Shown here: positions 1 through 64,000 of the stretch, piece after piece
Position numbering within the stretch: the stretch's first letter is position 1
Layout: each line of letters opens with the position of its first letter
Source: an uncultured Pseudomonadales bacterium
GTDB taxonomy: Bacteria > Pseudomonadota > Gammaproteobacteria > Pseudomonadales > Azotimanducaceae
NCBI GenBank assembly: GCA_905182155.1
Contig: CAJJAX010000007.1
Span: 1-64,000 of the forward strand
DNA length: 64,000 bases
Direction: 5' to 3'
Notes under the pieces: model-generated
The model's input: only the letters and a program-made list of their open reading frames with translations
Database searches by the model: none
Told to the model about the DNA's origin: nothing
Program-made: the position numbers and the translations under genes

Positions 1-1462
1 CAAGTGGTGCGATGAGTGCCAGGGCGATGAGTCCGGTTAGGACCAGACTGATGGGTCGATCGAGCAGATAACTGAGGTTACCGTCGCTGATAATGAGACT
101 TCTACGGAGATTGTCCTCGAGCTGCCCGCCGAGAATGAAGCCCAGTAAGAGGGGCGCCATGGGGAAGGCGTGTCCTCTAAGCCAAACCGCAATCAGAGCG
201 AATGCAATCATCAAGTACAGATCGAAGAGGTTGAAGGAAACCAAATACACCCCGGTTAGAGAAAAGAAGATGATCAAGGGCGCTAAAATGGCGCGGGGGA
301 TATTCAACAGTTTCGCAAAGATCGGAATCATCGGTAGATTCAAGAACAAAAGAATCAGGTTACCAATGTACATTGATACGACGATTGACCAAAAGACGGT
401 CGGTTCGTCCAGGTAGAGTCTGGGTCCGGGTTGGATACCGTAGGCAAGCAGGGCCCCTAATAAGATGGCGGTGGTACCAGATCCCGGGATACCCAGCGTT
501 AACAAGGGCACAAAGGATCCCGTACAGGCCGCATTATTAGCTGATTCTGGTGCCGCAAGGCCCTTCAAATTGCCTTGACCGAAGGGTGGCGTCGGGGTCT
601 TTGAGATGATTTTTTCAACGCCATAGGCGATGAATGAAGCGATGGTTGCGCCGGCCCCCGGTAACACACCGATTAAAAACCCTAAGACTGAGCTACGAGA
701 AATCACCGGTGCGATGCGCCTTATTTCGTCGGAATCCAATTTCAGAGCTTGACTGGAGATCACCGGGAGCACAGTTTGCGCCGGTCGTTGGGTCTTGAGC
801 ATCATCAGCGCTTCAGTCAAGGCAAAGGTTGCCATCGCAAGCATGAGAAAGCTAATGCCGTCGATCAGGTCCATCCGCCCAAACGTAAACCTTGGGATAC
901 CGGACGCAAGGTCCGTGCCCACGGTTGATAAACACAATCCAATCGCGGCCATGATGATGGCTTTCAGGTACTGGCCGGGCTCCGAAAAAGAAGCGACCAA
1001 GCTCAGGCCTAAGAGCATCATGAGTGTGTATTCGGGCGACTGGAAGGCGAGCGAAAAATTGGCCAGCGTTGGCGCTAAGATCATGAGTAAGATGACGGCG
1101 ATGGTCCCACCAAAAAACGAAGCATAGGCAGCGACCGCAAGCGCTTTTCCGGCATCACCATTGCGCGCCATGGGGTAACCATCAAACGCGGTTGCGACCG
1201 TGCCGGCAACGCCCGGGGCATTGATTAAGATTGCACTGGTCGAGCCGCCGAATATGGCGCCATAGTAGACGCCAGCAAGCATGATCATGCCGCTGGCCGG
1301 TTCTAAGTTATAGCTGATCGGAATCATGAGTGCGATCGCCGAAATTGGCCCGAGTCCTGGCAGCATGCCGATTAGCATTCCAATGAGGCAGCCGGCTGCG
1401 ACAAATAAGAGATTGGAAAGACTGAGCGCGGTCGATAATCCAAGCAGTAATCCATCCATCAT
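1..1462 (-). CDS. tctA: Tripartite tricarboxylate transporter large membrane subunit TctA, 3' end beyond the window
   Basis: This is the large permease subunit (about 500 residues, about 11-12 membrane helices) of a TctABC secondary transporter, which imports tri- or dicarboxylates delivered by a periplasmic binding protein. The minus-strand frame is open from 1462 to the window edge and reads as a typical TctA. It starts MMDGLLLGLS, has the glycine-rich GMLPGLGP segment near residue 35, and has a second GVLPGAGATIA repeat about 230 residues later. The start ATG overlaps the tctB stop as ATGA, so the two are translationally coupled. The C-terminus lies outside the window. The family is certain; the substrate is not. 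Confidence 0.93.
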   Translation of the reverse strand, partial: MMDGLLLGLSTALSLSNLLFVAAGCLIGMLIGMLPGLGPISAIALMIPISYNLEPASGMIMLAGVYYGAIFGGSTSAILINAPGVAGTVATAFDGYPMARNGDAGKALAVAAYASFFGGTIAVILLMILAPTLANFSLAFQSPEYTLMMLLGLSLVASFSEPGQYLKAIIMAAIGLCLSTVGTDLASGIPRFTFGRMDLIDGISFLMLAMATFALTEALMMLKTQRPAQTVLPVISSQALKLDSDEIRRIAPVISRSSVLGFLIGVLPGAGATIASFIAYGVEKIISKTPTPPFGQGNLKGLAAPESANNAACTGSFVPLLTLGIPGSGTTAILLGALLAYGIQPGPRLYLDEPTVFWSIVVSMYIGNLILLFLNLPMIPIFAKLLNIPRAILAPLIIFFSLTGVYLVSFNLFDLYLMIAFALIAVWLRGHAFPMAPLLLGFILGGQLEDNLRRSLIISDGNLSYLLDRPISLVLTGLIALALIAPL

Positions 1463-1947
1463 GGTGTGTTCGACCAGGCCATCAGGAGTCGTCCGGGACT
1501 AAGGTAGATGTTCATCAGGTCCAGCAATCCCCAAAGCAGTAGGGGAACGCCTACAGCGAAAGGCAGTAATAGTTGCCAGGCAATGGGGCCGGTCTTTCGG
1601 GCGCCAATGATCAAGAAGAGGATGCTTGCTAAGACAAAGCCAAGGACATCAATGAGGGTGATATAGATGACAAGGATCACGAGCATGGTAAGAATGGGAT
1701 CGTTGAACTTGGGCAGCTCAAAGGGTTTCTGCGGATCCAGCGCTGCCGGCCGAATGCCTTGATTAAAAAGCATTAGGCTTGCCGCGATGAATCCCAAGCC
1801 ACCGCAAAGGTACGGAAAAGCACTGGCACTGAAATCTCCGGGCAGTGACCAAGGGTCATTTGGAATCTGTGTGGCAAGGGTTAGATAACCTGCAAAAAAT
1901 AAAAGAAGGCCGAGCGCGGGGTAGTTAACTCGAGTCACGTGCGGCAC
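1459..1947 (-). CDS. tctB: Tripartite tricarboxylate transporter small membrane subunit TctB
   Basis: A 162-residue protein with four predicted membrane helices, the size and topology of TctB, the small permease subunit that partners TctA. It begins MPHVTRVNYPALG and has hydrophobic segments near residues 8-25, 45-60, 85-115 and 120-145. It lies 11 bp downstream of the tctC stop and overlaps the tctA start by 4 bp, so tctC-tctB-tctA form one operon. TctB sequences are poorly conserved, so the call rests on topology and position between tctC and tctA. Confidence 0.88.
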   Translation of the reverse strand: MPHVTRVNYPALGLLLFFAGYLTLATQIPNDPWSLPGDFSASAFPYLCGGLGFIAASLMLFNQGIRPAALDPQKPFELPKFNDPILTMLVILVIYITLIDVLGFVLASILFLIIGARKTGPIAWQLLLPFAVGVPLLLWGLLDLMNIYLSPGRLLMAWSNTP

Positions 1948-1958
1948 CGGCTGCGCAT

Positions 1959-2933
1959 TTATCGTAAGTAACCGATGCTTTGCATCAGGGATCGTATCTG
2001 GTCCTCCTGACGTTCCAAAAACGAATAAAATGCATCCCCTTCAATATGGTTTTCTGCCCAGCCATTTCGAAGTCGAATGTCATTAAAAACCGATGATTCT
2101 GAAACAGTCCGGAGGGTATATCGCATCCGCTCATATTGGGCATCGGGAAGCCCTTTCGCTGCGAAAAAGCCGCGCCAGTTGGCAAAAACCAAATCAACGC
2201 CCTGAGATTTTAACAAGGGCAGGTCTGATAGCTGAGACAGCGGGCGGGGTGCTGTGACCGCAATGATTCTGAGTAATCCCGCTTGATGCATTTGTAAGGC
2301 TTCGCTGAGACCCGTGGACAGGACTTGGGTTTCTCCTGAGAGTAAGCCCGCTGCCGCCTTGCCACCGCCATCATAGGCTAGATAGACCAGTTGCTTTGGG
2401 TCTGCGCCAGTAAGTTGCAGCGCCTTTGCCAGGACGAAATGGTCGGTATTGCCTCGAACCGATCCACCTGCGACGACAATGGATTTAGGGTCGGCTTTAT
2501 AGCGCTGGGCTAGGTCAGAAAAATCCTGGATGTTGGAATCGGCACGAACGGCGAAACAGCTGTAGTCGGCGATCATTGCAGCAATGGGCACAAGATCTCG
2601 AAAGGATTGTGGAAAGACACCCTGTAGCGCCCGCACGATGATGGGGGTTGAGCTGATGAGCAGTGTATTGTGCTGTCGTTCAGCGGTTTCAATCAGTTTC
2701 GCAATGGCGCGGCCGCCACCACCGCCGGCGGCGGGGTTTCCTCAGGTGCTCGAGACCGATTGCGTTTGGCTCAGCGCAAGGCCGACACCTCGAGCGGTAC
2801 CATCCCAACCGCCGCCTGGACCTGCTGGGATCAAGAAGTGAACGCGCTGCAGTCCCGGATCGGCTGATCTAGCACTGGGTCCGAGGCCGATCAAAAGAGC
2901 CAGTGACAAGGCGAGGGTTACGAGTTTCCGCAC
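1959..2933 (-). pseudogene. tctC: TctC-type periplasmic binding protein interrupted by an in-frame TGA
   Basis: This encodes the extracytoplasmic solute receptor for the TctAB permease. A GTG start at 2933 gives a signal peptide (MRKLVTLALSL...ARSA) and then the family segment IPAGPGGGWDGTARG. A TGA codon at 2742-2744 (about residue 64) stops the frame. Reading continues in the same frame with GGGGGRAIAKLIETA and runs to a normal C-terminus (SIGYLR) at 1959, giving about 324 residues in all. No frameshift is needed, so this is a nonsense codon. It lies where the family has a short variable link before the glycine-rich loop. The gene overlaps the serC-like stop by one base (TAGTG). It may be a true pseudogene, a base-call error or a read-through case. 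Confidence 0.82.
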
Positions 2934-4093
2934 TATGAAACGGTCATAAGGGTTTCTGAAAAGGCCCAGTCAAGCCATGGCGTCAGCTGTTGTAAATCAG
3001 TTGACTCAACGGTTGCGCCGCCCCACAAACGGAGTCCAGGCGGGGCATCACGGTAGGCCGCAATATCGAACGCGACGTTTTGTTGTTCAAGCAGAGCTGT
3101 CATGGATTTGATAAAGGTCCGCTGGGCTGAATCTGGGAGCGCACCAAAAACCGGGTCAATAATTTTGAGACAAATTGACGTGCTCGATTGCTGGCTGACA
3201 TCCGGGGTTAACAATGCCGCCCAGCTGCTTTGATCGATCCAGGCTCTAATGACCTCTAGGTTCGCTTGACTGCGGGCAATGAGTGCCGGTAGCCCACCAA
3301 TTCGAGTCGCCCAGGACAAGGCGTCGAGCTGGTCTTCAACGGCCAGCATGGAAGGCGTGTTAATCGTCGCGCCTTCGAATAAATCTCGGATCAAGGCGCC
3401 GCCTTTGGTTAGTCGAAAGAGTTTTGGTAGCGGCCAAGGGGGATCATAAGACTCGAGTCGCTCGACCGCTCTGGGTGATAAGGCAATCATGCCATGGGCA
3501 GCTTCCCCCCCCATGACTTTCTGCCAGGACCAAGTCACCACGTCGAGCTTTTGCCAAGGCAATGCCATGGCAAAGGTCGCAGAGGTTGCATCGCAAAAGG
3601 TTAAGCCCTCGCGATCATCGGAAATCCAATCGCCATCCGGTATGCGGGCACCGGACGTCGTGCCATTCCAAGTGAAAACGACGTCTCGATTGAGCGTCGA
3701 GACCGCGGCCAGATCGGGTAAGTGCCCGTAGGGCGCATCAAAAATACGAACATCGGTTAATTTAAGCTGTTTTTGAATATCCGTTTTCCAACCAGATCCA
3801 AAACTTTCCCAAGAGAGGACATCGACGCCTTTGGCACCCAGCATCGTCCACATCGCCATCTCGAAGGCGCCGGTATCTGAGCCGGGAACAATCCCTAAGA
3901 GATAATCATCAGGCATGTCTAAAAGGGCTTTGCTTTGATCAATGACCGCCTTGATTCGTGATTTTGGAACACTTGCTCGATGCGAGCGACCCAGCGCGTC
4001 GGTTGCCAAGTTACAGAGGTCCCAGCCCGGGCGTTTTGCCGTCGGTCCAGAGGAGAAACAAGGGTTATTGGGTTTTGTGTTGGGTGGGTTCAT
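2933..4093 (-). CDS. serC: Phosphoserine aminotransferase-like class V aminotransferase
   Basis: A 386-residue PLP enzyme of the fold-type I class V group. It resembles the alphaproteobacterial/archaeal type of phosphoserine transaminase rather than the E. coli SerC type. Visible signatures are the N-terminal [12 protein letters not shown], the nucleotide-fold segment [14 protein letters not shown], and [13 protein letters not shown], whose lysine should hold PLP. The expected reaction is 3-phosphohydroxypyruvate plus glutamate to phosphoserine in serine synthesis. It is the first gene of a minus-strand unit that continues into tctCBA with a one-base overlap, an unusual partner for a transporter. 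A related aminotransferase with another substrate cannot be excluded. Confidence 0.8.
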
Positions 4094-4246
4094 CGCATTT
4101 ATCGGTTGGCTAGTGTTCAGACCGAAGAGTATAAGGCATCATGGGTCTGTCTGTCGTTGCTGAAACGGTGCAACAGCCACAATGAACCTGATTTTTAGAC
4201 CGCTCATAAAAAGAGTTTCACTCAATCGAATATTGGAACTGCCCGC

Positions 4247-5461
4247 ATGAAATCCAATTTGGTGCTCGTTGGTTTAATGGCCAGCGCGGCTTTCTTTACG
4301 CTTACCGGCTACGAGTTAATTCGATCGTCGGCGACGGTCTTATTTAAAGCGGCCTATGGTGCTGAAAATCTGCCGGTGGTTATGGCGTTGATGCCAGTTG
4401 TCATGTTTGCGGGTGTCTGGGGTTATGGTGCGCTTTTAACGCGGTTTGGACCCCGTCGCACGTTAAGGATTACAACCATTGCGGCGGCCGTTTTAATGCT
4501 GCTGTGTTATTGGGCGCTACAACTCGAGCAGCGCTGGGTGACCGCGGTCCTGTTTTTGTTGAAAGAATTCTATGTGGTGCTTTTGATTGAACAATATTGG
4601 AGCTATATCAATTCGCGCCTCGATCAAGACACGGCAAAACGGTTTAATGGGCCAATCACGGGACTCGCCGGGCTCGGTAGCGTCGTGGGTGGGGTGCTGG
4701 TGGCCAAGTTAGCGATTCCCCTTGGGACTGAAAACCTGGTCTTGCTGGCCGCGATGGCCTTGATCCCCGCAGCGCTGGTGTCTAATACGGCCTATCGATG
4801 GTTTGGAGAGCCCACTGATGTGCACGAAGGGCCCGCCGCTGAAACCTTCAGCGAAGGGGTTGGTTGGCATTTCGTAAAAAGTAATCCCCGATTGCTGGCC
4901 TTATTGGCAATTGTTGTATCCTCTCAGATTATCGCGGCCGTGTTGGACTTCAAATTCCAAGGTCTTTTGTCTGCCACGTTTAACGGTGATGTCGATGCCG
5001 AAACGGCTTTTCAAGGCCAGTTTTGGTCTTATCTCAATGCCGTTGCTGTGGCGGCGCAGTTTATTCTAACGCCGATCTTGCTGACGGCGGTTGCGCTACG
5101 GTGGGTGCATTTGTTGCTGCCGATTGCGCATTTTACGTTGATTGCCTGGGCGATCTTTGAACCCAGTTTATGGTCTGTGGGGGCCGCTTTTTTTCTGTTT
5201 AAAGTGTTTGATTACTCTGTGTTTCGCGGTGCCAAGGAGCTCGTTTATTTGCCACTCGGCTTTCAAGAGCGATTTAGGGCGAAAGAGTTCATCGATGTCT
5301 TTGGTTATCGAACGAGCAAGGGTGGATCATCCTTAATTATTGCCACGCTACAAAAAGGCGGGGTCGTGATGAGTCACTATTATTTGTGGATTGCCTTGGC
5401 CATGGCAAGTTTATGGATGGTGTTGGTGTTTCCGCTCACTCAGAAGCGCGACGGCGAATAG
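4247..5461 (+). CDS. Npt1/Npt2-like (ADP/ATP translocase family) MFS membrane carrier
   Basis: A 404-residue polytopic membrane protein with about 12 hydrophobic segments. Its C-terminal half carries a cytoplasmic stretch, RGAKELVYLPLGFQERF followed by AKEFIDVFGYRTSKGG, which I recognise from the Npt/Tlc ATP:ADP translocase-like branch of the major facilitator superfamily. Members in free-living bacteria are mostly uncharacterised and need not carry nucleotides. It is divergent from the serC-tct operon with about 150 bp between them, and it converges on the following ABC-like gene. No partner suggests a substrate. Confidence 0.7.
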   Translation: MKSNLVLVGLMASAAFFTLTGYELIRSSATVLFKAAYGAENLPVVMALMPVVMFAGVWGYGALLTRFGPRRTLRITTIAAAVLMLLCYWALQLEQRWVTAVLFLLKEFYVVLLIEQYWSYINSRLDQDTAKRFNGPITGLAGLGSVVGGVLVAKLAIPLGTENLVLLAAMALIPAALVSNTAYRWFGEPTDVHEGPAAETFSEGVGWHFVKSNPRLLALLAIVVSSQIIAAVLDFKFQGLLSATFNGDVDAETAFQGQFWSYLNAVAVAAQFILTPILLTAVALRWVHLLLPIAHFTLIAWAIFEPSLWSVGAAFFLFKVFDYSVFRGAKELVYLPLGFQERFRAKEFIDVFGYRTSKGGSSLIIATLQKGGVVMSHYYLWIALAMASLWMVLVFPLTQKRDGE

Positions 5462-5508
5462 GGCGAATGGTTGCCCCAAAATCACCTTCTGGTGCCGGGT
5501 CAATTCTC

Positions 5509-7527
5509 TTAAGGCTGCAGCAGCCAGCCGTGCCGGGTTTGCCAGACAAGCCTTAAGCCAGCAATAGGCGGGATAAAATCGTGAGACCTTAACTCGATGG
5601 TGAGGCCCGTCCCTAACAGCTGGCGTAAGGTGTCTTGCATGACCTCGCAGGCCACAATGACGCTCGGCAGTTCAAGGACCAAAGTGCCAGGCGCCTGATA
5701 CAAAGCGCGAGTGAGGATCAAGCGGGCTGTCTCGGATCGATCAAAGCGGTGCTGATCGGGCCCAATCACCGTGTCCAATCCGAAGGGATGTTGGTTAATT
5801 GCGTCGAGCAACGCCATTTTCCGGATTAAATGCTCGACCCGGGCGCGGTCTGGCACGGCCGCCATCATGGTGATGTTGGCCAGGATCGTCGTGTTAAAAA
5901 TGGCGTCGGTTGCAAAAGCGGTTGCAATCGGTAACGGTCGGTAGATTGCGCCTTGGTCTCTGCCGGTCTCCGCCTTTGAATCGGGTTTAGACCCAGGGGT
6001 AAGGATTGCGTGACTGGCAGCGGAGAAGGACGACGAGGAGGCTAGCCGCTCATATCGTAACGCCCCGATTTGGGTTGATTGGGTTGGGTTTGCAAGCTTT
6101 ACCGTCAGATTGACCATCGGCAAGGGTGGATCAATGACCTTCAATCCGGCGCTGGCAGTGATATCGGCGGCGGCAATGAGGTCGCGGAGGTCCCGCCGGA
6201 TATCTTGGGCTGAAGCCGCACCCGTAAACTGCTGGCAGATGGATAAAACGTGTTGGGTTAGAAGTCCCCGATAGGCCAATATGAGGTAGAGCCCGCCGAG
6301 GGTCATGTGCCCAGCCATGGTCTGGAAAGCTATCCAGTAGAGTACGATGCTCAAAGAGACCCCCGTTGTGAGTTGGTGCGCCAAGGCCATTGACGCCTTG
6401 CGATGAGTGCCGAGCGATTGCTGGTGATGGGATTGATGTAGGCCTTGGTTTATTCTGTGAAGGAAGGGTTGTTCTGCGCCGTAACGCCGAATTTCTTCGC
6501 CATGATTGAGTAATTCCATGAGATGTTCCAGGCGCGTCTGTTCTGAGAGGCCCGCGAGTTTTTCTGCAGAGGCAATCTGTGGCGTAAACCAAAGGCTGAG
6601 ACTGATGAGCACTGCACTGGTGAGTATCATGAGGAGCGCCGTCTCTGGATTGATTAAAAATAACGTGCTCACAAGCGCAATCGCCAGCAACAGATCGCCC
6701 AATATTTGGACCCCCTCCGCGCCATAGAATTGACCGAAGTGATGAAGGTGCTTAACCCGTTTAAAACAGGTCTGGGCGGCGAGGGGACCGAGTGTCCCGG
6801 ATGGCGCGGCCGTGAGGTTTTTGAGTAGCCGGCGCAGGGCATTTTGCTCGAGGTTCTGACTGCAGCCCAGCATTAAACGCGCCTGCAAGTGGGTCATAAG
6901 TGGTGCCGCAATCAAAATCAGAAGAAACCCCATTGTGGTCGATTGTAAGAGGGCAATATCGTGGCTCATGACAATATCGTCCAGAATGAACTTGATAATG
7001 AGCGGGATGCTGGCCTGTAGCGCGCCAACCATTAGGAAGAAAATCAGTGCCACCAGTTGATCGCTCTGTAGCTTTAAAACCGGGGAACCTCGTAGTGATG
7101 ATTGGCCTGGCATAGCGCCCAATCGGGCCTCGATCTCAGGCTGGAAGGTTAAAGCGATGCCGGTGAAGTGATCCTTTAGAGCCTGCCTGTCCACAGACAG
7201 GCGACCCATGGCCGGATCATCAATGATATAGCGGCCCCAGCGAATGGCTCTGAGGACCACGAAGTGATTCAGCTGCCAGTGCAGAACGCAGGGAAGGGTT
7301 AGTGCTGCCAGTTCTGCGGGTTCTAGTTCAATGGCCTGACCACTGAGTCCCAGGTGGGTTGCGTTCAAGATCATGTCAGCCGCTGACCACTGCTGGTCTG
7401 AGGGGCCATGCACGGCCTCGAACTGGCAGGCGTTGGTTTGGCCGCCAAAGTGGTGATCGATCATGATCAAGGCCGCCAAGCCGCAGGCAGTTTGACGGTG
7501 TTGCAGAATGGCATTACCGAGGGCCAA
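5509..7527 (-). CDS. C39-peptidase/ABC-exporter-like protein with a degenerate nucleotide-binding domain
   Basis: A 672-residue protein laid out like a peptidase-containing ABC exporter. Residues 1-130 are a C39-type peptidase that keeps Q9, C15 (QTACGLAAL), H88 (NHFVVL) and D104 (IIDDPA). Residues about 155-440 hold the membrane domain. Residues about 460-672 lie where the ATPase domain should be, but its motifs are gone. There is no GxxGxGKS Walker A; the signature LSGGQ is replaced by FDRSE in HRFDRSETARLILTRAL; the Walker B acidic pair reads LVLELP. A switch histidine (RSHDF) remains. The frame is uninterrupted, so the decay is by substitution. It overlaps its HlyD partner by 14 bp. Probably a peptidase or scaffold that no longer hydrolyses ATP. 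Confidence 0.75.
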   Translation of the reverse strand: MALGNAILQHRQTACGLAALIMIDHHFGGQTNACQFEAVHGPSDQQWSAADMILNATHLGLSGQAIELEPAELAALTLPCVLHWQLNHFVVLRAIRWGRYIIDDPAMGRLSVDRQALKDHFTGIALTFQPEIEARLGAMPGQSSLRGSPVLKLQSDQLVALIFFLMVGALQASIPLIIKFILDDIVMSHDIALLQSTTMGFLLILIAAPLMTHLQARLMLGCSQNLEQNALRRLLKNLTAAPSGTLGPLAAQTCFKRVKHLHHFGQFYGAEGVQILGDLLLAIALVSTLFLINPETALLMILTSAVLISLSLWFTPQIASAEKLAGLSEQTRLEHLMELLNHGEEIRRYGAEQPFLHRINQGLHQSHHQQSLGTHRKASMALAHQLTTGVSLSIVLYWIAFQTMAGHMTLGGLYLILAYRGLLTQHVLSICQQFTGAASAQDIRRDLRDLIAAADITASAGLKVIDPPLPMVNLTVKLANPTQSTQIGALRYERLASSSSFSAASHAILTPGSKPDSKAETGRDQGAIYRPLPIATAFATDAIFNTTILANITMMAAVPDRARVEHLIRKMALLDAINQHPFGLDTVIGPDQHRFDRSETARLILTRALYQAPGTLVLELPSVIVACEVMQDTLRQLLGTGLTIELRSHDFIPPIAGLRLVWQTRHGWLLQP

Positions 7528-8746
7528 GGTGCGCTCCTAACTCTGGCGCGATCATTGCCGCAAAGCGTTCAATGAGTGTTTTTTCCGAAACAATGAGCCA
7601 GGTTTGGGCTTGGGTGCCGGCGGTAAAGTGAAGGCGCTGGCCGGTTGAGGTGATGATGGGCTTGGGTAAGGAAACGGTTGCGATTAAATCGGTTGGGCTC
7701 TGTGTGGAGCGGGGCGGGTCGCTCACTGAGATTGGGGATAGATCGCGTATTGTGCCCGAAATACTGCCATCCATCGGGGTTAAATGGGTGAGCAATTTTA
7801 GGTCTAATGGATCGCCCACACTGAGGGCGGTTTGAATGGCCTTGGGGACTCGAAGCTTTGCCAGGTAGTAAGGCTTTGTCGTTGCAAGTTCAATGATGGG
7901 CGTCTTGTGGGTGACAAAATCGCCAGGTTCCGCAGCTCGTCTAACAACTCGCCCGGGGCTGGTGGCGGCGATGGTTCGCCTGAGTGCGTTGCGCCACTGT
8001 TTTTCCTGACGGCTGCGGTTATGGCGTTGACGTTGGGCCTGAACTTCAGCACGCTGACCATCGAGTTTTGCCGACTTGAGGTTGGCGCGCGCAGACGCAA
8101 GCTTAAACGCGAGGTCTGCTCGTTCTGATCGAAGATGAACAACTCGCGTCGCTAAAGTTCTGAGTGGTGCCTGCATTCGTTGCCACTCGATGGCTGAGAT
8201 AAACCGGCTTTGAAACAGATCGCGCGCGGCTCTAAGCGCTTTCTGCTGCTGTTTTAAATGTTCCGTCTCCAGATTGATCAAGGTTTGCCGCCAATGCTGT
8301 TGTTGGGTGAGTAGACTGATTTCGCCGCGGATCTTTCCGACCAACAGGGTCTGCTGTTGTTGATTGATTTGATATTCCCGTTGGCGCGCCCGGGCCTCAA
8401 AACTGAGATCTAGCGCTGAATCCGCTTGGGGTGACGGTGGCAATGGGGTGATGTAGGCGATGACCTTGCCGGGCTCAACGATGTCGCCCACTTGAACGGC
8501 AATCGCTTGTATTTGACCGCTGGTGGCGGCTGTTTGAACCAGGGTTTTGGGCTCGTACAGATAACCGCTTAAGAGGACGCGGTCGGGCAGCGGCACGAAG
8601 CCGAGAAGCCCGGTGAGCACCAACGTTAACGCACTCGCAATCATGACGCGTGCGGCGGTACTGATTGGATCGGACGTCAGCCCGCCAAAGGTTGCATTGC
8701 GGCGTGACACTTGCCTTGCCCGGGCGCGAAAGAGTAATGGATTCAT
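7514..8746 (-). CDS. HlyD-family membrane fusion (periplasmic adaptor) protein
   Basis: A 410-residue adaptor of type I secretion systems. The chosen start is ATG 8746 (MNPLLFRARARQ), because the frame upstream lacks family character. A cytoplasmic N-terminus is followed by one membrane helix near residues 33-52. Then come the first lipoyl half-motif (TSGQIQAIAVQVGDIVEPG), a long coiled-coil rich in Q, E and R (about 105-255), the second lipoyl half (SPGRVVRRAAEPGDFV) and a beta-barrel domain. It is the first gene of a two-gene unit with the C39/ABC-like gene. No outer-membrane TolC gene and no double-glycine leader precursor were seen nearby, so the exported substrate is unknown. Confidence 0.85.
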   Translation of the reverse strand: MNPLLFRARARQVSRRNATFGGLTSDPISTAARVMIASALTLVLTGLLGFVPLPDRVLLSGYLYEPKTLVQTAATSGQIQAIAVQVGDIVEPGKVIAYITPLPPSPQADSALDLSFEARARQREYQINQQQQTLLVGKIRGEISLLTQQQHWRQTLINLETEHLKQQQKALRAARDLFQSRFISAIEWQRMQAPLRTLATRVVHLRSERADLAFKLASARANLKSAKLDGQRAEVQAQRQRHNRSRQEKQWRNALRRTIAATSPGRVVRRAAEPGDFVTHKTPIIELATTKPYYLAKLRVPKAIQTALSVGDPLDLKLLTHLTPMDGSISGTIRDLSPISVSDPPRSTQSPTDLIATVSLPKPIITSTGQRLHFTAGTQAQTWLIVSEKTLIERFAAMIAPELGAHLGPR

Positions 8747-8957
8747 TTTTGACTCAATGAAAAACCCGGGATCATAGGCTCGAAATTGAAGTGTTACCGC
8801 CGCAATGGGTGCGACAAATGGTGCGAAAGGGCGCCCGTTGCGGACTGTTTTCGCCCGCTGCCGGTGTAAACAGGCAGCATTGCAATCGATTTTGACCCGG
8901 ACTAGGATGCTTAAAAGGACGGTTTCAGTCCTTGCCATCAGATCAGGAGGTCCTGCG

Positions 8958-9797
8958 ATGTCGCTTTCCTTAGTGGGTGCCAATGAGGCGGGCTGTCTCG
9001 CCGGCCGTGTTGCCGTGATTACAGGGGCCAGCCGCGGCATTGGTGAAGCGATTGCCTATCGGTTTGCCCAAGCGGGCGCGAAGGTTGTGGTTTCCGCAAG
9101 AACTCTCTCTGATGGAGACCATGTTTTAGCTGGAGGCATTTCGAACGTTGTCGCGACGATCGAGCGGTTGGGTGGGCAGGCATTAGCGGTGCGCGCAGAT
9201 ATTGGCCTTGCAGAACATCGCGAACACCTCATTGATCAGGCAGAAAGCACGTTCGGTCCGATCGATATCTTGGTGAACAATGCGGCAGTTACCTACTTCG
9301 AACGGGTCCGGAACTTCCAAAAAAAACATTTTGACTTAATGTTCCGGGTTCAGGTGGAGGCACCTTTTGCGTTAGCTCAGAGCGTGCTGCCCGGGATGAT
9401 TGAGCGCCGGCAGGGCGCGATTCTTAACGTGAGCTCTCATGCAGCACGCCACCCTGCCATTGATGTTGGGGGCCGAGGCGGAACGGTTTATGGGATGTGT
9501 AAAGCGGCGCTTGAGCGCTTTTCCACGGGCCTTGCCTCGGAAGTATTTGATCAGGGGATTGCGGTGAATGTGATTTCGCCAGGCCTCGTTGCGACCCCTG
9601 GGGTTCTGCACCACAATTTAATTAATGAAGATACCCCCGCGGATCGTGTTACGCCGATTGAGCATATGGCAGAGGCTTGCTTAAGGCTGGTACACGGCGA
9701 TCCAAGGCGCCTGACCGGTTTAAACACCTATGCCGATGACGTTATGAAACAGTTTAATTTGGCGCCTCAGACGCTGCCCCCGCTGCATGGCGTCTGA
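8958..9797 (+). CDS. Short-chain dehydrogenase/reductase (SDR) family oxidoreductase
   Basis: A 279-residue classical SDR. The start ATG 8958 follows a strong ribosome binding site (CAGGAGG, 7 bases upstream); the open frame further upstream is not protein-like. It shows the Rossmann motif TGASRGIGEAIA, the NNAAV motif after strand 4, a serine in ILNVSSHA, and YGMCKAALE as the catalytic Y-x3-K. These predict NAD(P)-dependent oxidation or reduction of an unknown alcohol or ketone. It is divergent from the HlyD gene, and its 3' end overlaps the 3' end of the MATE gene on the opposite strand by 44 bp. Confidence 0.86.
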   Translation: MSLSLVGANEAGCLAGRVAVITGASRGIGEAIAYRFAQAGAKVVVSARTLSDGDHVLAGGISNVVATIERLGGQALAVRADIGLAEHREHLIDQAESTFGPIDILVNNAAVTYFERVRNFQKKHFDLMFRVQVEAPFALAQSVLPGMIERRQGAILNVSSHAARHPAIDVGGRGGTVYGMCKAALERFSTGLASEVFDQGIAVNVISPGLVATPGVLHHNLINEDTPADRVTPIEHMAEACLRLVHGDPRRLTGLNTYADDVMKQFNLAPQTLPPLHGV

Positions 9798-11127
9798 AGG
9801 TTTTTCGGTTCCAGACGTAGCCCAGGGCGGCAACCAGAACATTGGCAACCAGTGCCGCGACAAAAATGCCGGTCATGCCAAAAAAATGATCGAAGGTCAG
9901 TGCCAAAGGAACATAGATCCCCAGCATTCTGATAAAGGACATGAGCGTTGACCGCAGTGGATAGCCAAGGGCGTTAAAGATTGCCGACGTCATCATAATG
10001 ATGCCCCAGGCGCCATAAGAAATGGGCAAAATCATCAAGTAGTGTTCGGCGGTTTTTGTGACCTCGGCGTTAGAATCGAAGAGCGCGATTAATCCTGGCC
10101 CTGCAAACGCCAACACCAACGCAACGACCAGACCCCAAAGTAAGGACCATTGGAAAGACAACCGCATTGCTTTGTCTGCGCGTTCGGTCGCGCCTGCGCC
10201 CCAGTTTTGTCCCACATAAGGCCCAATGCTGGCCGATAGTGCGAACAGTGGGATAACAAAGAGGGCTTCGATCCGACTGGCGATCGCAAAGCCCGCGACG
10301 GCCTCTTGGCTATAATTAGCCAGCAACGAAATAATCAAACCGCTGGAAATGGGACCAATCAGGTTGGTTGCCGTGGCAGGAATACTGACGACCAGAATGC
10401 GTCGCCAAGCCTGCAGCAGATAGGTCAGGGTGAGTTCGCTAAAATTGATCAAGCGGTACGGCACCGTGAGGATGTAGAAGGTCAAAATGCAGATAATGAA
10501 TCGCGCGAGGAGGTTGCCAAGTGCCGCGCCAGTCATACCGAGTTCGGGCATGCCCAGCCAACCAAAGATGAATATCGGGGCGAATAGAATTTGAAGTACG
10601 CTGCCAGAAACCATGAGGGTGCCTGAAATGCGCGCATCGCCGGTCGCTCTTAAGGCATTGGCGCCCACCGATGGAACGGCCATAAAAACTAAGGAGCAAT
10701 ACCAAAGTTGCATGTAGCTTGTGACCAGCGGTAGGGTGTTGTCATCAGCGCCCAATCCGATAAACAAGACATCAAGGGTTGCGAGTCCCAGAAGGGTGAC
10801 GAGGATCATAATGCCCGCTGCGAGGATAAGGCCGCCGGTCGTCGTACGCTGGATCAATTCCTTGTGGCCACCGCCGACCTCTCTGGCCAGCACAGAGGAT
10901 AGGCCGATTGAAACCCCAAGGGTGATCGACATCAGAGCTGCCGTTACGGGGAAGGTAAACCCTAATGCCGCCAGTTGCTCTGAGCCCAATAAACCGAGGT
11001 AGTAGGCTTCAGCCAGGCCAGCCAAGAGGCTGGAGGAGATGCCGAGAATCATCGGCAGGGTCATCCGTAATAAACCGGACCCGACGGGGCCCGCCGTGAG
11101 TCGGGCAGTGGGTTCGTTGGCAGTCAA
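9754..11127 (-). CDS. MATE-family multidrug/cation antiporter
   Basis: A 457-residue, 12-helix multidrug and toxic compound extrusion protein of the NorM/DinF group. It has two homologous halves, each with family-typical segments (LLRMTLPMILGI near the N-terminus, IASRIEALFVIPLFALSASIGPYVGQNWGAG in two parts of the second half). It would export organic cations or metabolites by Na+ or H+ exchange. The start at 11127 is a TTG with no clear ribosome binding site. It lies only 5 bp after the metA stop, so it is probably co-transcribed with metA and may come under the same SAM-II control. Confidence 0.88.
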   Translation of the reverse strand: MTANEPTARLTAGPVGSGLLRMTLPMILGISSSLLAGLAEAYYLGLLGSEQLAALGFTFPVTAALMSITLGVSIGLSSVLAREVGGGHKELIQRTTTGGLILAAGIMILVTLLGLATLDVLFIGLGADDNTLPLVTSYMQLWYCSLVFMAVPSVGANALRATGDARISGTLMVSGSVLQILFAPIFIFGWLGMPELGMTGAALGNLLARFIICILTFYILTVPYRLINFSELTLTYLLQAWRRILVVSIPATATNLIGPISSGLIISLLANYSQEAVAGFAIASRIEALFVIPLFALSASIGPYVGQNWGAGATERADKAMRLSFQWSLLWGLVVALVLAFAGPGLIALFDSNAEVTKTAEHYLMILPISYGAWGIIMMTSAIFNALGYPLRSTLMSFIRMLGIYVPLALTFDHFFGMTGIFVAALVANVLVAALGYVWNRKTFRRHAAGAASEAPN

Positions 11128-11132
11128 TGGGT

Positions 11133-12083
11133 TTATACCAACGCGACGGGTGGAACCAATCGCTGATGGCCAATTTGGGACATATCGAAGGGTGATAACT
11201 GGTAAACGTAATAGTTAAGCCAGTTTGCAAACAAGAGCGAGCCATGACTTTTCCAGGTGACCTTGACCGACTGACTGGGGTCGTCATTGACGAAGTAATG
11301 CTCTGGGATCGAGGGAGACAAGCCTGCGGCGTGATCTCGCACGTACTCATTCTTGAGCGAATCGGGCTCGTATTCCGAGTGTCCCGTCACAAACAGGTGT
11401 TTGCCGGTTTCGTGGGCAAACAAGTAAGCCCCCGCCCGTGCTGATTGGGCAATGATATGGAGTTCAGATTGGGCCTCGATATCGGCGAGTGGTACTTCTG
11501 CATATCGGGAATGAGGGGCCTCAAAGTAATCGTCAAAGCCACGGGCAATCGGCGATTGTGGCCGAATGACTTCATGCGGGTAGACGCCGGTTAACTTTTC
11601 CGGCAATAACTGTTTGTCGACGCCATAAAAATGGAACATCGCAGCTTGTACCGCCCAGCACAGGAACATGGTTGAGGTAACGTTTGTCTCCGTCCAATCG
11701 AGAATTTCCTGCAGTTTTGGCCAAAAGATCACGTCTTCAAACGCCACCTGCCCGAGGGGTGCACCGGTAATGATCATGCCGTCGTACTTGTTGTCTTGAA
11801 TCGCCTCGAAGGATTGGTAAAACGACACCATGTGATCGGTTGGCGTGTTCTTGCTGGCCCGGTCGTCTATTCGAAGCAGTTCAATCTGGACCTGTAATGG
11901 CGAGTTCGAGAGCATGCGCAGCAGATGGATTTCGGTTTCAATCTTGAGCGGCATGAGATTGAGGATTAATATTCGCAGGGCGCGAATGTCTTGAATTTCG
12001 GCTTGGGTTGATTCGATGCAGGCAATGTTTTCCTGCAGGAGGATGGCGGATGCGGGCAACGCATCAGGTATCTTGATTGGCAT
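11133..12083 (-). CDS. metA: Homoserine O-succinyltransferase MetA
   Basis: A 316-residue MetA that acylates homoserine in the first committed step of methionine synthesis. The start MPIKIPDALPAS matches the E. coli start MPIRVPDELPA; a GTG 24 bp upstream is also in frame but adds non-conserved residues. Family blocks are LILNLMPLKIETE, SNSPLQVQIELLRID, the catalytic cysteine in MFLCWAVQAA, and the His-Glu pair in VTGHSEYEPD. The APLG glycine matches the succinyl-specific E. coli enzyme rather than the glutamate of acetyl-transferring homologues. A SAM-II riboswitch and a promoter lie directly upstream, and the MATE gene follows after 5 bp. Confidence 0.95.
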   Translation of the reverse strand: MPIKIPDALPASAILLQENIACIESTQAEIQDIRALRILILNLMPLKIETEIHLLRMLSNSPLQVQIELLRIDDRASKNTPTDHMVSFYQSFEAIQDNKYDGMIITGAPLGQVAFEDVIFWPKLQEILDWTETNVTSTMFLCWAVQAAMFHFYGVDKQLLPEKLTGVYPHEVIRPQSPIARGFDDYFEAPHSRYAEVPLADIEAQSELHIIAQSARAGAYLFAHETGKHLFVTGHSEYEPDSLKNEYVRDHAAGLSPSIPEHYFVNDDPSQSVKVTWKSHGSLLFANWLNYYVYQLSPFDMSQIGHQRLVPPVALV

Positions 12084-12133
12084 AGTGCACTCGCAAAAAA
12101 AACCCACACAGCATGTCGCTAAAGCAGGTTTTA

Positions 12134-12184
12134 CGGTTTAGCGGTATTTTTTAAGCGCCCGCAAGCTGATTTCAAATCGGCGCT
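12134..12184 (-). promoter_or_regulatory. SAM-II riboswitch in the metA leader
   Basis: On the minus strand the metA leader reads AGCGCC, GATTTGA, a loop, CTTGC, GGGCGCT, TTAAA and finally GCTAAA. This order of conserved elements matches the SAM-II aptamer: stem P1 is AGCGCC paired with GGCGCT, the loop carries the GATTT block, and the 3' strand carries the GCTAAA pseudoknot segment. The aptamer begins where transcription is predicted to start and lies about 50 bases upstream of the metA start codon. SAM-II elements repress methionine genes when S-adenosylmethionine is abundant. The class was described mainly from Alphaproteobacteria. The match is from memory of the consensus, without a covariance-model score. 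Confidence 0.8.
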
Positions 12185-12190
12185 GGCGCA

Positions 12191-12219
12191 ATTATAGACA
12201 AACCAAACTCCGCTGTATA
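12191..12219 (-). promoter_or_regulatory. Sigma-70 promoter of the metA operon
   Basis: The minus strand carries a perfect TATAAT (12196 to 12191) and, 17 bp upstream, TATACA (12219 to 12214), which matches TTGACA at 4 of 6 positions. Predicted transcription starts near 12184, the first base of the riboswitch stem, which supports both calls. Confidence 0.65.
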
Positions 12220-12354
12220 GCAACGGCGAGCCAGCGGCCATGCCCGCGCACTGGAGGTCACGTGCCGGCAACGGTTCAAGGCAAGGGCAACGGGGTCAAG
12301 CAACCCTGGGATGGCGGGTCTCTTTTTGACGATTTTTTAAGACCTGAAGCGCCG

Positions 12355-13131
12355 TTAGGGCCAGCTTGGCTGGCCGTAATGACTTTGAAGCCGTCGCATA
12401 CCCGTGAGCCAGCGATCGTAGTCATCCGTTTTGCGCCGGATGTAGGTTGCGACTTCCGGATGAGGAAGGACTAAAAAGGACTCTGCGGCTAAGGTTTCAA
12501 CCACGGCATCACAGAGGGTTTCCGGTTCCATCATGCCATCTACAGAGGCAACCCCATCTTCGTGACCGGCGGTCATTGCGGTTCGCACAGCTTGTGGGCA
12601 GAGCGCTGAGACCTTCAATCCTTGATCGCCATAAGTGATTGCAAGCCACTCAGCATACGCGACGGCCGCATGTTTGGTGACAGCATAGGGTGCGGAGCCA
12701 ATTTGACTGAGCAGGCCAGCGGCCGATGCGGTATGTAATAAATAGCCTTCTCCCCGAGCGAGCATTGCCGGTAATGCGGCACGGGTCGCCCAAACGTGGG
12801 CCATCACATTGATGTTCCAAATGGCTTGCCAGTCGCTCGTCTCAACTTCAGGTCCGCCCGCGACAGAAATCCCAGCATTGTTACAAAGTAAGTCAATTTG
12901 GCCGAGTTCAGCTTCGGCAAATTGAATGAAATCAAGGACCGGTTGTTCTTCTCCAAGGTTGGCGGTTCGGGGGATTGCACCGGTTTCCTCGGCAACCAAG
13001 GCTAGACCTTCGGCATTGACGTCCGTTATCACAATATTCGCCGCGCCTTCAGCCTTGAAGCGCCGGGTCATGGCCCGACCGATACCGCTGGCAGCACCGG
13101 TGATGACGATATTTTTGCCGGTAAGATTCAT
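12355..13131 (-). CDS. SDR family NAD(P)-dependent oxidoreductase
   Basis: A 258-residue SDR with start ATG 13131 (MNLTGKNIVITG), preceded by AAGGA at good spacing. It has TGAASGIGRAM for cofactor binding, NNAGISVAGG, HTASAAG for the catalytic serine, and YAVTKHAAV for Y-x3-K. An aspartate after the second strand (VITDVNAEG) suggests NAD(H) preference. It is the last gene of the minus-strand run that starts with the VWA gene, 37 bp after the class III aminotransferase. It may oxidise a product or semialdehyde related to that enzyme, but the substrate is not visible in the sequence. Confidence 0.85.
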   Translation of the reverse strand: MNLTGKNIVITGAASGIGRAMTRRFKAEGAANIVITDVNAEGLALVAEETGAIPRTANLGEEQPVLDFIQFAEAELGQIDLLCNNAGISVAGGPEVETSDWQAIWNINVMAHVWATRAALPAMLARGEGYLLHTASAAGLLSQIGSAPYAVTKHAAVAYAEWLAITYGDQGLKVSALCPQAVRTAMTAGHEDGVASVDGMMEPETLCDAVVETLAAESFLVLPHPEVATYIRRKTDDYDRWLTGMRRLQSHYGQPSWP

Positions 13132-13168
13132 AATAGTGTCCTTAAGATTTAGGGTTGATGCAAAGGTC

Positions 13169-14500
13169 TTAGCCAACCTCGCAGATGGCTTCTCCGATAA
13201 TTTCAAAAATGCGTTTGATTTCCGCTTCCGAGATAATGAGCGGTGGCGATAAGACTAAAGAATCGCCAATGGGTCGGACCCAGGCGCCTTTTTCGTAGCA
13301 ACGCTTTGCTACCGCCGCGCCGCGCTGCATGGGTGCGCCTTCTCGTGGCGCCAGTTCGATCGCGCCGAGTAAGGCAAAGCATCGAACGTCGATGACATTC
13401 GGGAAATCCGAGAGACTAAGTGCGGCATCTTGCCAAGTGTCTTGAAGGGCCTTGGGACGTTCAAACAACCCCTCTTGCTCGTAGATGTCCAGCGTTGCCA
13501 TGCCCGCAGCGCAAGCAACTGGATGCCCTGAATAGGTATAGCCATGACCAAAGACACCAATATCACCACTAGCGTCTTTAATTGGTTCGTACATGCTGTC
13601 AGGCACTATTACAGCGCTTATGGGAATCGTGGCATTGGTGATGCCTTTGGCCGTCGTCATGATATCCGGGACGACCCCAAAGCGTTCCGCGGCGGTGCAG
13701 GCGCCGGTGCGGCCACAGCCGGTAATGACTTCATCAAAAATCAGTAAAATACCGTGCTCATCACACAGGTTACGGAGCAGTTGCAGATAACCAACCGGTG
13801 GCAGATGAACGCCGCCGGCGCCACCGATCGGTTCAACAATCACCGCGGCAATGGAATCTGCGCCATGCAATTCGACCAAGCGCTGCAAGTCTAATGCGAG
13901 TTCTTTCCCTTCTGGCGGTAGCCCTCGGGCAAAACGATTGGCTTCAAGGCCATGGGTTTGACGAATGTGATCGGTGCCGGGCAGTAACAGACCAAACGGG
14001 TTTCGATTTTTGACTAGGCCGCCGACCGATAGACCGCCAAAGCCCATCCCGTGATAGCCCTTTTCACGGCCAATTAAGCGTTGACGGCCGGCCTCGCCAT
14101 TGCGCCGATGGTAAGCCAAGGCAATCTTTAAGGCGGTATCCACCGATTCCGAGCCGGAATTGGTAAAGAACACGTGGTTTAACGGGTCAGGCACATGTTT
14201 GATGAGTCGGCTTGCATAATGAAATGCCAGCGGGTGCCCGGAGTTGAAGCTGTGGGCAAAATCAAGCGTTGCCAGTTGCTGCGCGATGGCATCGTTGATG
14301 TGCTTTCTGTGGTGGCCTGCATTCACGCACCAAAGGCCAGCACTGCCATCGAGGGTTTCGTGGCCTTGGCTGTCGGTGTAATACATGCCTTGGGCGGACA
14401 CGATGAACCGCGGATCTTCTTTGAACTGGCGCTGTGCTGAAAACGGCATCCAGAACGCATCCAAGTTTTCCGGTACCAGGTTGTGATATTGATTGTTCAT
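13169..14500 (-). CDS. Class III omega-amino acid:pyruvate aminotransferase
   Basis: A 443-residue PLP enzyme of the class III (subgroup II) family. The opening LDAFWMPFSAQRQFK and the GSAGLWCVNAGH block are typical of beta-alanine:pyruvate transaminases. PLP contacts are visible in NSGSESVDTALK, IFDEVITGCGRTG (the aspartate that holds the pyridine nitrogen) and TTAKGITN (Schiff-base lysine). It would move the terminal amino group of beta-alanine or another omega-amino acid to pyruvate, giving alanine and a semialdehyde. It lies 17 bp downstream of the HAD phosphatase gene and is followed by an SDR. Substrate assignment within the family is uncertain. Confidence 0.88.
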   Translation of the reverse strand: MNNQYHNLVPENLDAFWMPFSAQRQFKEDPRFIVSAQGMYYTDSQGHETLDGSAGLWCVNAGHHRKHINDAIAQQLATLDFAHSFNSGHPLAFHYASRLIKHVPDPLNHVFFTNSGSESVDTALKIALAYHRRNGEAGRQRLIGREKGYHGMGFGGLSVGGLVKNRNPFGLLLPGTDHIRQTHGLEANRFARGLPPEGKELALDLQRLVELHGADSIAAVIVEPIGGAGGVHLPPVGYLQLLRNLCDEHGILLIFDEVITGCGRTGACTAAERFGVVPDIMTTAKGITNATIPISAVIVPDSMYEPIKDASGDIGVFGHGYTYSGHPVACAAGMATLDIYEQEGLFERPKALQDTWQDAALSLSDFPNVIDVRCFALLGAIELAPREGAPMQRGAAVAKRCYEKGAWVRPIGDSLVLSPPLIISEAEIKRIFEIIGEAICEVG

Positions 14501-14517
14501 GATCGACTAACCTCGCA

Positions 14518-15195
14518 TTAAACGTACTGTAGGAGTTCTAACGGATGCTCGATGAGAACATCAAGGCCGGCAGAGATGAGCGTTTCACGACGTCTAAACC
14601 CCCATGACACACCAACCGCAAAAAGACTGCAAGCCCGAGCGGTGGCCAGATCGACCGGCGTATCGCCGACCATCATCAGCTGATCCGGGCGTAAGCCCAG
14701 TGCTTTGATCACAGCCTCTCCGCAGGCAGGGTCCGGTTTGTGTGGATAAGCGCCGCTATAACCGATCACGCAATCAAAGGCATGCTGCGGAAAGCATTCG
14801 AGCAGGCAATCGTCCGCGGCATTTTGATCTTTGTTGGTCAGAACGGCTGTGGGGATGCCCTGGGTTCGAAGTCCTGTCAGCAGTTCAGGGATCCCGTCAT
14901 AAATGGCGATTTCACGTCGCCAGGTGTGCTCGTAGATCCTGCGCTCTAGCGCCACCAAAGCATCGATGACGTCGGCTTGTCGGGCGGTCTTGGGTAGTGC
15001 GCGTTCGGCACATTTGAAAACGCCATCGCCGATGAACCCTTGGTAGTCTTGAATCGGGTGACTGGGGTAGCCCATTTCTGCTAACGCCGTATTAAACGCC
15101 GTGCCAATGCAGGCTAAGGTATCGAGCAAGGTGCCATCAAGGTCAAAAATAATGCCTTGAAAGGGCATGTTTTGGGGGCGGATGGGTTTGATCAT
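14518..15195 (-). CDS. gph: HAD-superfamily phosphatase, phosphoglycolate phosphatase-like
   Basis: A 225-residue HAD hydrolase of the Gph/PGP group. It has motif I FDLDGTLLDT (nucleophile and acid aspartates), motif II VLTNKDQ, the motif III lysine in YPHKPDP, and motif IV MVGDTPVDLATA, with a helical cap between motifs I and II. Phosphoglycolate is the likely substrate but the family is broad. The start could be 15195 or ATG 15168, which begins just before motif I. It sits between the acyl-CoA dehydrogenase-like and aminotransferase genes in the minus-strand run. Confidence 0.8.
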   Translation of the reverse strand: MIKPIRPQNMPFQGIIFDLDGTLLDTLACIGTAFNTALAEMGYPSHPIQDYQGFIGDGVFKCAERALPKTARQADVIDALVALERRIYEHTWRREIAIYDGIPELLTGLRTQGIPTAVLTNKDQNAADDCLLECFPQHAFDCVIGYSGAYPHKPDPACGEAVIKALGLRPDQLMMVGDTPVDLATARACSLFAVGVSWGFRRRETLISAGLDVLIEHPLELLQYV

Positions 15196-15253
15196 AAAGC
15201 GCTTAAGTCATTGGGTTTTAAAAGATGCGGTGGGAGGCCGCGGTTTTGTCGTG

Positions 15254-16216
15254 TTAAGCATTGGTCTCAAGTTGGTTGATAAAAAAGTCACTGATCAGAC
15301 TCATTGGCTCGATCATAAAGTGAGCATCAATTGGCGCTTTGATGGGCTCCTGGCGCTCGTTTTGGCCCGGTGGCGTCGCCTCGGTTAACGCATAATACCC
15401 CAGCTGTTCGTGTTTGAGTTGCAGGCTTTTCAGGCGAATTTCCCGGGCGGCTTGGGTGACCACAAGTCGTTTTTCCGGGGCGCCGCTCTGGGCAAACCGA
15501 AGACACAGGATTTCTTGCGCCGTTTGTAAAATTTCAAGTTCGCAAAGCCTTTGGTTTTCCCGATCTGTTGGGTCCCCGGAAGCCTCTGCTCGCAGTGTTC
15601 TGAGTAATTCTCGATTGCGCCAAATCGCTGCAATGGGTTGATGCTCCCGCTGCAGCGTTGCGAGTTGCGCGCGGGCATCTGAACTCAGCAACGTGCTGGT
15701 TTGAAAGTCGACTGCCGTGGGCGGTAAATTTTGCGCCATTCCAGGCCAAGGTCTCAAGATCTCAAGGCGCGAAAGGCCGCTGACTTGGTTTTGAATGAGC
15801 AGCACCCAGTCGATCTGATCCAGGGTCTTCAGCCGTCTTAGGCTGTTGTCGGGCGGATCAAGACAGACCACTTCCCAAGCGCTATCTCCGGTTGCGATCG
15901 CCTTTAAGTGCCGGCGGTACTGCTGCGGGCTCTGGGTGAGCATCATGAGCGGCCCGACCAATTCGGTTGCAACCGGGTCGGGCATTGGACAACCATGTTC
16001 AGCGCACAGGGCCCACCAGTCACACAGTGCGGTGTCAGGCCAGGCGCGGCCACCGTACTCAACGGGAAAGCCGGGGACGCGTAAACAGTGGTCGGTCAGA
16101 GCGGTCTGCCAGGATCGAGTCCGGCTTGCGAGGTCGGTGTCTTTTAGGGCAAGCCAATGGGTTTCAACAAAGTGCGCAGCGAGGGCCGCGGCGCTTAACC
16201 CGGTTTCAGCGTTCAC
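15254..16216 (-). CDS. Divergent acyl-CoA dehydrogenase-like protein
   Basis: A 320-residue protein related to the N-terminal part of acyl-CoA dehydrogenases. The helical segment FPVEYGGRAW is typical, as is the stretch from AEHGCPMPDP to KAIATGDSAWEVV, where these enzymes build the FAD and substrate site. The second half is divergent, with IAAIWRNRELLRTL reminiscent of the C-terminal helices. No catalytic glutamate can be assigned, so it may be non-enzymatic. The chosen start is GTG 16216, preceded by AAGGA and overlapping the J-protein stop by 11 bp; reading to 16240 only adds J-gene sequence. Its steady pairing with a VWA and a J-domain gene is the most informative clue. Confidence 0.6.
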   Translation of the reverse strand: MNAETGLSAAALAAHFVETHWLALKDTDLASRTRSWQTALTDHCLRVPGFPVEYGGRAWPDTALCDWWALCAEHGCPMPDPVATELVGPLMMLTQSPQQYRRHLKAIATGDSAWEVVCLDPPDNSLRRLKTLDQIDWVLLIQNQVSGLSRLEILRPWPGMAQNLPPTAVDFQTSTLLSSDARAQLATLQREHQPIAAIWRNRELLRTLRAEASGDPTDRENQRLCELEILQTAQEILCLRFAQSGAPEKRLVVTQAAREIRLKSLQLKHEQLGYYALTEATPPGQNERQEPIKAPIDAHFMIEPMSLISDFFINQLETNA

Positions 16217-16947
16217 GAAGTAACAGATCCTTCGCGGCATTCAACCGAGCGGCCATGGTATTGGAGCCGCCGCGGTCGGGATGATGGATTTGCATGAGTC
16301 GACGGTGGGCTTTAATAATCTCTTCGTGGGTTGGGTCCGGCCCTAACTCTAAAAGGGTTAGGGCATCGGTGGCATTCAGCTCATTTGACGGCCTTTGCGC
16401 TGCGTTAGAATCCGAGGGATTCTCACCGTAGTAGCGTTCTAAAAAAGAGTTCAGTAACTCGCTGGAGTCAATATCCGAGGCCACTTCGGTCTGCAGTGCG
16501 GCCAGAGCCTCCCGTGACAAAGTGGAAAGCAGTTGGCCTTTGAAGGCGCCTTTTTTAACCGTGCCGTCGAGTTCGCCGGAGTCATGGTCCAGGGTCATGG
16601 TCAAGAACGCACTGTCGATTTGACTCTTGCCGCCTGATTTTGGACCGGCCTGGACGCTGGCAACCCCCAGCATGGCTTTGACGGCTTTCCAAAGATTAAC
16701 CGCCTGAAATAAGCGCATCAGAACCGGTAGCGCGCGAACAAACATGGCGAGTACAACCCCGATACTGGCCGTCACCGGATGTAGTCGACCGGTCAGGCCA
16801 AGGCCAATGAGCACGACGACCACGAGGGCCGCAGCATACAGAGCAAAAAATTGGGCGACACTTAACTTTTGTTTCGCGAGCAGGGTCCTTAACAGAAAAA
16901 AAAACGGCGACGGCGGCGACAGCAGCTAAGAGTAAGCGGCCCATCAT
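16206..16947 (-). pseudogene. Membrane-anchored DnaJ (J-domain) protein with a frameshift in a T9 tract
   Basis: The start MMGRLLLAAVAAVAVF is cut short by a frameshift at nine consecutive T residues (A9 on the + strand, 16896-16904). With eight T the frame continues through LLRTLLAKQ and SVAQFFALYAAALVVVVL (two membrane segments) into GRLHPV. It ends in a C-terminal J-domain with the HPD motif (MQIHHPDRGGSN), giving about 246 residues. Such proteins would recruit an Hsp70 (DnaK) at the inner membrane. The ATG overlaps the VWA stop (ATGA), and the stop overlaps the next gene. The downstream frame alone is open from 16823. The T9 tract could be an assembly error, a true mutation or a switchable tract. 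Confidence 0.75.
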
Positions 16948-17660
16948 GTTTTTGGGAGCTGTGCGGTCAGTTGCTTTAACCCCGGTTGCTGGTGAGCAAG
17001 GGTGCCGAGCGCTGCGCGACCACCGGTGGCATAAGCGGCAACCCCAGCCAGCAGCCGTTTTAATTGATCTGGACTCGCAAGGTCAAAGGGCGCGTAAGCG
17101 CCGCCGGAGAGTTTCGCCATCACTCGAAAGGTTCGTTCAACAGCCGCATCACCGCCTTCATGGAAAATAAACAACGGTATTTTTTTAAGGCCGAGTAGGC
17201 CCGCCTGGCCACAGAGGTCATCGACCGATTCCTCGATGGCATCGCCGACAAAGAGGACCGCTTTGAGCGTATCTTTCTGCGCGACCTTCAGGGTATGTTT
17301 GAGCAGTCGACCGATTTGCGTGTGGCCACCGGCGCACCGGACCTGGCTCATCAAGCCCTGTAGTTCGGTCGCGGAATGGCAGAAGCCGGACGCTTTGAGT
17401 TCCCGAAAGCCTCGATAAAAACACAATTGCACTGCTAGGCGTTGATCCGTTTGCACCGCCGCGAACATCTCGTGCTGAATTTGACTGGCTTGATCCCAAG
17501 TAGCTTCTCGGGAGGCCGTGGCATCTAAACCAAATATAATTCTGCTTTCAATAAGGTTGCCCGGCAGATTTGTCGGCGATTTTGCGCGGGCGATAAAGGT
17601 TGCAACCGCTTGGGACGGTTGTGAGGGCCCGTTTTCGGTAGAGGGTTTCTTGCTCATCAC
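16944..17660 (-). CDS. VWA-domain (MIDAS) protein
   Basis: A 238-residue soluble protein with one von Willebrand factor A domain. The first strand and metal-ion site read IIFGLDATASRE (a D-x-T/S-x-S-like MIDAS), followed by LAVQLCFYRGF, GGHTQIGRLL and AVLFVGDAIEE, in the usual alternating strand-helix order. There is no signal peptide, so it is predicted cytosolic. Start ATG 17657 or GTG 17660. It is the first gene of a run of six and is tightly coupled (4-bp overlap) to the J-protein gene. The divergent 5'-nucleotidase gene starts 69 bp away. Function unknown; VWA proteins often act with ATPases or chaperones. Confidence 0.75.
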   Translation of the reverse strand: MMSKKPSTENGPSQPSQAVATFIARAKSPTNLPGNLIESRIIFGLDATASREATWDQASQIQHEMFAAVQTDQRLAVQLCFYRGFRELKASGFCHSATELQGLMSQVRCAGGHTQIGRLLKHTLKVAQKDTLKAVLFVGDAIEESVDDLCGQAGLLGLKKIPLFIFHEGGDAAVERTFRVMAKLSGGAYAPFDLASPDQLKRLLAGVAAYATGGRAALGTLAHQQPGLKQLTAQLPKT

Positions 17661-17729
17661 TGGGTAAGGATATAGGCTTTATTTTTCTCTGCAAGTATTT
17701 GCCTGCAGACATCAGCCAAGGGTTTGAAA

Positions 17730-18620
17730 ATGTCGTCAAAGACTCGACTTGTTGTCGCAATTGCCAGTAGCGCCTTGTTTGATTTAAGACAGAGCGACGC
17801 GGTTTTTCGGCGAGAGGGGCTTGAGGCGTATCGAGCCTATCAAGTCGCGCAAGAAAAGGCGGTTTTACAACCTGGAACGGCTTTTTCACTTGTGAGCAAG
17901 CTATTGGCGCTGAGTGCTGATGGGCTCGTTGAGGTCGAGGTTATTTTATTGTCTCGAAACTCGGCGGATACCGGGTTGCGGGTTTTCAACTCAATTCAGG
18001 CTCATGGACTCGATATTCGCCGAGCGGCCTTCACGGGCGGCGCGGCGCCCTATCGATACATGCGACCGTTCGGGTGTCATTTGTTTCTTTCAGCAAATCC
18101 CATTGATGTCGTTGATGCGTTGGACAACGGTTTTGCGGCAGCGTCGGTGTTGCCGGGTTCGGTGCGACAGCAAGACGGACCAGCCATTCGGTTTGCGTTC
18201 GATGGCGATGCGGTTTTATTTTCTGATGTCGCGGAACGACTGTATCAAAGCGATGGCCTGGATGTCTTTGCGGCACAAGAACAAGCCGCGGCCGATGAGC
18301 CACTGCCGAGGGGACCCTTCGCGGCATTTTTAACTCAGCTGCACAAGGTCCAATCGGCCTATCCAGAAGATGCCTGCCCGATCGAGACGGCACTGGTGAC
18401 GGCCCGGTCGGCGCCAGCCCATGAACGGGTGATCAAAACCCTTCGCAGTTGGGGTATTCGTCTGGATGAGTCTTTGTTCTTAGGCGGCATGGACAAAACT
18501 GAGTTCTTAGCCGCTTATGGCGCCGATATTTTCTTTGATGACCAAGCAGAGCACTGTCATCTTGCCAGTCGGGTGGTTGTTTCAGGCCATGTGCCACATG
18601 GCGTTAAAAACCCGCGCTGA
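17730..18620 (+). CDS. 5'-nucleotidase (cytosolic NT5C1/cN-I-like family)
   Basis: A 296-residue protein of the 5'-nucleotidase family that resembles eukaryotic cytosolic nucleotidase I. It opens with a short strand (RLVVAIASSALFDL), then EGLEAYRAYQ. It contains VEVILLSRNSADTGLRVF and FDGDAVLFSDVAE, the latter an acidic HAD-like metal site, and ends FLGGMDKTEFL...IFFDDQ. The expected reaction is hydrolysis of AMP or other nucleoside monophosphates. ATG 17730 follows AAGGG at 7 bases; an upstream TTG in the same frame is less likely. It is transcribed away from the VWA operon. Confidence 0.75.
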   Translation: MSSKTRLVVAIASSALFDLRQSDAVFRREGLEAYRAYQVAQEKAVLQPGTAFSLVSKLLALSADGLVEVEVILLSRNSADTGLRVFNSIQAHGLDIRRAAFTGGAAPYRYMRPFGCHLFLSANPIDVVDALDNGFAAASVLPGSVRQQDGPAIRFAFDGDAVLFSDVAERLYQSDGLDVFAAQEQAAADEPLPRGPFAAFLTQLHKVQSAYPEDACPIETALVTARSAPAHERVIKTLRSWGIRLDESLFLGGMDKTEFLAAYGADIFFDDQAEHCHLASRVVVSGHVPHGVKNPR

Positions 18621-18689
18621 GGGCTTCGCAATGCGCTTTGGCGTCAGTTTGGCTTTGGCTGTTAGCCGCTTTGGTGCCCAGCGTTGGTG

Positions 18690-20483
<1,794 letters not shown>

Positions 20484-20651
20484 ATAGTTGCGTCTGTCGT
20501 GGCAGAAGCACAGAAGTTACTGATTTTGCTTCGGGTTGTGTAATGATCTTTCGAGCTAGGCTTATAACCCGTTGCAAAACAACGTGTTCATTCGTTGAAG
20601 ACCTGGGTGCGCCGTGAAACAATGGCGACCGATCTCAGTTAAGGATGACCA

Positions 20652-21260
20652 ATGGATTTAGTTTGCTTGGATCTAGAAGGGGTTTTAATCCCCGAAATAT
20701 GGATTGCGTTCGCTGAGGAAACAGGGATTGCATCGCTGCGAGCGACAACGCGAGATATTCCGGATTACAACGAGTTGATGCAACAACGTTTGCGGATCTT
20801 AGACTCCCACGGCCTTACGTTGCCAGAAATTCAGCGGGTGATCAGTGGGTTATCCCCGTTAGAGGGCGCATCTGCCTTTTTGGCGGATCTCAGAAAGGCC
20901 TACCAGGTGGTGATTCTATCGGACACGTTTTATGAGTTTGCCCAACCGATGATGCAGCAGTTGGCATGGCCGACGTTGTTGTGTCATCGCTTGCGGGTTT
21001 CTGATGACGGTCGGATACTCGATTATGTCTTGCGGCAACAGGACCCCAAACGCCAAGCTGTTGAGGCGTTTAGAGGTTTGAATTATCGCATTTTTGCCGC
21101 GGGCGACTCGTATAACGATACCACCATGCTCGCATCTGCCGACACGGGTTTTTTGTTTAAAGCACCGGGCAATGTTAAAGCCGAGTTTCCGCAATTTAAA
21201 TCAACGGATGACTATACGGTGTTGCGGTCGATGATCGATGAGGCCGCGCGGGGCGGTTAG
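20652..21260 (+). CDS. thrH: Bifunctional phosphoserine phosphatase/homoserine phosphotransferase ThrH
   Basis: A 202-residue HAD enzyme with the exact length and landmarks of Pseudomonas ThrH. Motif I is DLEGVLIPEIWIAFAE (glutamate in place of the usual second aspartate region), motif II VILSDTFYEFA, the lysine DPKRQAVEA and motif IV AAGDSYNDTTML. It dephosphorylates phosphoserine and can transfer the phosphate to homoserine, linking serine and threonine synthesis. It stands alone, divergent from cysH, with its own 168-bp upstream region. Confidence 0.93.
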   Translation: MDLVCLDLEGVLIPEIWIAFAEETGIASLRATTRDIPDYNELMQQRLRILDSHGLTLPEIQRVISGLSPLEGASAFLADLRKAYQVVILSDTFYEFAQPMMQQLAWPTLLCHRLRVSDDGRILDYVLRQQDPKRQAVEAFRGLNYRIFAAGDSYNDTTMLASADTGFLFKAPGNVKAEFPQFKSTDDYTVLRSMIDEAARGG

Positions 21261-21399
21261 GGGCCTTGCAGATTGCGCAGGCGTCGGTTCCAGGCAATCA
21301 TCTGTGGTATTCTTACGCGCATCCGCAGGTCTTTACCGCAGGGCGTAAGCTCGTTAGATCAGGGCATGATGGCGGATAAAATAGTGCGAATCTCGTAGA

Positions 21400-21418
21400 C
21401 CTTGTTGGATCAACAAGG
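21400..21418. promoter_or_regulatory. Perfect 8-bp inverted repeat upstream of prpB, possible operator
   Basis: CCTTGTTG-GAT-CAACAAGG is a perfect palindrome with a 3-base centre and no following T-tract, so an operator is as likely as a hairpin. Its position about 245 bp before prpB would suit a regulator of the methylcitrate genes. No such regulator gene is in the window. Confidence 0.35.
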
Positions 21419-21481
21419 ACCCATCATGGCGTCGGTGCCAGGGTCTAACAAAGCGTTGTCGGCGCGTTGTAAACGGTTGGG

Positions 21482-21585
21482 CTTAAAGCGCCTAGTTAAA
21501 GCGCTCAGTTAAAGCGCCGAGTTAAAGCGCTCAGTTAAAGCGCCGAGTTAAAGCGCCGAGTTAAAGCGCCGAATTAAAGCGCCGA
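21482..21585. repeat. Tandem array of eight 13-bp units upstream of prpB
   Basis: Eight head-to-tail copies of GTTAAAGCGCCGA fill 104 bp exactly. The core TTAAAGCGC is invariant; only the first base and the last three vary (CTA, TCA, CGA, TCA, then four CGA). The unit length is not a multiple of three and no frame runs through it with a start. It ends 77 bp before the prpB start. Too short in unit and without spacers, so not CRISPR. Confidence 0.9.
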
Positions 21586-21662
21586 AGAAGGTGGCGAGAC
21601 GGATTTTCGAGAAGGCCTGGCGCAAGCCAAGGTGTTAAAAGCAGTTAGGAAGGAGAGAACAG

Positions 21663-22547
21663 ATGGACAGTGCGGGTCGACGATTAAGACAAGCTATCAA
21701 GGCGGAATCACCACTGCAGGTGGTTGGGACAATTAACGCCTATACCGCGATCATGGCTGAATCGGTTGGCTACCAGGCCATCTATTTATCGGGTGCGGGG
21801 GTCGCGAATGCCTCATTTGGTATGCCGGACCTTGGTATGACATCGCTTAATGATGTGCTTGAAGATGTTCGGCGCATCACCAGCGCGAGTCGCTTGCCGC
21901 TATTGGTCGATGTCGATACCGGCTGGGGCGGCGCCTTTAATATTGCAAGAACGGTTAGAGAAATGATCAAAGCCGGCGCGGCGGGCATGCACATTGAAGA
22001 TCAAGTGTCTCAGAAACGGTGCGGCCATCGGCCGAACAAAGAAATTGTATCGAGAGCCGAGATGGCAGACCGGATAAAGGCCTCGGTTGATGCCAAAACG
22101 GACCCGGACTTTTTGGTGATGGCGCGCACGGATGCCTTAGCGGTCGTGGGACTCGATGAGGTGATTGCCCGAGCGGAGCTTTGTGAGGCCGCGGGCGCGG
22201 ATGCGATCTTTGCTGAGGCGATGACGGATTTAGACATGTATCGAGCCGTGACCCAGGCAGTGAAGATCCCTGTCCTGGCGAACATCACAGAGTTTGGTGC
22301 AACCCCACTGTTTACCACCGAGGAGCTCGCATCGGCGGGCATCGATATGGCCCTGTACCCATTGTCGGCTTTTCGAGCGATGAATTTAGCCGCGTTGAAG
22401 ATGTATCAAGGGTTAAGAGAAAAAGGCACCCAGAGTCATTTGGTGGATCAGATGCAGACCCGTGCTGAGCTCTACGAGTTTCTTGGTTACCATGAGTACG
22501 AGGCGAAACTCGACGAGCTGTTTCTGGATGAGCAAAGTCAAAGTTGA
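21663..22547 (+). CDS. prpB: 2-methylisocitrate lyase PrpB
   Basis: A 294-residue member of the isocitrate lyase/PEP mutase family that splits 2-methylisocitrate into pyruvate and succinate, the last step of the methylcitrate cycle for propionate. It shows [13 protein letters not shown] near the N-terminus, [13 protein letters not shown] with Mg-binding acids, the catalytic cysteine loop [11 protein letters not shown], and [10 protein letters not shown]. It has a strong ribosome binding site. prpC follows after 205 bp in the same direction; no prpD, acnD or prpF is in the window. Confidence 0.95.
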
Positions 22548-22752
22548 GAATAGCTAAGACGTAAAGTTTGGGTTGCTTGCGCTTTTGACTGATTGCGTTT
22601 TGGATTGAATGGCTTTGCTCTAAAGGCATTTTTGACTTGATGAAGGGCGCAATGGGCGAGCGTGGCAGTTGAATGGGTCCAGCTGGGTGACAATGGTCAA
22701 TAAGGCGTTATGCTTGCAACGCGAACGTGAGAATTTTTAGAACTAGGAGACG

Positions 22753-23878
22753 ATGATGGTGGATAAAAAGCTAGGTGGCGCTGGTCTGCGTGGACAATCC
22801 GCTGGCGAAACCGCCTTGTGTACCGTTGGTAAAGAGGGTGCTGGATTGACCTATCGGGGTTATACCATCGAAGACCTTGCGGCCAATGCTAAGTTTGAAG
22901 AAGTAGCCTACATGTTGCTGTATGGCGAATTGCCAACCCAAGACGTTTTGTCTGCCTATGAAGCAAGATTGATGGCGATGCGGGATTTGCCGGAGGCATT
23001 GAAAAAGCAATTGATGCATCCCCAAAGAGACGCATCCCATGGATGTGATGCGAACCGGTTGCTCGATGCTCGGCAATTTAGAGCCTGAGAATAGCTTCGA
23101 TGAGCAGCATCAAGCCGCAGACCGGTTGCTCGGGTCGCTCCCTGCCATCATCTGTTATTGGTATCGATTCAGTCATGATGGAGTTGATATTGATTTGGTA
23201 AATGATGAAGAAACAATGGCAGGACATTTCTTGCATATTCTTCATGGTAAAACACCATCTGATCTTCATAGAAGGGTTATGGATGTTTCTCTCATTTTGT
23301 ATGCAGAGCATGAGTTCAATGCCAGTACCTTCACGGCAAGGGTTTGTGCGGCCACTTTGTCCGATATGTATTCGTGCATTACCGGCGCTATTGGCTCCTT
23401 GCGGGGTCCGTTGCATGGCGGCGCCAATGAGGCGGCGATGGAATTGATTGAGAAATTCACGACAGTCGATGAGGTTGAAGCCGAAGTGCTGGCAATGTTG
23501 GAACGAAAGGACCTGATCATGGGGTTCGGACATGCCATCTATCGAACGTCCGACCCCAGAAATGCCATCATTAAGGACTACTCGAGCAAGTTGGCGGCGG
23601 AAAATGGTGATTCGACCCTGTATGACATTTCTAGCAAGATTGCTGACACCCTGTGGGATAGTAAGGCGTTGTTCCCGAATGCCGACTTCTTCCATGCTTC
23701 GGCGTATAACTACATGGGGATCCCAACCAAGATTTTTACGCCGATTTTTGTGATGTCCAGGCTGACCGGTTGGGCCGCGCATGTGATCGAGCAGCGATCT
23801 AATAACCGCTTGATTCGACCCAGTGCAGATTACATCGGGCCGGATATTCGACCTTACCTGGCCATCGATGCGCGTTAA
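22753..23878 (+). pseudogene. prpC: 2-methylcitrate synthase PrpC with a frameshift
   Basis: The two halves together make a full PrpC (about 375 residues, as in Pseudomonas), which condenses propionyl-CoA with oxaloacetate. The first frame runs GLRGQSAGETALCTVG to EALKKQLMH. At CCCC (23020-23023) it leaves frame, and the +1 frame resumes KETHPMDVMRTGCSMLG through the conserved HDG, HFLHILHGK and EFNASTFTARV segments to the end. Catalytic histidines and the aspartate are in the second half. A stretch at about 23155-23320 is clearly more AT-rich than the flanks. The start follows CTAGGAG. If the frameshift is real, the methylcitrate cycle would be broken here. Confidence 0.88.
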
Positions 23879-24130
23879 GGGTTTGTGCAAGGTTAAGGCC
23901 TGATCATTCGGATCCGGCGGATTCAACGATGCCAACTTGGTTAATTCTGGCCCTTAAAGCGCGGCTTGCTTCGGGCCTCAAAGGCGGCTTAAGAAAAGGC
24001 AGGACGCTAGCTTGGGTCCACACGCGTTGAGAACGCTTTGACAAAGCGGTAGGGCCCGGCACCTAAATATTCTGCGCGAGTCAGTACACACAACAGCACC
24101 CTAAACAGCCCATAACAAAGAGCGTAAAAG

Positions 24131-24622
24131 ATGATGAGATTACCCCTGCCCGATTTATGTGATGCCTACCCCGCCGACGTGCAGGTTGCAGAACCCATGT
24201 TCAATAATTATGGGGGCAACGACTGTTTCTCGGGCGAAATCGCAACCGTTACCTGTTTTGAAGACAATTCTCTGATTGCGACGCGGGTTGAAGAACCCGG
24301 GCGCGGGCGCGTTCTGGTGGTTGATGCGGGCGGTTCATTGCGGTGCGCTGTCTTGGGGGATAACCTCGCTCAAAAGGCGCTCGACAACGGTTGGTCGGGA
24401 TTGATTATTAATGGCTGTATTCGCGATGTCGATATTATCGAGACCCTGCCGATTGGTGTCGCAGCACTGGCCACGCATCCTTTGAAAAGCGTTAAGCGAA
24501 ATGTTGGGCGGGTCGATGAAACCGTGGCATTCGCAGGCTTGCAATGGGTGCCGGGTCACTATGTCTACGCCGATAACAACGGGGTCTTAGTGAGCGCGAA
24601 GGCACTCACCTTACCGGTCTGA
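24131..24622 (+). CDS. rraA: RraA-family protein (RNase E inhibitor/HMG aldolase family)
   Basis: A 163-residue RraA homologue. It has [21 protein letters not shown] at the N-terminus (shown here in part: E. coli has LCDIYQEDVNVVEP), then [21 protein letters not shown] and [11 protein letters not shown]. coli RraA binds RNase E and slows RNA decay. Close relatives are metal-dependent 4-hydroxy-4-methyl-2-oxoglutarate aldolases, and the G-x20-R-D motif needed for that activity (NGCIRD) is present, so either role is possible. Start ATG 24131 or 24134. It lies downstream of prpC with 250 bp between. Confidence 0.9.
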
Positions 24623-25171
24623 CCGAGGTCAATGAACGCTTGCCTTGATTGGGCCGGCGGCGTCAGAAAGCTTTGAATCGAAAGCTTTGAACCAAAAGCT
24701 TTGAACCGAAGGCTTTCAAGCAAGGTTTGAAGCAGAAAATTTGTGATAGCAGGCTAATGACAAGCAGCGTGCGGCAGAATAGTAGCGATGAATGAAAGGC
24801 GCTGAACGCGTCCGGCATATTTTTACCGATATGCCTATAGAGTTTGAGGCCCTTACCGCTTGAAGACCGACTTTGGCGAAGGCGGTGGAATTGTCAGAAA
24901 AATCAAGGCAAGGTTTCGATGAGAGGGCTGTCCGCTAGGCGCGCTTGGGCGGCCTTTGGTTCTCGGCAAGTGCACGGCTTGAGACAATGTTTTAAAGTCA
25001 CACGGCGATGAGTTTGAAATGGTTCAGTCATGCCGCATTAACCTCGTCGCCATTGATCTATAGAAGAGGCGTTTGCCTTTAACCTCTGCCAGGTTTTTCA
25101 GGCACCGCCGTTTTAACGCGGCTGTTGGTGGCGCTAGACCTTGGCATTACGACCGGTAGCAGGAACCTAAT
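24623..25171. other. Intergenic region between rraA and the DUF349 gene
   Basis: No gene is supported in these 549 bases. It holds a 14-bp tandem repeat (24667-24735) and a 7-bp hairpin GGCATAT/ATATGCC (24814-24835) with an 8-base loop. The promoter of the DUF349 gene should be here but no clear box was found. Confidence 0.6.
24667..24735. repeat. Tandem array of about five 14-bp units downstream of rraA
   Basis: Three near-identical units AAAGCTTTGAACCG (24667-24708) are followed by a diverged copy (AAGGCTTTCAAGCA) and a partial 13-bp copy ending 24735. Differences increase toward the 3' side, as expected of decaying duplications. The unit is unrelated to the 13-bp array near prpB. Confidence 0.85.
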
Positions 25172-27637
25172 ATGACCGTTCTGTCTCGATTTCTCGGCAA
25201 TTTAAAAACGAAGCCTAAAACCTTAGAAGAACAGCTTGCTGATCTGGATCAATTACCGATGGCGTCGCGCCTTGCGATTGCTGTCGAGGGCGAAAGTGAC
25301 GTGCTGCGGGTAGCCGCCATTGCGCGGTTGGACTACGGGCCACCGCTGATTGCGCTCGCTTTTGAGGTTGGTACCACCGGTGTCCAGCAGGCGGCCCGGC
25401 AGCGCCTCGCAGCGCTGGCAGATCAAGGCGTCATCACGCTCGATCAGCTTGCGGGTGATGGGGTTGATCCTGTCGCGCAGTTCGCCGTGGTCGGCTTTTG
25501 CCAGCACGATGACCTACTAAAGCAGTTGTTGAACGCGAGCAGTGATGAGGCGTTTTTTTATCAAATCGCCTTGGAAGGCGTGTCGGTTCAGGCGCGACAA
25601 TTGGCCGTAGAAAGAGTTGAGGACGAGGCAAGGCTCAACCAATTATTGAAATTAACCAAAGGCAAGGACAAGCAGGTTTATAACATTGTTAAGGCTAAGT
25701 GTGACGGCTTTCGTGAACGGGCTCAGCGCGCGGCAGAAACCCAGGTCGAGATTGCGCGTTTGTGTCAGCGTCTAGAAGCTCATAGCCAGCGGTCCTTTGA
25801 TCAATTCTACACCGCCCGCAGCCAGCAATTGCAAGCGCAGTGGGCCTTGCTGCAAGCCGAGGCGGATGCGTCCGTGGTGGCCCGGGTTCACCAGGCCACA
25901 CTGGCCTGCCAGCAAACCTTTGACGCGGTCTTAAAGCAGCAAGCGGATCTTGCGGCTCAGGAAGTGGCGACCGCCAAGGCGGCTCAGCAGCAAGCCGTGG
26001 TGATCGATCAGCTCCGCTCAGGCCTTGCACACTTGTTTGACTGCCCGGCGACTGAAGCAGAGATCGCCTCAGCGCAAGAAGGCCTGCAAGCCTTGCGTCA
26101 GCAGTGGCGAGATGCCAGTCAGATTAAGCGGGCGGGACAAGCGGATGAAACAACGTTCGCGCAGTTAGAGGATGGCATCACGTTTCAGTTACAGCAGTTG
26201 CAGCAATTGGGCAGTTTTCGGGATCACCTGGCTGGCATCAGTGGTCTGAGCACAACGGCGTTGGCCGAAAAAACGGTTGATGAGCGGCCTGCCGAAACGG
26301 TTGCATCCGGCTCGGCGGGTTACGACAATTTACGGGATCGGATCAAAACGGCAAGCCTGCTTCCCGAAGATTTGCAGCCTCAAACGGTGCTGACGGCATT
26401 GACTTTAATGTCTGAACGGCAAAAGCAGGTGGCCGCGCAAAAAGACGCCGAGAAAAATCGGTTGCGTCAATTGAGCACATTGATTCGTCGGGCGCAGTCG
26501 GCCACGGATTCAGGACAATCCCGTGAAGCTATGGGGATCCGCCGAAGCATTGAACAAAAGCAATCTGAGATCGCCAGGTTGCCAGAGCAGGTGTCTAAGC
26601 AGCTGGTGCAGTTGGATGCCGGTTTAGGAAAGCTGCTGGATTGGAAAGACTATGTGGTCGAACCCAAAAAACAACAATTAATTGAACAAATGCGCGGGTT
26701 TATCGGCAGCCAAGAAAATCCAGAAGCCTTGGCGACTAAAATTAGTCGCCTGCAGGAAGAGTGGAAGGGCTTGAGTAAAGGCGCGCAAGATCAGGCTTTG
26801 TGGGACACGTTTCATCAGTTGTCGCAGACGGCCTATCAGCCCTGCAAAGTTTTCTTCGAGCAACAAGCCAAGATTCGGCGTGATAATTTAGAAAAACGAA
26901 TCCTGTTGGTGACGCAATTAGAAACCTATTTATCGGTCCAGCAGTGGGGTATGGAGGATGCCGGTACAGAGGTTGCCGAGACGCAGACGATTGACCCGAG
27001 CGCTGTCGACGCATTACTCAACACCGCGATTAAACAATGGCGCAGTTACGCCCCGTTTGAGCGAGCGGGAAATCAACCGGTGCAGCGAGAATTTGATCAA
27101 AAAATAGCGTTAATCAAAGCAAAGCTCGCGGCGCACTATCAGAAAAATGCAGAGATCAAACGGCAGTTGATCGACCAGGTTCAAAAATTGGTCGATGAAG
27201 AGGATAACCGGCATGCGGTTGACGCGGCGAAGCGATTGCAGGCGCAGTGGAAAATAACGGGAACGGCGCTGCGGAAAGACGAGCAGGTTTTATGGCGGAC
27301 CTTCCGCAAGGGCTGCGATGCCATATTTGAAAAGCGGCAGCAGCACGCTGACGCTTTTAAAGCAGGGCTTGCGGCGAACAAAAACACGGCGCTGGCATTG
27401 CTGCAGGAAGTTGAAGGCTTGCTGAAATTGTCAGGTAACGCGTTATTGGATGCAAGAGCCCGAGTCACTGAATGTCAGAAAACATTTCAAGCGTTAGGCG
27501 ACTTGCCGCGAGCAGATGCGCAGGGCTTGGGCCAGGGGTTTAGGCAGTCTGTTGAGCAATTTGATCGCCAGGTATCAACGCAATTGCAGCGGGCCAAAGA
27601 GCAAGTTTGGCTGGATTGCCTAGCTAGCGGCGGATAA
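25172..27637 (+). CDS. DUF349-repeat protein
   Basis: An 821-residue cytosolic protein of a family found next to no fixed partner in gammaproteobacteria. The N-terminal 170 residues look like HEAT-type helical repeats (AAIARLDYG, AVERVEDEARLNQLLKL). The rest consists of long charged helices with repeated W-k-x(4-8) blocks typical of DUF349 (LRQQWRDASQIKRAG, LQEEWKGLSKGAQDQALW, LQAQWKITGTALRKDEQVLW). No catalytic motif is visible. The function is unknown; the architecture suggests a helical scaffold. It is monocistronic in this window. Confidence 0.85.
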   Translation: MTVLSRFLGNLKTKPKTLEEQLADLDQLPMASRLAIAVEGESDVLRVAAIARLDYGPPLIALAFEVGTTGVQQAARQRLAALADQGVITLDQLAGDGVDPVAQFAVVGFCQHDDLLKQLLNASSDEAFFYQIALEGVSVQARQLAVERVEDEARLNQLLKLTKGKDKQVYNIVKAKCDGFRERAQRAAETQVEIARLCQRLEAHSQRSFDQFYTARSQQLQAQWALLQAEADASVVARVHQATLACQQTFDAVLKQQADLAAQEVATAKAAQQQAVVIDQLRSGLAHLFDCPATEAEIASAQEGLQALRQQWRDASQIKRAGQADETTFAQLEDGITFQLQQLQQLGSFRDHLAGISGLSTTALAEKTVDERPAETVASGSAGYDNLRDRIKTASLLPEDLQPQTVLTALTLMSERQKQVAAQKDAEKNRLRQLSTLIRRAQSATDSGQSREAMGIRRSIEQKQSEIARLPEQVSKQLVQLDAGLGKLLDWKDYVVEPKKQQLIEQMRGFIGSQENPEALATKISRLQEEWKGLSKGAQDQALWDTFHQLSQTAYQPCKVFFEQQAKIRRDNLEKRILLVTQLETYLSVQQWGMEDAGTEVAETQTIDPSAVDALLNTAIKQWRSYAPFERAGNQPVQREFDQKIALIKAKLAAHYQKNAEIKRQLIDQVQKLVDEEDNRHAVDAAKRLQAQWKITGTALRKDEQVLWRTFRKGCDAIFEKRQQHADAFKAGLAANKNTALALLQEVEGLLKLSGNALLDARARVTECQKTFQALGDLPRADAQGLGQGFRQSVEQFDRQVSTQLQRAKEQVWLDCLASGG

Positions 27638-28424
27638 AATTCGGCTGTACCAGCTTTCTGAGCATGCAGACGACGGCAGTAGCGCTTGAGCAAGCGGCGA
27701 CGGGCTTATATTGCCGAGATGTCGAGCAGTGGCCTAAAAATGGCCTGGAGGCCCTTGAGCGGAAAAATGGCGCGCGGCGCCGGCGATGACGACTCGGACG
27801 ACGAGAATGAGCATGGCGCTTGAGACAGCTTCTGCATTCGGGCGGAAATCCTCTGTGATCCGTCCCACGCCGGATGCAGACAAGGTCGCTGCGTATGCAG
27901 TTCCAAATGGCGCGGCCTGCAGCAGGGCCTCGGGCAAAAAAGCTGCCGGACAAGAAGGCCGACCTGGACGCCATGGTCTTCGAGTGGGTGGCGGTGGGCC
28001 CGGTGTCGACGGCTATCTATGAACCGTTGGCAGCGCGTTTTCTGCAGTGTCGTTAATCACGGTTACCCCGCGGGGTGACGGCTGATTTGAATTCTTGGGT
28101 TGGGTGGTCGTGGGATCAATGCGTGGGCTGTGCTCAGGCTAACCAATGTAAGGAAACAGACGCAGCCCGGTTGCTGACGATTGTGCGATGCAGCGGTGAC
28201 GGCTGTACCTTACGTTCCCGCTCTGTCCGCGGCAAGGGTTAACGCGCAGAAGTCATACCCGATACAGCAATGCCGTGACGCTGGCAGGTGGGTCCCGCCG
28301 TCGACCTGATCGATAAGTGAATGAATTAAAAGACGAAAGCCGCAATGTCGATGCACGTTTACGGGCTCGGTAATCGGGGACCTAATATCAAAGGACGGTC
28401 GGTCGAGGAACGCGTCGCCAAAGC
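27638..28424. other. Gene-poor 0.8-kb region with protein-like fragments
   Basis: No intact gene can be supported. On the + strand there are three short protein-like stretches. One ends in an acidic tail (DDDSDDENEHGA, stop near 27820). One ends in KADLDAMVFEWVAVGP and continues to a stop at 28056. One is a 55-codon frame from GTG 28075 to 28242 with the cysteine pattern C-x2-C-x5-C-x18-C-x4-C. None has a good ribosome binding site. They may be remnants of decayed genes or chance reading in GC-rich DNA. Confidence 0.4.
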
Positions 28425-28619
28425 CTATTCTTCAGGGTCACCTTCATCTTCATCAGATTCATCACCATCAGGCGTTATGGCCTTTGCCGCTGCGCCCACG
28501 GCTTTGACGGGTAAGGTCACGAGTGCGGCGGTTGTTTTGACCGCGGCGGTTACCAAGGTTGCCGTCACGCAGCCTGTGAGCATGAGGGATAACCCGAAGA
28601 TTAAAATTAAATGTTTCAT
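28425..28619 (-). CDS. Small lipoprotein with an acidic tail
   Basis: A 64-residue precursor with a classic lipoprotein signal: MKHLILIFGLSLMLTGC, with the lipobox LTGC giving Cys17 as the lipid-modified first residue. The mature part is a short hydrophobic or amphipathic helix (VTATLVTAAVKTTAALVTLPVKAVG in two parts) followed by a strongly acidic C-terminus (DGDESDEDEGDPEE). Similar tiny lipoproteins with the TLPVKAVG stretch occur widely in Gammaproteobacteria; their function is unknown. It stands alone. Confidence 0.8.
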   Translation of the reverse strand: MKHLILIFGLSLMLTGCVTATLVTAAVKTTAALVTLPVKAVGAAAKAITPDGDESDEDEGDPEE

Positions 28620-28740
28620 CGATAAATTTCCTTAATGACGGTGCAGTGTAGCAGGGATTCTTCCTGCGCATTAACGACAATGGTCTTCAAGCGCCTCAAG
28701 GGCAATGCTGGGGTTCGCAGTTTGCGTCAGGCGGGTGTCG

Positions 28741-28775
28741 GGTCTTGGGTCGATCCTCAGGCGCGACCCAAGACC
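28741..28775. other. Perfect 12-bp inverted repeat (hairpin) between the rnm-like and lipoprotein genes
   Basis: GGTCTTGGGTCG (28741-28752) and CGACCCAAGACC (28764-28775) are exact reverse complements separated by 11 bases. No T-tract follows on either strand, so it is not a standard intrinsic terminator. It lies downstream of the minus-strand rnm-like gene and upstream of the lipoprotein gene, where it could end or protect an mRNA, or be a repetitive palindromic element. Confidence 0.85.
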
Positions 28776-28834
28776 GGCAATGATCCTGATTGCAGCACCG
28801 AGAGCAGGCTCGCCGGCTTGGGGCGAGATGGGTT

Positions 28835-29746
28835 TCATTGCTCGGATGCCCCGCAGTCTTTCATCCAAACGGGATGATGCCAAATGCCGCGTTCGGCAGC
28901 GGTTCGTTCAAGGCCAGGAAACTTGCCCACATCTGTCCATTGGGCCGCTGCATCGTGAAAGTCAGAGCCGGTTGAGAGATACAAATCATTATCGGCTGCA
29001 AGTTGAATCAGATACTGGTTCATGTCCGCTGCGATGTTGGGGTAGGAGGCTTCAAGGGCCTCGCCGCCCGCAGCCGTAAAGGATTCGAGAAGTCGCCTTA
29101 GCTTTGCCTTGTTCAGGGCGTATCGACCTGGATGCGCTAGAACCGGGATGCCACCTGCTGTCTTAATGGCGCTCGCGGCCTCCGTATAGCAACACCACTG
29201 TGCGGGAACAAATAGCTTTCCCGATCGGTTTAAATGGGTTTTGAAGGCTTTTTGTCTTGTTTTGCAGACCCCATTGGCCACTAAAAAATCCGCGATATGG
29301 CTTCGAGTTAAGGCAATCGCTGGTTTCGCGACCAAGTCAGACAGCAGGCCCGTGGTGCCTAAGGCTGTAAGCTTGGCATCGATTTGAGCGACTCTGGTGT
29401 GGCGCCGGATTTGTTGCTGGGTTAGCAGGGTTTGCAGGGTCGCGTTCGTGGGGTCAACGAATAAGCCAACCATGTGGACCTCAAAGGACTCCCACAGGCA
29501 AGAGATCTCAACGCCCGCAATCAGTTTCGGGTCGTGCTCGCTCGCAGGTTCTGGCAACGCCTGACTGACATCATGGTCGGTCATCGCAAGATGCGTGACC
29601 TGATTCGCTCGCGCCCGTTCAATGACAAAGGCAGGCGAGTGTTTTCCATCTGATAGATGGGTATGACAGTGCAGATCAGCTTTCAATGCAGGGCTCTTAT
29701 TGACGTCACCAGCACTATAACAAAGTATCTCGGGCGCAGGCGGCAA
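28835..29746 (-). CDS. rnm: PHP-domain exonuclease, RNase AM (YciV/TrpH)-like
   Basis: A 303-residue PHP-family metal-dependent phosphoesterase. The metal ligands appear in the usual order: DLHCHTHLSDG, MTDHD, IAGVEIS, VLAHPGRY and STGSDFH. The E. coli relative is a 5'-3' exonuclease that trims 5' ends of ribosomal RNAs and degrades oligonucleotides. The start is unsure: TTG 29746 is the longest option, and a TTG just before KADLHCH would also give a complete PHP fold. It is upstream of no other gene on its strand, and a 16-bp duplication lies just upstream of it. Confidence 0.85.
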   Translation of the reverse strand: MPPAPEILCYSAGDVNKSPALKADLHCHTHLSDGKHSPAFVIERARANQVTHLAMTDHDVSQALPEPASEHDPKLIAGVEISCLWESFEVHMVGLFVDPTNATLQTLLTQQQIRRHTRVAQIDAKLTALGTTGLLSDLVAKPAIALTRSHIADFLVANGVCKTRQKAFKTHLNRSGKLFVPAQWCCYTEAASAIKTAGGIPVLAHPGRYALNKAKLRRLLESFTAAGGEALEASYPNIAADMNQYLIQLAADNDLYLSTGSDFHDAAAQWTDVGKFPGLERTAAERGIWHHPVWMKDCGASEQ

Positions 29747-29790
29747 GCGCTGATTATAATTGGGTTCAAAGCGGGGTTACGGTCCGGCAG

Positions 29791-29822
29791 TGCTTGGACA
29801 AAAAAGTGTTTGGACCAAAAAG
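29791..29822. repeat. Two tandem copies of a 16-bp unit upstream of the rnm-like gene
   Basis: TGCTTGGACAAAAAAG is followed directly by TGTTTGGACCAAAAAG, with 14 of 16 bases identical. A third copy breaks off after TGC. It lies between two minus-strand genes and looks like a young member of the same class of short duplications seen at 21.5, 24.7 and 42.4 kb. Confidence 0.7.
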
Positions 29823-29923
29823 TGCAACCGCGCACAGCGCGGTCAGCCAATGGTCAGCGCGTTTGGCGTTGCGGACAACCCTCGATGGCCTTTGATACTG
29901 TCCGGCAGGCTGAGTTGGCTCGG

Positions 29924-32759
<2,836 letters not shown>

Positions 32760-33374
32760 TTAGATGAAGTTTAATTGATGGCGAATTTGTTGTCGCTGCA
32801 AGAGCAGTTGCCAGCGTGATCCTTTCAGCTGATAAAACAGAACGCCGGCGCGCAGACCAGCCAATAATAACATTCTGATGCGATCGGCATTTTCCTGCCG
32901 ACTCAAGTGGGCCTGGTTGCCTTGAATGATAATCCGGCGGGCAAGGGGACTGATATGCTTTTGATACAGGGTGGCGCAGCTGTGATCGAGGGCGGACATT
33001 CTCTCGGCTTGCGCGTCGAGCCCTTGAACGGCTTCAAGTGCGGAGAATAGATCCGCTCTGACCGCACGTTGTGCTTGATCATTGGTTTTAAACCGCCGTG
33101 CCAGTCCGAGAATCTGCCCTCCCAAGGCGAGCAGGTCGCGATCCGACTCGGACGGTTGACTGAGCATTTGACCGAGCCGCTGCTTACCATGGGCGAGTAA
33201 ATCACCTGTGCTGTAAATATCAAAGGGGGTGACGGCATCGAAACGGAAAAGACTTTCTCGACAGGTTTCCATTGCATCGCTGGCGAGGATGCCCGATTTC
33301 GCGACGTTGAGGCAGAGTGATCCGGCTTGCACCAAGGCAGATAAAGCCACGGCCCGACCCTGAATTGGATTCAT
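32760..33374 (-). CDS. hflD: High-frequency lysogenization protein HflD
   Basis: A 204-residue helical protein of the HflD (YcfC) family, always found between mnmA and purB. It has the typical opening [20 protein letters not shown] and [15 protein letters not shown]. In E. coli it is a peripheral membrane protein that interferes with the phage lambda CII activator; its native role is unknown. Its start overlaps the mnmA stop (ATGA), indicating coupling. Confidence 0.92.
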
Positions 33375-34489
33375 GGCGTAATGCCCGCACTGGATTCAAT
33401 CACGCCGCCGCCGAGACAAATGTCGCCGTCGTAAAAGCAGGCCCACTGCCCCGGGGTTGCGGCCCGTTGGGGTTCATCAAAGGTGACCGTCAAGCGCGCG
33501 TGAAGGGGATCAAGAAAGGCCACGTCGCCAAATTGGTCGGCTTGACGATAGCGTAATTTTACGGCGACTCGGTTTGCCTTTGGTTCGGCATTAACCCAGT
33601 GGAGCTGGGCGATGGTGACCGTTTTCGAGAGCAGGCTCGGATGATCATGGCCCTGACACACGGTCAAGGTGTTGTCGCGAAGGTTTTTCCCGGCCACATA
33701 CCAAGGCGCATCCGGGGTGCCGCGGACACCACCAATTCCGAGACCCTGACGTTGACCCAGGGTGTGGTACATCAACCCTTGGTGTTGACCAAGATACGCG
33801 CCGTCCGTTGATCGGATTTCTCCAGGCTGGCTCGGCAGGTAGGTCTTGAGGAAATCGTTAAACCTGCGTTCACCGATAAAACAAATGCCGGTTGAATCTT
33901 TTTTATCGTGGGTGACGAGGCCCGCGTCTGTCGCGCGCGCGCGAACCGATCGTTTTTCAAGCTCGCCGACCGGAAACAAGCAGCGTTCAAACTGCTCAGC
34001 CGAGACTGATTGTAAAAAATACGACTGATCTTTATTGGCGTCTAAGCCTTTTAAGAGCTCAACTTGACCATTCGGCATCCGCCTTAATCGGGCGTAATGG
34101 CCGGTTGCAATAAAATCTGCGCCGAGGAGCAGGGCATAGTCTAAAAAGACCTTGAACTTGATTTCGCGATTGCACAGAACATCGGGGTTCGGGGTTCTAC
34201 CCGCTTGGTATTCTGCTAGGAAGTGATCAAAGACATTGTCCCAATATTCGGCTGCAAAGTTGGCTTGATGCAATGGAATTTTGAGTCGGTCGGCGACCGC
34301 TTGGGCATCCTGCAGGTCTTGTTTGGCGGTGCAATATTCATTGCCGTCATCCTCCTCCCAGTTCTTCATGAACAGGCCCTCGACCTCATAGCCTGCTTCT
34401 TGTAACAGCAGGGCGCTGACCGATGAGTCGACGCCGCCGGAAAGTCCAACAATGACCCGGCCGGACCCGCTCATAGCGGCACCTGACAA
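33371..34489 (-). CDS. mnmA: tRNA-specific 2-thiouridylase MnmA
   Basis: A 372-residue enzyme that thiolates U34 of Lys, Glu and Gln tRNAs using sulfur relayed by the Tus proteins, whose genes are in this window at 51.4-52.7 kb. It shows the PP-loop [13 protein letters not shown], the catalytic cysteines in [12 protein letters not shown] and [12 protein letters not shown], and QSYFLQSV. The start is ATG 34489 or ATG 34474; the extra five residues are not conserved. It follows nudJ by 25 bp. Confidence 0.96.
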
Positions 34490-34514
34490 CGATTACGTTC
34501 TTGGCAGACTTGGC

Positions 34515-34955
34515 TCATGACAAGATCAACGCGGAGCGTTCTAGCGAGAATTGATGCCCGCTTTGATAATCTTCCAGGCAGCGGGTGACCAAAGGGCTGC
34601 GATGCTTGCGTTGCATGATTTCTGCTTGCGTTAGCCAAAGTGCCGCCTGTATATCTGGATCGAGTGCTTGATTGGTTTTTTCAATGACCCGGGCTAAATA
34701 GCAGACTCTAAAATAGAGGGGCCCCGCGTCAGGCGCCTGGAATTGATACAGGCCAACGATCGCCTCGGGCCGGGTGAGGTAGCTCGTTTCCTCGAGCACT
34801 TCACGTATTACGGCCTCCAGCAAGGACTCGTTGGGTTCTAAATGCCCGGCCGGCTGGTTAATGACAAGCTCGCCGTGTTCAATCTCTTCCACCATGAGGA
34901 ATGTATCATTCCGGGTTACAATAGCCGCGACAGTGATTTCGGGTGGCCAGCTCAA
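34515..34955 (-). CDS. nudJ: NUDIX hydrolase, NudJ-type phosphatase
   Basis: A 146-residue NUDIX enzyme. The Nudix box is complete: GHLEPNESLLEAVIREVLEE, with the expected G, E, R-E and E-E positions. The N-terminal VAAIVTRNDTFLMVEE and the later YQFQAPDAGPLYFRVCY match NudJ, which hydrolyses HMP-PP and nucleoside di- and triphosphates. It is the first gene of the nudJ-mnmA-hflD-purB unit and is divergent from moaC with only 36 bp between start codons, so the two promoters must overlap the opposite genes. Confidence 0.9.
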   Translation of the reverse strand: MSWPPEITVAAIVTRNDTFLMVEEIEHGELVINQPAGHLEPNESLLEAVIREVLEETSYLTRPEAIVGLYQFQAPDAGPLYFRVCYLARVIEKTNQALDPDIQAALWLTQAEIMQRKHRSPLVTRCLEDYQSGHQFSLERSALILS

Positions 34956-34991
34956 TTTGCCTCCGGATCGATCTTATGAGAGAAGTTGATT

Positions 34992-35466
34992 ATGCCCGAA
35001 AAAATACTTACGCACATTGACGCTGATGGTGAGGCGACCATGGTGGATGTTAGTGACAAGCTTGAAACCTTGCGCATTGCCCGCGCGGGTGGCCAAGTGA
35101 CGATGACGCCAGAGACCTTGTCGATGATTATCAAAGCCAATCATAAGAAGGGCGATGTGCTGACGGTTGCCAAGATCGCGGGGATTCAAGCGGCGAAGCG
35201 TTGCTCTGACCTCATTCCCCTTTGCCATCCTCTAGCCTTAACCGGGGTCGATCTGAGTTTTCAGATCGATCAAATCTCTGATCCAGGATTGCATGCCTGC
35301 TGCCTGGCTGACAGGCGTGGAAATGGAAGCCCTCACCGCAGTCTCCATCGCCGCCCTCACCATCTACGACATGTGCAAAGCCGTGGATAAAGGCATGGTC
35401 ATCGGCGAGGTTAAATTGCTTGAAAAGTCGGGCGGTCGATCGGGCGACTGGCAGCTGGATCCGTGA
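34992..35466 (+). pseudogene. moaC: Cyclic pyranopterin monophosphate synthase MoaC with a frameshift
   Basis: MoaC converts the cyclic dehydro-GTP made by MoaA into cyclic pyranopterin monophosphate in molybdenum cofactor synthesis. The first frame reads [16 protein letters not shown] to [16 protein letters not shown], which includes the HKKGDVL and LCHP segments. It loses frame at about 35300-35315. The +1 frame then reads [24 protein letters not shown] (in two parts) and finishes [13 protein letters not shown]. Compared with the family about two residues are missing at the junction, so a 5-bp deletion fits best. The part after the junction uses mostly C-ending codons, unlike its neighbours. 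Start ATG 34992; the stop overlaps moaD (GTGA). Confidence 0.87.
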
Positions 35467-35711
35467 AGATTTTATTCTTTGCAGCGCTCAGGGAAACCAT
35501 GGGTCAAAGTGAGATCGAAATTGTGCTGGATCGAGCGATCACGGTGGGCGAGTTGAAAACGAGGATTAAACTGCCCAATGGCGCGACGCTCAATGAGGCA
35601 AGCCAAGATCAGCCGTTAATGGCGGCGGTCAATCAAGAAATGGTCGATGACTTCGCGATTGTTGCCGTTGATGCGGAAGTGGCGTTCTTTCCGCCGGTCA
35701 CAGGAGGCTGA
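35463..35711 (+). CDS. moaD: Molybdopterin synthase small subunit MoaD
   Basis: An 82-residue ubiquitin-like sulfur carrier that ends in the required Gly-Gly (PPVTGG), where MoeB adenylates it and sulfur is loaded. The N-terminus [17 protein letters not shown] is typical. The GTG start overlaps the moaC stop as GTGA, and the stop lies one base before moaE. It acts in the MoaD2-MoaE2 heterotetramer that puts the dithiolene on molybdopterin. Confidence 0.92.
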
Positions 35712-35712
35712 G

Positions 35713-36171
35713 ATGTATCGATCTGTTTTGATCCAAACCGAGGATTTTAGCCTTGATGCTGCGCTGGCCGAGTTAAAAGCGCAATCGGGTCTGGCGGGTG
35801 GTTTGTGTTTTTTTACGGGTGCGGTGCGCGACTCGAATCTTGATCAAGCCGTTGGCGGGCTTTACCTTGAGCATTACCCGGGTATGACTGAGCGTCAGCT
35901 GGATCGCATTTTGGATGCGGCGGCGCAGCGCTGGCAATTACAAGGCGCCATCGTGGTGCATCGTATTGGCCAGTTGATGCCGGGTGATAATATTGTTTTG
36001 GTGGCAGTCGCTGCCAGTCATCGCGGCGAAGCGTTTGAGGCGTGCGAGATGATTATGGATTATTTGAAAACCGACGCGACCTTCTGGAAAAAAGAGTCTA
36101 TTGCAGACGGTCATCGTTGGATTGAGGCGAGGTCTTCCGATAAGGCCAAGACGACCGCTTGGGATGCCTGA
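35713..36171 (+). CDS. moaE: Molybdopterin synthase catalytic subunit MoaE
   Basis: A 152-residue MoaE with start ATG 35713 one base after the moaD stop; upstream codons in the same frame only re-read moaD. Landmarks are [59 protein letters not shown]-like (here [14 protein letters not shown]) and FWKKE with the catalytic lysine. It joins MoaD as the large subunit. Its 3' end overlaps the rluE 3' end by 74 bp on the opposite strand. Confidence 0.94.
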
Positions 36172-36727
36172 CCTTTTCGGGCTGTTCTGGCAGGTTGATG
36201 CGTGTGCGGGCCCACGCGCCGGGTGCAAGGTCGTTGATTGTCCAGGGGCCTATTCCACGCCTAAATAACCGCAGCGTTGGATGTCCGACCTGAGCGGTCA
36301 TGCGGCGGACTTGTCGATTCCTGCCTTCTGTTAAAATCACCTCAAGCCAGCTCGTGGGCTGATTACGCCGAGATCGTATCGGCGGGTCGCGCATCGGCAA
36401 GGGGGGCTCGATGACCCGTACGGTCGCGGGTCGGGTTAAGCCATCTTTGAGGGTCACGCCTTCTTGAAGCGCTTGAATCGCTGGGTTTTGGCACTCGCCT
36501 TCAACCTGAACCCAATACGTCTTAGCCATCTTCTGACGGGGTTCGGTGATTCGGGCTTGTAACGTCCCAGAATTGGTCAGAATTAAGAGGCCTTCGGAAT
36601 CTTTGTCCAAGCGACCCGCCGGATAAAACCCGTCAAGATCGATATGGTCGGCCAAAGTCGGTCCGGTGCCGGTAAATTGGCACAGAACGCCATAGGGTTT
36701 GTTAAACAAGATCAGGTCGTGCTGCAT
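36098..36727 (-). CDS. rluE: 23S rRNA pseudouridine synthase RluE-type (RsuA family)
   Basis: A 209-residue RsuA-family pseudouridine synthase without an S4 domain, the shape of RluE, which modifies U2457 of 23S rRNA. It opens [14 protein letters not shown] and carries the catalytic aspartate in [14 protein letters not shown], then [10 protein letters not shown] and [11 protein letters not shown]. The C-terminal 20 residues are basic and not conserved; they overlap moaE on the other strand. RluB/RluF relatives have an extra S4 domain that is absent here. Confidence 0.88.
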
Positions 36728-36935
36728 GGGTGCAGAGGTATGAAGAAAGACCTTGATTGTCCAGAAAATACCAAGGGCTGTCTATTGGTCATCTGGCAGA
36801 GCTTCACGCATACTCTCCACTATGCCGTGATTCTGGTTCCCAGCATAAAGCCGTCCTGAGGTTTAAAACGTACCAAAGAGACCTTTAAAAAAGAATCAAT
36901 GCCCCCATAAAAGTTAGGAGCAGGAAAGTAGCCGC

Positions 36936-37286
36936 GTGATGAAGAAAGATTGGATAACAACGGGTAGTCAGGATCCCGAGGATGATCGGGAAATCGGCGT
37001 CATTGTGGCGCCTGAAAAACCAAAACTGGCGAGGCCGCCGCTTTGGAAGGTGACCTTACTCAATGATGACTATACCCCCATGGAGTTTGTGATTGAGGTG
37101 TTGCAAATCTTTTTCGGAATGAGTGGCGAGAAAGCCACCCAAATTATGTTGGCGGTGCATCAAACGGGTAAAGGCACCTGTGGCATCTATGCTAAGGATA
37201 TCGCCGAGACCAAGTCCGCCCAAGTCAATCAATACGCGCAAGAAAATCAACATCCATTGGTGTCAGATATTGAACCCGCGGATTAA
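36936..37286 (+). CDS. clpS: ATP-dependent Clp protease adaptor ClpS
   Basis: A 116-residue ClpS. It recognises N-degrons (Leu, Phe, Trp, Tyr at the N-terminus) and hands substrates to ClpA. Residues VTLLNDDYTPMEFV form the N-end binding pocket (the Asp-Asp-Tyr region), followed by AVHQTGKGTCGIYAKDIAETK. The start is GTG 36936 or ATG 36939 after GGAGCAGGAA. The upstream 200 bp contain no other gene. clpA follows after 24 bp, the usual pair. Confidence 0.95.
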   Translation: MMKKDWITTGSQDPEDDREIGVIVAPEKPKLARPPLWKVTLLNDDYTPMEFVIEVLQIFFGMSGEKATQIMLAVHQTGKGTCGIYAKDIAETKSAQVNQYAQENQHPLVSDIEPAD

Positions 37287-37310
37287 CCCGTTACAAAGAA
37301 GGTCGAGCAG

Positions 37311-39639
37311 ATGCTGAGTCGTGAACTAGAAGTTTCGTTAAATCTGGCATTTAAAGATGCGAGGGCCCAACGCCATGAATTGATGAGCGTTGAGCATTTA
37401 TTACTGGCTTTGTTGGATAACACGGCGGCCGTGACCGTACTGAAAGCCTGCAATGCAGATGCCGAGAAGTTGAAGCAGTCGCTGACGACGTTTATTTCCG
37501 AGACCACCCCGATTATTCCGGAAGACCAGGACGGGCGAGAAACGCAGCCTACCCTTGGGTTTCAGCGGGTCCTGCAGCGAGCCGTATTCCATGTCCAGAG
37601 TTCGGGTAAGAAAGAGGTCACCGGGGCGCATGTTTTGGTCGCGATGTTCGCCGAAGCTGAAAGTCACGCCGTGTATTCGTTGAAGGATCAGGACGTGAAC
37701 CGAATTGATGTCGTGAATTACATGTCGCACGGCACCCGGAAAGACGGGCTCGAGGAAACCGAGGAGCGCGCCGAAGAAAGCGAGGGCGAAGAAGGTGAAG
37801 AGCGGCCACCCAGCCCGCTTGAGGCCTATGCCACGAATTTGAATGAACTGGCCAGAAAAGGACAGATTGATCCGCTGATTGGCCGAGAAGAAGAGGTCGA
37901 GCGGGTGGTGCAAACGTTATCGCGTCGGCGCAAGAACAATCCGCTGCTGGTGGGTGAGTCGGGCGTGGGCAAGACCGCCATTGCGGAAGGCCTCGCGAAA
38001 TTGATTGTGGATGGCAAGGTGCCGGAGATTATTCGAGACAGTATTGTGTACAGTTTGGATTTGGGGGCGTTACTCGCGGGGACCAAATATCGGGGCGATT
38101 TTGAAAAACGCCTGAAAGGGTTGCTGAATGAGCTCAAAAAGTCCAAAAGTCAGATCCTGTTTATCGATGAAATCCACACCATCATTGGTGCGGGGGCGGC
38201 ATCTGGCGGCGTTATGGATGCCTCAAACTTATTGAAGCCGATGCTGGCCTCGGGTGAGATTCGGTGTATGGGGAGCACGACCTATCAGGAGTACCGCGGT
38301 ATCTTTGACAAGGATCGCGCTTTGTCACGACGATTTCAGAAGATCGATGTGTCGGAACCCAGTGTTGACGACACTTATTTGATCCTGAAAGGCTTGAAGT
38401 CGAAGTACGAGGAGCACCACAATTTAAAATATACGGATCGCAGCCTAAGAGTCGCCGCCGAGCTTGCGCAAAAGTTCATCAACGATCGGTTCTTACCCGA
38501 TAAAGCCATCGATGTGATTGATGAAGTCGGCGCCTATCAGCAACTGCAGCCTGCGAGTCGTCGAAAGAAGCAGATTAGCGTTGGCGATGTCGAACGCATG
38601 GTGGCCAAGATCGCAAGGATTCCATCGGCTAGCGTGAGTTCCGATGAAAAAGAATCCCTGAAAGATCTCGATGCCAACCTCAAGATGGTGATCTTCGGTC
38701 AGGACGATGCCATCGACTCCCTGGCCAGTGCCATTAAACTCGCCCGTGCCGGCTTGCGAGAAGGCGAGAAGCCTATCGGCTCGTTCTTGTTTTCTGGTCC
38801 AACGGGTGTGGGTAAAACCGAGGTTTGCCGGCAGTTGGCTCGGATCATGGGCGTTGAGTTGGTCCGGTTTGATATGTCGGAATATATGGAGCGACATACC
38901 GTATCGAGATTGATCGGTGCGCCACCAGGCTACGTTGGCTTTGACCAAGGGCGGAATGTTGACGGATGGCGTAGATCAAAACCCACATTGCGTTTTGTTG
39001 CTAGACGAAATCGAAAAAGCGCATCCCGATGTTTTCAATATTTTACTGCAAGTCATGGATCATGGCAAATTGACAGATCACAATGGGCGCACATCCGACT
39101 TCCGCAATGTTGTTTTGATCATGACATCAAATGCAGGTGCGTCTGAAATGTCAAAAGCCGCCATTGGTTTCGGACGTGATCGTCGTGAAGGCGAAGATAC
39201 CGCAGCTATTGAGCGGACCTTTACACCAGAGTTCAGAAACCGTCTTGACAGCATTATTCCGTTCGGCCCCCTGAGCAAAGAAGTGATCAAAACCGTGGTC
39301 GATAAGTTCTTAGTTGAAATTCAAGTGCAATTGGACGACAAGAAGGTCTTGTTGGAGGTCAGCGATGCGGCGAGGGCCTGGTTGGGTGAGCAAGGTTATG
39401 ACGAATTGCTCGGCGCGAGACCCATGCAGCGCCTGATCCAAGAAAAGATTAAGCGGCAGTTGGCCGAAGATTTACTCTTTGGTGATCTGACGCAAGGCGG
39501 GGTGGTCACCGTTGGCGTGGAAGATGGCGAATTGTCTGTAAAGGTGCTTTCTAACGGTGCGCCTGCCAGTGGGTTGCGAACTGGCAGGCATCCAACAGAT
39601 TATTCTCGGAAGGTAATTCGGCCCTTGGAAAGATCGTAG
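37311..39639 (+). pseudogene. clpA: ClpA AAA+ unfoldase of ClpAP with a frameshift in the second AAA domain
   Basis: The two frames together give a ClpA of about 775 residues: N-domain (to about 150), AAA1 with [18 protein letters not shown] pore loop, and AAA2 with [10 protein letters not shown]. The first frame ends its homology at GYVGFDQG (38949). At GGG-C the sequence moves to +1 and continues [19 protein letters not shown] (Walker B) to the end. From this junction to about 39260 the residues AAIGFGRDRREGED resemble alphaproteobacterial ClpA more than gammaproteobacterial ClpA, and the DNA is more AT-rich. The C-terminal tail is longer than usual and overlaps infA by 40 bp. Confidence 0.9.
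39561..39589. other. Perfect 10-bp inverted repeat in the clpA tail, possible terminator stem
   Basis: GCCTGCCAGT and ACTGGCAGGC are exact reverse complements with a 9-base loop. It sits inside the non-conserved end of the clpA frame, 10 bp before the infA stop on the other strand. The convergent position suits a bidirectional terminator, but no long T-tract follows. Confidence 0.6.
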
Positions 39640-39815
39640 GGCGTGAGTTCGACCTTAACCTTGTCGCCCGTTAGGATGCGAATGTAGTTTTTTCGCATTT
39701 TCCCAGAAATATGGGCCATCACAACATGGCCATTTTCCAGTTCTACCCGAAACATGGTATTGGGCAGGGTATCGATCACCGTGCCAGAGAGTTGAATCTG
39801 TTCTTCCTTCGCCAT
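39600..39815 (-). CDS. infA: Translation initiation factor IF-1
   Basis: A 71-residue OB-fold protein nearly identical in pattern to E. coli IF-1: [19 protein letters not shown] at the start, [21 protein letters not shown] in two blocks, and [11 protein letters not shown] at the end. It binds the 30S A site during initiation. It is convergent with clpA and downstream of ate, the arrangement common to Pseudomonas and Enterobacteria. Confidence 0.97.
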
Positions 39816-39909
39816 TGCGCCTCTATTGTCGAGCTAGTTTAAAGTGAGCGCAGTTTGCACTAATTGCTAAGGCAAGGCAAAGCACCCACCCAAGAACTGA
39901 AGATGGCGT

Positions 39910-40635
39910 TTACTGCAACGGCAATATCGAAGATATTCGCTGCCATCCGGTCGTCGTGAGGCGTTCTTGGGGTAGAAATTCGGCCTTATAGTGCATCTTG
40001 TTACTGGCTTCGATCCAGTAGCCGAGGTAGAGATAAGGTAACCCCTTCGCTTGGGTTTGCTGGATGAGATCCAGGATGGCAAAGGTCCCGAGCGAGCGGG
40101 GGTCATGATCTGGATCAAAAAAAGTGTAAATCGCCGACAGGCCATCCTGGAGTTCATCTGACACGGCCACAGCGATCAACTGTTCGCCCAGTCGGTATTC
40201 GGTGAATTGGGCTTCGGGCCTTCCCGTGACTAAAAAGCTGACAAACTGCTCACGGTCTGCGGGGTACATGTCGCCATCATTGTGCCGATGATTAATATAG
40301 CGTTCATAAAGCGACCAGATTTCTTCGCTGTTGTGTGGCGCTGTTTGTTGCTTGGCTAAATCCTGGTTGCGTTTCAGCACCCGCTGGTGGCGACGTTTTG
40401 CAGTGAAGGCCGCAACGGGTAAACGAACCGCGATACAAGCTTGGCAAGCGCCGCAATGTGGCCGATAAATGTGGGCCCCGCTCCGGCGAAAGCCAAATTG
40501 TGAAAGTTGGGTATATAAGCCGGTGCTGATGATGATATCAGGGTCGGCAAAGACGGTGGTGGCCCGCTGCTCAGGAAGATAGCTACAGGGGTGGTCCGGC
40601 GTTTGAAAAAACTGCAGTGCATCAAGGTCTGTCAT
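39910..40635 (-). CDS. bpt: Aspartate/glutamate leucyltransferase (Bpt/Ate family)
   Basis: A 241-residue aminoacyl-tRNA-protein transferase of the ATE1-related bacterial branch, which adds leucine to N-terminal Asp or Glu. Start ATG 40635 overlaps the aat stop (ATGA). Features are a cysteine-containing HPCSYLPEQRA, FRRSGAHIYRPHCGACQACIAVR (in two parts, a C-x2-C pair), and SAIYTFFDPDHDPRSLGTFAI. With aat, clpS and clpA it completes an N-degron pathway. Confidence 0.92.
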   Translation of the reverse strand: MTDLDALQFFQTPDHPCSYLPEQRATTVFADPDIIISTGLYTQLSQFGFRRSGAHIYRPHCGACQACIAVRLPVAAFTAKRRHQRVLKRNQDLAKQQTAPHNSEEIWSLYERYINHRHNDGDMYPADREQFVSFLVTGRPEAQFTEYRLGEQLIAVAVSDELQDGLSAIYTFFDPDHDPRSLGTFAILDLIQQTQAKGLPYLYLGYWIEASNKMHYKAEFLPQERLTTTGWQRISSILPLQ

Positions 40636-41366
40636 GGGGCTTTTAATCCGGTGCCTTTGTCCCAAATAGGTAATGGGCCGAAATGCTGAGGCCAGGCGCA
40701 AGGGGTGTCGTCTCGGTCTGCCAGCAGATGCAGAAATGCTGCCCGCGGTATGACCTCGGCGCCTAGCGATAGTAAGTGGGGATTCGGCATCTGGCAGTCG
40801 ATCAGGTTGACGCCAAGGGTTCGGCAGGTTTGGACCAGATGACAAAAAGCGATCTTCGAGGCATTACTTTCGATTGAAAACATCGATTCCCCACAAAAGA
40901 CATTGCCGACACTCACGCCATAGAGCCCACCAACCAAGCGGCCCTGGTTAAAGCAGGCGATACAATGGGCCTCTCCGGCATGAAATAAATGGGTGTAGGC
41001 GGTGATCATCTCTTGGGTGATCCAGGTTCCAAGACCCTGTTCTAACCGATGTTGTTGGCAACCTGCAATCACCGCCTCGAAGTGCTCATCCAGCGTCAAA
41101 TGAAACGGGCTTTGCTTGAGGGTCCGTTTAAGGCTTCGCGACGGCTGAAATCGATCGGGAAAAACCACGGCGCGGTTTGGCGGCGACCACCAAAGTAGCG
41201 GTTGTTGGTCTTCATACCACGGAAAGATGCCGTGTCGATAGGCAAGGCGCAATCGATTCGGGGAAAGGTCCCCGCCCATCGCGAGCAGCCCTTCTGGCTC
41301 ATCTAGGGCCTGCTCAGGGTGCGGGAACCAGAGGTCTTGATCCAATTCGGTTAAGGCGATTGCCAC
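40632..41366 (-). CDS. aat: Leucyl/phenylalanyl-tRNA-protein transferase Aat
   Basis: A 244-residue GNAT-like fold enzyme that adds Leu or Phe to proteins with N-terminal Lys or Arg, creating ClpS-recognised degrons. It has a GTG start. Visible blocks: FPHPEQALDEPEGLLAMGGDL (in part), YRHGIFPWYEDQQPLLWWSPPNRAV (in part), GWI-like TWITQEMITAYTHLF, and GLYGVSVGNVFCGESMFS. It lies 15 bp downstream of trxB and overlaps bpt. Confidence 0.95.
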   Translation of the reverse strand: MAIALTELDQDLWFPHPEQALDEPEGLLAMGGDLSPNRLRLAYRHGIFPWYEDQQPLLWWSPPNRAVVFPDRFQPSRSLKRTLKQSPFHLTLDEHFEAVIAGCQQHRLEQGLGTWITQEMITAYTHLFHAGEAHCIACFNQGRLVGGLYGVSVGNVFCGESMFSIESNASKIAFCHLVQTCRTLGVNLIDCQMPNPHLLSLGAEVIPRAAFLHLLADRDDTPCAWPQHFGPLPIWDKGTGLKAP

Positions 41367-41381
41367 GCCGCGCGCTGCAGA

Positions 41382-42342
<961 letters not shown>

Positions 42343-42371
42343 TTAACATTGCTGTGTCTTGGTTAAGCCCA

Positions 42372-42622
42372 TGGCTTGCTCAGGGCTGTTTAGCTCAGGC
42401 TGTCGCTCAGGCTGTTTAGCTCAAGGCTGTCTAGCTCAGGGCTGTTTTCAGCTCAAGGCTGTTTAGCTCAAGGCTGTTTTCGCTCAAGGCTGTTTAGCTC
42501 AGGGCTGTTTAGCTCAGGGCTGTCTAGCTCAGGGCTGTTTTCGCTCAAGGCTGTTTAGCTCAAGGCTGTTTCAGCTCAGGGCTGTTCTCGCTCAGGGCTG
42601 TCTAGGCTCAAGGCTGTATCAA
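42372..42622. repeat. Degenerate tandem array, about 16 units of 12-17 bp, upstream of trxB
   Basis: Sixteen or so head-to-tail copies of GGCTGTTTAGCTCAA/G fill 250 bp. Every unit keeps GGCTGT at the start and GCTCA near the end; the middle varies in sequence (TTTA, TCTA, TTTTC, TTCTC) and length. The array fills the space between the PA4642-like gene and trxB, both on the minus strand, so it would be in the trxB leader or promoter region. Units contain stop codons in some frames and no frame with a start runs through. Confidence 0.9.
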
Positions 42623-42662
42623 TGGGTCGGTTGTCGACCCGGTTATCCTGGTTTTAATCGGC

Positions 42663-42962
42663 TTAGTTTGCCGTGATATCTGCGCGGGGCATCGCCGTTA
42701 AATAAGCCTCGCCAGCGCCATGTTGTGCAATCCGATCCCAGACGGTTTCACCAAGGTCATTGGTATCCATTAGATGATGGCCCGCTAACCTCAGAACTTG
42801 AATGTAGCGCGAGAAGTCGTCAGCTCGCATGCCTCGATAGCCGGCTTCGATCAGATCAAAATCACGCCTCGTGCCCCGAGCTTTTTGATCTTGATAAAAT
42901 TCATCGATGCGCTGATCGTCCCAGGCGTCATCGAATACTTGAGGTTGCGTTGGTCCAGCCAT
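42663..42962 (-). CDS. PA4642-family conserved hypothetical protein
   Basis: A 99-residue acidic protein. The start ATG 42962 (MAGPTQPQVFDDAWDD) is preferred over the longer frame to 43025. The central block YRGMRADDFSRYIQVLRLAGHHL (shown in part) followed by TNDLGETVWDRIAQH matches the PA4642 family of pseudomonads, which reads YRSMRPEDFARFL...NPRGETLLQVIAQH. It is helical, cytosolic and of unknown function. It is followed by the repeat array and trxB on the same strand. Confidence 0.75.
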   Translation of the reverse strand: MAGPTQPQVFDDAWDDQRIDEFYQDQKARGTRRDFDLIEAGYRGMRADDFSRYIQVLRLAGHHLMDTNDLGETVWDRIAQHGAGEAYLTAMPRADITAN

Positions 42963-43794
42963 TTTATGGTGTCTCCGTTTATCTTGCCCTGTGATTCGGC
43001 CGACGGTTGGGTCAGTCAAGGACAAACGCGGTTAGATCGATCGTCTAGACCCATTGTCGCGCTTGTGGCCCATTGGGCTGCCCAAGACGCTCAAGGATCT
43101 GTTCTCCAGTCTGTCTGCGGATGATTTCTGCGGGTTCAATGGTAAACCATTCGCCCGTCGCCGGGTAGTTGCGCGCATAGAATTTGGCTGGAATCTGAGG
43201 CCAAGCCCTAAGATGATTTACGTCAGGCCCTCGGCTATGATGTAACGGGTGTTTGGGACAAAATCTAGATTCAGGGCGGCCAATGCGGATCAGGGGTGCT
43301 GGGATCGAGTTGGTTGGGGATAAGACGTCTAAGCGAATGCAAGGGGTGAGGACCGTATTAGAGGTGTTTCGGTTGCGACTTTGGTTCAGAGCGCCTGAAT
43401 CTAGAGCCCTTATGGCGAGCGTTAGCGGATCGCGAGGGGACCGAGCATCAAGGCCCATCAGAAAATGCGTTGAATCGGGGCGGTCAATCGAGGCGCTAGA
43501 AAAAGACGCGAAACAGAGACTGTAAAAAAACATCCAGAAGCGCTAAATCGGAACAGAAAGCTAAAATCAAAGCGATGCCGGGTGTAATCGCATCAGTGGC
43601 GCGTGAAGTAGACGAAGTGGCTCATGACATTAAAATAAAAGGCAGGTCGAACGGGGCATCCGCCCGAGGATCTTTTAGGCGATGGGGTTGATGCTAACGC
43701 CGCCGGTAGGTCTATGGCAGGTTTAGGTAAGCGTCCTCAGTTTGGCTGTTTAGGATCGTTGTGATCCGGTCAATGTGGACAAGAAGGTGAGCTT
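42963..43794. other. Intergenic region upstream of ftsK
   Basis: No gene is supported in about 830 bases. Minus-strand frames include short protein-like ends (KFYARNYPATGEWFTIEPAE near 43150, and VPNTRYIIAEGLT ending near 43222). A basic + frame (KIKAMPGVIASVAREVDEVAHD, about 43560-43625) lacks an upstream start. These may be remnants. The last 12 bases hold the AAGGTGA ribosome binding site of ftsK. Confidence 0.5.
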
Positions 43795-46125
43795 TTGGCA
43801 CAAACAAAGTTAAAAGAAGATGACGCAGAGAACCCGTCCGGATTCTTAGCGATTCTTGCGCCCCGATTGCGGGAATCGCTGATTATTGGTCAGTTACTGC
43901 TGGCGGTCCTTTTTGCGGTTGCCCTTTATAGCTTCGACCCGAATGATCCGGGTTGGACCTATACCGGTCTAGATGCCGAAGTGTCGAATCTTGTTGGGTC
44001 TTCGGGCGCCTGGGTGGCGGATGTATTGCTTGTGCTTTTTGGTTTAACGGCCTTAAGTTTTCCCTTTCTCTTACTGATTCCGGTTGTGAAGCGCCTTGTG
44101 AACCGCGGGGATGAACCTTGGGTGTTTGCACTGCTGTTGGTCCAAGGCTTTGGCCTGTTGTTGACGATCGCTGCCTGTGCCGTGCTGTCAGATTTGCACT
44201 TCTATGGCTTCGGTGGGTCGCTCAGGGAAGGCAGTGGGGGGGTGCTGGGTCAGCTGCTCAGTGGATTTTTACTGCCGCGGGTGAGTTATGTCGGCACGAC
44301 AGTGCTCATGTTAGCGACCCTGCTGCTCGGTTTGACCCTCATGATCGAGATTTCCTGGCTCAGCGTCCTGGATCGAACCGGGGGCGCGACGCTCACAGCC
44401 ATAGCCAATATCAAAGCGTTGTTCCACAAACTAAAGCTCGCGCGTCAAACCAGGGCCATCCAGGTCGAGTCAAGCAAGGCGCGTCAATTCAAGCTCGAGC
44501 AGCATGTTGAAAAAACACAAAAACGGGTGCCGGTGAAGATTCAAAAGCGCGAAGAAAAACCGCCGGAAATCAGCGAGCGTGCCACCCGCGAAAAGCAAGG
44601 TAACCTGTTCAAAACCGAGGCCATCGCAGGTCTACCCGCATTGAGTTTGCTCGATGCCCGGGAAGTGAACAGTGAAAAAGGGTTTTCAGAAGATGACCTT
44701 GAAGCGATGTCTCGGTTGCTCGAACTGAAGTTGAAAGATTATGGGGTTGATGCGGAGGTCGTCGCAGTCTTCCCCGGTCCGGTTGTGACCCGGTTCGAGA
44801 TCCAGCCCGCTGCTGGCGTCAAGGTGAGCCGTATCTCGGGTCTGGCAAAAGATTTGGCACGATCACTAGCGGTTATCAGCGTTCGGGTTGTCGAGGTGGT
44901 GCCCGGTAAGCCGGTCGTTGGCATCGAGATTCCCAACGAGGATCGCGAGATCGTTAGATTAAGTCAGGTGTTGTCCTCCAGAGCCTATGATGAGTCTAGC
45001 TCGCCTTTGTCGCTTGCCTTGGGGCATGACATTGCGGGCGAGCCCGTAGTGGTCGACCTCGGCAAAATGCCGCACCTTTTGGTCGCGGGCACAACGGGCT
45101 CGGGTAAATCTGTTGGGATCAACGCGATGATCCTCTCGCTATTGTTCAAAGCCTCACCGGAAGAAGTGCGCTTGATCATGGTCGACCCGAAAATGCTCGA
45201 GCTCGCGGTCTATGAAGGCATTCCACACTTGCTCACCCCGGTTGTCACCGACATGAAAGATGCCGCGAATGCGTTGCGCTGGTGCGTGGCCGAGATGGAG
45301 CGACGCTATCGGTTGATGGCGGCGATGGGGGTTCGGAATGTCGGCGGCTTTAATCGCAAAGTAAAAGATGCCATCAAAGCGTTGTGGACCTTCGACCCTA
45401 CTGCCATGGGTTGGGACGCAGAGCAGGAACCGCCAGAGGCTCCTACCCTTGAATCTCTGCCGTACATTGTTGTGGTGATCGATGAGTTTGCCGATATGAT
45501 GATGATTGTCGGCAAGAAAGTGGAAGAGCTGATCGCCCGAATCGCGCAGAAGGCGCGTGCAGCGGGTATTCATCTGATTTTAGCGACCCAGCGGCCCTCG
45601 GTTGATGTCATCACGGGTTTGATCAAGGCCAATGTGCCAACTCGCATCGGCTTTCAGGTGTCGAGCAAGATCGATTCTCGAACAATTCTGGATCAGGGCG
45701 GCGCGGAGCAACTGTTGGGGCATGGCGACATGTTGTATATGCCCAGTGGTACCCCCATACCGATTCGAGTCCATGGCGCCTTTGTTGATGACGAAGAAGT
45801 GCATCGCGTGGTTGAAAGTTGGAAGGCCTTGGGGGAACCCAACTATTTGCAAGAAATCCTCGATACCAGAACCGATTCGGAGCTGCTTCCTGGATCGGCT
45901 GGGAGTAGTGAGGATGAGGGACCAGAGTCTGACGCGCTATACGATGAAGCCGTGGCTTTTGTGACCGAGAGTGGGCGCGCGTCTATTTCAGCGGTTCAGC
46001 GAAAACTTCGGATTGGCTATAACCGCGCCGCCAGAATGGTGGAGGCAATGGAAGCCGCAGGGATTGTCAGTGCAATGAATAGTAATGGTTCTCGAGAAGT
46101 GCTCGCGCATGCGCCGCCGAATTGA
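43795..46125 (+). CDS. ftsK: DNA translocase FtsK
   Basis: A 776-residue septal DNA pump. TTG 43795 is chosen because AAGGTGA lies just upstream. Residues about 25-190 hold four membrane helices that anchor it at the division site. A short linker follows, then the alpha-beta motor with [12 protein letters not shown] (Walker A) and [12 protein letters not shown] (Walker B). The C-terminal gamma winged helix ([25 protein letters not shown], in part) reads KOPS sites. The linker is much shorter than in E. coli, as in Pseudomonas. lolA starts within or just after its end. Confidence 0.95.
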
Positions 46126-46135
46126 GGGTTTAGGC

Positions 46136-46795
46136 GTGGGACAATTTTCGGAAGGGTTCCGGGTGCGCCTTTGGGGTCTTCTGACCGCCGGGCTATTGGC
46201 CTTGTGCTCTTTCGCCGCTGCAGCGCCCGCAACCCCAACCGAGCCCGCGTCAGCGCTGACCACCTTGATCGATCAGTTGACGCAATTTCAGCAGTTGCAT
46301 CTTCGCTTTGAGCAGCGCGCGACCGATCCAGGGGGCGAGCTTCAACAAGGCGATTTTTATCTACAGCGTCCTGCTCAGTTTCGCTTGGAATCCGTTGACC
46401 AGCCTTTGGTGGTTTCTGATGGCGAGACAATCTATGAATATGATGCCCTGCTCGCCCAGTTGAAACTGCAATCCTTTGCGTCTTTAACCGCATTGTCCCC
46501 TGCCAAGGTCCTTTTGATGACCGAATCAGAATTGAGTGCGGCGTTCGCTGTGACCTTTGACGATGAATCGGGATCAGGCGCGCGCTTTCGATTGGTGCCA
46601 ACCGATACCGCCTCACTCATTGCTTGGGTGCAGATCGCGTTTGCGGCCGACGTGCCGAGCCAGATTATCTTAATGACCCAGTCTAAAATGCAGGTCTCGA
46701 TTGCCTTGACCTTGATTTCTTTAAACGCGCCCTTGCCTCCGGCATTGTTTCAATTTGAAGTGCCTGAGGGTATCGATGTGATCGATGACCGTTAA
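46136..46795 (+). CDS. lolA: Outer-membrane lipoprotein carrier protein LolA
   Basis: A periplasmic chaperone of about 219 residues that ferries lipoproteins from LolCDE to LolB. GTG 46136 with GAGG 8 bases upstream gives a clean signal peptide (RVRLWGLLTAGLLALCSFAAAAPA); ATG 46109, inside the ftsK end, is an alternative. Family features are LHLRFEQRATDPGGELQQGDFYLQRPAQFR in broken blocks, VSDGETIYEYDALLAQL and the aromatic-rich C-terminal FQFEVPEGIDVID. Position between ftsK and rarA is conserved. Confidence 0.9.
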   Translation: MGQFSEGFRVRLWGLLTAGLLALCSFAAAAPATPTEPASALTTLIDQLTQFQQLHLRFEQRATDPGGELQQGDFYLQRPAQFRLESVDQPLVVSDGETIYEYDALLAQLKLQSFASLTALSPAKVLLMTESELSAAFAVTFDDESGSGARFRLVPTDTASLIAWVQIAFAADVPSQIILMTQSKMQVSIALTLISLNAPLPPALFQFEVPEGIDVIDDR

Positions 46796-46824
46796 TCGAG
46801 TCGGTGATCGAGGTGACTGATGCC

Positions 46825-48186
46825 ATGGGCCCGCCACAGGACCTTCTGAGCGCGATGACGCCTGATGAGGACCGAGGGCAACCCTTAGCCGCCCGAATGC
46901 GCCCTAAAACCCTTCAAGAGATTTCAGGTCAAGACCATCTGTTGGGCAACGGTCGACCGCTTCGGCAACTCATTGAGCAAGGCCAGTTGCACTCCTTAAT
47001 CCTTTGGGGGCCGCCAGGCACCGGCAAAACAACCTTGGCGCGATTGATCGCGAGTCATTGCCAGGCCCATTTTATTGCGCTATCAGCAGTGTTAAGCGGC
47101 GTGAAGGATATTCGTGCGGCCATCGATGAGGCGCGATATCACGCTCAAAAAGGTCAAAGAACGCTGTTGTTTGTCGATGAGGTCCATCGCTTTAACAAAT
47201 CCCAGCAGGATGCGTTTTTGCCCCATGTTGAAGACGGGACCGTGATCTTTATCGGCGCGACGACCGAAAACCCATCGTTTGAGCTCAATGCCGCCTTATT
47301 GTCGAGAGCGCGGGTTTATGTATTGAAGACGCTCGATGTCGTGGCGCTGCTCGAGATTTTAACCCGTGGTTTGAACGAACTGGGTGCCCGATTACCCCTT
47401 CCCGAAGAACACGTTGTGCTTGAAACCATTGCTAAGGCAAGTGATGGGGATGCGCGTTTGGCCCTTAATTTACTTGAAATTGCCTGGACCCATCGGTCTG
47501 GGGAGCATCTTGAGGAAGCCGACTTAGCGTCGATTTTAGGCGATCATGCCCGCCGCTTTGATAAGCGCGGGGACGTCTTCTTCGATCAGATCTCAGCCTT
47601 ACATAAGGCTGTTCGAGGTTCATCCCCCGATGCGGCCCTGTATTGGTTGGCTCGGATGATCGATGGCGGCTGCGATCCGCTTTACATTGCCCGCAGGATG
47701 ATTCGAATGGCCACCGAGGATATCGGTAATGCCGACCCGAGAGCCTTGCAGTTAACCCTCAATGCCTGGGATGTTCAGCGCAGGCTGGGTCCACCGGAAG
47801 GTGAATTGGCGCTGGCCCAAGCGGTCGTTTACTTGGCGGTCGCCGCCAAGAGTAATGCCGTGTATACGGCGTGGGGTGCTGCGCGGGCATTGGTTGCGGC
47901 CGGTGGCTCAGAGGCGGTTCCTTTGCATCTCAGGAACGCGGCAACAGTGCTTATGAAGTCTCTGGGGCATGGTGAAAGCTATCAGTATGCGCATGATTTT
48001 GACGAGGGGTTTGTCCCTGGGGAACGTTATTTTCCGGAGGCTGTGGGTGAGCAGGCGTTTTATGAACCGACCGAGCGTGGCCTCGAGGGTAAGATCCGCG
48101 AGAAGCTGGTGTACTTGCGTAAACTCAGTGCTGCCAGCCCTTTTCAACGCTATGAGGACGACGAGGTGCCGGATGCTCCCGCGTGA
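46825..48186 (+). CDS. rarA: Replication-associated recombination protein A (RarA/MgsA) AAA+ ATPase
   Basis: A 453-residue clamp-loader-like AAA+ protein that acts at stalled forks. ATG 46825 follows AGGTGA at 8 bases; a GTG 21 bases upstream is less likely. It shows LAARMRPKTLQEISGQDHLLG (in part), Walker A GPPGTGKTTLA, LLFVDEVHRFNKSQQD, sensor IGATTENPSFELN and the tetramerisation domain with MIDGGCDPLYIARR. Gene order ftsK-lolA-rarA-crcB-serS is standard. Confidence 0.95.
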   Translation: MGPPQDLLSAMTPDEDRGQPLAARMRPKTLQEISGQDHLLGNGRPLRQLIEQGQLHSLILWGPPGTGKTTLARLIASHCQAHFIALSAVLSGVKDIRAAIDEARYHAQKGQRTLLFVDEVHRFNKSQQDAFLPHVEDGTVIFIGATTENPSFELNAALLSRARVYVLKTLDVVALLEILTRGLNELGARLPLPEEHVVLETIAKASDGDARLALNLLEIAWTHRSGEHLEEADLASILGDHARRFDKRGDVFFDQISALHKAVRGSSPDAALYWLARMIDGGCDPLYIARRMIRMATEDIGNADPRALQLTLNAWDVQRRLGPPEGELALAQAVVYLAVAAKSNAVYTAWGAARALVAAGGSEAVPLHLRNAATVLMKSLGHGESYQYAHDFDEGFVPGERYFPEAVGEQAFYEPTERGLEGKIREKLVYLRKLSAASPFQRYEDDEVPDAPA

Positions 48187-48270
48187 GCAGATATCCGAAA
48201 AGCGTCCTGACTTGAGGGCGCTCAGTTGGGGTCACAAAGATCAAAGGCCGTAGGGAGAGATGAGGTGACA

Positions 48271-48648
48271 ATGATTTGGTTTTGGGTGGGAACGGGTGGT
48301 GCGCTGGGGGCTGTGTTGCGGTTTTATTTGGCCACAAGCGTGGGCCGGGCCGGCTTTGGCGGATTCCCGTTGGGCATTTTCTCCGTCAATGTCCTGGGCT
48401 GCGCGCTGATGGGTGTGGTTTATGTCTTGGTCGAGCGGTTAGACATTTCTGACGAACTTCGGGTTTTTCTCACCGTGGGCCTGCTCGGTGCCTTTACGAC
48501 CTTCTCGACCTTCAGCCTTGAAGTTTATGAACTGTTGGTTGAAGGCCGGTTGACGGTAGCGCTCGGGTATATGTCGGCGACCCTATTCGGGTGTTTGCTG
48601 GCGCTTGCCGCAGGCATTGCAGCCGCGCGTTGGCTATTGGGTCATTGA
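48271..48648 (+). CDS. crcB: Fluoride efflux channel CrcB/Fluc
   Basis: A 125-residue four-helix channel that forms antiparallel dimers and exports fluoride. ATG 48271 follows GAGGTGA. It has GGALGAVLRFYL, FSVNVLGCALMG and the core GLLGAFTTFSTFSLE with the phenylalanine and TTFST sequence lining the pore. I looked for a fluoride riboswitch in the 85 bp upstream and did not find one. Confidence 0.93.
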   Translation: MIWFWVGTGGALGAVLRFYLATSVGRAGFGGFPLGIFSVNVLGCALMGVVYVLVERLDISDELRVFLTVGLLGAFTTFSTFSLEVYELLVEGRLTVALGYMSATLFGCLLALAAGIAAARWLLGH

Positions 48649-48745
48649 TGTCATGCAGCCATTTCGCTACGATTGCCCGCTTTCGATGGCAAGTGACGCG
48701 ACCCGCGTATTGCCTTCAGGCGCTTTGCTAAAAGAAGGATGATGT

Positions 48746-50026
48746 ATGTTAGATCCTAAGTTGATTCGAGGGGACTTAACGGCGCTCGCCGCCCAACTCG
48801 CTCGCCGTCAGTTCGTCCTCGATATTGAGGCGCTTTCGGGCCTGGAGGCCCAGAGAAAATCCGCTCAAACAACTATGGAAACCCTGCAGGCAGAACGCAA
48901 TCGCGTGTCCAAAGCCATTGGCCAGGCCAAGGCGAAAGGCGAAGATACGGCGCCCATCATGGCAACGGTGTCCGACCTAGGCGCGCAACTGGATCAGCAG
49001 AAGGTTGTTTTCGATGAGGCGTCCCAAGCGCTGCAAGCGGTTTTGATGGGCTTGCCGAATCTCCCCGATGCGGGTGTGCCCGAAGGCCTGAATGAAACAC
49101 ACAATGTCGAGATACGGCGCTGGGGCACCCCGAGGGTGTTTGAGCAAGAGGCGCAAGATCATGTGAGCCTTGGGGAGCGCGGTGGGTTAATGGATTTTGA
49201 TGTGGCGGCGACGATGGCCCAATCCCGGTTTGTGGCGCTCAAAGGCGAATTGGCGCAACTGCAGCGCGCGCTGACCCAATTGATGCTCGACACTCACGTC
49301 AATGAGCATGGGTATCAGGAAGTGTACGTGCCTTTTTTAGTTAACGAAGAGGCGCTTAAGGGGACCGGTCAGCTTCCTAAGTTTGGCGATGACCTTTTTC
49401 GAGTTGATCTTGAGCGAGCGCTGTATTTGATCCCAACGGCGGAAGTGCCGGTTACGAATCTTTACCGGGATCGAATTCTGAACCTAAGTGATTTCCCTGT
49501 AAAAATGGTCTGCCATACACCGTGTTTCAGAAGCGAGGCCGGTAGCTATGGCCGCGATACCAGGGGCATGATTCGACAGCATCAGTTTGAAAAGGTTGAA
49601 CTCGTTCAGTTGGTGCCGCCAGAAGAGAGCGAGGCAGCCCATGAAGCGCTCACCCAGCATGCCGAGGCCATTCTTCAGAAATTGGAGCTGCCGTATCGCG
49701 TCATGAATTTGTGCGCCGGCGACTTAGGGGCCTCATCAAGCAAAACTTATGACCTTGAGGTTTGGTTGCCAGGTCAAAATCAATACCGTGAAATTTCATC
49801 CTGTAGCAACTTTAAGGATTTCCAAGCCCGGCGTCTGCAGTCGCGGTATCGCATTGAAGCCAGTGCCAAGCCTGAATTAGTCCACACGGTCAACGGCTCC
49901 GGTCTTGCGGTTGGCCGTACGCTGGTAGCGGTGCTTGAAAACGGTCAAGACGCGCAAGGTCAAATTACGATTCCAGATGCCCTGCGGCCTTATCTTGGCG
50001 GAAAGACGCGACTGCTTGCGAACTAG
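48746..50026 (+). CDS. serS: Seryl-tRNA synthetase
   Basis: A 426-residue class II synthetase. The N-terminal coiled-coil arm (about residues 30-100, [19 protein letters not shown] in part) contacts the long variable arm of tRNA-Ser. The catalytic core has motif 2 [21 protein letters not shown] (in part) and motif 3 [15 protein letters not shown], plus [19 protein letters not shown] precedes ATG 48746. Its stop shares a base with the cysG GTG start (TAGTG). Confidence 0.97.
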
Positions 50027-51513
50027 TGGATTACCTACCGCTTCATTTCAATCTGCGCGGGGCTTTGGTTTTGCTGGTGGGTGGCGGTGAAATCGCGCGG
50101 CGCAAGGCGGTGCTATTGAGCGAAGCTGGGGCCGTGCTGCGGTGCATTGCACCAAGGCTTGAGTTTGATCTGAACGATTTGTCTGCGGACCATGAATGGC
50201 AGCAGAAGGTGTTTGACGACAACGACCTCGAAGGCGCGTGCTTGGTGGTTGCTGCCACGGATGACGCGATGGTCAATGCGCAGGTGTCTCGGACTGCCCA
50301 AGCACGACAGTTACCGGTGAATGTTGTGGACCAGCCGGATCTCAGCACGGTTATTTTTCCGGCGATCATCAACCGCTCGCCCGTCTTGCTGAGTGTGGGA
50401 ACGGGTGGGTCATCGCCCGTGTTGACGCGGTTCCTACGCGAACAACTCGAAGCCCTGGTACCCCAGACCCTGGTTCGGGTTGCCGAGTATTTGAAATCTC
50501 GTCGGCCAAAGCTTAAGACGGTTATTCCTGATATCAGAACGCGCCGTATCACGACCGAAGCTTTTTTTGCTGGGCCAGGTTTTAGTCATGCTGAAGCCGG
50601 AGAGGATGATTTGGCGGATGGCTACCTCTTTAGCCCCGAGGCCGCCGTGGGAGAAGTCTTTTTAGTGGGGGCCGGCCCGGGAGACCCGGATTTGCTCACC
50701 CTTAGGGCGCTGCAATTGCTGCAGCGCGCCGATGTCATTCTTTATGATAATTTGGTTTCGGCGAAGGTATTGGATCGCGCTCGGCGCGATGCAACGCTGC
50801 AGTATGTTGGAAAACAAAGCGGACTGAGTTCAACCCCACAGGCCTCCATCAATGCGCAATTGGTGACCTTAGCGCGTCAAGGCTTACGCGTTGTAAGGCT
50901 GAAAGGCGGCGACCCGTTCATTTTTGGCCGTGGTGGTGAGGAGCTGACGGAGTTAATTGAAGCCGGAATTCCCTTCCAAGTGGTGCCTGGCATTACAGCA
51001 GCATCAGGTTGTGCGGCGTATGCCGGCATTCCCCTGACCCACCGCGATTATGCGCAGTCCGTGCGCTTTGTGACCGGGCATCCGAAAAATGCATCGGTTG
51101 ATTTACCTTGGGCAGAGATGGTCTCGCCTGGGCAGACACTGGTGTTTTATATGGGCCTCGGTGGTTTGTCTGATATTTGTGCTCAATTGATCCGTCATGG
51201 TAAGGCCATCTCAACCCCCGTTGCGGTTATTTCTAAAGGCACCACGCCAGAGGCGGTCAGTGTGATGGGGGATCTTGAAACAATCCCAGGGCTTGTGGCG
51301 CGGGCGCAATTGCCGTCGCCGACGCTGATCATCGTGGGCGAGGTGCTCCGAGCCCCGAGTGTTCGGCCTTTGAGCCGTCAGAGCGATCGATTAATCGCAA
51401 TCGCTTGGCTTGGGCAGCCCCGCGATTTGAGCCAGCTGGCGCCTGGCTCGGCCGCCAAAGAGTTGCATGAGGGCAATGCTCGAAAATTCTGGGTCGTGTT
51501 CACGCTTCAGTAA
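50026..51513 (+). CDS. cysG: Siroheme synthase CysG, with an atypical C-terminal extension
   Basis: A trifunctional enzyme: the N-terminal domain is precorrin-2 dehydrogenase/ferrochelatase (LVGGGEIARRKAVLL; GTGGSSPVLTRFLR), and the C-terminal domain is uroporphyrinogen III methyltransferase (VGAGPGDPDLLTLRAL; GGDPFIFGRGGEEL; VVPGITAASG). It makes siroheme for sulfite reductase, in line with cysB and cysH in this window. The frame runs to 495 residues, about 40-50 more than usual, and the last 123 bp overlap tusE antisense. After TLIIVGEVLRA the tail is not conserved. A +1 shift at the CCCC near 51350 would end the protein at 51373 at the normal length. Confidence 0.92.
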   Translation: MDYLPLHFNLRGALVLLVGGGEIARRKAVLLSEAGAVLRCIAPRLEFDLNDLSADHEWQQKVFDDNDLEGACLVVAATDDAMVNAQVSRTAQARQLPVNVVDQPDLSTVIFPAIINRSPVLLSVGTGGSSPVLTRFLREQLEALVPQTLVRVAEYLKSRRPKLKTVIPDIRTRRITTEAFFAGPGFSHAEAGEDDLADGYLFSPEAAVGEVFLVGAGPGDPDLLTLRALQLLQRADVILYDNLVSAKVLDRARRDATLQYVGKQSGLSSTPQASINAQLVTLARQGLRVVRLKGGDPFIFGRGGEELTELIEAGIPFQVVPGITAASGCAAYAGIPLTHRDYAQSVRFVTGHPKNASVDLPWAEMVSPGQTLVFYMGLGGLSDICAQLIRHGKAISTPVAVISKGTTPEAVSVMGDLETIPGLVARAQLPSPTLIIVGEVLRAPSVRPLSRQSDRLIAIAWLGQPRDLSQLAPGSAAKELHEGNARKFWVVFTLQ

Positions 51514-51697
51514 TTTCATTAAGACTCTACTCGGCGGTGAGAGGCCATATTGCGAAAAATAGTGGCGCAACAAATCGATGATCACCCAGTGCTGGGTCTG
51601 CAACGTAACCCCCAGATCAAGTGCAATGACCTCAGCAACCTCAGGGGTCCAGTCAGGGCGGCGAGACTAAAAAACCTTCTCGGTCGCGCTCAGCCAT
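51391..51697 (-). pseudogene. tusE: Sulfur relay protein TusE (DsrC family) with a +1 frameshift at CCC TGA C
   Basis: TusE accepts sulfur from TusBCD and delivers it to MnmA. The ATG at 51697 shares a base with the tusB stop (TAATG) and reads MAERDREGFLVSPP, then TGA. Skipping one base gives DWTPEVAEVIALDLGV and then QTQHWVIIDLLRHYF to the essential C-terminal cysteine in GLPKPSDCD. Full length is about 101 residues. The shift site CCC TGA C (51652-51658) has a CCC proline codon, a stop in the 0 frame and a following C, as at the RF2 programmed site. A one-base insertion error is the simpler alternative. Confidence 0.85.
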
Positions 51698-51960
51698 TAT
51701 CCGGTCCAGCTTACGCAGTGCTGACTCTCAGTGGTAAGGCGAACCCAATCTTGGTAAGAGATCAGCGTGATTGCGCTGGGGGCGCGCAATCCTCTTTGAT
51801 CTAGATCCTCGCTCAGGACTCTTATTCGGTGATCGCGACCGAGGTTTGGCTCGCCTACCAGAAACACGCCGTCTTCGATCAGTAAAATCAGATCGTGATC
51901 ACTGGGCCGATGACCGTGCAGTCGATACGCGTTGAGGCTATTGAAGGTGTGTAAGATCAT
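51697..51960 (-). CDS. tusB: Sulfur relay protein TusB
   Basis: An 87-residue DsrH/TusB family subunit of the TusBCD complex, which receives persulfide sulfur from TusA. It begins MILHTFNSLNAY, and its central ILLIEDGVFLVG contains the conserved acidic-glycine turn. It is coupled to tusC through TAATG and to tusE in the same way. In the raw sequence it lies in frame behind the first part of tusC, which makes a false fused frame up to 52317. The family is small and variable, so the operon position is important evidence. Confidence 0.85.
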   Translation of the reverse strand: MILHTFNSLNAYRLHGHRPSDHDLILLIEDGVFLVGEPNLGRDHRIRVLSEDLDQRGLRAPSAITLISYQDWVRLTTESQHCVSWTG

Positions 51961-52317
51961 TAGAAACTGAGCACGCTGTCTGCGCGCTCGATCAGGGCCG
52001 ATATTTCTGGCTGAGAGAGCAACGCGGGTTGAACAACGAGCGACGCCGTTTGGAGGTGATGATCTTTGTAGGATTGGGCGCAGCAAAAAAATATCCTGAA
52101 TATCGTAATCAGGCAGCGCTAGAAATCCCCTCTGGAAATCTTTTCTTTGGTGCGCTGCGGTCTCGAGCCTCGGTTCGATCAGTTGCAGGCAACCCGCTGC
52201 GACAAAGAGCATGGCGATATTAGAAAACGCCGAGCCTGCTAAGGCGGCATCGAAGGCCTCTTGCGCATAAACACTGCTGCCAGGCGGGTTAGAAAGAATA
52301 AAAAGCAATTGGGTCAT
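51960..52317 (-). pseudogene. tusC: Sulfur relay protein TusC with a frameshift in a T7 tract
   Basis: A DsrF/TusC subunit of the TusBCD complex. The first frame reads LLFILSNPPGSSVYAQEAFDA to YDIQDIF and then meets seven T residues (A7 on the + strand, 52085-52091). With six T it continues CCAQSYKDHHLQTASLVVQ and ends ERADSVLSF at a TAA that overlaps the tusB ATG. Restored length is 118 residues, matching E. coli TusC (119). The YDI segment followed by cysteine is a family feature. Without the correction the frame fuses into tusB. Confidence 0.88.
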
Positions 52318-52319
52318 GG

Positions 52320-52712
52320 TCAGGCGCCAAAGGTCACAACACGATCGCAGACAAGGCTCGCCTCGATCAGTTGGCCGAGTCCCGAGATGTTAAATCCAGG
52401 TGCGAGGTTGCTCGCAGTTTTCTCGAACCGGTGCGCCTCTGAATCATCGAGAATGCCGCGACGTAAACAGGAGGCAACGCACAAGCAGAGGTCCAGTTCG
52501 TGGGTCTGCCCAAGGTCTTGCCAGGCGGCCGTTAGGTGCATTTCGTCTTGGGGTGGCGCTTGCAAGGCGTTCGCCACGAGTACGGCATCATGATAGAAAA
52601 ATACCCGATGAATATGATGGCCATCATTCAGGCAGGCCTGCGCAAACTTTAAAGCACTCCAAAGGCTATTGCTGGTAAAGGGTGAGCCTTGGATGCTGAG
52701 TGCAAATTTCAC
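52320..52712 (-). CDS. tusD: Sulfurtransferase TusD
   Basis: A 130-residue DsrE/TusD subunit that carries the catalytic cysteine of TusBCD. It starts MKFALSIQGSPFTSNSLWSAL and contains VFFYHDAVLVAN and LDLCLCVASCLRRGI, whose cysteine near residue 78 should receive the sulfur from TusA. It is the first gene of the tusDCBE operon, 2 bp before tusC, and lies behind the yccA terminator. The target is mnm5s2U34 synthesis with MnmA (33.4 kb). Confidence 0.92.
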   Translation of the reverse strand: MKFALSIQGSPFTSNSLWSALKFAQACLNDGHHIHRVFFYHDAVLVANALQAPPQDEMHLTAAWQDLGQTHELDLCLCVASCLRRGILDDSEAHRFEKTASNLAPGFNISGLGQLIEASLVCDRVVTFGA

Positions 52713-52749
52713 GAGGATTTCAATCTTTTACGGCGTGTGCCAGGGATCA

Positions 52750-52780
52750 AAAAAGCCCGGACGATTGGCCCGGGCTTTTT
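52750..52780 (-). terminator. Intrinsic terminator downstream of yccA
   Basis: On the minus strand the stem AAAAGCCCGG/CCGGGCTTTT has an 8-11 base loop and is followed by a run of T, a strong intrinsic terminator 25 bp after the yccA stop. The A-rich 5' flank makes it potentially bidirectional. Confidence 0.85.
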
Positions 52781-52804
52781 GAATGGGTGCTCAATAATGT
52801 GGGT

Positions 52805-53494
52805 TTAGTCGTCTGCAAAGCCGAAGAGCGCGAGCAGATGAATAAACAAGTTGTAGATGCTGAGGTACATGCTAGCGGTTGCCAAGACGTAATTGGTTTC
52901 GCCGCCAGAGAGGATCCGATGGGTGTCGTACATAATGAAGCCCGAAAAGATCACGATGGCCATACTGCTGAGTGCGAGATGCAAGCCCGAAATCTGGAAG
53001 CCAAACAGGCTACCCACAAAGCTAAAGAGCAAGCCGCCAATGAGGATCCAGAGCCCGACCGAGAGAAATCCGGCCAAGAAGGAGAAGTCTTTTTTGCTGA
53101 TCAGGGTATAGCCCGATAGCGTCATAAAAATGGCGCCGGTCGTTGCCAAGGCATACACGATGACTAGGCCGCCAGATTGGGACATTTGCATATACGCATT
53201 TAACATCGGTCCAAGTGAGAAGCCGAGCAAGCCCGTAAAGGCAAAGACCCAACCCAAGGCGGCTGGCGTGTTTGCCACTTTATGTAAGCGCCATAAGGTA
53301 AAGAACGCAACGAGCATGCAGACAATACCGGTCATGGGGGGTGGCACAACAGCCATTGAAATCCCGGCGGTGAGTGCACTAAAAATTACCGTCATCGACA
53401 ACAGCATGTAGGTTTGCCGTAACACTTTGTAGCCTGCCTCGCTGCGGCCCCCGGCTTGAGATTGGGTTTGGGTAATGAAGTTTGCGTCCGCCAT
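52805..53494 (-). CDS. yccA: Bax inhibitor-1/YccA family (TMBIM) membrane protein
   Basis: A 229-residue, seven-helix inner-membrane protein. It has GYKVLRQTYMLLSMTV at the N-terminus, helices through residues 30-220, GFIMYDTHRILSGGETNYVLA (in two parts) and the C-terminal SMYLSIYNLFIHLLALFG. The paired aspartates in the last helices match the proposed pH-sensing Ca2+ leak site of the family. E. coli YccA modulates the FtsH protease. Neighbouring tus genes repeat the enterobacterial and pseudomonad order. Confidence 0.92.
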   Translation of the reverse strand: MADANFITQTQSQAGGRSEAGYKVLRQTYMLLSMTVIFSALTAGISMAVVPPPMTGIVCMLVAFFTLWRLHKVANTPAALGWVFAFTGLLGFSLGPMLNAYMQMSQSGGLVIVYALATTGAIFMTLSGYTLISKKDFSFLAGFLSVGLWILIGGLLFSFVGSLFGFQISGLHLALSSMAIVIFSGFIMYDTHRILSGGETNYVLATASMYLSIYNLFIHLLALFGFADD

Positions 53495-53972
53495 GGTGTC
53501 TCCTTTGAACTGGTCTGATCTGAATCAGGGTCGTTTACAAAAACCCTGTGATTAGATTGTAAGGCCTTTTAGCACTAATTCAAGGCACAAGCGTTCAAGC
53601 CAGACGTGGCCCGTCGATTGGTCCGCCTGAATGATGGGTGTGATTGAAGCAAAAACCGAAGCCGAGGGCGCGCAATGCGTCTCTTGGCGGATTGGCCGCG
53701 GGGCGGTGGTTGTGGCAACAGCCCGTGGCCGGCATTTTAAAAGGGTAATCGCTTTTAACGCAGCAGGCCTTGGCTGCCTGCCGACGCCGTTACGCGAGTG
53801 GCAGTCTGACCCTGCAAAAGGTAACGGGTCGTTGGGCCGGGTGGTGTGCTCAGGCCGGCAGCTTGCCAAACGTGACGGGCTAGCAAGGTCTTCTTGCCGA
53901 TGATCAAAACGGATAAGCGTTCAACCGGCTATTGGGTGCGGGTCGAGCTAGACGCTCGCGTTGGCCGAGACG
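53495..53972. other. Intergenic region between yccA and the secreted protein gene
   Basis: No gene is recognised in 478 bases. A 90-codon + frame (53631-53903) has reasonable codon use and some protein-like patches (GRGAVVVATARGRHF) but no ribosome binding site and no known relative. A minus-strand frame over the same bases is no better. The yccA promoter should lie in its first 80 bases. Confidence 0.5.
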
Positions 53973-54395
53973 TTATCTTGATTGAGCCTGCTCTGCCATC
54001 ACGACTTTTAGGCCCTCAAGGTATTGTGCCCAGTGCGTCTCTTGCGGGTCTGCGAGGCTTGCTTTCATCCGCTTATCGAACTTGCTGTATTGCCGGTTGG
54101 TTGCGCGTCGGATGCGTTTTGGGATGTCAGCCCCGCCTCGGCGAATCTCGCGCTGAACAATCCCCTGTAGGCCACTCAAACAGTCTGTTAGCGCTTCTCG
54201 GAATTCTGTTTTCTGGGCTGAATCCAGATCCATCGCGACAAGATGAACCTGGAGTTCTGGCTTAAACCAAGGCGGTAAATCATTCGTCGTCATGGCGGAT
54301 TCTGCCTGGGCCAGACTCGCCGTAAGAGTGAGGCCGAGTGCTAAGAGGGTATTGATTAACGTTCGGCTAATCGATTGGTTGGTTGGCTTGATCAT
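53973..54395 (-). CDS. Secreted helical protein of unknown function
   Basis: A 140-residue precursor. ATG 54395 gives a clear Sec signal peptide (INTLLALGLTLTASLAQAE, cleavage after AQA). The mature part of about 105 residues is charged and helical: LPPWFKPELQVHLVAMDLD, EALTDCLSGLQGIVQREIRRGG, NRQYSKFDKRMKASLAD. It has a single cysteine. I do not recognise a family. It vaguely resembles small periplasmic helical stress proteins such as Spy/CpxP but lacks the LTxxQ repeats. Monocistronic. Confidence 0.65.
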   Translation of the reverse strand: MIKPTNQSISRTLINTLLALGLTLTASLAQAESAMTTNDLPPWFKPELQVHLVAMDLDSAQKTEFREALTDCLSGLQGIVQREIRRGGADIPKRIRRATNRQYSKFDKRMKASLADPQETHWAQYLEGLKVVMAEQAQSR

Positions 54396-54594
54396 GATGT
54401 GTCTCCTCGGTTGTCGAAAAACGCAGACCTTATTTAAGCCCACTTGTTCTAACATCACGTGGCGGGTTTTGGGTGCGTTTTGAGTCGGCGTTAATTCTAG
54501 AGAAAATCCTAAGCGTTTTTCCGGCCTGGGTCAAAGATTGAGGATCCGGTAGGTTGAAGCAAACCGCGCGCGAGGCGCAGGTCTAAAAGCAGGT

Positions 54595-55833
54595 TTAAAA
54601 CAAGGTGATCAAGGCAACAATGGCGCCGCTCATCAAGGTCACCAGTGTGCCGCTTAAAATGGACAAGGGGGCAATGCTTAAAAATTCCGCTCGGCGCTCG
54701 GGCACCAAAACGGTGAGTCCGCCTAACAAAATACCGAGGCTGCCGATATTGGCGAACCCGCACAGCACGTAAGTTAGGATCAACCTTGTATTCACCGACA
54801 GTGCGTCCGCCTGTCCTGCCATCTGGATGTAAGCAATCAGTTCATTCAGGATAATTTTCGTACCCATGATGCTGCCTGCCAGTTGGGCCTCGGCCCATGG
54901 AATACCGATGAGCCAGGCGACGGGGGCGAACAAAAGCCCGGTGAGGTACTCGAGTGACAAGGTTGTGCCATCGACCGAAAATTGACCCACAATGCCGTTG
55001 GCCAGGGCGACAAGGCTGCTGAGGACCAGCAGCATTGCGCCAATGTGCATGGCAAGGGTTAGGCCATCAGAGGTGCCTCGCGTAATTGCATCCATGAAGG
55101 AGGCGTATTGCAGCGCCAATTTGGGTTTTACCGCTACTGCGTCTTGCGCTGCTTCCGGCATGAGCAGTCGGGAAAGATAAATCGCCCCGATAATATTGAT
55201 AATCGAGGCCGTAAATAGGTGCCCGACTGGGTTGGGTAAAACGTCACGCAAAACTGAGGCATACAACACCATCATGGTACCGGCAATGGTCGACATGCCG
55301 CAGGTCATTACGGCAAAAAAATCGCTGCGGGACATGTCTTTGAGATAGGCGCGAATGACCAGCGGCGCTTCAACCATCCCTAAAAATAAGCTGGCGGCCG
55401 CGGCGGTGCCCAATACGCCAGACACATTGAGTCCGCGCTTTAGCAGCGAGCCTAAAACTCTGACCAACATGGGCAGGACGCCCCAGTACCAAAAGATGGC
55501 GACCAGCACGCTGAATACCAGAATTTGAGGCAGTACCCGGAACGAGAAAATATAAAGCGAGGCGCCTGACTTTAAATCAAATGGGGCGTCCGCACCGCCT
55601 AAGAAGCCAAACATAAAGCTGGTTCCGACCAAGGTCGCCTGCTCGATGGCGGTCACAATCACGTTAAAGACCATCAGTGACTCGGCGATCCACGCCACCT
55701 TCAGGAACAAGGTGGCCAAGGCAAATTGCAGGACAAGGCCGATGGCAATAAATCGCCATTGAATCAAGGACCGATCTTTACAGAGCAAAAAGCCGACGCC
55801 GAGGATCGTTATAATTCCAATAACTGCTTGCAT
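54595..55833 (-). CDS. nupC: Concentrative nucleoside transporter NupC-type (CNT family)
   Basis: A 412-residue Na+ or H+ coupled nucleoside importer. The motifs of the transport core are present: GFLGGADAPFDL, LYIFSFRVLPQIL, SLFLGMVEAPLVIRAYL, MTCGMSTIAGTMM, GTKIILNELIAYIQM and YVLCGFANIGSLGILLGGL. The gene starts with AAGGA before ATG 55833 and follows the LD-carboxypeptidase by 72 bp of very AT-rich DNA. It fits with the 5'-nucleotidase at 17.7 kb as nucleoside scavenging, though they are far apart. Confidence 0.93.
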   Translation of the reverse strand: MQAVIGIITILGVGFLLCKDRSLIQWRFIAIGLVLQFALATLFLKVAWIAESLMVFNVIVTAIEQATLVGTSFMFGFLGGADAPFDLKSGASLYIFSFRVLPQILVFSVLVAIFWYWGVLPMLVRVLGSLLKRGLNVSGVLGTAAAASLFLGMVEAPLVIRAYLKDMSRSDFFAVMTCGMSTIAGTMMVLYASVLRDVLPNPVGHLFTASIINIIGAIYLSRLLMPEAAQDAVAVKPKLALQYASFMDAITRGTSDGLTLAMHIGAMLLVLSSLVALANGIVGQFSVDGTTLSLEYLTGLLFAPVAWLIGIPWAEAQLAGSIMGTKIILNELIAYIQMAGQADALSVNTRLILTYVLCGFANIGSLGILLGGLTVLVPERRAEFLSIAPLSILSGTLVTLMSGAIVALITLF

Positions 55834-55837
55834 AAAA

Positions 55838-55880
55838 TCCTTATAAAATATTGATATTATTAAAATTTAAATATCGCTGC
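55838..55880 (-). promoter_or_regulatory. AT-rich promoter region of nupC
   Basis: A 43-bp stretch of nearly pure A and T upstream of nupC includes AATATCAATATT, an imperfect palindrome, and several TATAAT-like hexamers on the minus strand. It is the most AT-rich block in this part of the window. A single -35/-10 pair cannot be chosen. Confidence 0.4.
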
Positions 55881-55905
55881 ACAATTCAACGCCTTTTCAT
55901 TGGGC

Positions 55906-57018
55906 CTAAACCAGGTAGGGGCCAACCACGGTTAACTGCTGCCGATCTGCGTCGAGGGTCGCCATTGCGCCGACCGGAAGGGTGGCTTGATCTTCTATGT
56001 GCCCAATCATGAGGCCTTGTAGCACAGGAATGCTGAGTGGCGCAACGCGGTCATTGAGGATCGTGTCGATTGATAGACTGGGCCCTGAGGCTTGGGCATT
56101 TGTAAATTTACCAATCACGAGACCCGCGATCTGGTCAAAAACACCCGCAAGCCAGAGCGCGGTCAACATTCGGTCGATCCGGTAGGGCGCCTCGTCCACA
56201 TCTTCTAAAAATAAAATGGCACCCCGGAAGTCTGGTGCATAAGGCGTGCCCAGAAGGTGCGTGATGAGGGATAAGTTGCCGCCGATCAGTCGACCGGTTG
56301 CTTGACCCGGTTTTAGGGTTTTGAGTCGATTGATCCGTTCGGCGCGTCCGGGCGCGCGCAGGAAGGGTGGGGGCGCGCCGATGATCGGTGCTTTTGGCAC
56401 AGTTTGTAACAGGCGCCGGAAGGCTTTTACGGTATAAGGACTGAATTGTTGGGTCGCGATCGGGCCATGGAAGGTAATCAGTCCGGTTTGTCCATTAATC
56501 GCGAGGTGCAGGGCGGTGATATCGCTGTAGCCCAGCAATATTTTTGGATTGCGAGCGATGGCGTCGTAGTCGATCAGCGGCAAGAGCTTTGAGGCGCCAA
56601 AACCGCCGCGGGCACAAAAAATTGCGTCCACTGCGGGGTCTTCGAACATGGTGTTGAGATCGTTGGCGCGAGCGGCGTCCAGGCCCGCTAAATAACCACG
56701 GCGGTCGAATAAATGCGCGCCGGGTTTGACCTTGAAACCCAAGGACCGAACAATATCCATGGCAAATTCGAGATCATGATCTTCAAAGGCATTACTGGCC
56801 GGCGCAATGAGACCAATGGTCATGCCCGATTGCAGTCTGCGCGCAAGTCGCGGCATCGATGGTTGGCGTTGCTGACTTTGCCCGTCAAGACAGTCCTGTT
56901 TGGCGCGGTGGCCTGCCCCAGCGGGCCTCTCGCCGAGACCGAATGCCTGAGGCGCGAAAGCCGCAGTTCCCAATCCTGCCGCCGTGATGGTTCGGTGCAG
57001 GAAATCACGTCGGTTCAT
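55906..57018 (-). CDS. ldcA: LD-carboxypeptidase (S66 family) with a twin-arginine signal
   Basis: A 370-residue murein tetrapeptide carboxypeptidase homologue that removes the terminal D-Ala during wall recycling. Family blocks: IGLIAPASNAFE, FCARGGFGASKLLPLIDYD (in part), LLGYSDITALHLA with the nucleophile serine in the GYSD turn, LFLEDVDEAPYRIDRML with the catalytic glutamate, and GHIEDQATLPVG with the histidine. Unlike cytosolic E. coli LdcA, it starts MNRRDFLHRTITAAGLG, a Tat signal, so it is predicted periplasmic. Confidence 0.88.
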   Translation of the reverse strand: MNRRDFLHRTITAAGLGTAAFAPQAFGLGERPAGAGHRAKQDCLDGQSQQRQPSMPRLARRLQSGMTIGLIAPASNAFEDHDLEFAMDIVRSLGFKVKPGAHLFDRRGYLAGLDAARANDLNTMFEDPAVDAIFCARGGFGASKLLPLIDYDAIARNPKILLGYSDITALHLAINGQTGLITFHGPIATQQFSPYTVKAFRRLLQTVPKAPIIGAPPPFLRAPGRAERINRLKTLKPGQATGRLIGGNLSLITHLLGTPYAPDFRGAILFLEDVDEAPYRIDRMLTALWLAGVFDQIAGLVIGKFTNAQASGPSLSIDTILNDRVAPLSIPVLQGLMIGHIEDQATLPVGAMATLDADRQQLTVVGPYLV

Positions 57019-57171
57019 GCATTGTCTCCTTGACGGATTCTTTTTGACCCGTCGGTGCTTAGACTATACCTAAACGTCAAAGTTTGCCGGGCGATTATCA
57101 GCGGCTTGAACCGGTCGTCGTGAATTTTAGTCGGTTCGTCTTGACGGTGACGATTTCTAAAGGTTTGTCCG

Positions 57172-57177
57172 TATAAT
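57172..57177 (+). promoter_or_regulatory. -10 element for the MFP-RND-RND operon
   Basis: A perfect TATAAT ends 6 bases before ATG 57184. Transcription from it would begin at about that ATG, so translation from 57184 would be leaderless; use of ATG 57205 would leave a short 21-base leader. A -35 match at normal spacing is not evident (TTGACG lies 25 bp upstream, too far). Confidence 0.45.
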
Positions 57178-57183
57178 CGGTCG

Positions 57184-58311
57184 ATGCCTTTTGATAAAAG
57201 TCCTATGCGAAACCTGTTTTCTCTAGCGATAGTGTTATTGATCCTGTCTGGGTGTAGCGGTGAGGCGGACACCGACGCATCAACCGGATCAAATGCCGAG
57301 GTGGGTGGCGAGCGTAAGAGTCCTGCCGAAAAGACACGTGACCGCGATGCGGTTAAAACTTCGTTCAAGAGCCGACCTGTACCGGTTAGTATTGACGACG
57401 TGGTTCTCGGTGCGATTGATGCGACCTACGCCACGACCGCGACCTTGTCTGCCGTTGAAGAGGCGCTGGTGGTTGCTCGAACCCAAGGCATTGTCGAAAC
57501 GATATTTGTTGAGGAGGGGATGGTTGTCGAAAAAGGGACGCCCCTGGCCCAATTAGACACCCGGCGATTGGCGCTGGATATGGCGCGGACTGAAACGAAC
57601 CTCGAAAGTCTAAAGCGCGCTTTAAACCGCGCGGATCAATTGTATGCGAGCAAGATGATCAGTCCCGATGCCTTCGATCAGGCCCGGTTTAATTACGAGC
57701 GTGAAGCCGCGGTTTTGGCGCTGCTTGCCCATGACCTGAGTGAGGCCACCATTCGCGCCCCGATTAACGGTGTGATTACGGTGCGCCACATCAAACTCGG
57801 CAACACGCTGCAGCCCAATTCCCAAGCCTTTGAAATGAAACGGTCGGATGTCATAGAAGCCATCTTGAATGTGCCAGAGCAAGAGCTTTTGAAGCTGAAG
57901 CCGGGTCAACCCGCATCCATTCGGGTGGATGCGTTAAGGGGCTTGGTGGTGGATGGCCAGGTGCTGCGAATCGCGCCAGAGGTGAATGCCGCCACTGGGA
58001 CCTTCCGGGTGACGGTGACCATGCTGAACCCCGATGGTCAGTTGAAGCCTGGCATGTTTGCTCGGGTGGATATTTTGTACGATCGGTACAGTGATGCGCT
58101 TTTGGTGTCGCGTGAGGCGGTCATCACCCAGCGCAACGAAAAGTCTGTGTTTGTCTTGTCAGGTGAAACGGTTAAGCGTCAATTGATAGAAACCGGTTAT
58201 ACCCAAGGGGATCGAGTCGAAGTCAAAGCAGGACTGAGCCTAGGCGATCAGGTGGTGGTTCGCGGGCAGAGCACGCTCAAAGATGGTGGTTTGGTTCGTG
58301 TGGTTCAGTAG
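57184..58311 (+). CDS. RND efflux periplasmic adaptor (membrane fusion) lipoprotein
   Basis: A 375-residue adaptor that links an RND pump to an outer-membrane channel. MRNLFSLAIVLLILSGC (from ATG 57205, or eight residues earlier from 57184) is a lipoprotein signal with lipobox LSGC. Two lipoyl halves (ARTQGIVETIFVEEGMVVEKG; ATIRAPINGVITVRHIKLGN, in parts) flank a short helical hairpin (METNLESLKRALNRADQLY region). A beta-barrel and a proximal domain follow (VVRGQSTLKDGGLVRVV). The operon continues with two RND permeases. Confidence 0.9.
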   Translation: MPFDKSPMRNLFSLAIVLLILSGCSGEADTDASTGSNAEVGGERKSPAEKTRDRDAVKTSFKSRPVPVSIDDVVLGAIDATYATTATLSAVEEALVVARTQGIVETIFVEEGMVVEKGTPLAQLDTRRLALDMARTETNLESLKRALNRADQLYASKMISPDAFDQARFNYEREAAVLALLAHDLSEATIRAPINGVITVRHIKLGNTLQPNSQAFEMKRSDVIEAILNVPEQELLKLKPGQPASIRVDALRGLVVDGQVLRIAPEVNAATGTFRVTVTMLNPDGQLKPGMFARVDILYDRYSDALLVSREAVITQRNEKSVFVLSGETVKRQLIETGYTQGDRVEVKAGLSLGDQVVVRGQSTLKDGGLVRVVQ

Positions 58312-58320
58312 GGCGCGGCG

Positions 58321-61300
58321 ATGAGTCTGGCGGCCCGCTCCATCGCAAGACCTGTTACGGTTTGCATGGTGACCATCGCGGCGATGCTGTTTGGCAGTAT
58401 TTCTCTGGATCGACTGGGTCTGACCTTGTTGCCAGAGTTGACCTATCCCACCTTGACCATTCGAACCGAGTTCGATGGCGCCGCACCGGCTGAAGTTGAA
58501 GAACAAGTCACCCGCCGAATCGAGCAACGGGTGGGTGTGGTGAATGGCGTCCGGAAAATGCACTCCATTTCAGCCGCGGGTCAAAGCGACGTCATTTTAG
58601 AGTTTCGGTGGGGCGCTGATATGGAGATGGCGTCCATTGAAGTGCGTGAAAAATTAGACCTGGTTCGGCTGCCGATTGAACTGGATAAGCCAGCCCTGTT
58701 GCGACTTAACCCGAACTTGGACCCGATTTATCGGTTCTCCCTGACGCTAGATTCTGCAGACGCCGCCTCGGTCGAGGCGCTGCAGTCACTGAGACGGTAT
58801 GCCGATGAGTTTCTGAAGCGAAAACTCGATGCGGTGTCTGGTGTCGCAGCGACCATCGTCGCGGGTGGCTTTGAGGACGAAGTTGCGGTTTTTGTCGATC
58901 AGGCAAAGCTCGCGCAATTGGATCTCACGGTCGCGGATTTAGGTCAAAGGTTGCAGGAGACGAATGTCAACCTGTCGGGCGGCACCCTTGAAGATGGCGC
59001 CCAGGAATACCTCGTTCGAACCCTGAACCAGTTCACTACGATTGACGATATTCGTTCCACCATCATATTTCAGCGCGGGGGCCAGATCATTCGGCTAGCG
59101 GATGTGGCTGAAGTTAAAGAAGGCCAAAAGGATCGGGACGCCATCATGCGAGTCAATGGACTGCAAGCCATTGAGGTGTCTCTTTATAAAGAGGGTGATG
59201 GGAATACCGTGGAGGTTGCGGCCAATATCCGTGCAGAAATTGAACGCTTAACGAAAAACTTGGGTGAGGGGATGGTGCTGACCCCGATCTATGATCAATC
59301 CGAATTCATCGAGTCGGCGATCTCAGAGGTCAAACTGGCAGCATTTCAAGGGGCCGGCCTTGCGGTACTGGTTTTGTTCTTGTTTCTCAAACAAATCCGA
59401 GTGACCCTGATTATCGCCGTCACGGTGCCGGCATCCGTCATGATGACTTTCGCGATGATGCGACTGTTTGATATCAGCCTGAACGTTATGAGCCTAGGCG
59501 GGATCGCGCTGGCGGTTGGCATGCTGATGGATAATGCCATTGTGGTGCTTGAAAATATTGCGCGGCGGCGGGAACAGGGTGAGTCTCAACGACAAGCTTC
59601 CCAGACCGGCGGCGCTGAAGTTTCGGGCGCGGTGCTGGCCTCGACCCTCACGACCATCGCGGTCTTTCTGCCGCTGGCTTTTGTTGAAGGGATTGCCGGT
59701 CAGTTATTTAAGGACCAGGCCTTGACCGTCACCTTCGCGTTAATGACCTCTTTGCTGCTGGCGTTGACCTTGATCCCGATGCTGTCAGCATTGGGCAGTC
59801 AAGCGGAGTCAGAGGCGCGGCCAACGGCGGCAACGAATGAGGACGCTTTGAAGCAAACGCGGATCGATCAGCGGATTACTGACGGATTACTCCGGGTTAT
59901 TTATGCGGCCCTGGGTTTGGCGGCAACAGTCCTGCGATTGCTCATTCGGCCCGTAATGCTGGGCTTTGATCTGCTGTATGCTGCGCTGGCCCGAGGCTAC
60001 GCTCGTTTGCTCGAGCGCGCGCTGCAATCGCCAGGAACGACCATCTTGATCAGTTTAGCCCTGCTCGGGAGCAGTGGGCTGCTGCTGAATCGGCTGGCCC
60101 TTGAATTGATACCGAATATTTCACAGGGCGAATTCGAGGTCAGTCTAGAATTACCACCGGGTACCCGAATTGAAAATACTGATCGGTTGATCGAAAAGGT
60201 TCAGAAAGGCCTGCAGCGCGAGGCCATGGTTGAGCGAACCTATTCGGTTGCTGGCACTGGTGGGCGGATGGATGCGTCCGCCGTCAGCGGTGGTGAGAAT
60301 CTTGGCAGTATCACGGTGGTGTTAGCGGCCGATGACACCGGTACAGCCGAAGCACGAACCATGCAGCAAGTGCGCCGCGTACTCAACGATGAACCGGCGC
60401 TGAAATACAGTTTGGAGCGCCCGCAATTTTTTACCTTCTCGACGCCGTTGGAAATCGAGGTGACCGGTACGGACCTTGATGGGATTCGTTCAGTTGCCGA
60501 GTCGCTGGTGTCTTTGATGGCGAGTTCGGGCGACTTCTCGGATATTGAATCAACGATTTTATCAGGCTACCCAGAACTGCAGATCGAATTTGACCAAGAT
60601 CGGATCGCGGCGCTTGGTTTGACGGTGCCGCAAGTTGCCGGCCGCGTGGTCGATAAGGTCAAGGGCAATGTGCCGACGGAATTTACCTTTCAGGATAAGA
60701 AGATCGACATTCGGTTGCGGGTTGATGAAGGCTCGAGGAATTCCAAATCAGACCTTGAGAACTTGATTGTGAACCCAGAGTCGAGCGAGCAGGTTCGGCT
60801 AAAAACCGTGGCAACAATTTTTGAAGCGGTGGGCCCTGCTGATATTCAGCGGTTAGGCCAGCAACGGGTCGGCATCGTCCGCGCCAATCCCTTGGGCGAC
60901 GATTTAGCGGAAGGCGCGGCAAAGGTCGAGCAATTACTGAATCAGATCCCGCATCCATTGGGGATTAAAAGCAATGTGGGGGGGCAGAGCGAAGAGATGG
61001 CCTCATCGTTTAATTCATTGGCGTTTGCGTTATTGCTGGCCTTGATCCTGGTGTACTTGGTCATGGCCTCCTTGTTCGAGTCTTTACTGCATCCGTTTGT
61101 CATTATGTTCACGATTCCTTTGGCAGGCATTGGTGCGGTGCTCGCACTGGTTTTGACCAATACGCCGGTTTCGGTGGTGGTTTTTATTGGCGGGATTCTA
61201 CTGGTGGGGATTGTTGTGAACAATGCTATTGTTTTGGTAGATCGGGTGAATCAGTTGCGTCGGCAATCAGGCTACACCAAGCTTGATGCGCTGGTGTCTG

Positions 61301-61503
61301 GGACGAATGAACGACTCCGGCCCATCATGATGACCACACTCACCACAGTGCTGGGTTTGCTGCCGATGGCCTTGGGCTTTGGTGAAGCGGCTGAACTCAG
61401 AACCCCCATGGCGGTCACGGTGATTGGTGGCTTGATGATGTCGACCTTACTCACGTTGGTTGTGATTCCAGTGGTCTACCTTGTTCTGGATCGAAGCGAA
61501 TGA
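58321..61503 (+). CDS. RND family efflux permease (first of two)
   Basis: A 1060-residue, 12-helix inner-membrane pump of the HAE/AcrB superfamily. It has SIARPVTVCMVTIAAMLFG as helix 1, two large periplasmic loops, and in helix 4 the sequence VGMLMDNAIVVLENIARR, with Asp-Asn instead of the Asp-Asp of AcrB. That pair is common in the branch with tandem RND genes. Helices 7-12 end MMTTLTTVLGLLPMALGFG and VVIPVVYLVLDRSE. It starts 9 bp after the adaptor stop, and its stop overlaps the next RND start (ATGA). Hydrophobic compounds or metabolites are possible substrates. Confidence 0.93.
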   Translation: MSLAARSIARPVTVCMVTIAAMLFGSISLDRLGLTLLPELTYPTLTIRTEFDGAAPAEVEEQVTRRIEQRVGVVNGVRKMHSISAAGQSDVILEFRWGADMEMASIEVREKLDLVRLPIELDKPALLRLNPNLDPIYRFSLTLDSADAASVEALQSLRRYADEFLKRKLDAVSGVAATIVAGGFEDEVAVFVDQAKLAQLDLTVADLGQRLQETNVNLSGGTLEDGAQEYLVRTLNQFTTIDDIRSTIIFQRGGQIIRLADVAEVKEGQKDRDAIMRVNGLQAIEVSLYKEGDGNTVEVAANIRAEIERLTKNLGEGMVLTPIYDQSEFIESAISEVKLAAFQGAGLAVLVLFLFLKQIRVTLIIAVTVPASVMMTFAMMRLFDISLNVMSLGGIALAVGMLMDNAIVVLENIARRREQGESQRQASQTGGAEVSGAVLASTLTTIAVFLPLAFVEGIAGQLFKDQALTVTFALMTSLLLALTLIPMLSALGSQAESEARPTAATNEDALKQTRIDQRITDGLLRVIYAALGLAATVLRLLIRPVMLGFDLLYAALARGYARLLERALQSPGTTILISLALLGSSGLLLNRLALELIPNISQGEFEVSLELPPGTRIENTDRLIEKVQKGLQREAMVERTYSVAGTGGRMDASAVSGGENLGSITVVLAADDTGTAEARTMQQVRRVLNDEPALKYSLERPQFFTFSTPLEIEVTGTDLDGIRSVAESLVSLMASSGDFSDIESTILSGYPELQIEFDQDRIAALGLTVPQVAGRVVDKVKGNVPTEFTFQDKKIDIRLRVDEGSRNSKSDLENLIVNPESSEQVRLKTVATIFEAVGPADIQRLGQQRVGIVRANPLGDDLAEGAAKVEQLLNQIPHPLGIKSNVGGQSEEMASSFNSLAFALLLALILVYLVMASLFESLLHPFVIMFTIPLAGIGAVLALVLTNTPVSVVVFIGGILLVGIVVNNAIVLVDRVNQLRRQSGYTKLDALVSGTNERLRPIMMTTLTTVLGLLPMALGFGEAAELRTPMAVTVIGGLMMSTLLTLVVIPVVYLVLDRSE

Positions 61504-64000
61504 ATCTAGCAAATTTTGCCGTCAACCGGCCGGTCACGATCACGATGTTCTTTTTGGGCATGGCGATGATGGGGCTCTTCGCGGGTAGTCGATTGGCCTT
61601 AGAGGAGTTCCCAGAGATGGAAATTCCCTTTGTCGGCATCGGGATCCAGTACCCCAGTGCGACCCCGGAGGAGGTTGAAGAAAATCTCGCCAAACCGGTA
61701 GAAGAAGCCTTGTCGCTGATGAGTGGGGTGCAACAGATTAACACCAACAGTTACCCGGGCTTCCTCTGGGTGAGTGTGCTGCTTGATTTTACGACGGACA
61801 TCGCAGGCAAAGGCATTGAAGCCAAAGACCTGATCGAGAATACCCGGAACCGATTGCCGGAATCAGTGCGATACATTGAGTTACGACAGGCCGACCCCAA
61901 TGCCGAGCCGATGCTGAATGTCATGTTTACAGCGCCAAACCTGGATAAAGAAACCGCCTTCGAACTCTTGGATCAAGAGGTGAAACAACGCATTGAGCGC
62001 ATCCGAGGGGTCAACTCGGTAGAGCTCTTTGGCGCCGATAAGCGGTATATTATGATTTCGCTTGACCAGTTCAAACTTGAGAGTTTTGGGCTCGACATGT
62101 TCAGTGTTCGTCGTCGTCTACAAGCCGAGAATTTTTTCACCTCTGCGGGCGACGTCGAAGTGGGCTTAACCGAATTTAGAGTGCGACCGGTCGGGCAGTT
62201 CAACAGTCTGGCCGATATCGAAAACCTGAACTTTGGCGCGCTGGGCATCAAGCTGAAAGATTTTGCGGCGGTCGAATTTGCGCCCCAGGATCGATCGGAA
62301 CGACGCCGCGTGAATGGCGCTGATTCGTTAGGGATATCGGTCTTTAAAAAGCCTGAGGCTAATTTGGTGGCGGTTGCCCAGGCGGTGGAAGATGAGCTGG
62401 ATGCAGCGTTTTCCGAAGAGGTCTTAGCCGATATTATCGTGACGCCGCTGGACAGTGCGGCTCGAGGCGTGATTACGGCATTGTCGGACTTGCGCGATAG
62501 CGGTCTTTTGGGCGGCTTTTTATCCCTTGTGACGTTACTGCTGTTCATTCGGCGTTGGCGCAGCTCTCTGGTGATTGCGGCCACCGTGCCGTTGTCGCTC
62601 TGCGCGACCCTTGGGGTTATGTATTTTATGGGCATGACCCTCAATATCCTGTCGCTTGTGGGATTGATGTTGGCGGTTGGTTTGTTGGTGGATAATAGCG
62701 TGGTGGCGAGTGAAGCGATCGACTACCGGCGCCGGGCAGGGCTGTTGCCAAAGCAGGCCTCGGTGGCAGGCGTTCAAGACATCAATATGGCGATCACCGC
62801 CGGTACCCTGACCACCGTTATTGTCTTTGTTCCCAGCTTCATGACCGACATTCAACAGGTTGCCGTGATTCAACAGAATATCGCCGTTCCGTTATGCGTG
62901 TCGCTAATTGCGAGCTTGCTCATCGCGCAGACTTTGGTGCCAACGGCCGCGGCGCGATTGATCACAGAAGACGTGGCGCCAACGCCGATTATTGACCGAA
63001 TTGCTGGGGTTTATACACACCTGATCCGCGTAACCTTGCGGCATCGCTTGATCGCATTTGTGATCAGCTGCTTAGTGCTGCTCAGCAGCTTCTGGGCCTA
63101 TCAGCAGCTGGATGTGAATATGAACCCGGATTCGGAGTCGCCCAGGCTAGACCTTAGATTTAAAATGCGGGGCTCCGTTGATATCGAGGGGATTGAAAGT
63201 TTTGTTGATGAACTCGAGGACTATCTAACGGTCAATAAGGACCGTTTTTACATCAAAGACATGTTCAGTCGCTACGATGTGGACTCGGGTAACATTAGCC
63301 TCGTGTTGTATGAAGATGCGCCCCTGTCGCCGAAAGTAATCGAGCGCATGATCGAAGCCAAGCTGCCCGTGCTGCCGGATGTTCGGGTGGCCTTTGGGGG
63401 CAAACATCGCGGATTTGGCGGGGGTAATAATGGCCTGTCGCTGCGGTTGATCGGACCCTCGACTGATGTTTTGATTGAAGAAGGCGATCAACTCATTGAG
63501 GTGATGGAGAGCATTGATGGGCTCACGAATGTCAGGACCAATTATGAATCTCGCCGCCAGGAAGTAGTCATTCGAATGAAGCCGGAAGCCGCTGGGCTGT
63601 ATGACGTTACGGCCCGTCAAATTGCGCAATCGGTTTCAACTGCGTTCGGCATTCAGTTGTCGCGCGGTCTTCAGCAGCCCAACCGAGAATACGAAATCTG
63701 GATGGGGCTAAAAGATGGTCGAGATGCAACGCTGGCTGATCTTCGAAACCTCCCGCTCCTCGCGCCAGGTGGCAATCGAGTGGCCCTAACGACGGTTGCT
63801 GATTTAGAAATCAGAAGTTCTTTGCGATCGATCCGACGAGAAAACCGAGAAACCGAAGTGCAAGTTCAGTTCGATTTGGATGAGGGCACCACCCCGGATC
63901 AGGCCAGTGCCTTGGTTGAAGCGTTAATGGAAGACTATCAGCTGCCGCCAGGTTATAGCAGCGAGCAAGGGCCCGGGTTTAGGATCGATATTGAAATGGC
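61500..64000 (+). CDS. RND family efflux permease (second of two), 3' end beyond the window
   Basis: The first 833 residues of a second RND permease, beginning MNLANFAVNRPVTITMFFLG at an ATG overlapping the preceding stop. It has LEEFPEMEIPFVGIGIQYPSA (in part) in the first loop and helix 4 VGLLVDNSVVASEAIDYRR, again Asp-Asn. It is quite unlike its neighbour in sequence, so the two probably form a heteromeric trimer with one shared adaptor. The last helices lie beyond 64000. Confidence 0.92.
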   Translation, partial: MNLANFAVNRPVTITMFFLGMAMMGLFAGSRLALEEFPEMEIPFVGIGIQYPSATPEEVEENLAKPVEEALSLMSGVQQINTNSYPGFLWVSVLLDFTTDIAGKGIEAKDLIENTRNRLPESVRYIELRQADPNAEPMLNVMFTAPNLDKETAFELLDQEVKQRIERIRGVNSVELFGADKRYIMISLDQFKLESFGLDMFSVRRRLQAENFFTSAGDVEVGLTEFRVRPVGQFNSLADIENLNFGALGIKLKDFAAVEFAPQDRSERRRVNGADSLGISVFKKPEANLVAVAQAVEDELDAAFSEEVLADIIVTPLDSAARGVITALSDLRDSGLLGGFLSLVTLLLFIRRWRSSLVIAATVPLSLCATLGVMYFMGMTLNILSLVGLMLAVGLLVDNSVVASEAIDYRRRAGLLPKQASVAGVQDINMAITAGTLTTVIVFVPSFMTDIQQVAVIQQNIAVPLCVSLIASLLIAQTLVPTAAARLITEDVAPTPIIDRIAGVYTHLIRVTLRHRLIAFVISCLVLLSSFWAYQQLDVNMNPDSESPRLDLRFKMRGSVDIEGIESFVDELEDYLTVNKDRFYIKDMFSRYDVDSGNISLVLYEDAPLSPKVIERMIEAKLPVLPDVRVAFGGKHRGFGGGNNGLSLRLIGPSTDVLIEEGDQLIEVMESIDGLTNVRTNYESRRQEVVIRMKPEAAGLYDVTARQIAQSVSTAFGIQLSRGLQQPNREYEIWMGLKDGRDATLADLRNLPLLAPGGNRVALTTVADLEIRSSLRSIRRENRETEVQVQFDLDEGTTPDQASALVEALMEDYQLPPGYSSEQGPGFRIDIEM

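Follow-up and report, generated by a model that had tools for sequence, protein, structure and literature searches.

A C39 peptidase-ABC exporter homologue that appears to have lost the nucleotide-binding part of its ATPase domain in a gammaproteobacterial clade

What defines an ABC exporter is its ATPase. The window, a 64,000-nucleotide stretch that forms part of contig C7 from an uncultured bacterium of an apparently marine group (as judged from isolate names), encodes a C39 peptidase-ABC exporter homologue belonging to a clade in which the peptidase, half of the ATPase domain and the path through the membrane are kept and the ATP-binding part is dropped. What appears to be gone is chiefly the half of the ATPase domain that would bind nucleotide, the other half being conserved, and this clade-wide form is apparently under purifying selection. 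It is plausible that the protein works without ATP. We tentatively propose, with confidence that falls somewhat short of even, that a microcin-type exporter has become a leader peptidase, anchored in the membrane and independent of ATP, which acts on a 54-residue prepeptide. If this is true, the peptidase function of PCAT proteins would be separable from ATP-driven transport, or else the scaffold would move its peptide by other means. A graded series at one locus (loss of the Q-loop residue, loss of all motifs, deletion), together with a candidate substrate, makes the question directly testable.

Architecture of the window protein

The gene lies on the minus strand at positions 5509-7527 and encodes 672 residues plus a stop codon, beginning with TTG; the plus strand over the same interval is full of stops. 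The window's genome, a 2.3 Mb assembly that is 72.7% complete, has one C39 match. An initial sequence-only reading had described a frame intact over 672 codons that retains the C39 triad and the membrane domain, and all of this holds, the form being shared across a clade of the genus. The peptidase domain (residues 1-131; 7135-7527) matches Pfam Peptidase_C39 at 1.8e-24, and the membrane domain (residues 147-448; 6184-7089) matches ABC_membrane, PF00664, at 2.4e-16. The peptidase tetrad Q9, C15, H88 and D104, a kept feature at the level of sequence, shows no change in any of the 9 rows of our alignment A1, and the leader-pocket residues A49 and I53 are present. No Pfam match to ABC_tran (PF00005) was returned for the protein in a scan with a limit of E 10, where HMMER filters discard most matches above about 0.1, and the best NCBIfam model, NHLM_micro_ABC1, scores 155.8 bits, far below its cut-off of 853.3 bits.

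The register of the ATPase motifs was taken from an alignment of 28 C39-ABC proteins and from a profile alignment to PCAT1. At the Walker A site, which reads GPSGCGKS in congeners, the window protein has a stretch that is three residues shorter and lacks the glycines and the lysine of the motif. Both alignments place FDRSE (residues 595-599; 5731-5745, minus strand) at the site of the LSGGQ signature and LELP (residues 618-621; 5665-5676, minus strand) at Walker B, with E619 at the position of the Asp and L620 at that of the catalytic Glu. The absence of Walker A and the substitutions at the signature and Walker B, all described in the sequence-only reading, are thereby confirmed. The Q-loop Gln is also gone. 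A point new to the present analysis concerns the H-loop, whose His, H649, persists in the window protein and its five nearest relatives and is absent from more distant degenerate proteins.

A model of the protein was predicted with AF2 from 17 sequences (mean pLDDT 72.8, pTM 0.52), among which canonical ABC proteins were included that may impose the ATPase fold; prediction from 4 sequences gave a mean pLDDT of 35.7. Confidence is high in the membrane domain (pLDDT mostly 80-93) and fair in the peptidase. The linker and lost P-loop half (residues 449-530; 5938-6183, minus strand), which have no Walker A, score mostly below 50, and most of residues 451-531 is predicted to be disordered. A folded block follows at about residues 534-650. 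It lies in the retained half of the ATPase domain (residues 531-655; 5563-5937, minus strand), which comprises the helical subdomain, the signature helix and a Walker B strand without catalytic residues, and in which block means are 71-90 over residues 541-650. Foldseek places PCAT1 chains in the first four matches (best 2.9e-23), with HlyB next; the arrangement of domains in the model is unreliable, rmsd being mostly 15-23 Å over the full length. Structure prediction of residues 450-672, which had been suggested as a check, thus returned a P-loop half of low confidence and a folded second half, and from the model the P-loop half appears to have been lost and the helical-subdomain half kept.

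The gene is preceded by a frame for an HlyD-family membrane fusion protein (7514-8749, minus strand; HlyD_3, 1.3e-9), whose start is likely the ATG at 8749, as in orthologues, within a longest frame of 7514-9040. The two overlap by 14 nucleotides (7514-7527), and the coupling noted from the sequence is also kept in evolution, the pair being present in 10 of the 15 genus genomes. Elsewhere in the window, a gene that we take to be TctC-like (1959-2933, minus strand) is seemingly split into frames of 63 and 225 residues, relatives being mostly about 324 residues long, as a result of either a true frameshift or a sequence error.

Distribution and selection within the genus

Among the 15 genus genomes sampled, the degenerate form stands behind HlyD in ten (G000, G002-G007, G009, G011 and G014), with the frame broken in G009 and cut at a contig end in G004. 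Homologues with the same losses, which the sequence-only reading had proposed to seek, therefore exist in nine further genomes, and this rules out an assembly or frameshift artefact, or chance. Three congeners (G001, G012 and G013; L045-L047) carry at the same locus a transporter with Walker A, LSLGQ and, where it could be read, Walker B. In these the Q-loop Gln is replaced, by G in G001, by D in G013, and in G012 by an incompletely read codon, GNC, that cannot encode Gln; this is perhaps an early step of motif loss. G008 (94% complete) carries a remnant (L048:8085-9052, minus strand) in which the N-terminal 153 residues of HlyD adjoin the last 169 residues of the degenerate ATPase domain, the rest having been deleted, and G010 (84% complete) yielded no C39 match.

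The order metA, MATE, SDR, HlyD, C39 protein, TLC/MFS-like gene, with family names taken from a Pfam scan of the window, is the same, as far as contigs reach, in 13 of the 14 genomes compared (all except G010); on the 4-kb contig of G006 only the last three genes are visible. Because congeners that have the motifs and those that lack them share this order, replacement by an unrelated gene is ruled out. A tree built on the C39 and membrane columns only sets the nine unbroken degenerate proteins apart from 19 others as a single clade (98/98); the branch leading to G006 is long, and the position of this genome in a tree of neighbouring proteins is unsure. The sequence-only reading had held that homologues with canonical motifs in the same subfamily would speak against it. 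Three congeners with Walker A and B do occupy the locus, but, taken with the tree and the synteny, they point to a lineage-specific loss and not to an error.

Degeneration of this kind was not seen as a common property of the family. The comparison covered a sample of matches outside the genus, 67 C39-ABC genes from the family and 3 from other families of the order (the frame of one, L166, is broken), and Walker A was found in 70 of 70. The signature and Walker B were found in 67 (66 by pattern scan, plus L196), and the other three genes end at contig ends before these motifs. A search of titles and abstract openings, mostly from outside subscription journals, returned no C39-ABC protein with a lost ATPase. 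In G046, a member of another family of the order, a 67-residue frame with a double-glycine leader (L049:7382-7582) lies between HlyD and a canonical C39-ABC gene; it matches the XyeA model at 6.8e-5, below the cut-off.

Pairwise dN/dS (NG86) was calculated for six close sequences, five for the C39 domain, in which many pairs are saturated with dS above 1. The values were 0.08-0.20 for C39, 0.11-0.35 for the membrane domain, 0.27-0.96 for residues 441-530, the loosest part in most pairs, and 0.14-0.26 for residues 531-672. In the closest and least saturated pair, G005-G002, they were 0.20 for C39, 0.15 for residues 531-672, and 0.35 for both residues 441-530 and the membrane domain. Among computable pairs, HlyD gave 0.15-0.24 (8 pairs), against 0.01-0.08 for metA and mostly below 0.12 for the neighbouring genes, so that the HlyD/C39 pair is fast-evolving yet constrained. 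The distribution of invariant columns follows the same division. Among the nine degenerate proteins, 24 of the 124 peptidase columns, 6 of the 291 membrane-domain columns, none of the 90 columns in residues 441-530 and 9 of the 120 in residues 531-650 are invariant; the corresponding figures for the 19 canonical proteins are 13, 7, 6 and 11. Invariance has thus been lost at the P-loop (0 versus 6) and is about equally kept in the other half (9 versus 11). When neutral evolution was simulated to 0.25 substitutions per site, none of 500 whole frames remained open, and the last 142 codons alone remained open in about 5%.

These results bear on the view that the system is a vestige in slow decay, having lost first the Q-loop residue, then the P-loop and signature, and then whole segments, with little function left. 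The view accounts for the graded series itself, from the three Q-loop losses through the ten sets of lost motifs to the frame break in G009, the deletion in G008 and the lack of a C39 match in G010, and also for the speed at which the operon evolves. It sits poorly with frames that are open where neutral ones would be broken, with dN/dS well below 1 in C39, the membrane part, the retained half of the ATPase domain and HlyD, and with an invariant catalytic triad, and we consider it quite unlikely.

A candidate prepeptide and the proposed function

The search for double-glycine precursors that the sequence-only reading had suggested gave a divided answer: a candidate exists in the genus, but it is unlinked to the C39 locus, and nothing convincing was seen beside the locus itself. 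By eye, the intergenic stretches read in 10 loci held no convincing precursor, and of three hits to a regular expression run over the 64 kb window none was convincing. The candidate, found after a scan with bacteriocin-leader models, is a 54-residue prepeptide (for example L209:1501-1662 in G007) with a 15-residue leader ending in GG and a 39-residue core. It is present in 12 of the 15 genus genomes, including the three whose transporter keeps Walker A and B. The leader in all 12 copies is hydrophobic at -12, -7 and -4 and has G at both -2 and -1. The core, hydrophobic and acidic (GRAVY 1.34, charge -4), is identical in five species, with a core dS of 0.32-1.27 in the five pairs compared, and differs by 3 to 9 residues in wider pairs compared. 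An NCBIfam scan of three copies gave no model above cut-off, and in 191 other genomes of the family there were three weak matches (E 9e-6 to 1e-3), of which that in G197 resembles, by eye, a distant relative.

In 11 of 12 contigs the prepeptide gene has a beta-lactamase-family hydrolase gene on one side and pntB on the other, with a rhomboid gene intervening in three; the G010 contig ends behind it. Inspection by eye identified AGGAG shortly 5' of the start in 8 of 12 copies, and an inverted repeat after the stop in five, two or three of which also have a clear T-run. The prepeptide was not found in G014 (80% complete) or G006 (62% complete), and its absence from the window's genome is uninformative because the syntenic contig stops within the small pntA gene and so misses the expected place by one gene. 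A rhomboid-family protease gene (PF01694, 2.5e-11; G001 copy L245:7962-9140, minus strand) lies directly behind the prepeptide gene in G001, G012 and G013. It was seen there only in these three genomes, whose transporters have Walker A and B, and is missing at that position in seven degenerate genomes and in G008; its absence from that place in the degenerate genomes that could be read is a further point in favour of slow decay. Other frames in the genus, L198 and L208 (G001:C40) and L199 (G013:C160), encode long leaders ending in GG, which are presumably Nif11-like, and Cys-rich cores; in G001, a distance of some 5-7 kb separates L198 and L208 from a second C39-ABC gene, which is canonical.

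The leader peptidase that we propose would have arisen from a microcin- or bacteriocin-type PCAT, similar to CvaB and with an HlyD partner. In one clade of this gammaproteobacterial genus the ATPase would have become a pseudo-domain by losing its P-loop half and keeping the other as a structural block. In ABC exporters, the half retained here is the one that faces the coupling helices. The protein would then be fixed in a nucleotide-free, inward-facing, cleavage-ready state, where it would cut the genus-conserved prepeptide after GG, and the freed core may enter the membrane or an HlyD conduit without ATP. The available text on PCAT1 states that ATP binding inhibits the protease and that cutting, for which the transporter core is needed, takes place while the protein is nucleotide-free and inward-facing and the peptidase is docked (PMC6959990). 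A protein unable to bind ATP that still had its docking surfaces would be held in this state, as we propose for the window protein. The same source describes A55 and I59 of PCAT1 as holding the leader (PMC6959990). These "knot" residues align with A49 and I53 in our profile alignment, and since their counterparts are kept the peptidase should still recognise double-glycine leaders. Work on LahT, as far as its accessible text goes, models the leader in a groove between the protease and the ATPase domain (PMC6363468), which would give a reason to keep a pseudo-ATPase.

Motif losses in 10 of 15 genomes, at one syntenic locus and in one clade, purifying selection, frames that neutral drift would have closed, the kept triad and leader pocket, and a prepeptide with a conserved leader and core in 12 of 15 genomes all argue for the leader peptidase. 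Other observations count against it. G008 and G010 have the prepeptide and no C39 match; the prepeptide is also present with Walker A/B transporters and so does not track motif loss; it was not seen in the window's genome, where the contig ends, nor in G014 and G006; and the two genes are unlinked, so that their pairing is putative. The operon evolves faster than its neighbours, and the G009 frame is broken. Furthermore, PCAT1 couples cleavage strictly to transport, from which an uncoupled peptidase would be a departure, and the retention of HlyD suggests that something still crosses the envelope.

This last point leads to the view that the protein is still an exporter, acting through its membrane domain and HlyD/TolC and driven by the proton motive force, by a separate ATPase domain that docks, or by pulling from outside. 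HlyD is under purifying selection, and the membrane domain has been retained and is predicted with good confidence. A TolC, which the sequence-only reading had advised looking for, is represented in the window's genome by two frames with OEP/TolC-type domains (contigs C30 and C39), whose presence, as gene content, makes them possible partners, and many other ABC ATPases are encoded there. Genus frames of roughly 725-775 residues matching PF00664 with similar scores occur in both kinds of genome; we take them to be LapB-like, and one of them, in G007:C38, has a weak match to the C39 model (1.1e-6). Against this stands the composite nature of the ATP sites: in the accessible text of PMC7756269, one half must supply Walker A/B and its partner the signature for each site. 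The window protein offers neither, so a pair formed with a normal ABC half would contain no complete site, and an ATPase supplied in trans by such pairing is less likely. We regard the exporter reading as unlikely overall.

A non-transporting regulator or sensor, whose peptidase and membrane portions would bind or cut the peptide and signal via the pseudo-ATPase domain, would agree with constraint on the retained half without its catalytic residues, and with a nearly invariant peptide core, as would suit a signal better than a toxin in an arms race. Among the neighbours of the two loci, part of which were Pfam-scanned, no gene for a regulator, kinase or receptor was recognised, and we think this reading improbable.

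Beyond the leader peptidase that we prefer lies a broader and more doubtful possibility, namely an ATP-free processing and translocation machine in which the pseudo-ABC scaffold and HlyD would mature the genus peptide and hand it to the membrane or envelope. The Walker A/B congeners without the Q-loop Gln would then be frozen intermediates, and the rhomboid protease part of an older pathway.

Comparison with known systems

Transporters of the HlyB/LapB type keep their ATPase, and FapD is a stand-alone C39 peptidase. The window protein resembles FapD-like peptidases in having a C39 domain without a working ATPase, but differs from them in keeping a membrane domain (the PF00664 match), half of the ATPase domain and HlyD. 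With type I secretion transporters of the HlyB/LapB kind, which have a C39-like domain, it shares its architecture and its HlyD and TolC partners. They are nevertheless its mirror image, since the accessible parts of the literature on them report no proteolytic activity (PMC6363468, PMC10986499), whereas the window protein has C15 and lacks the ATPase motifs.

Degenerate-site ABC exporters such as TmrAB, TAP and Pdr5 are similar in that departures from the ATPase consensus have been kept by evolution. These proteins, according to the portion of the source available, retain one canonical site in the heteromer or full-length protein (PMC7756269), whereas the window protein offers neither side of one. 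The closest likeness is to the PCAT/AMS proteins (PCAT1, LahT, and CvaB of colicin V), with which it shares a C39 domain with its triad and leader pocket, an exporter membrane domain and an HlyD partner, and from which it differs in having no Walker A, signature, Q-loop Gln or catalytic Glu and in the loss of the P-loop half. Judged by its sequence, the window protein is a descendant of a PCAT of the colicin V kind and would work like one, but it lacks the ATPase feature by which the class is defined, and we do not place it among the PCATs.
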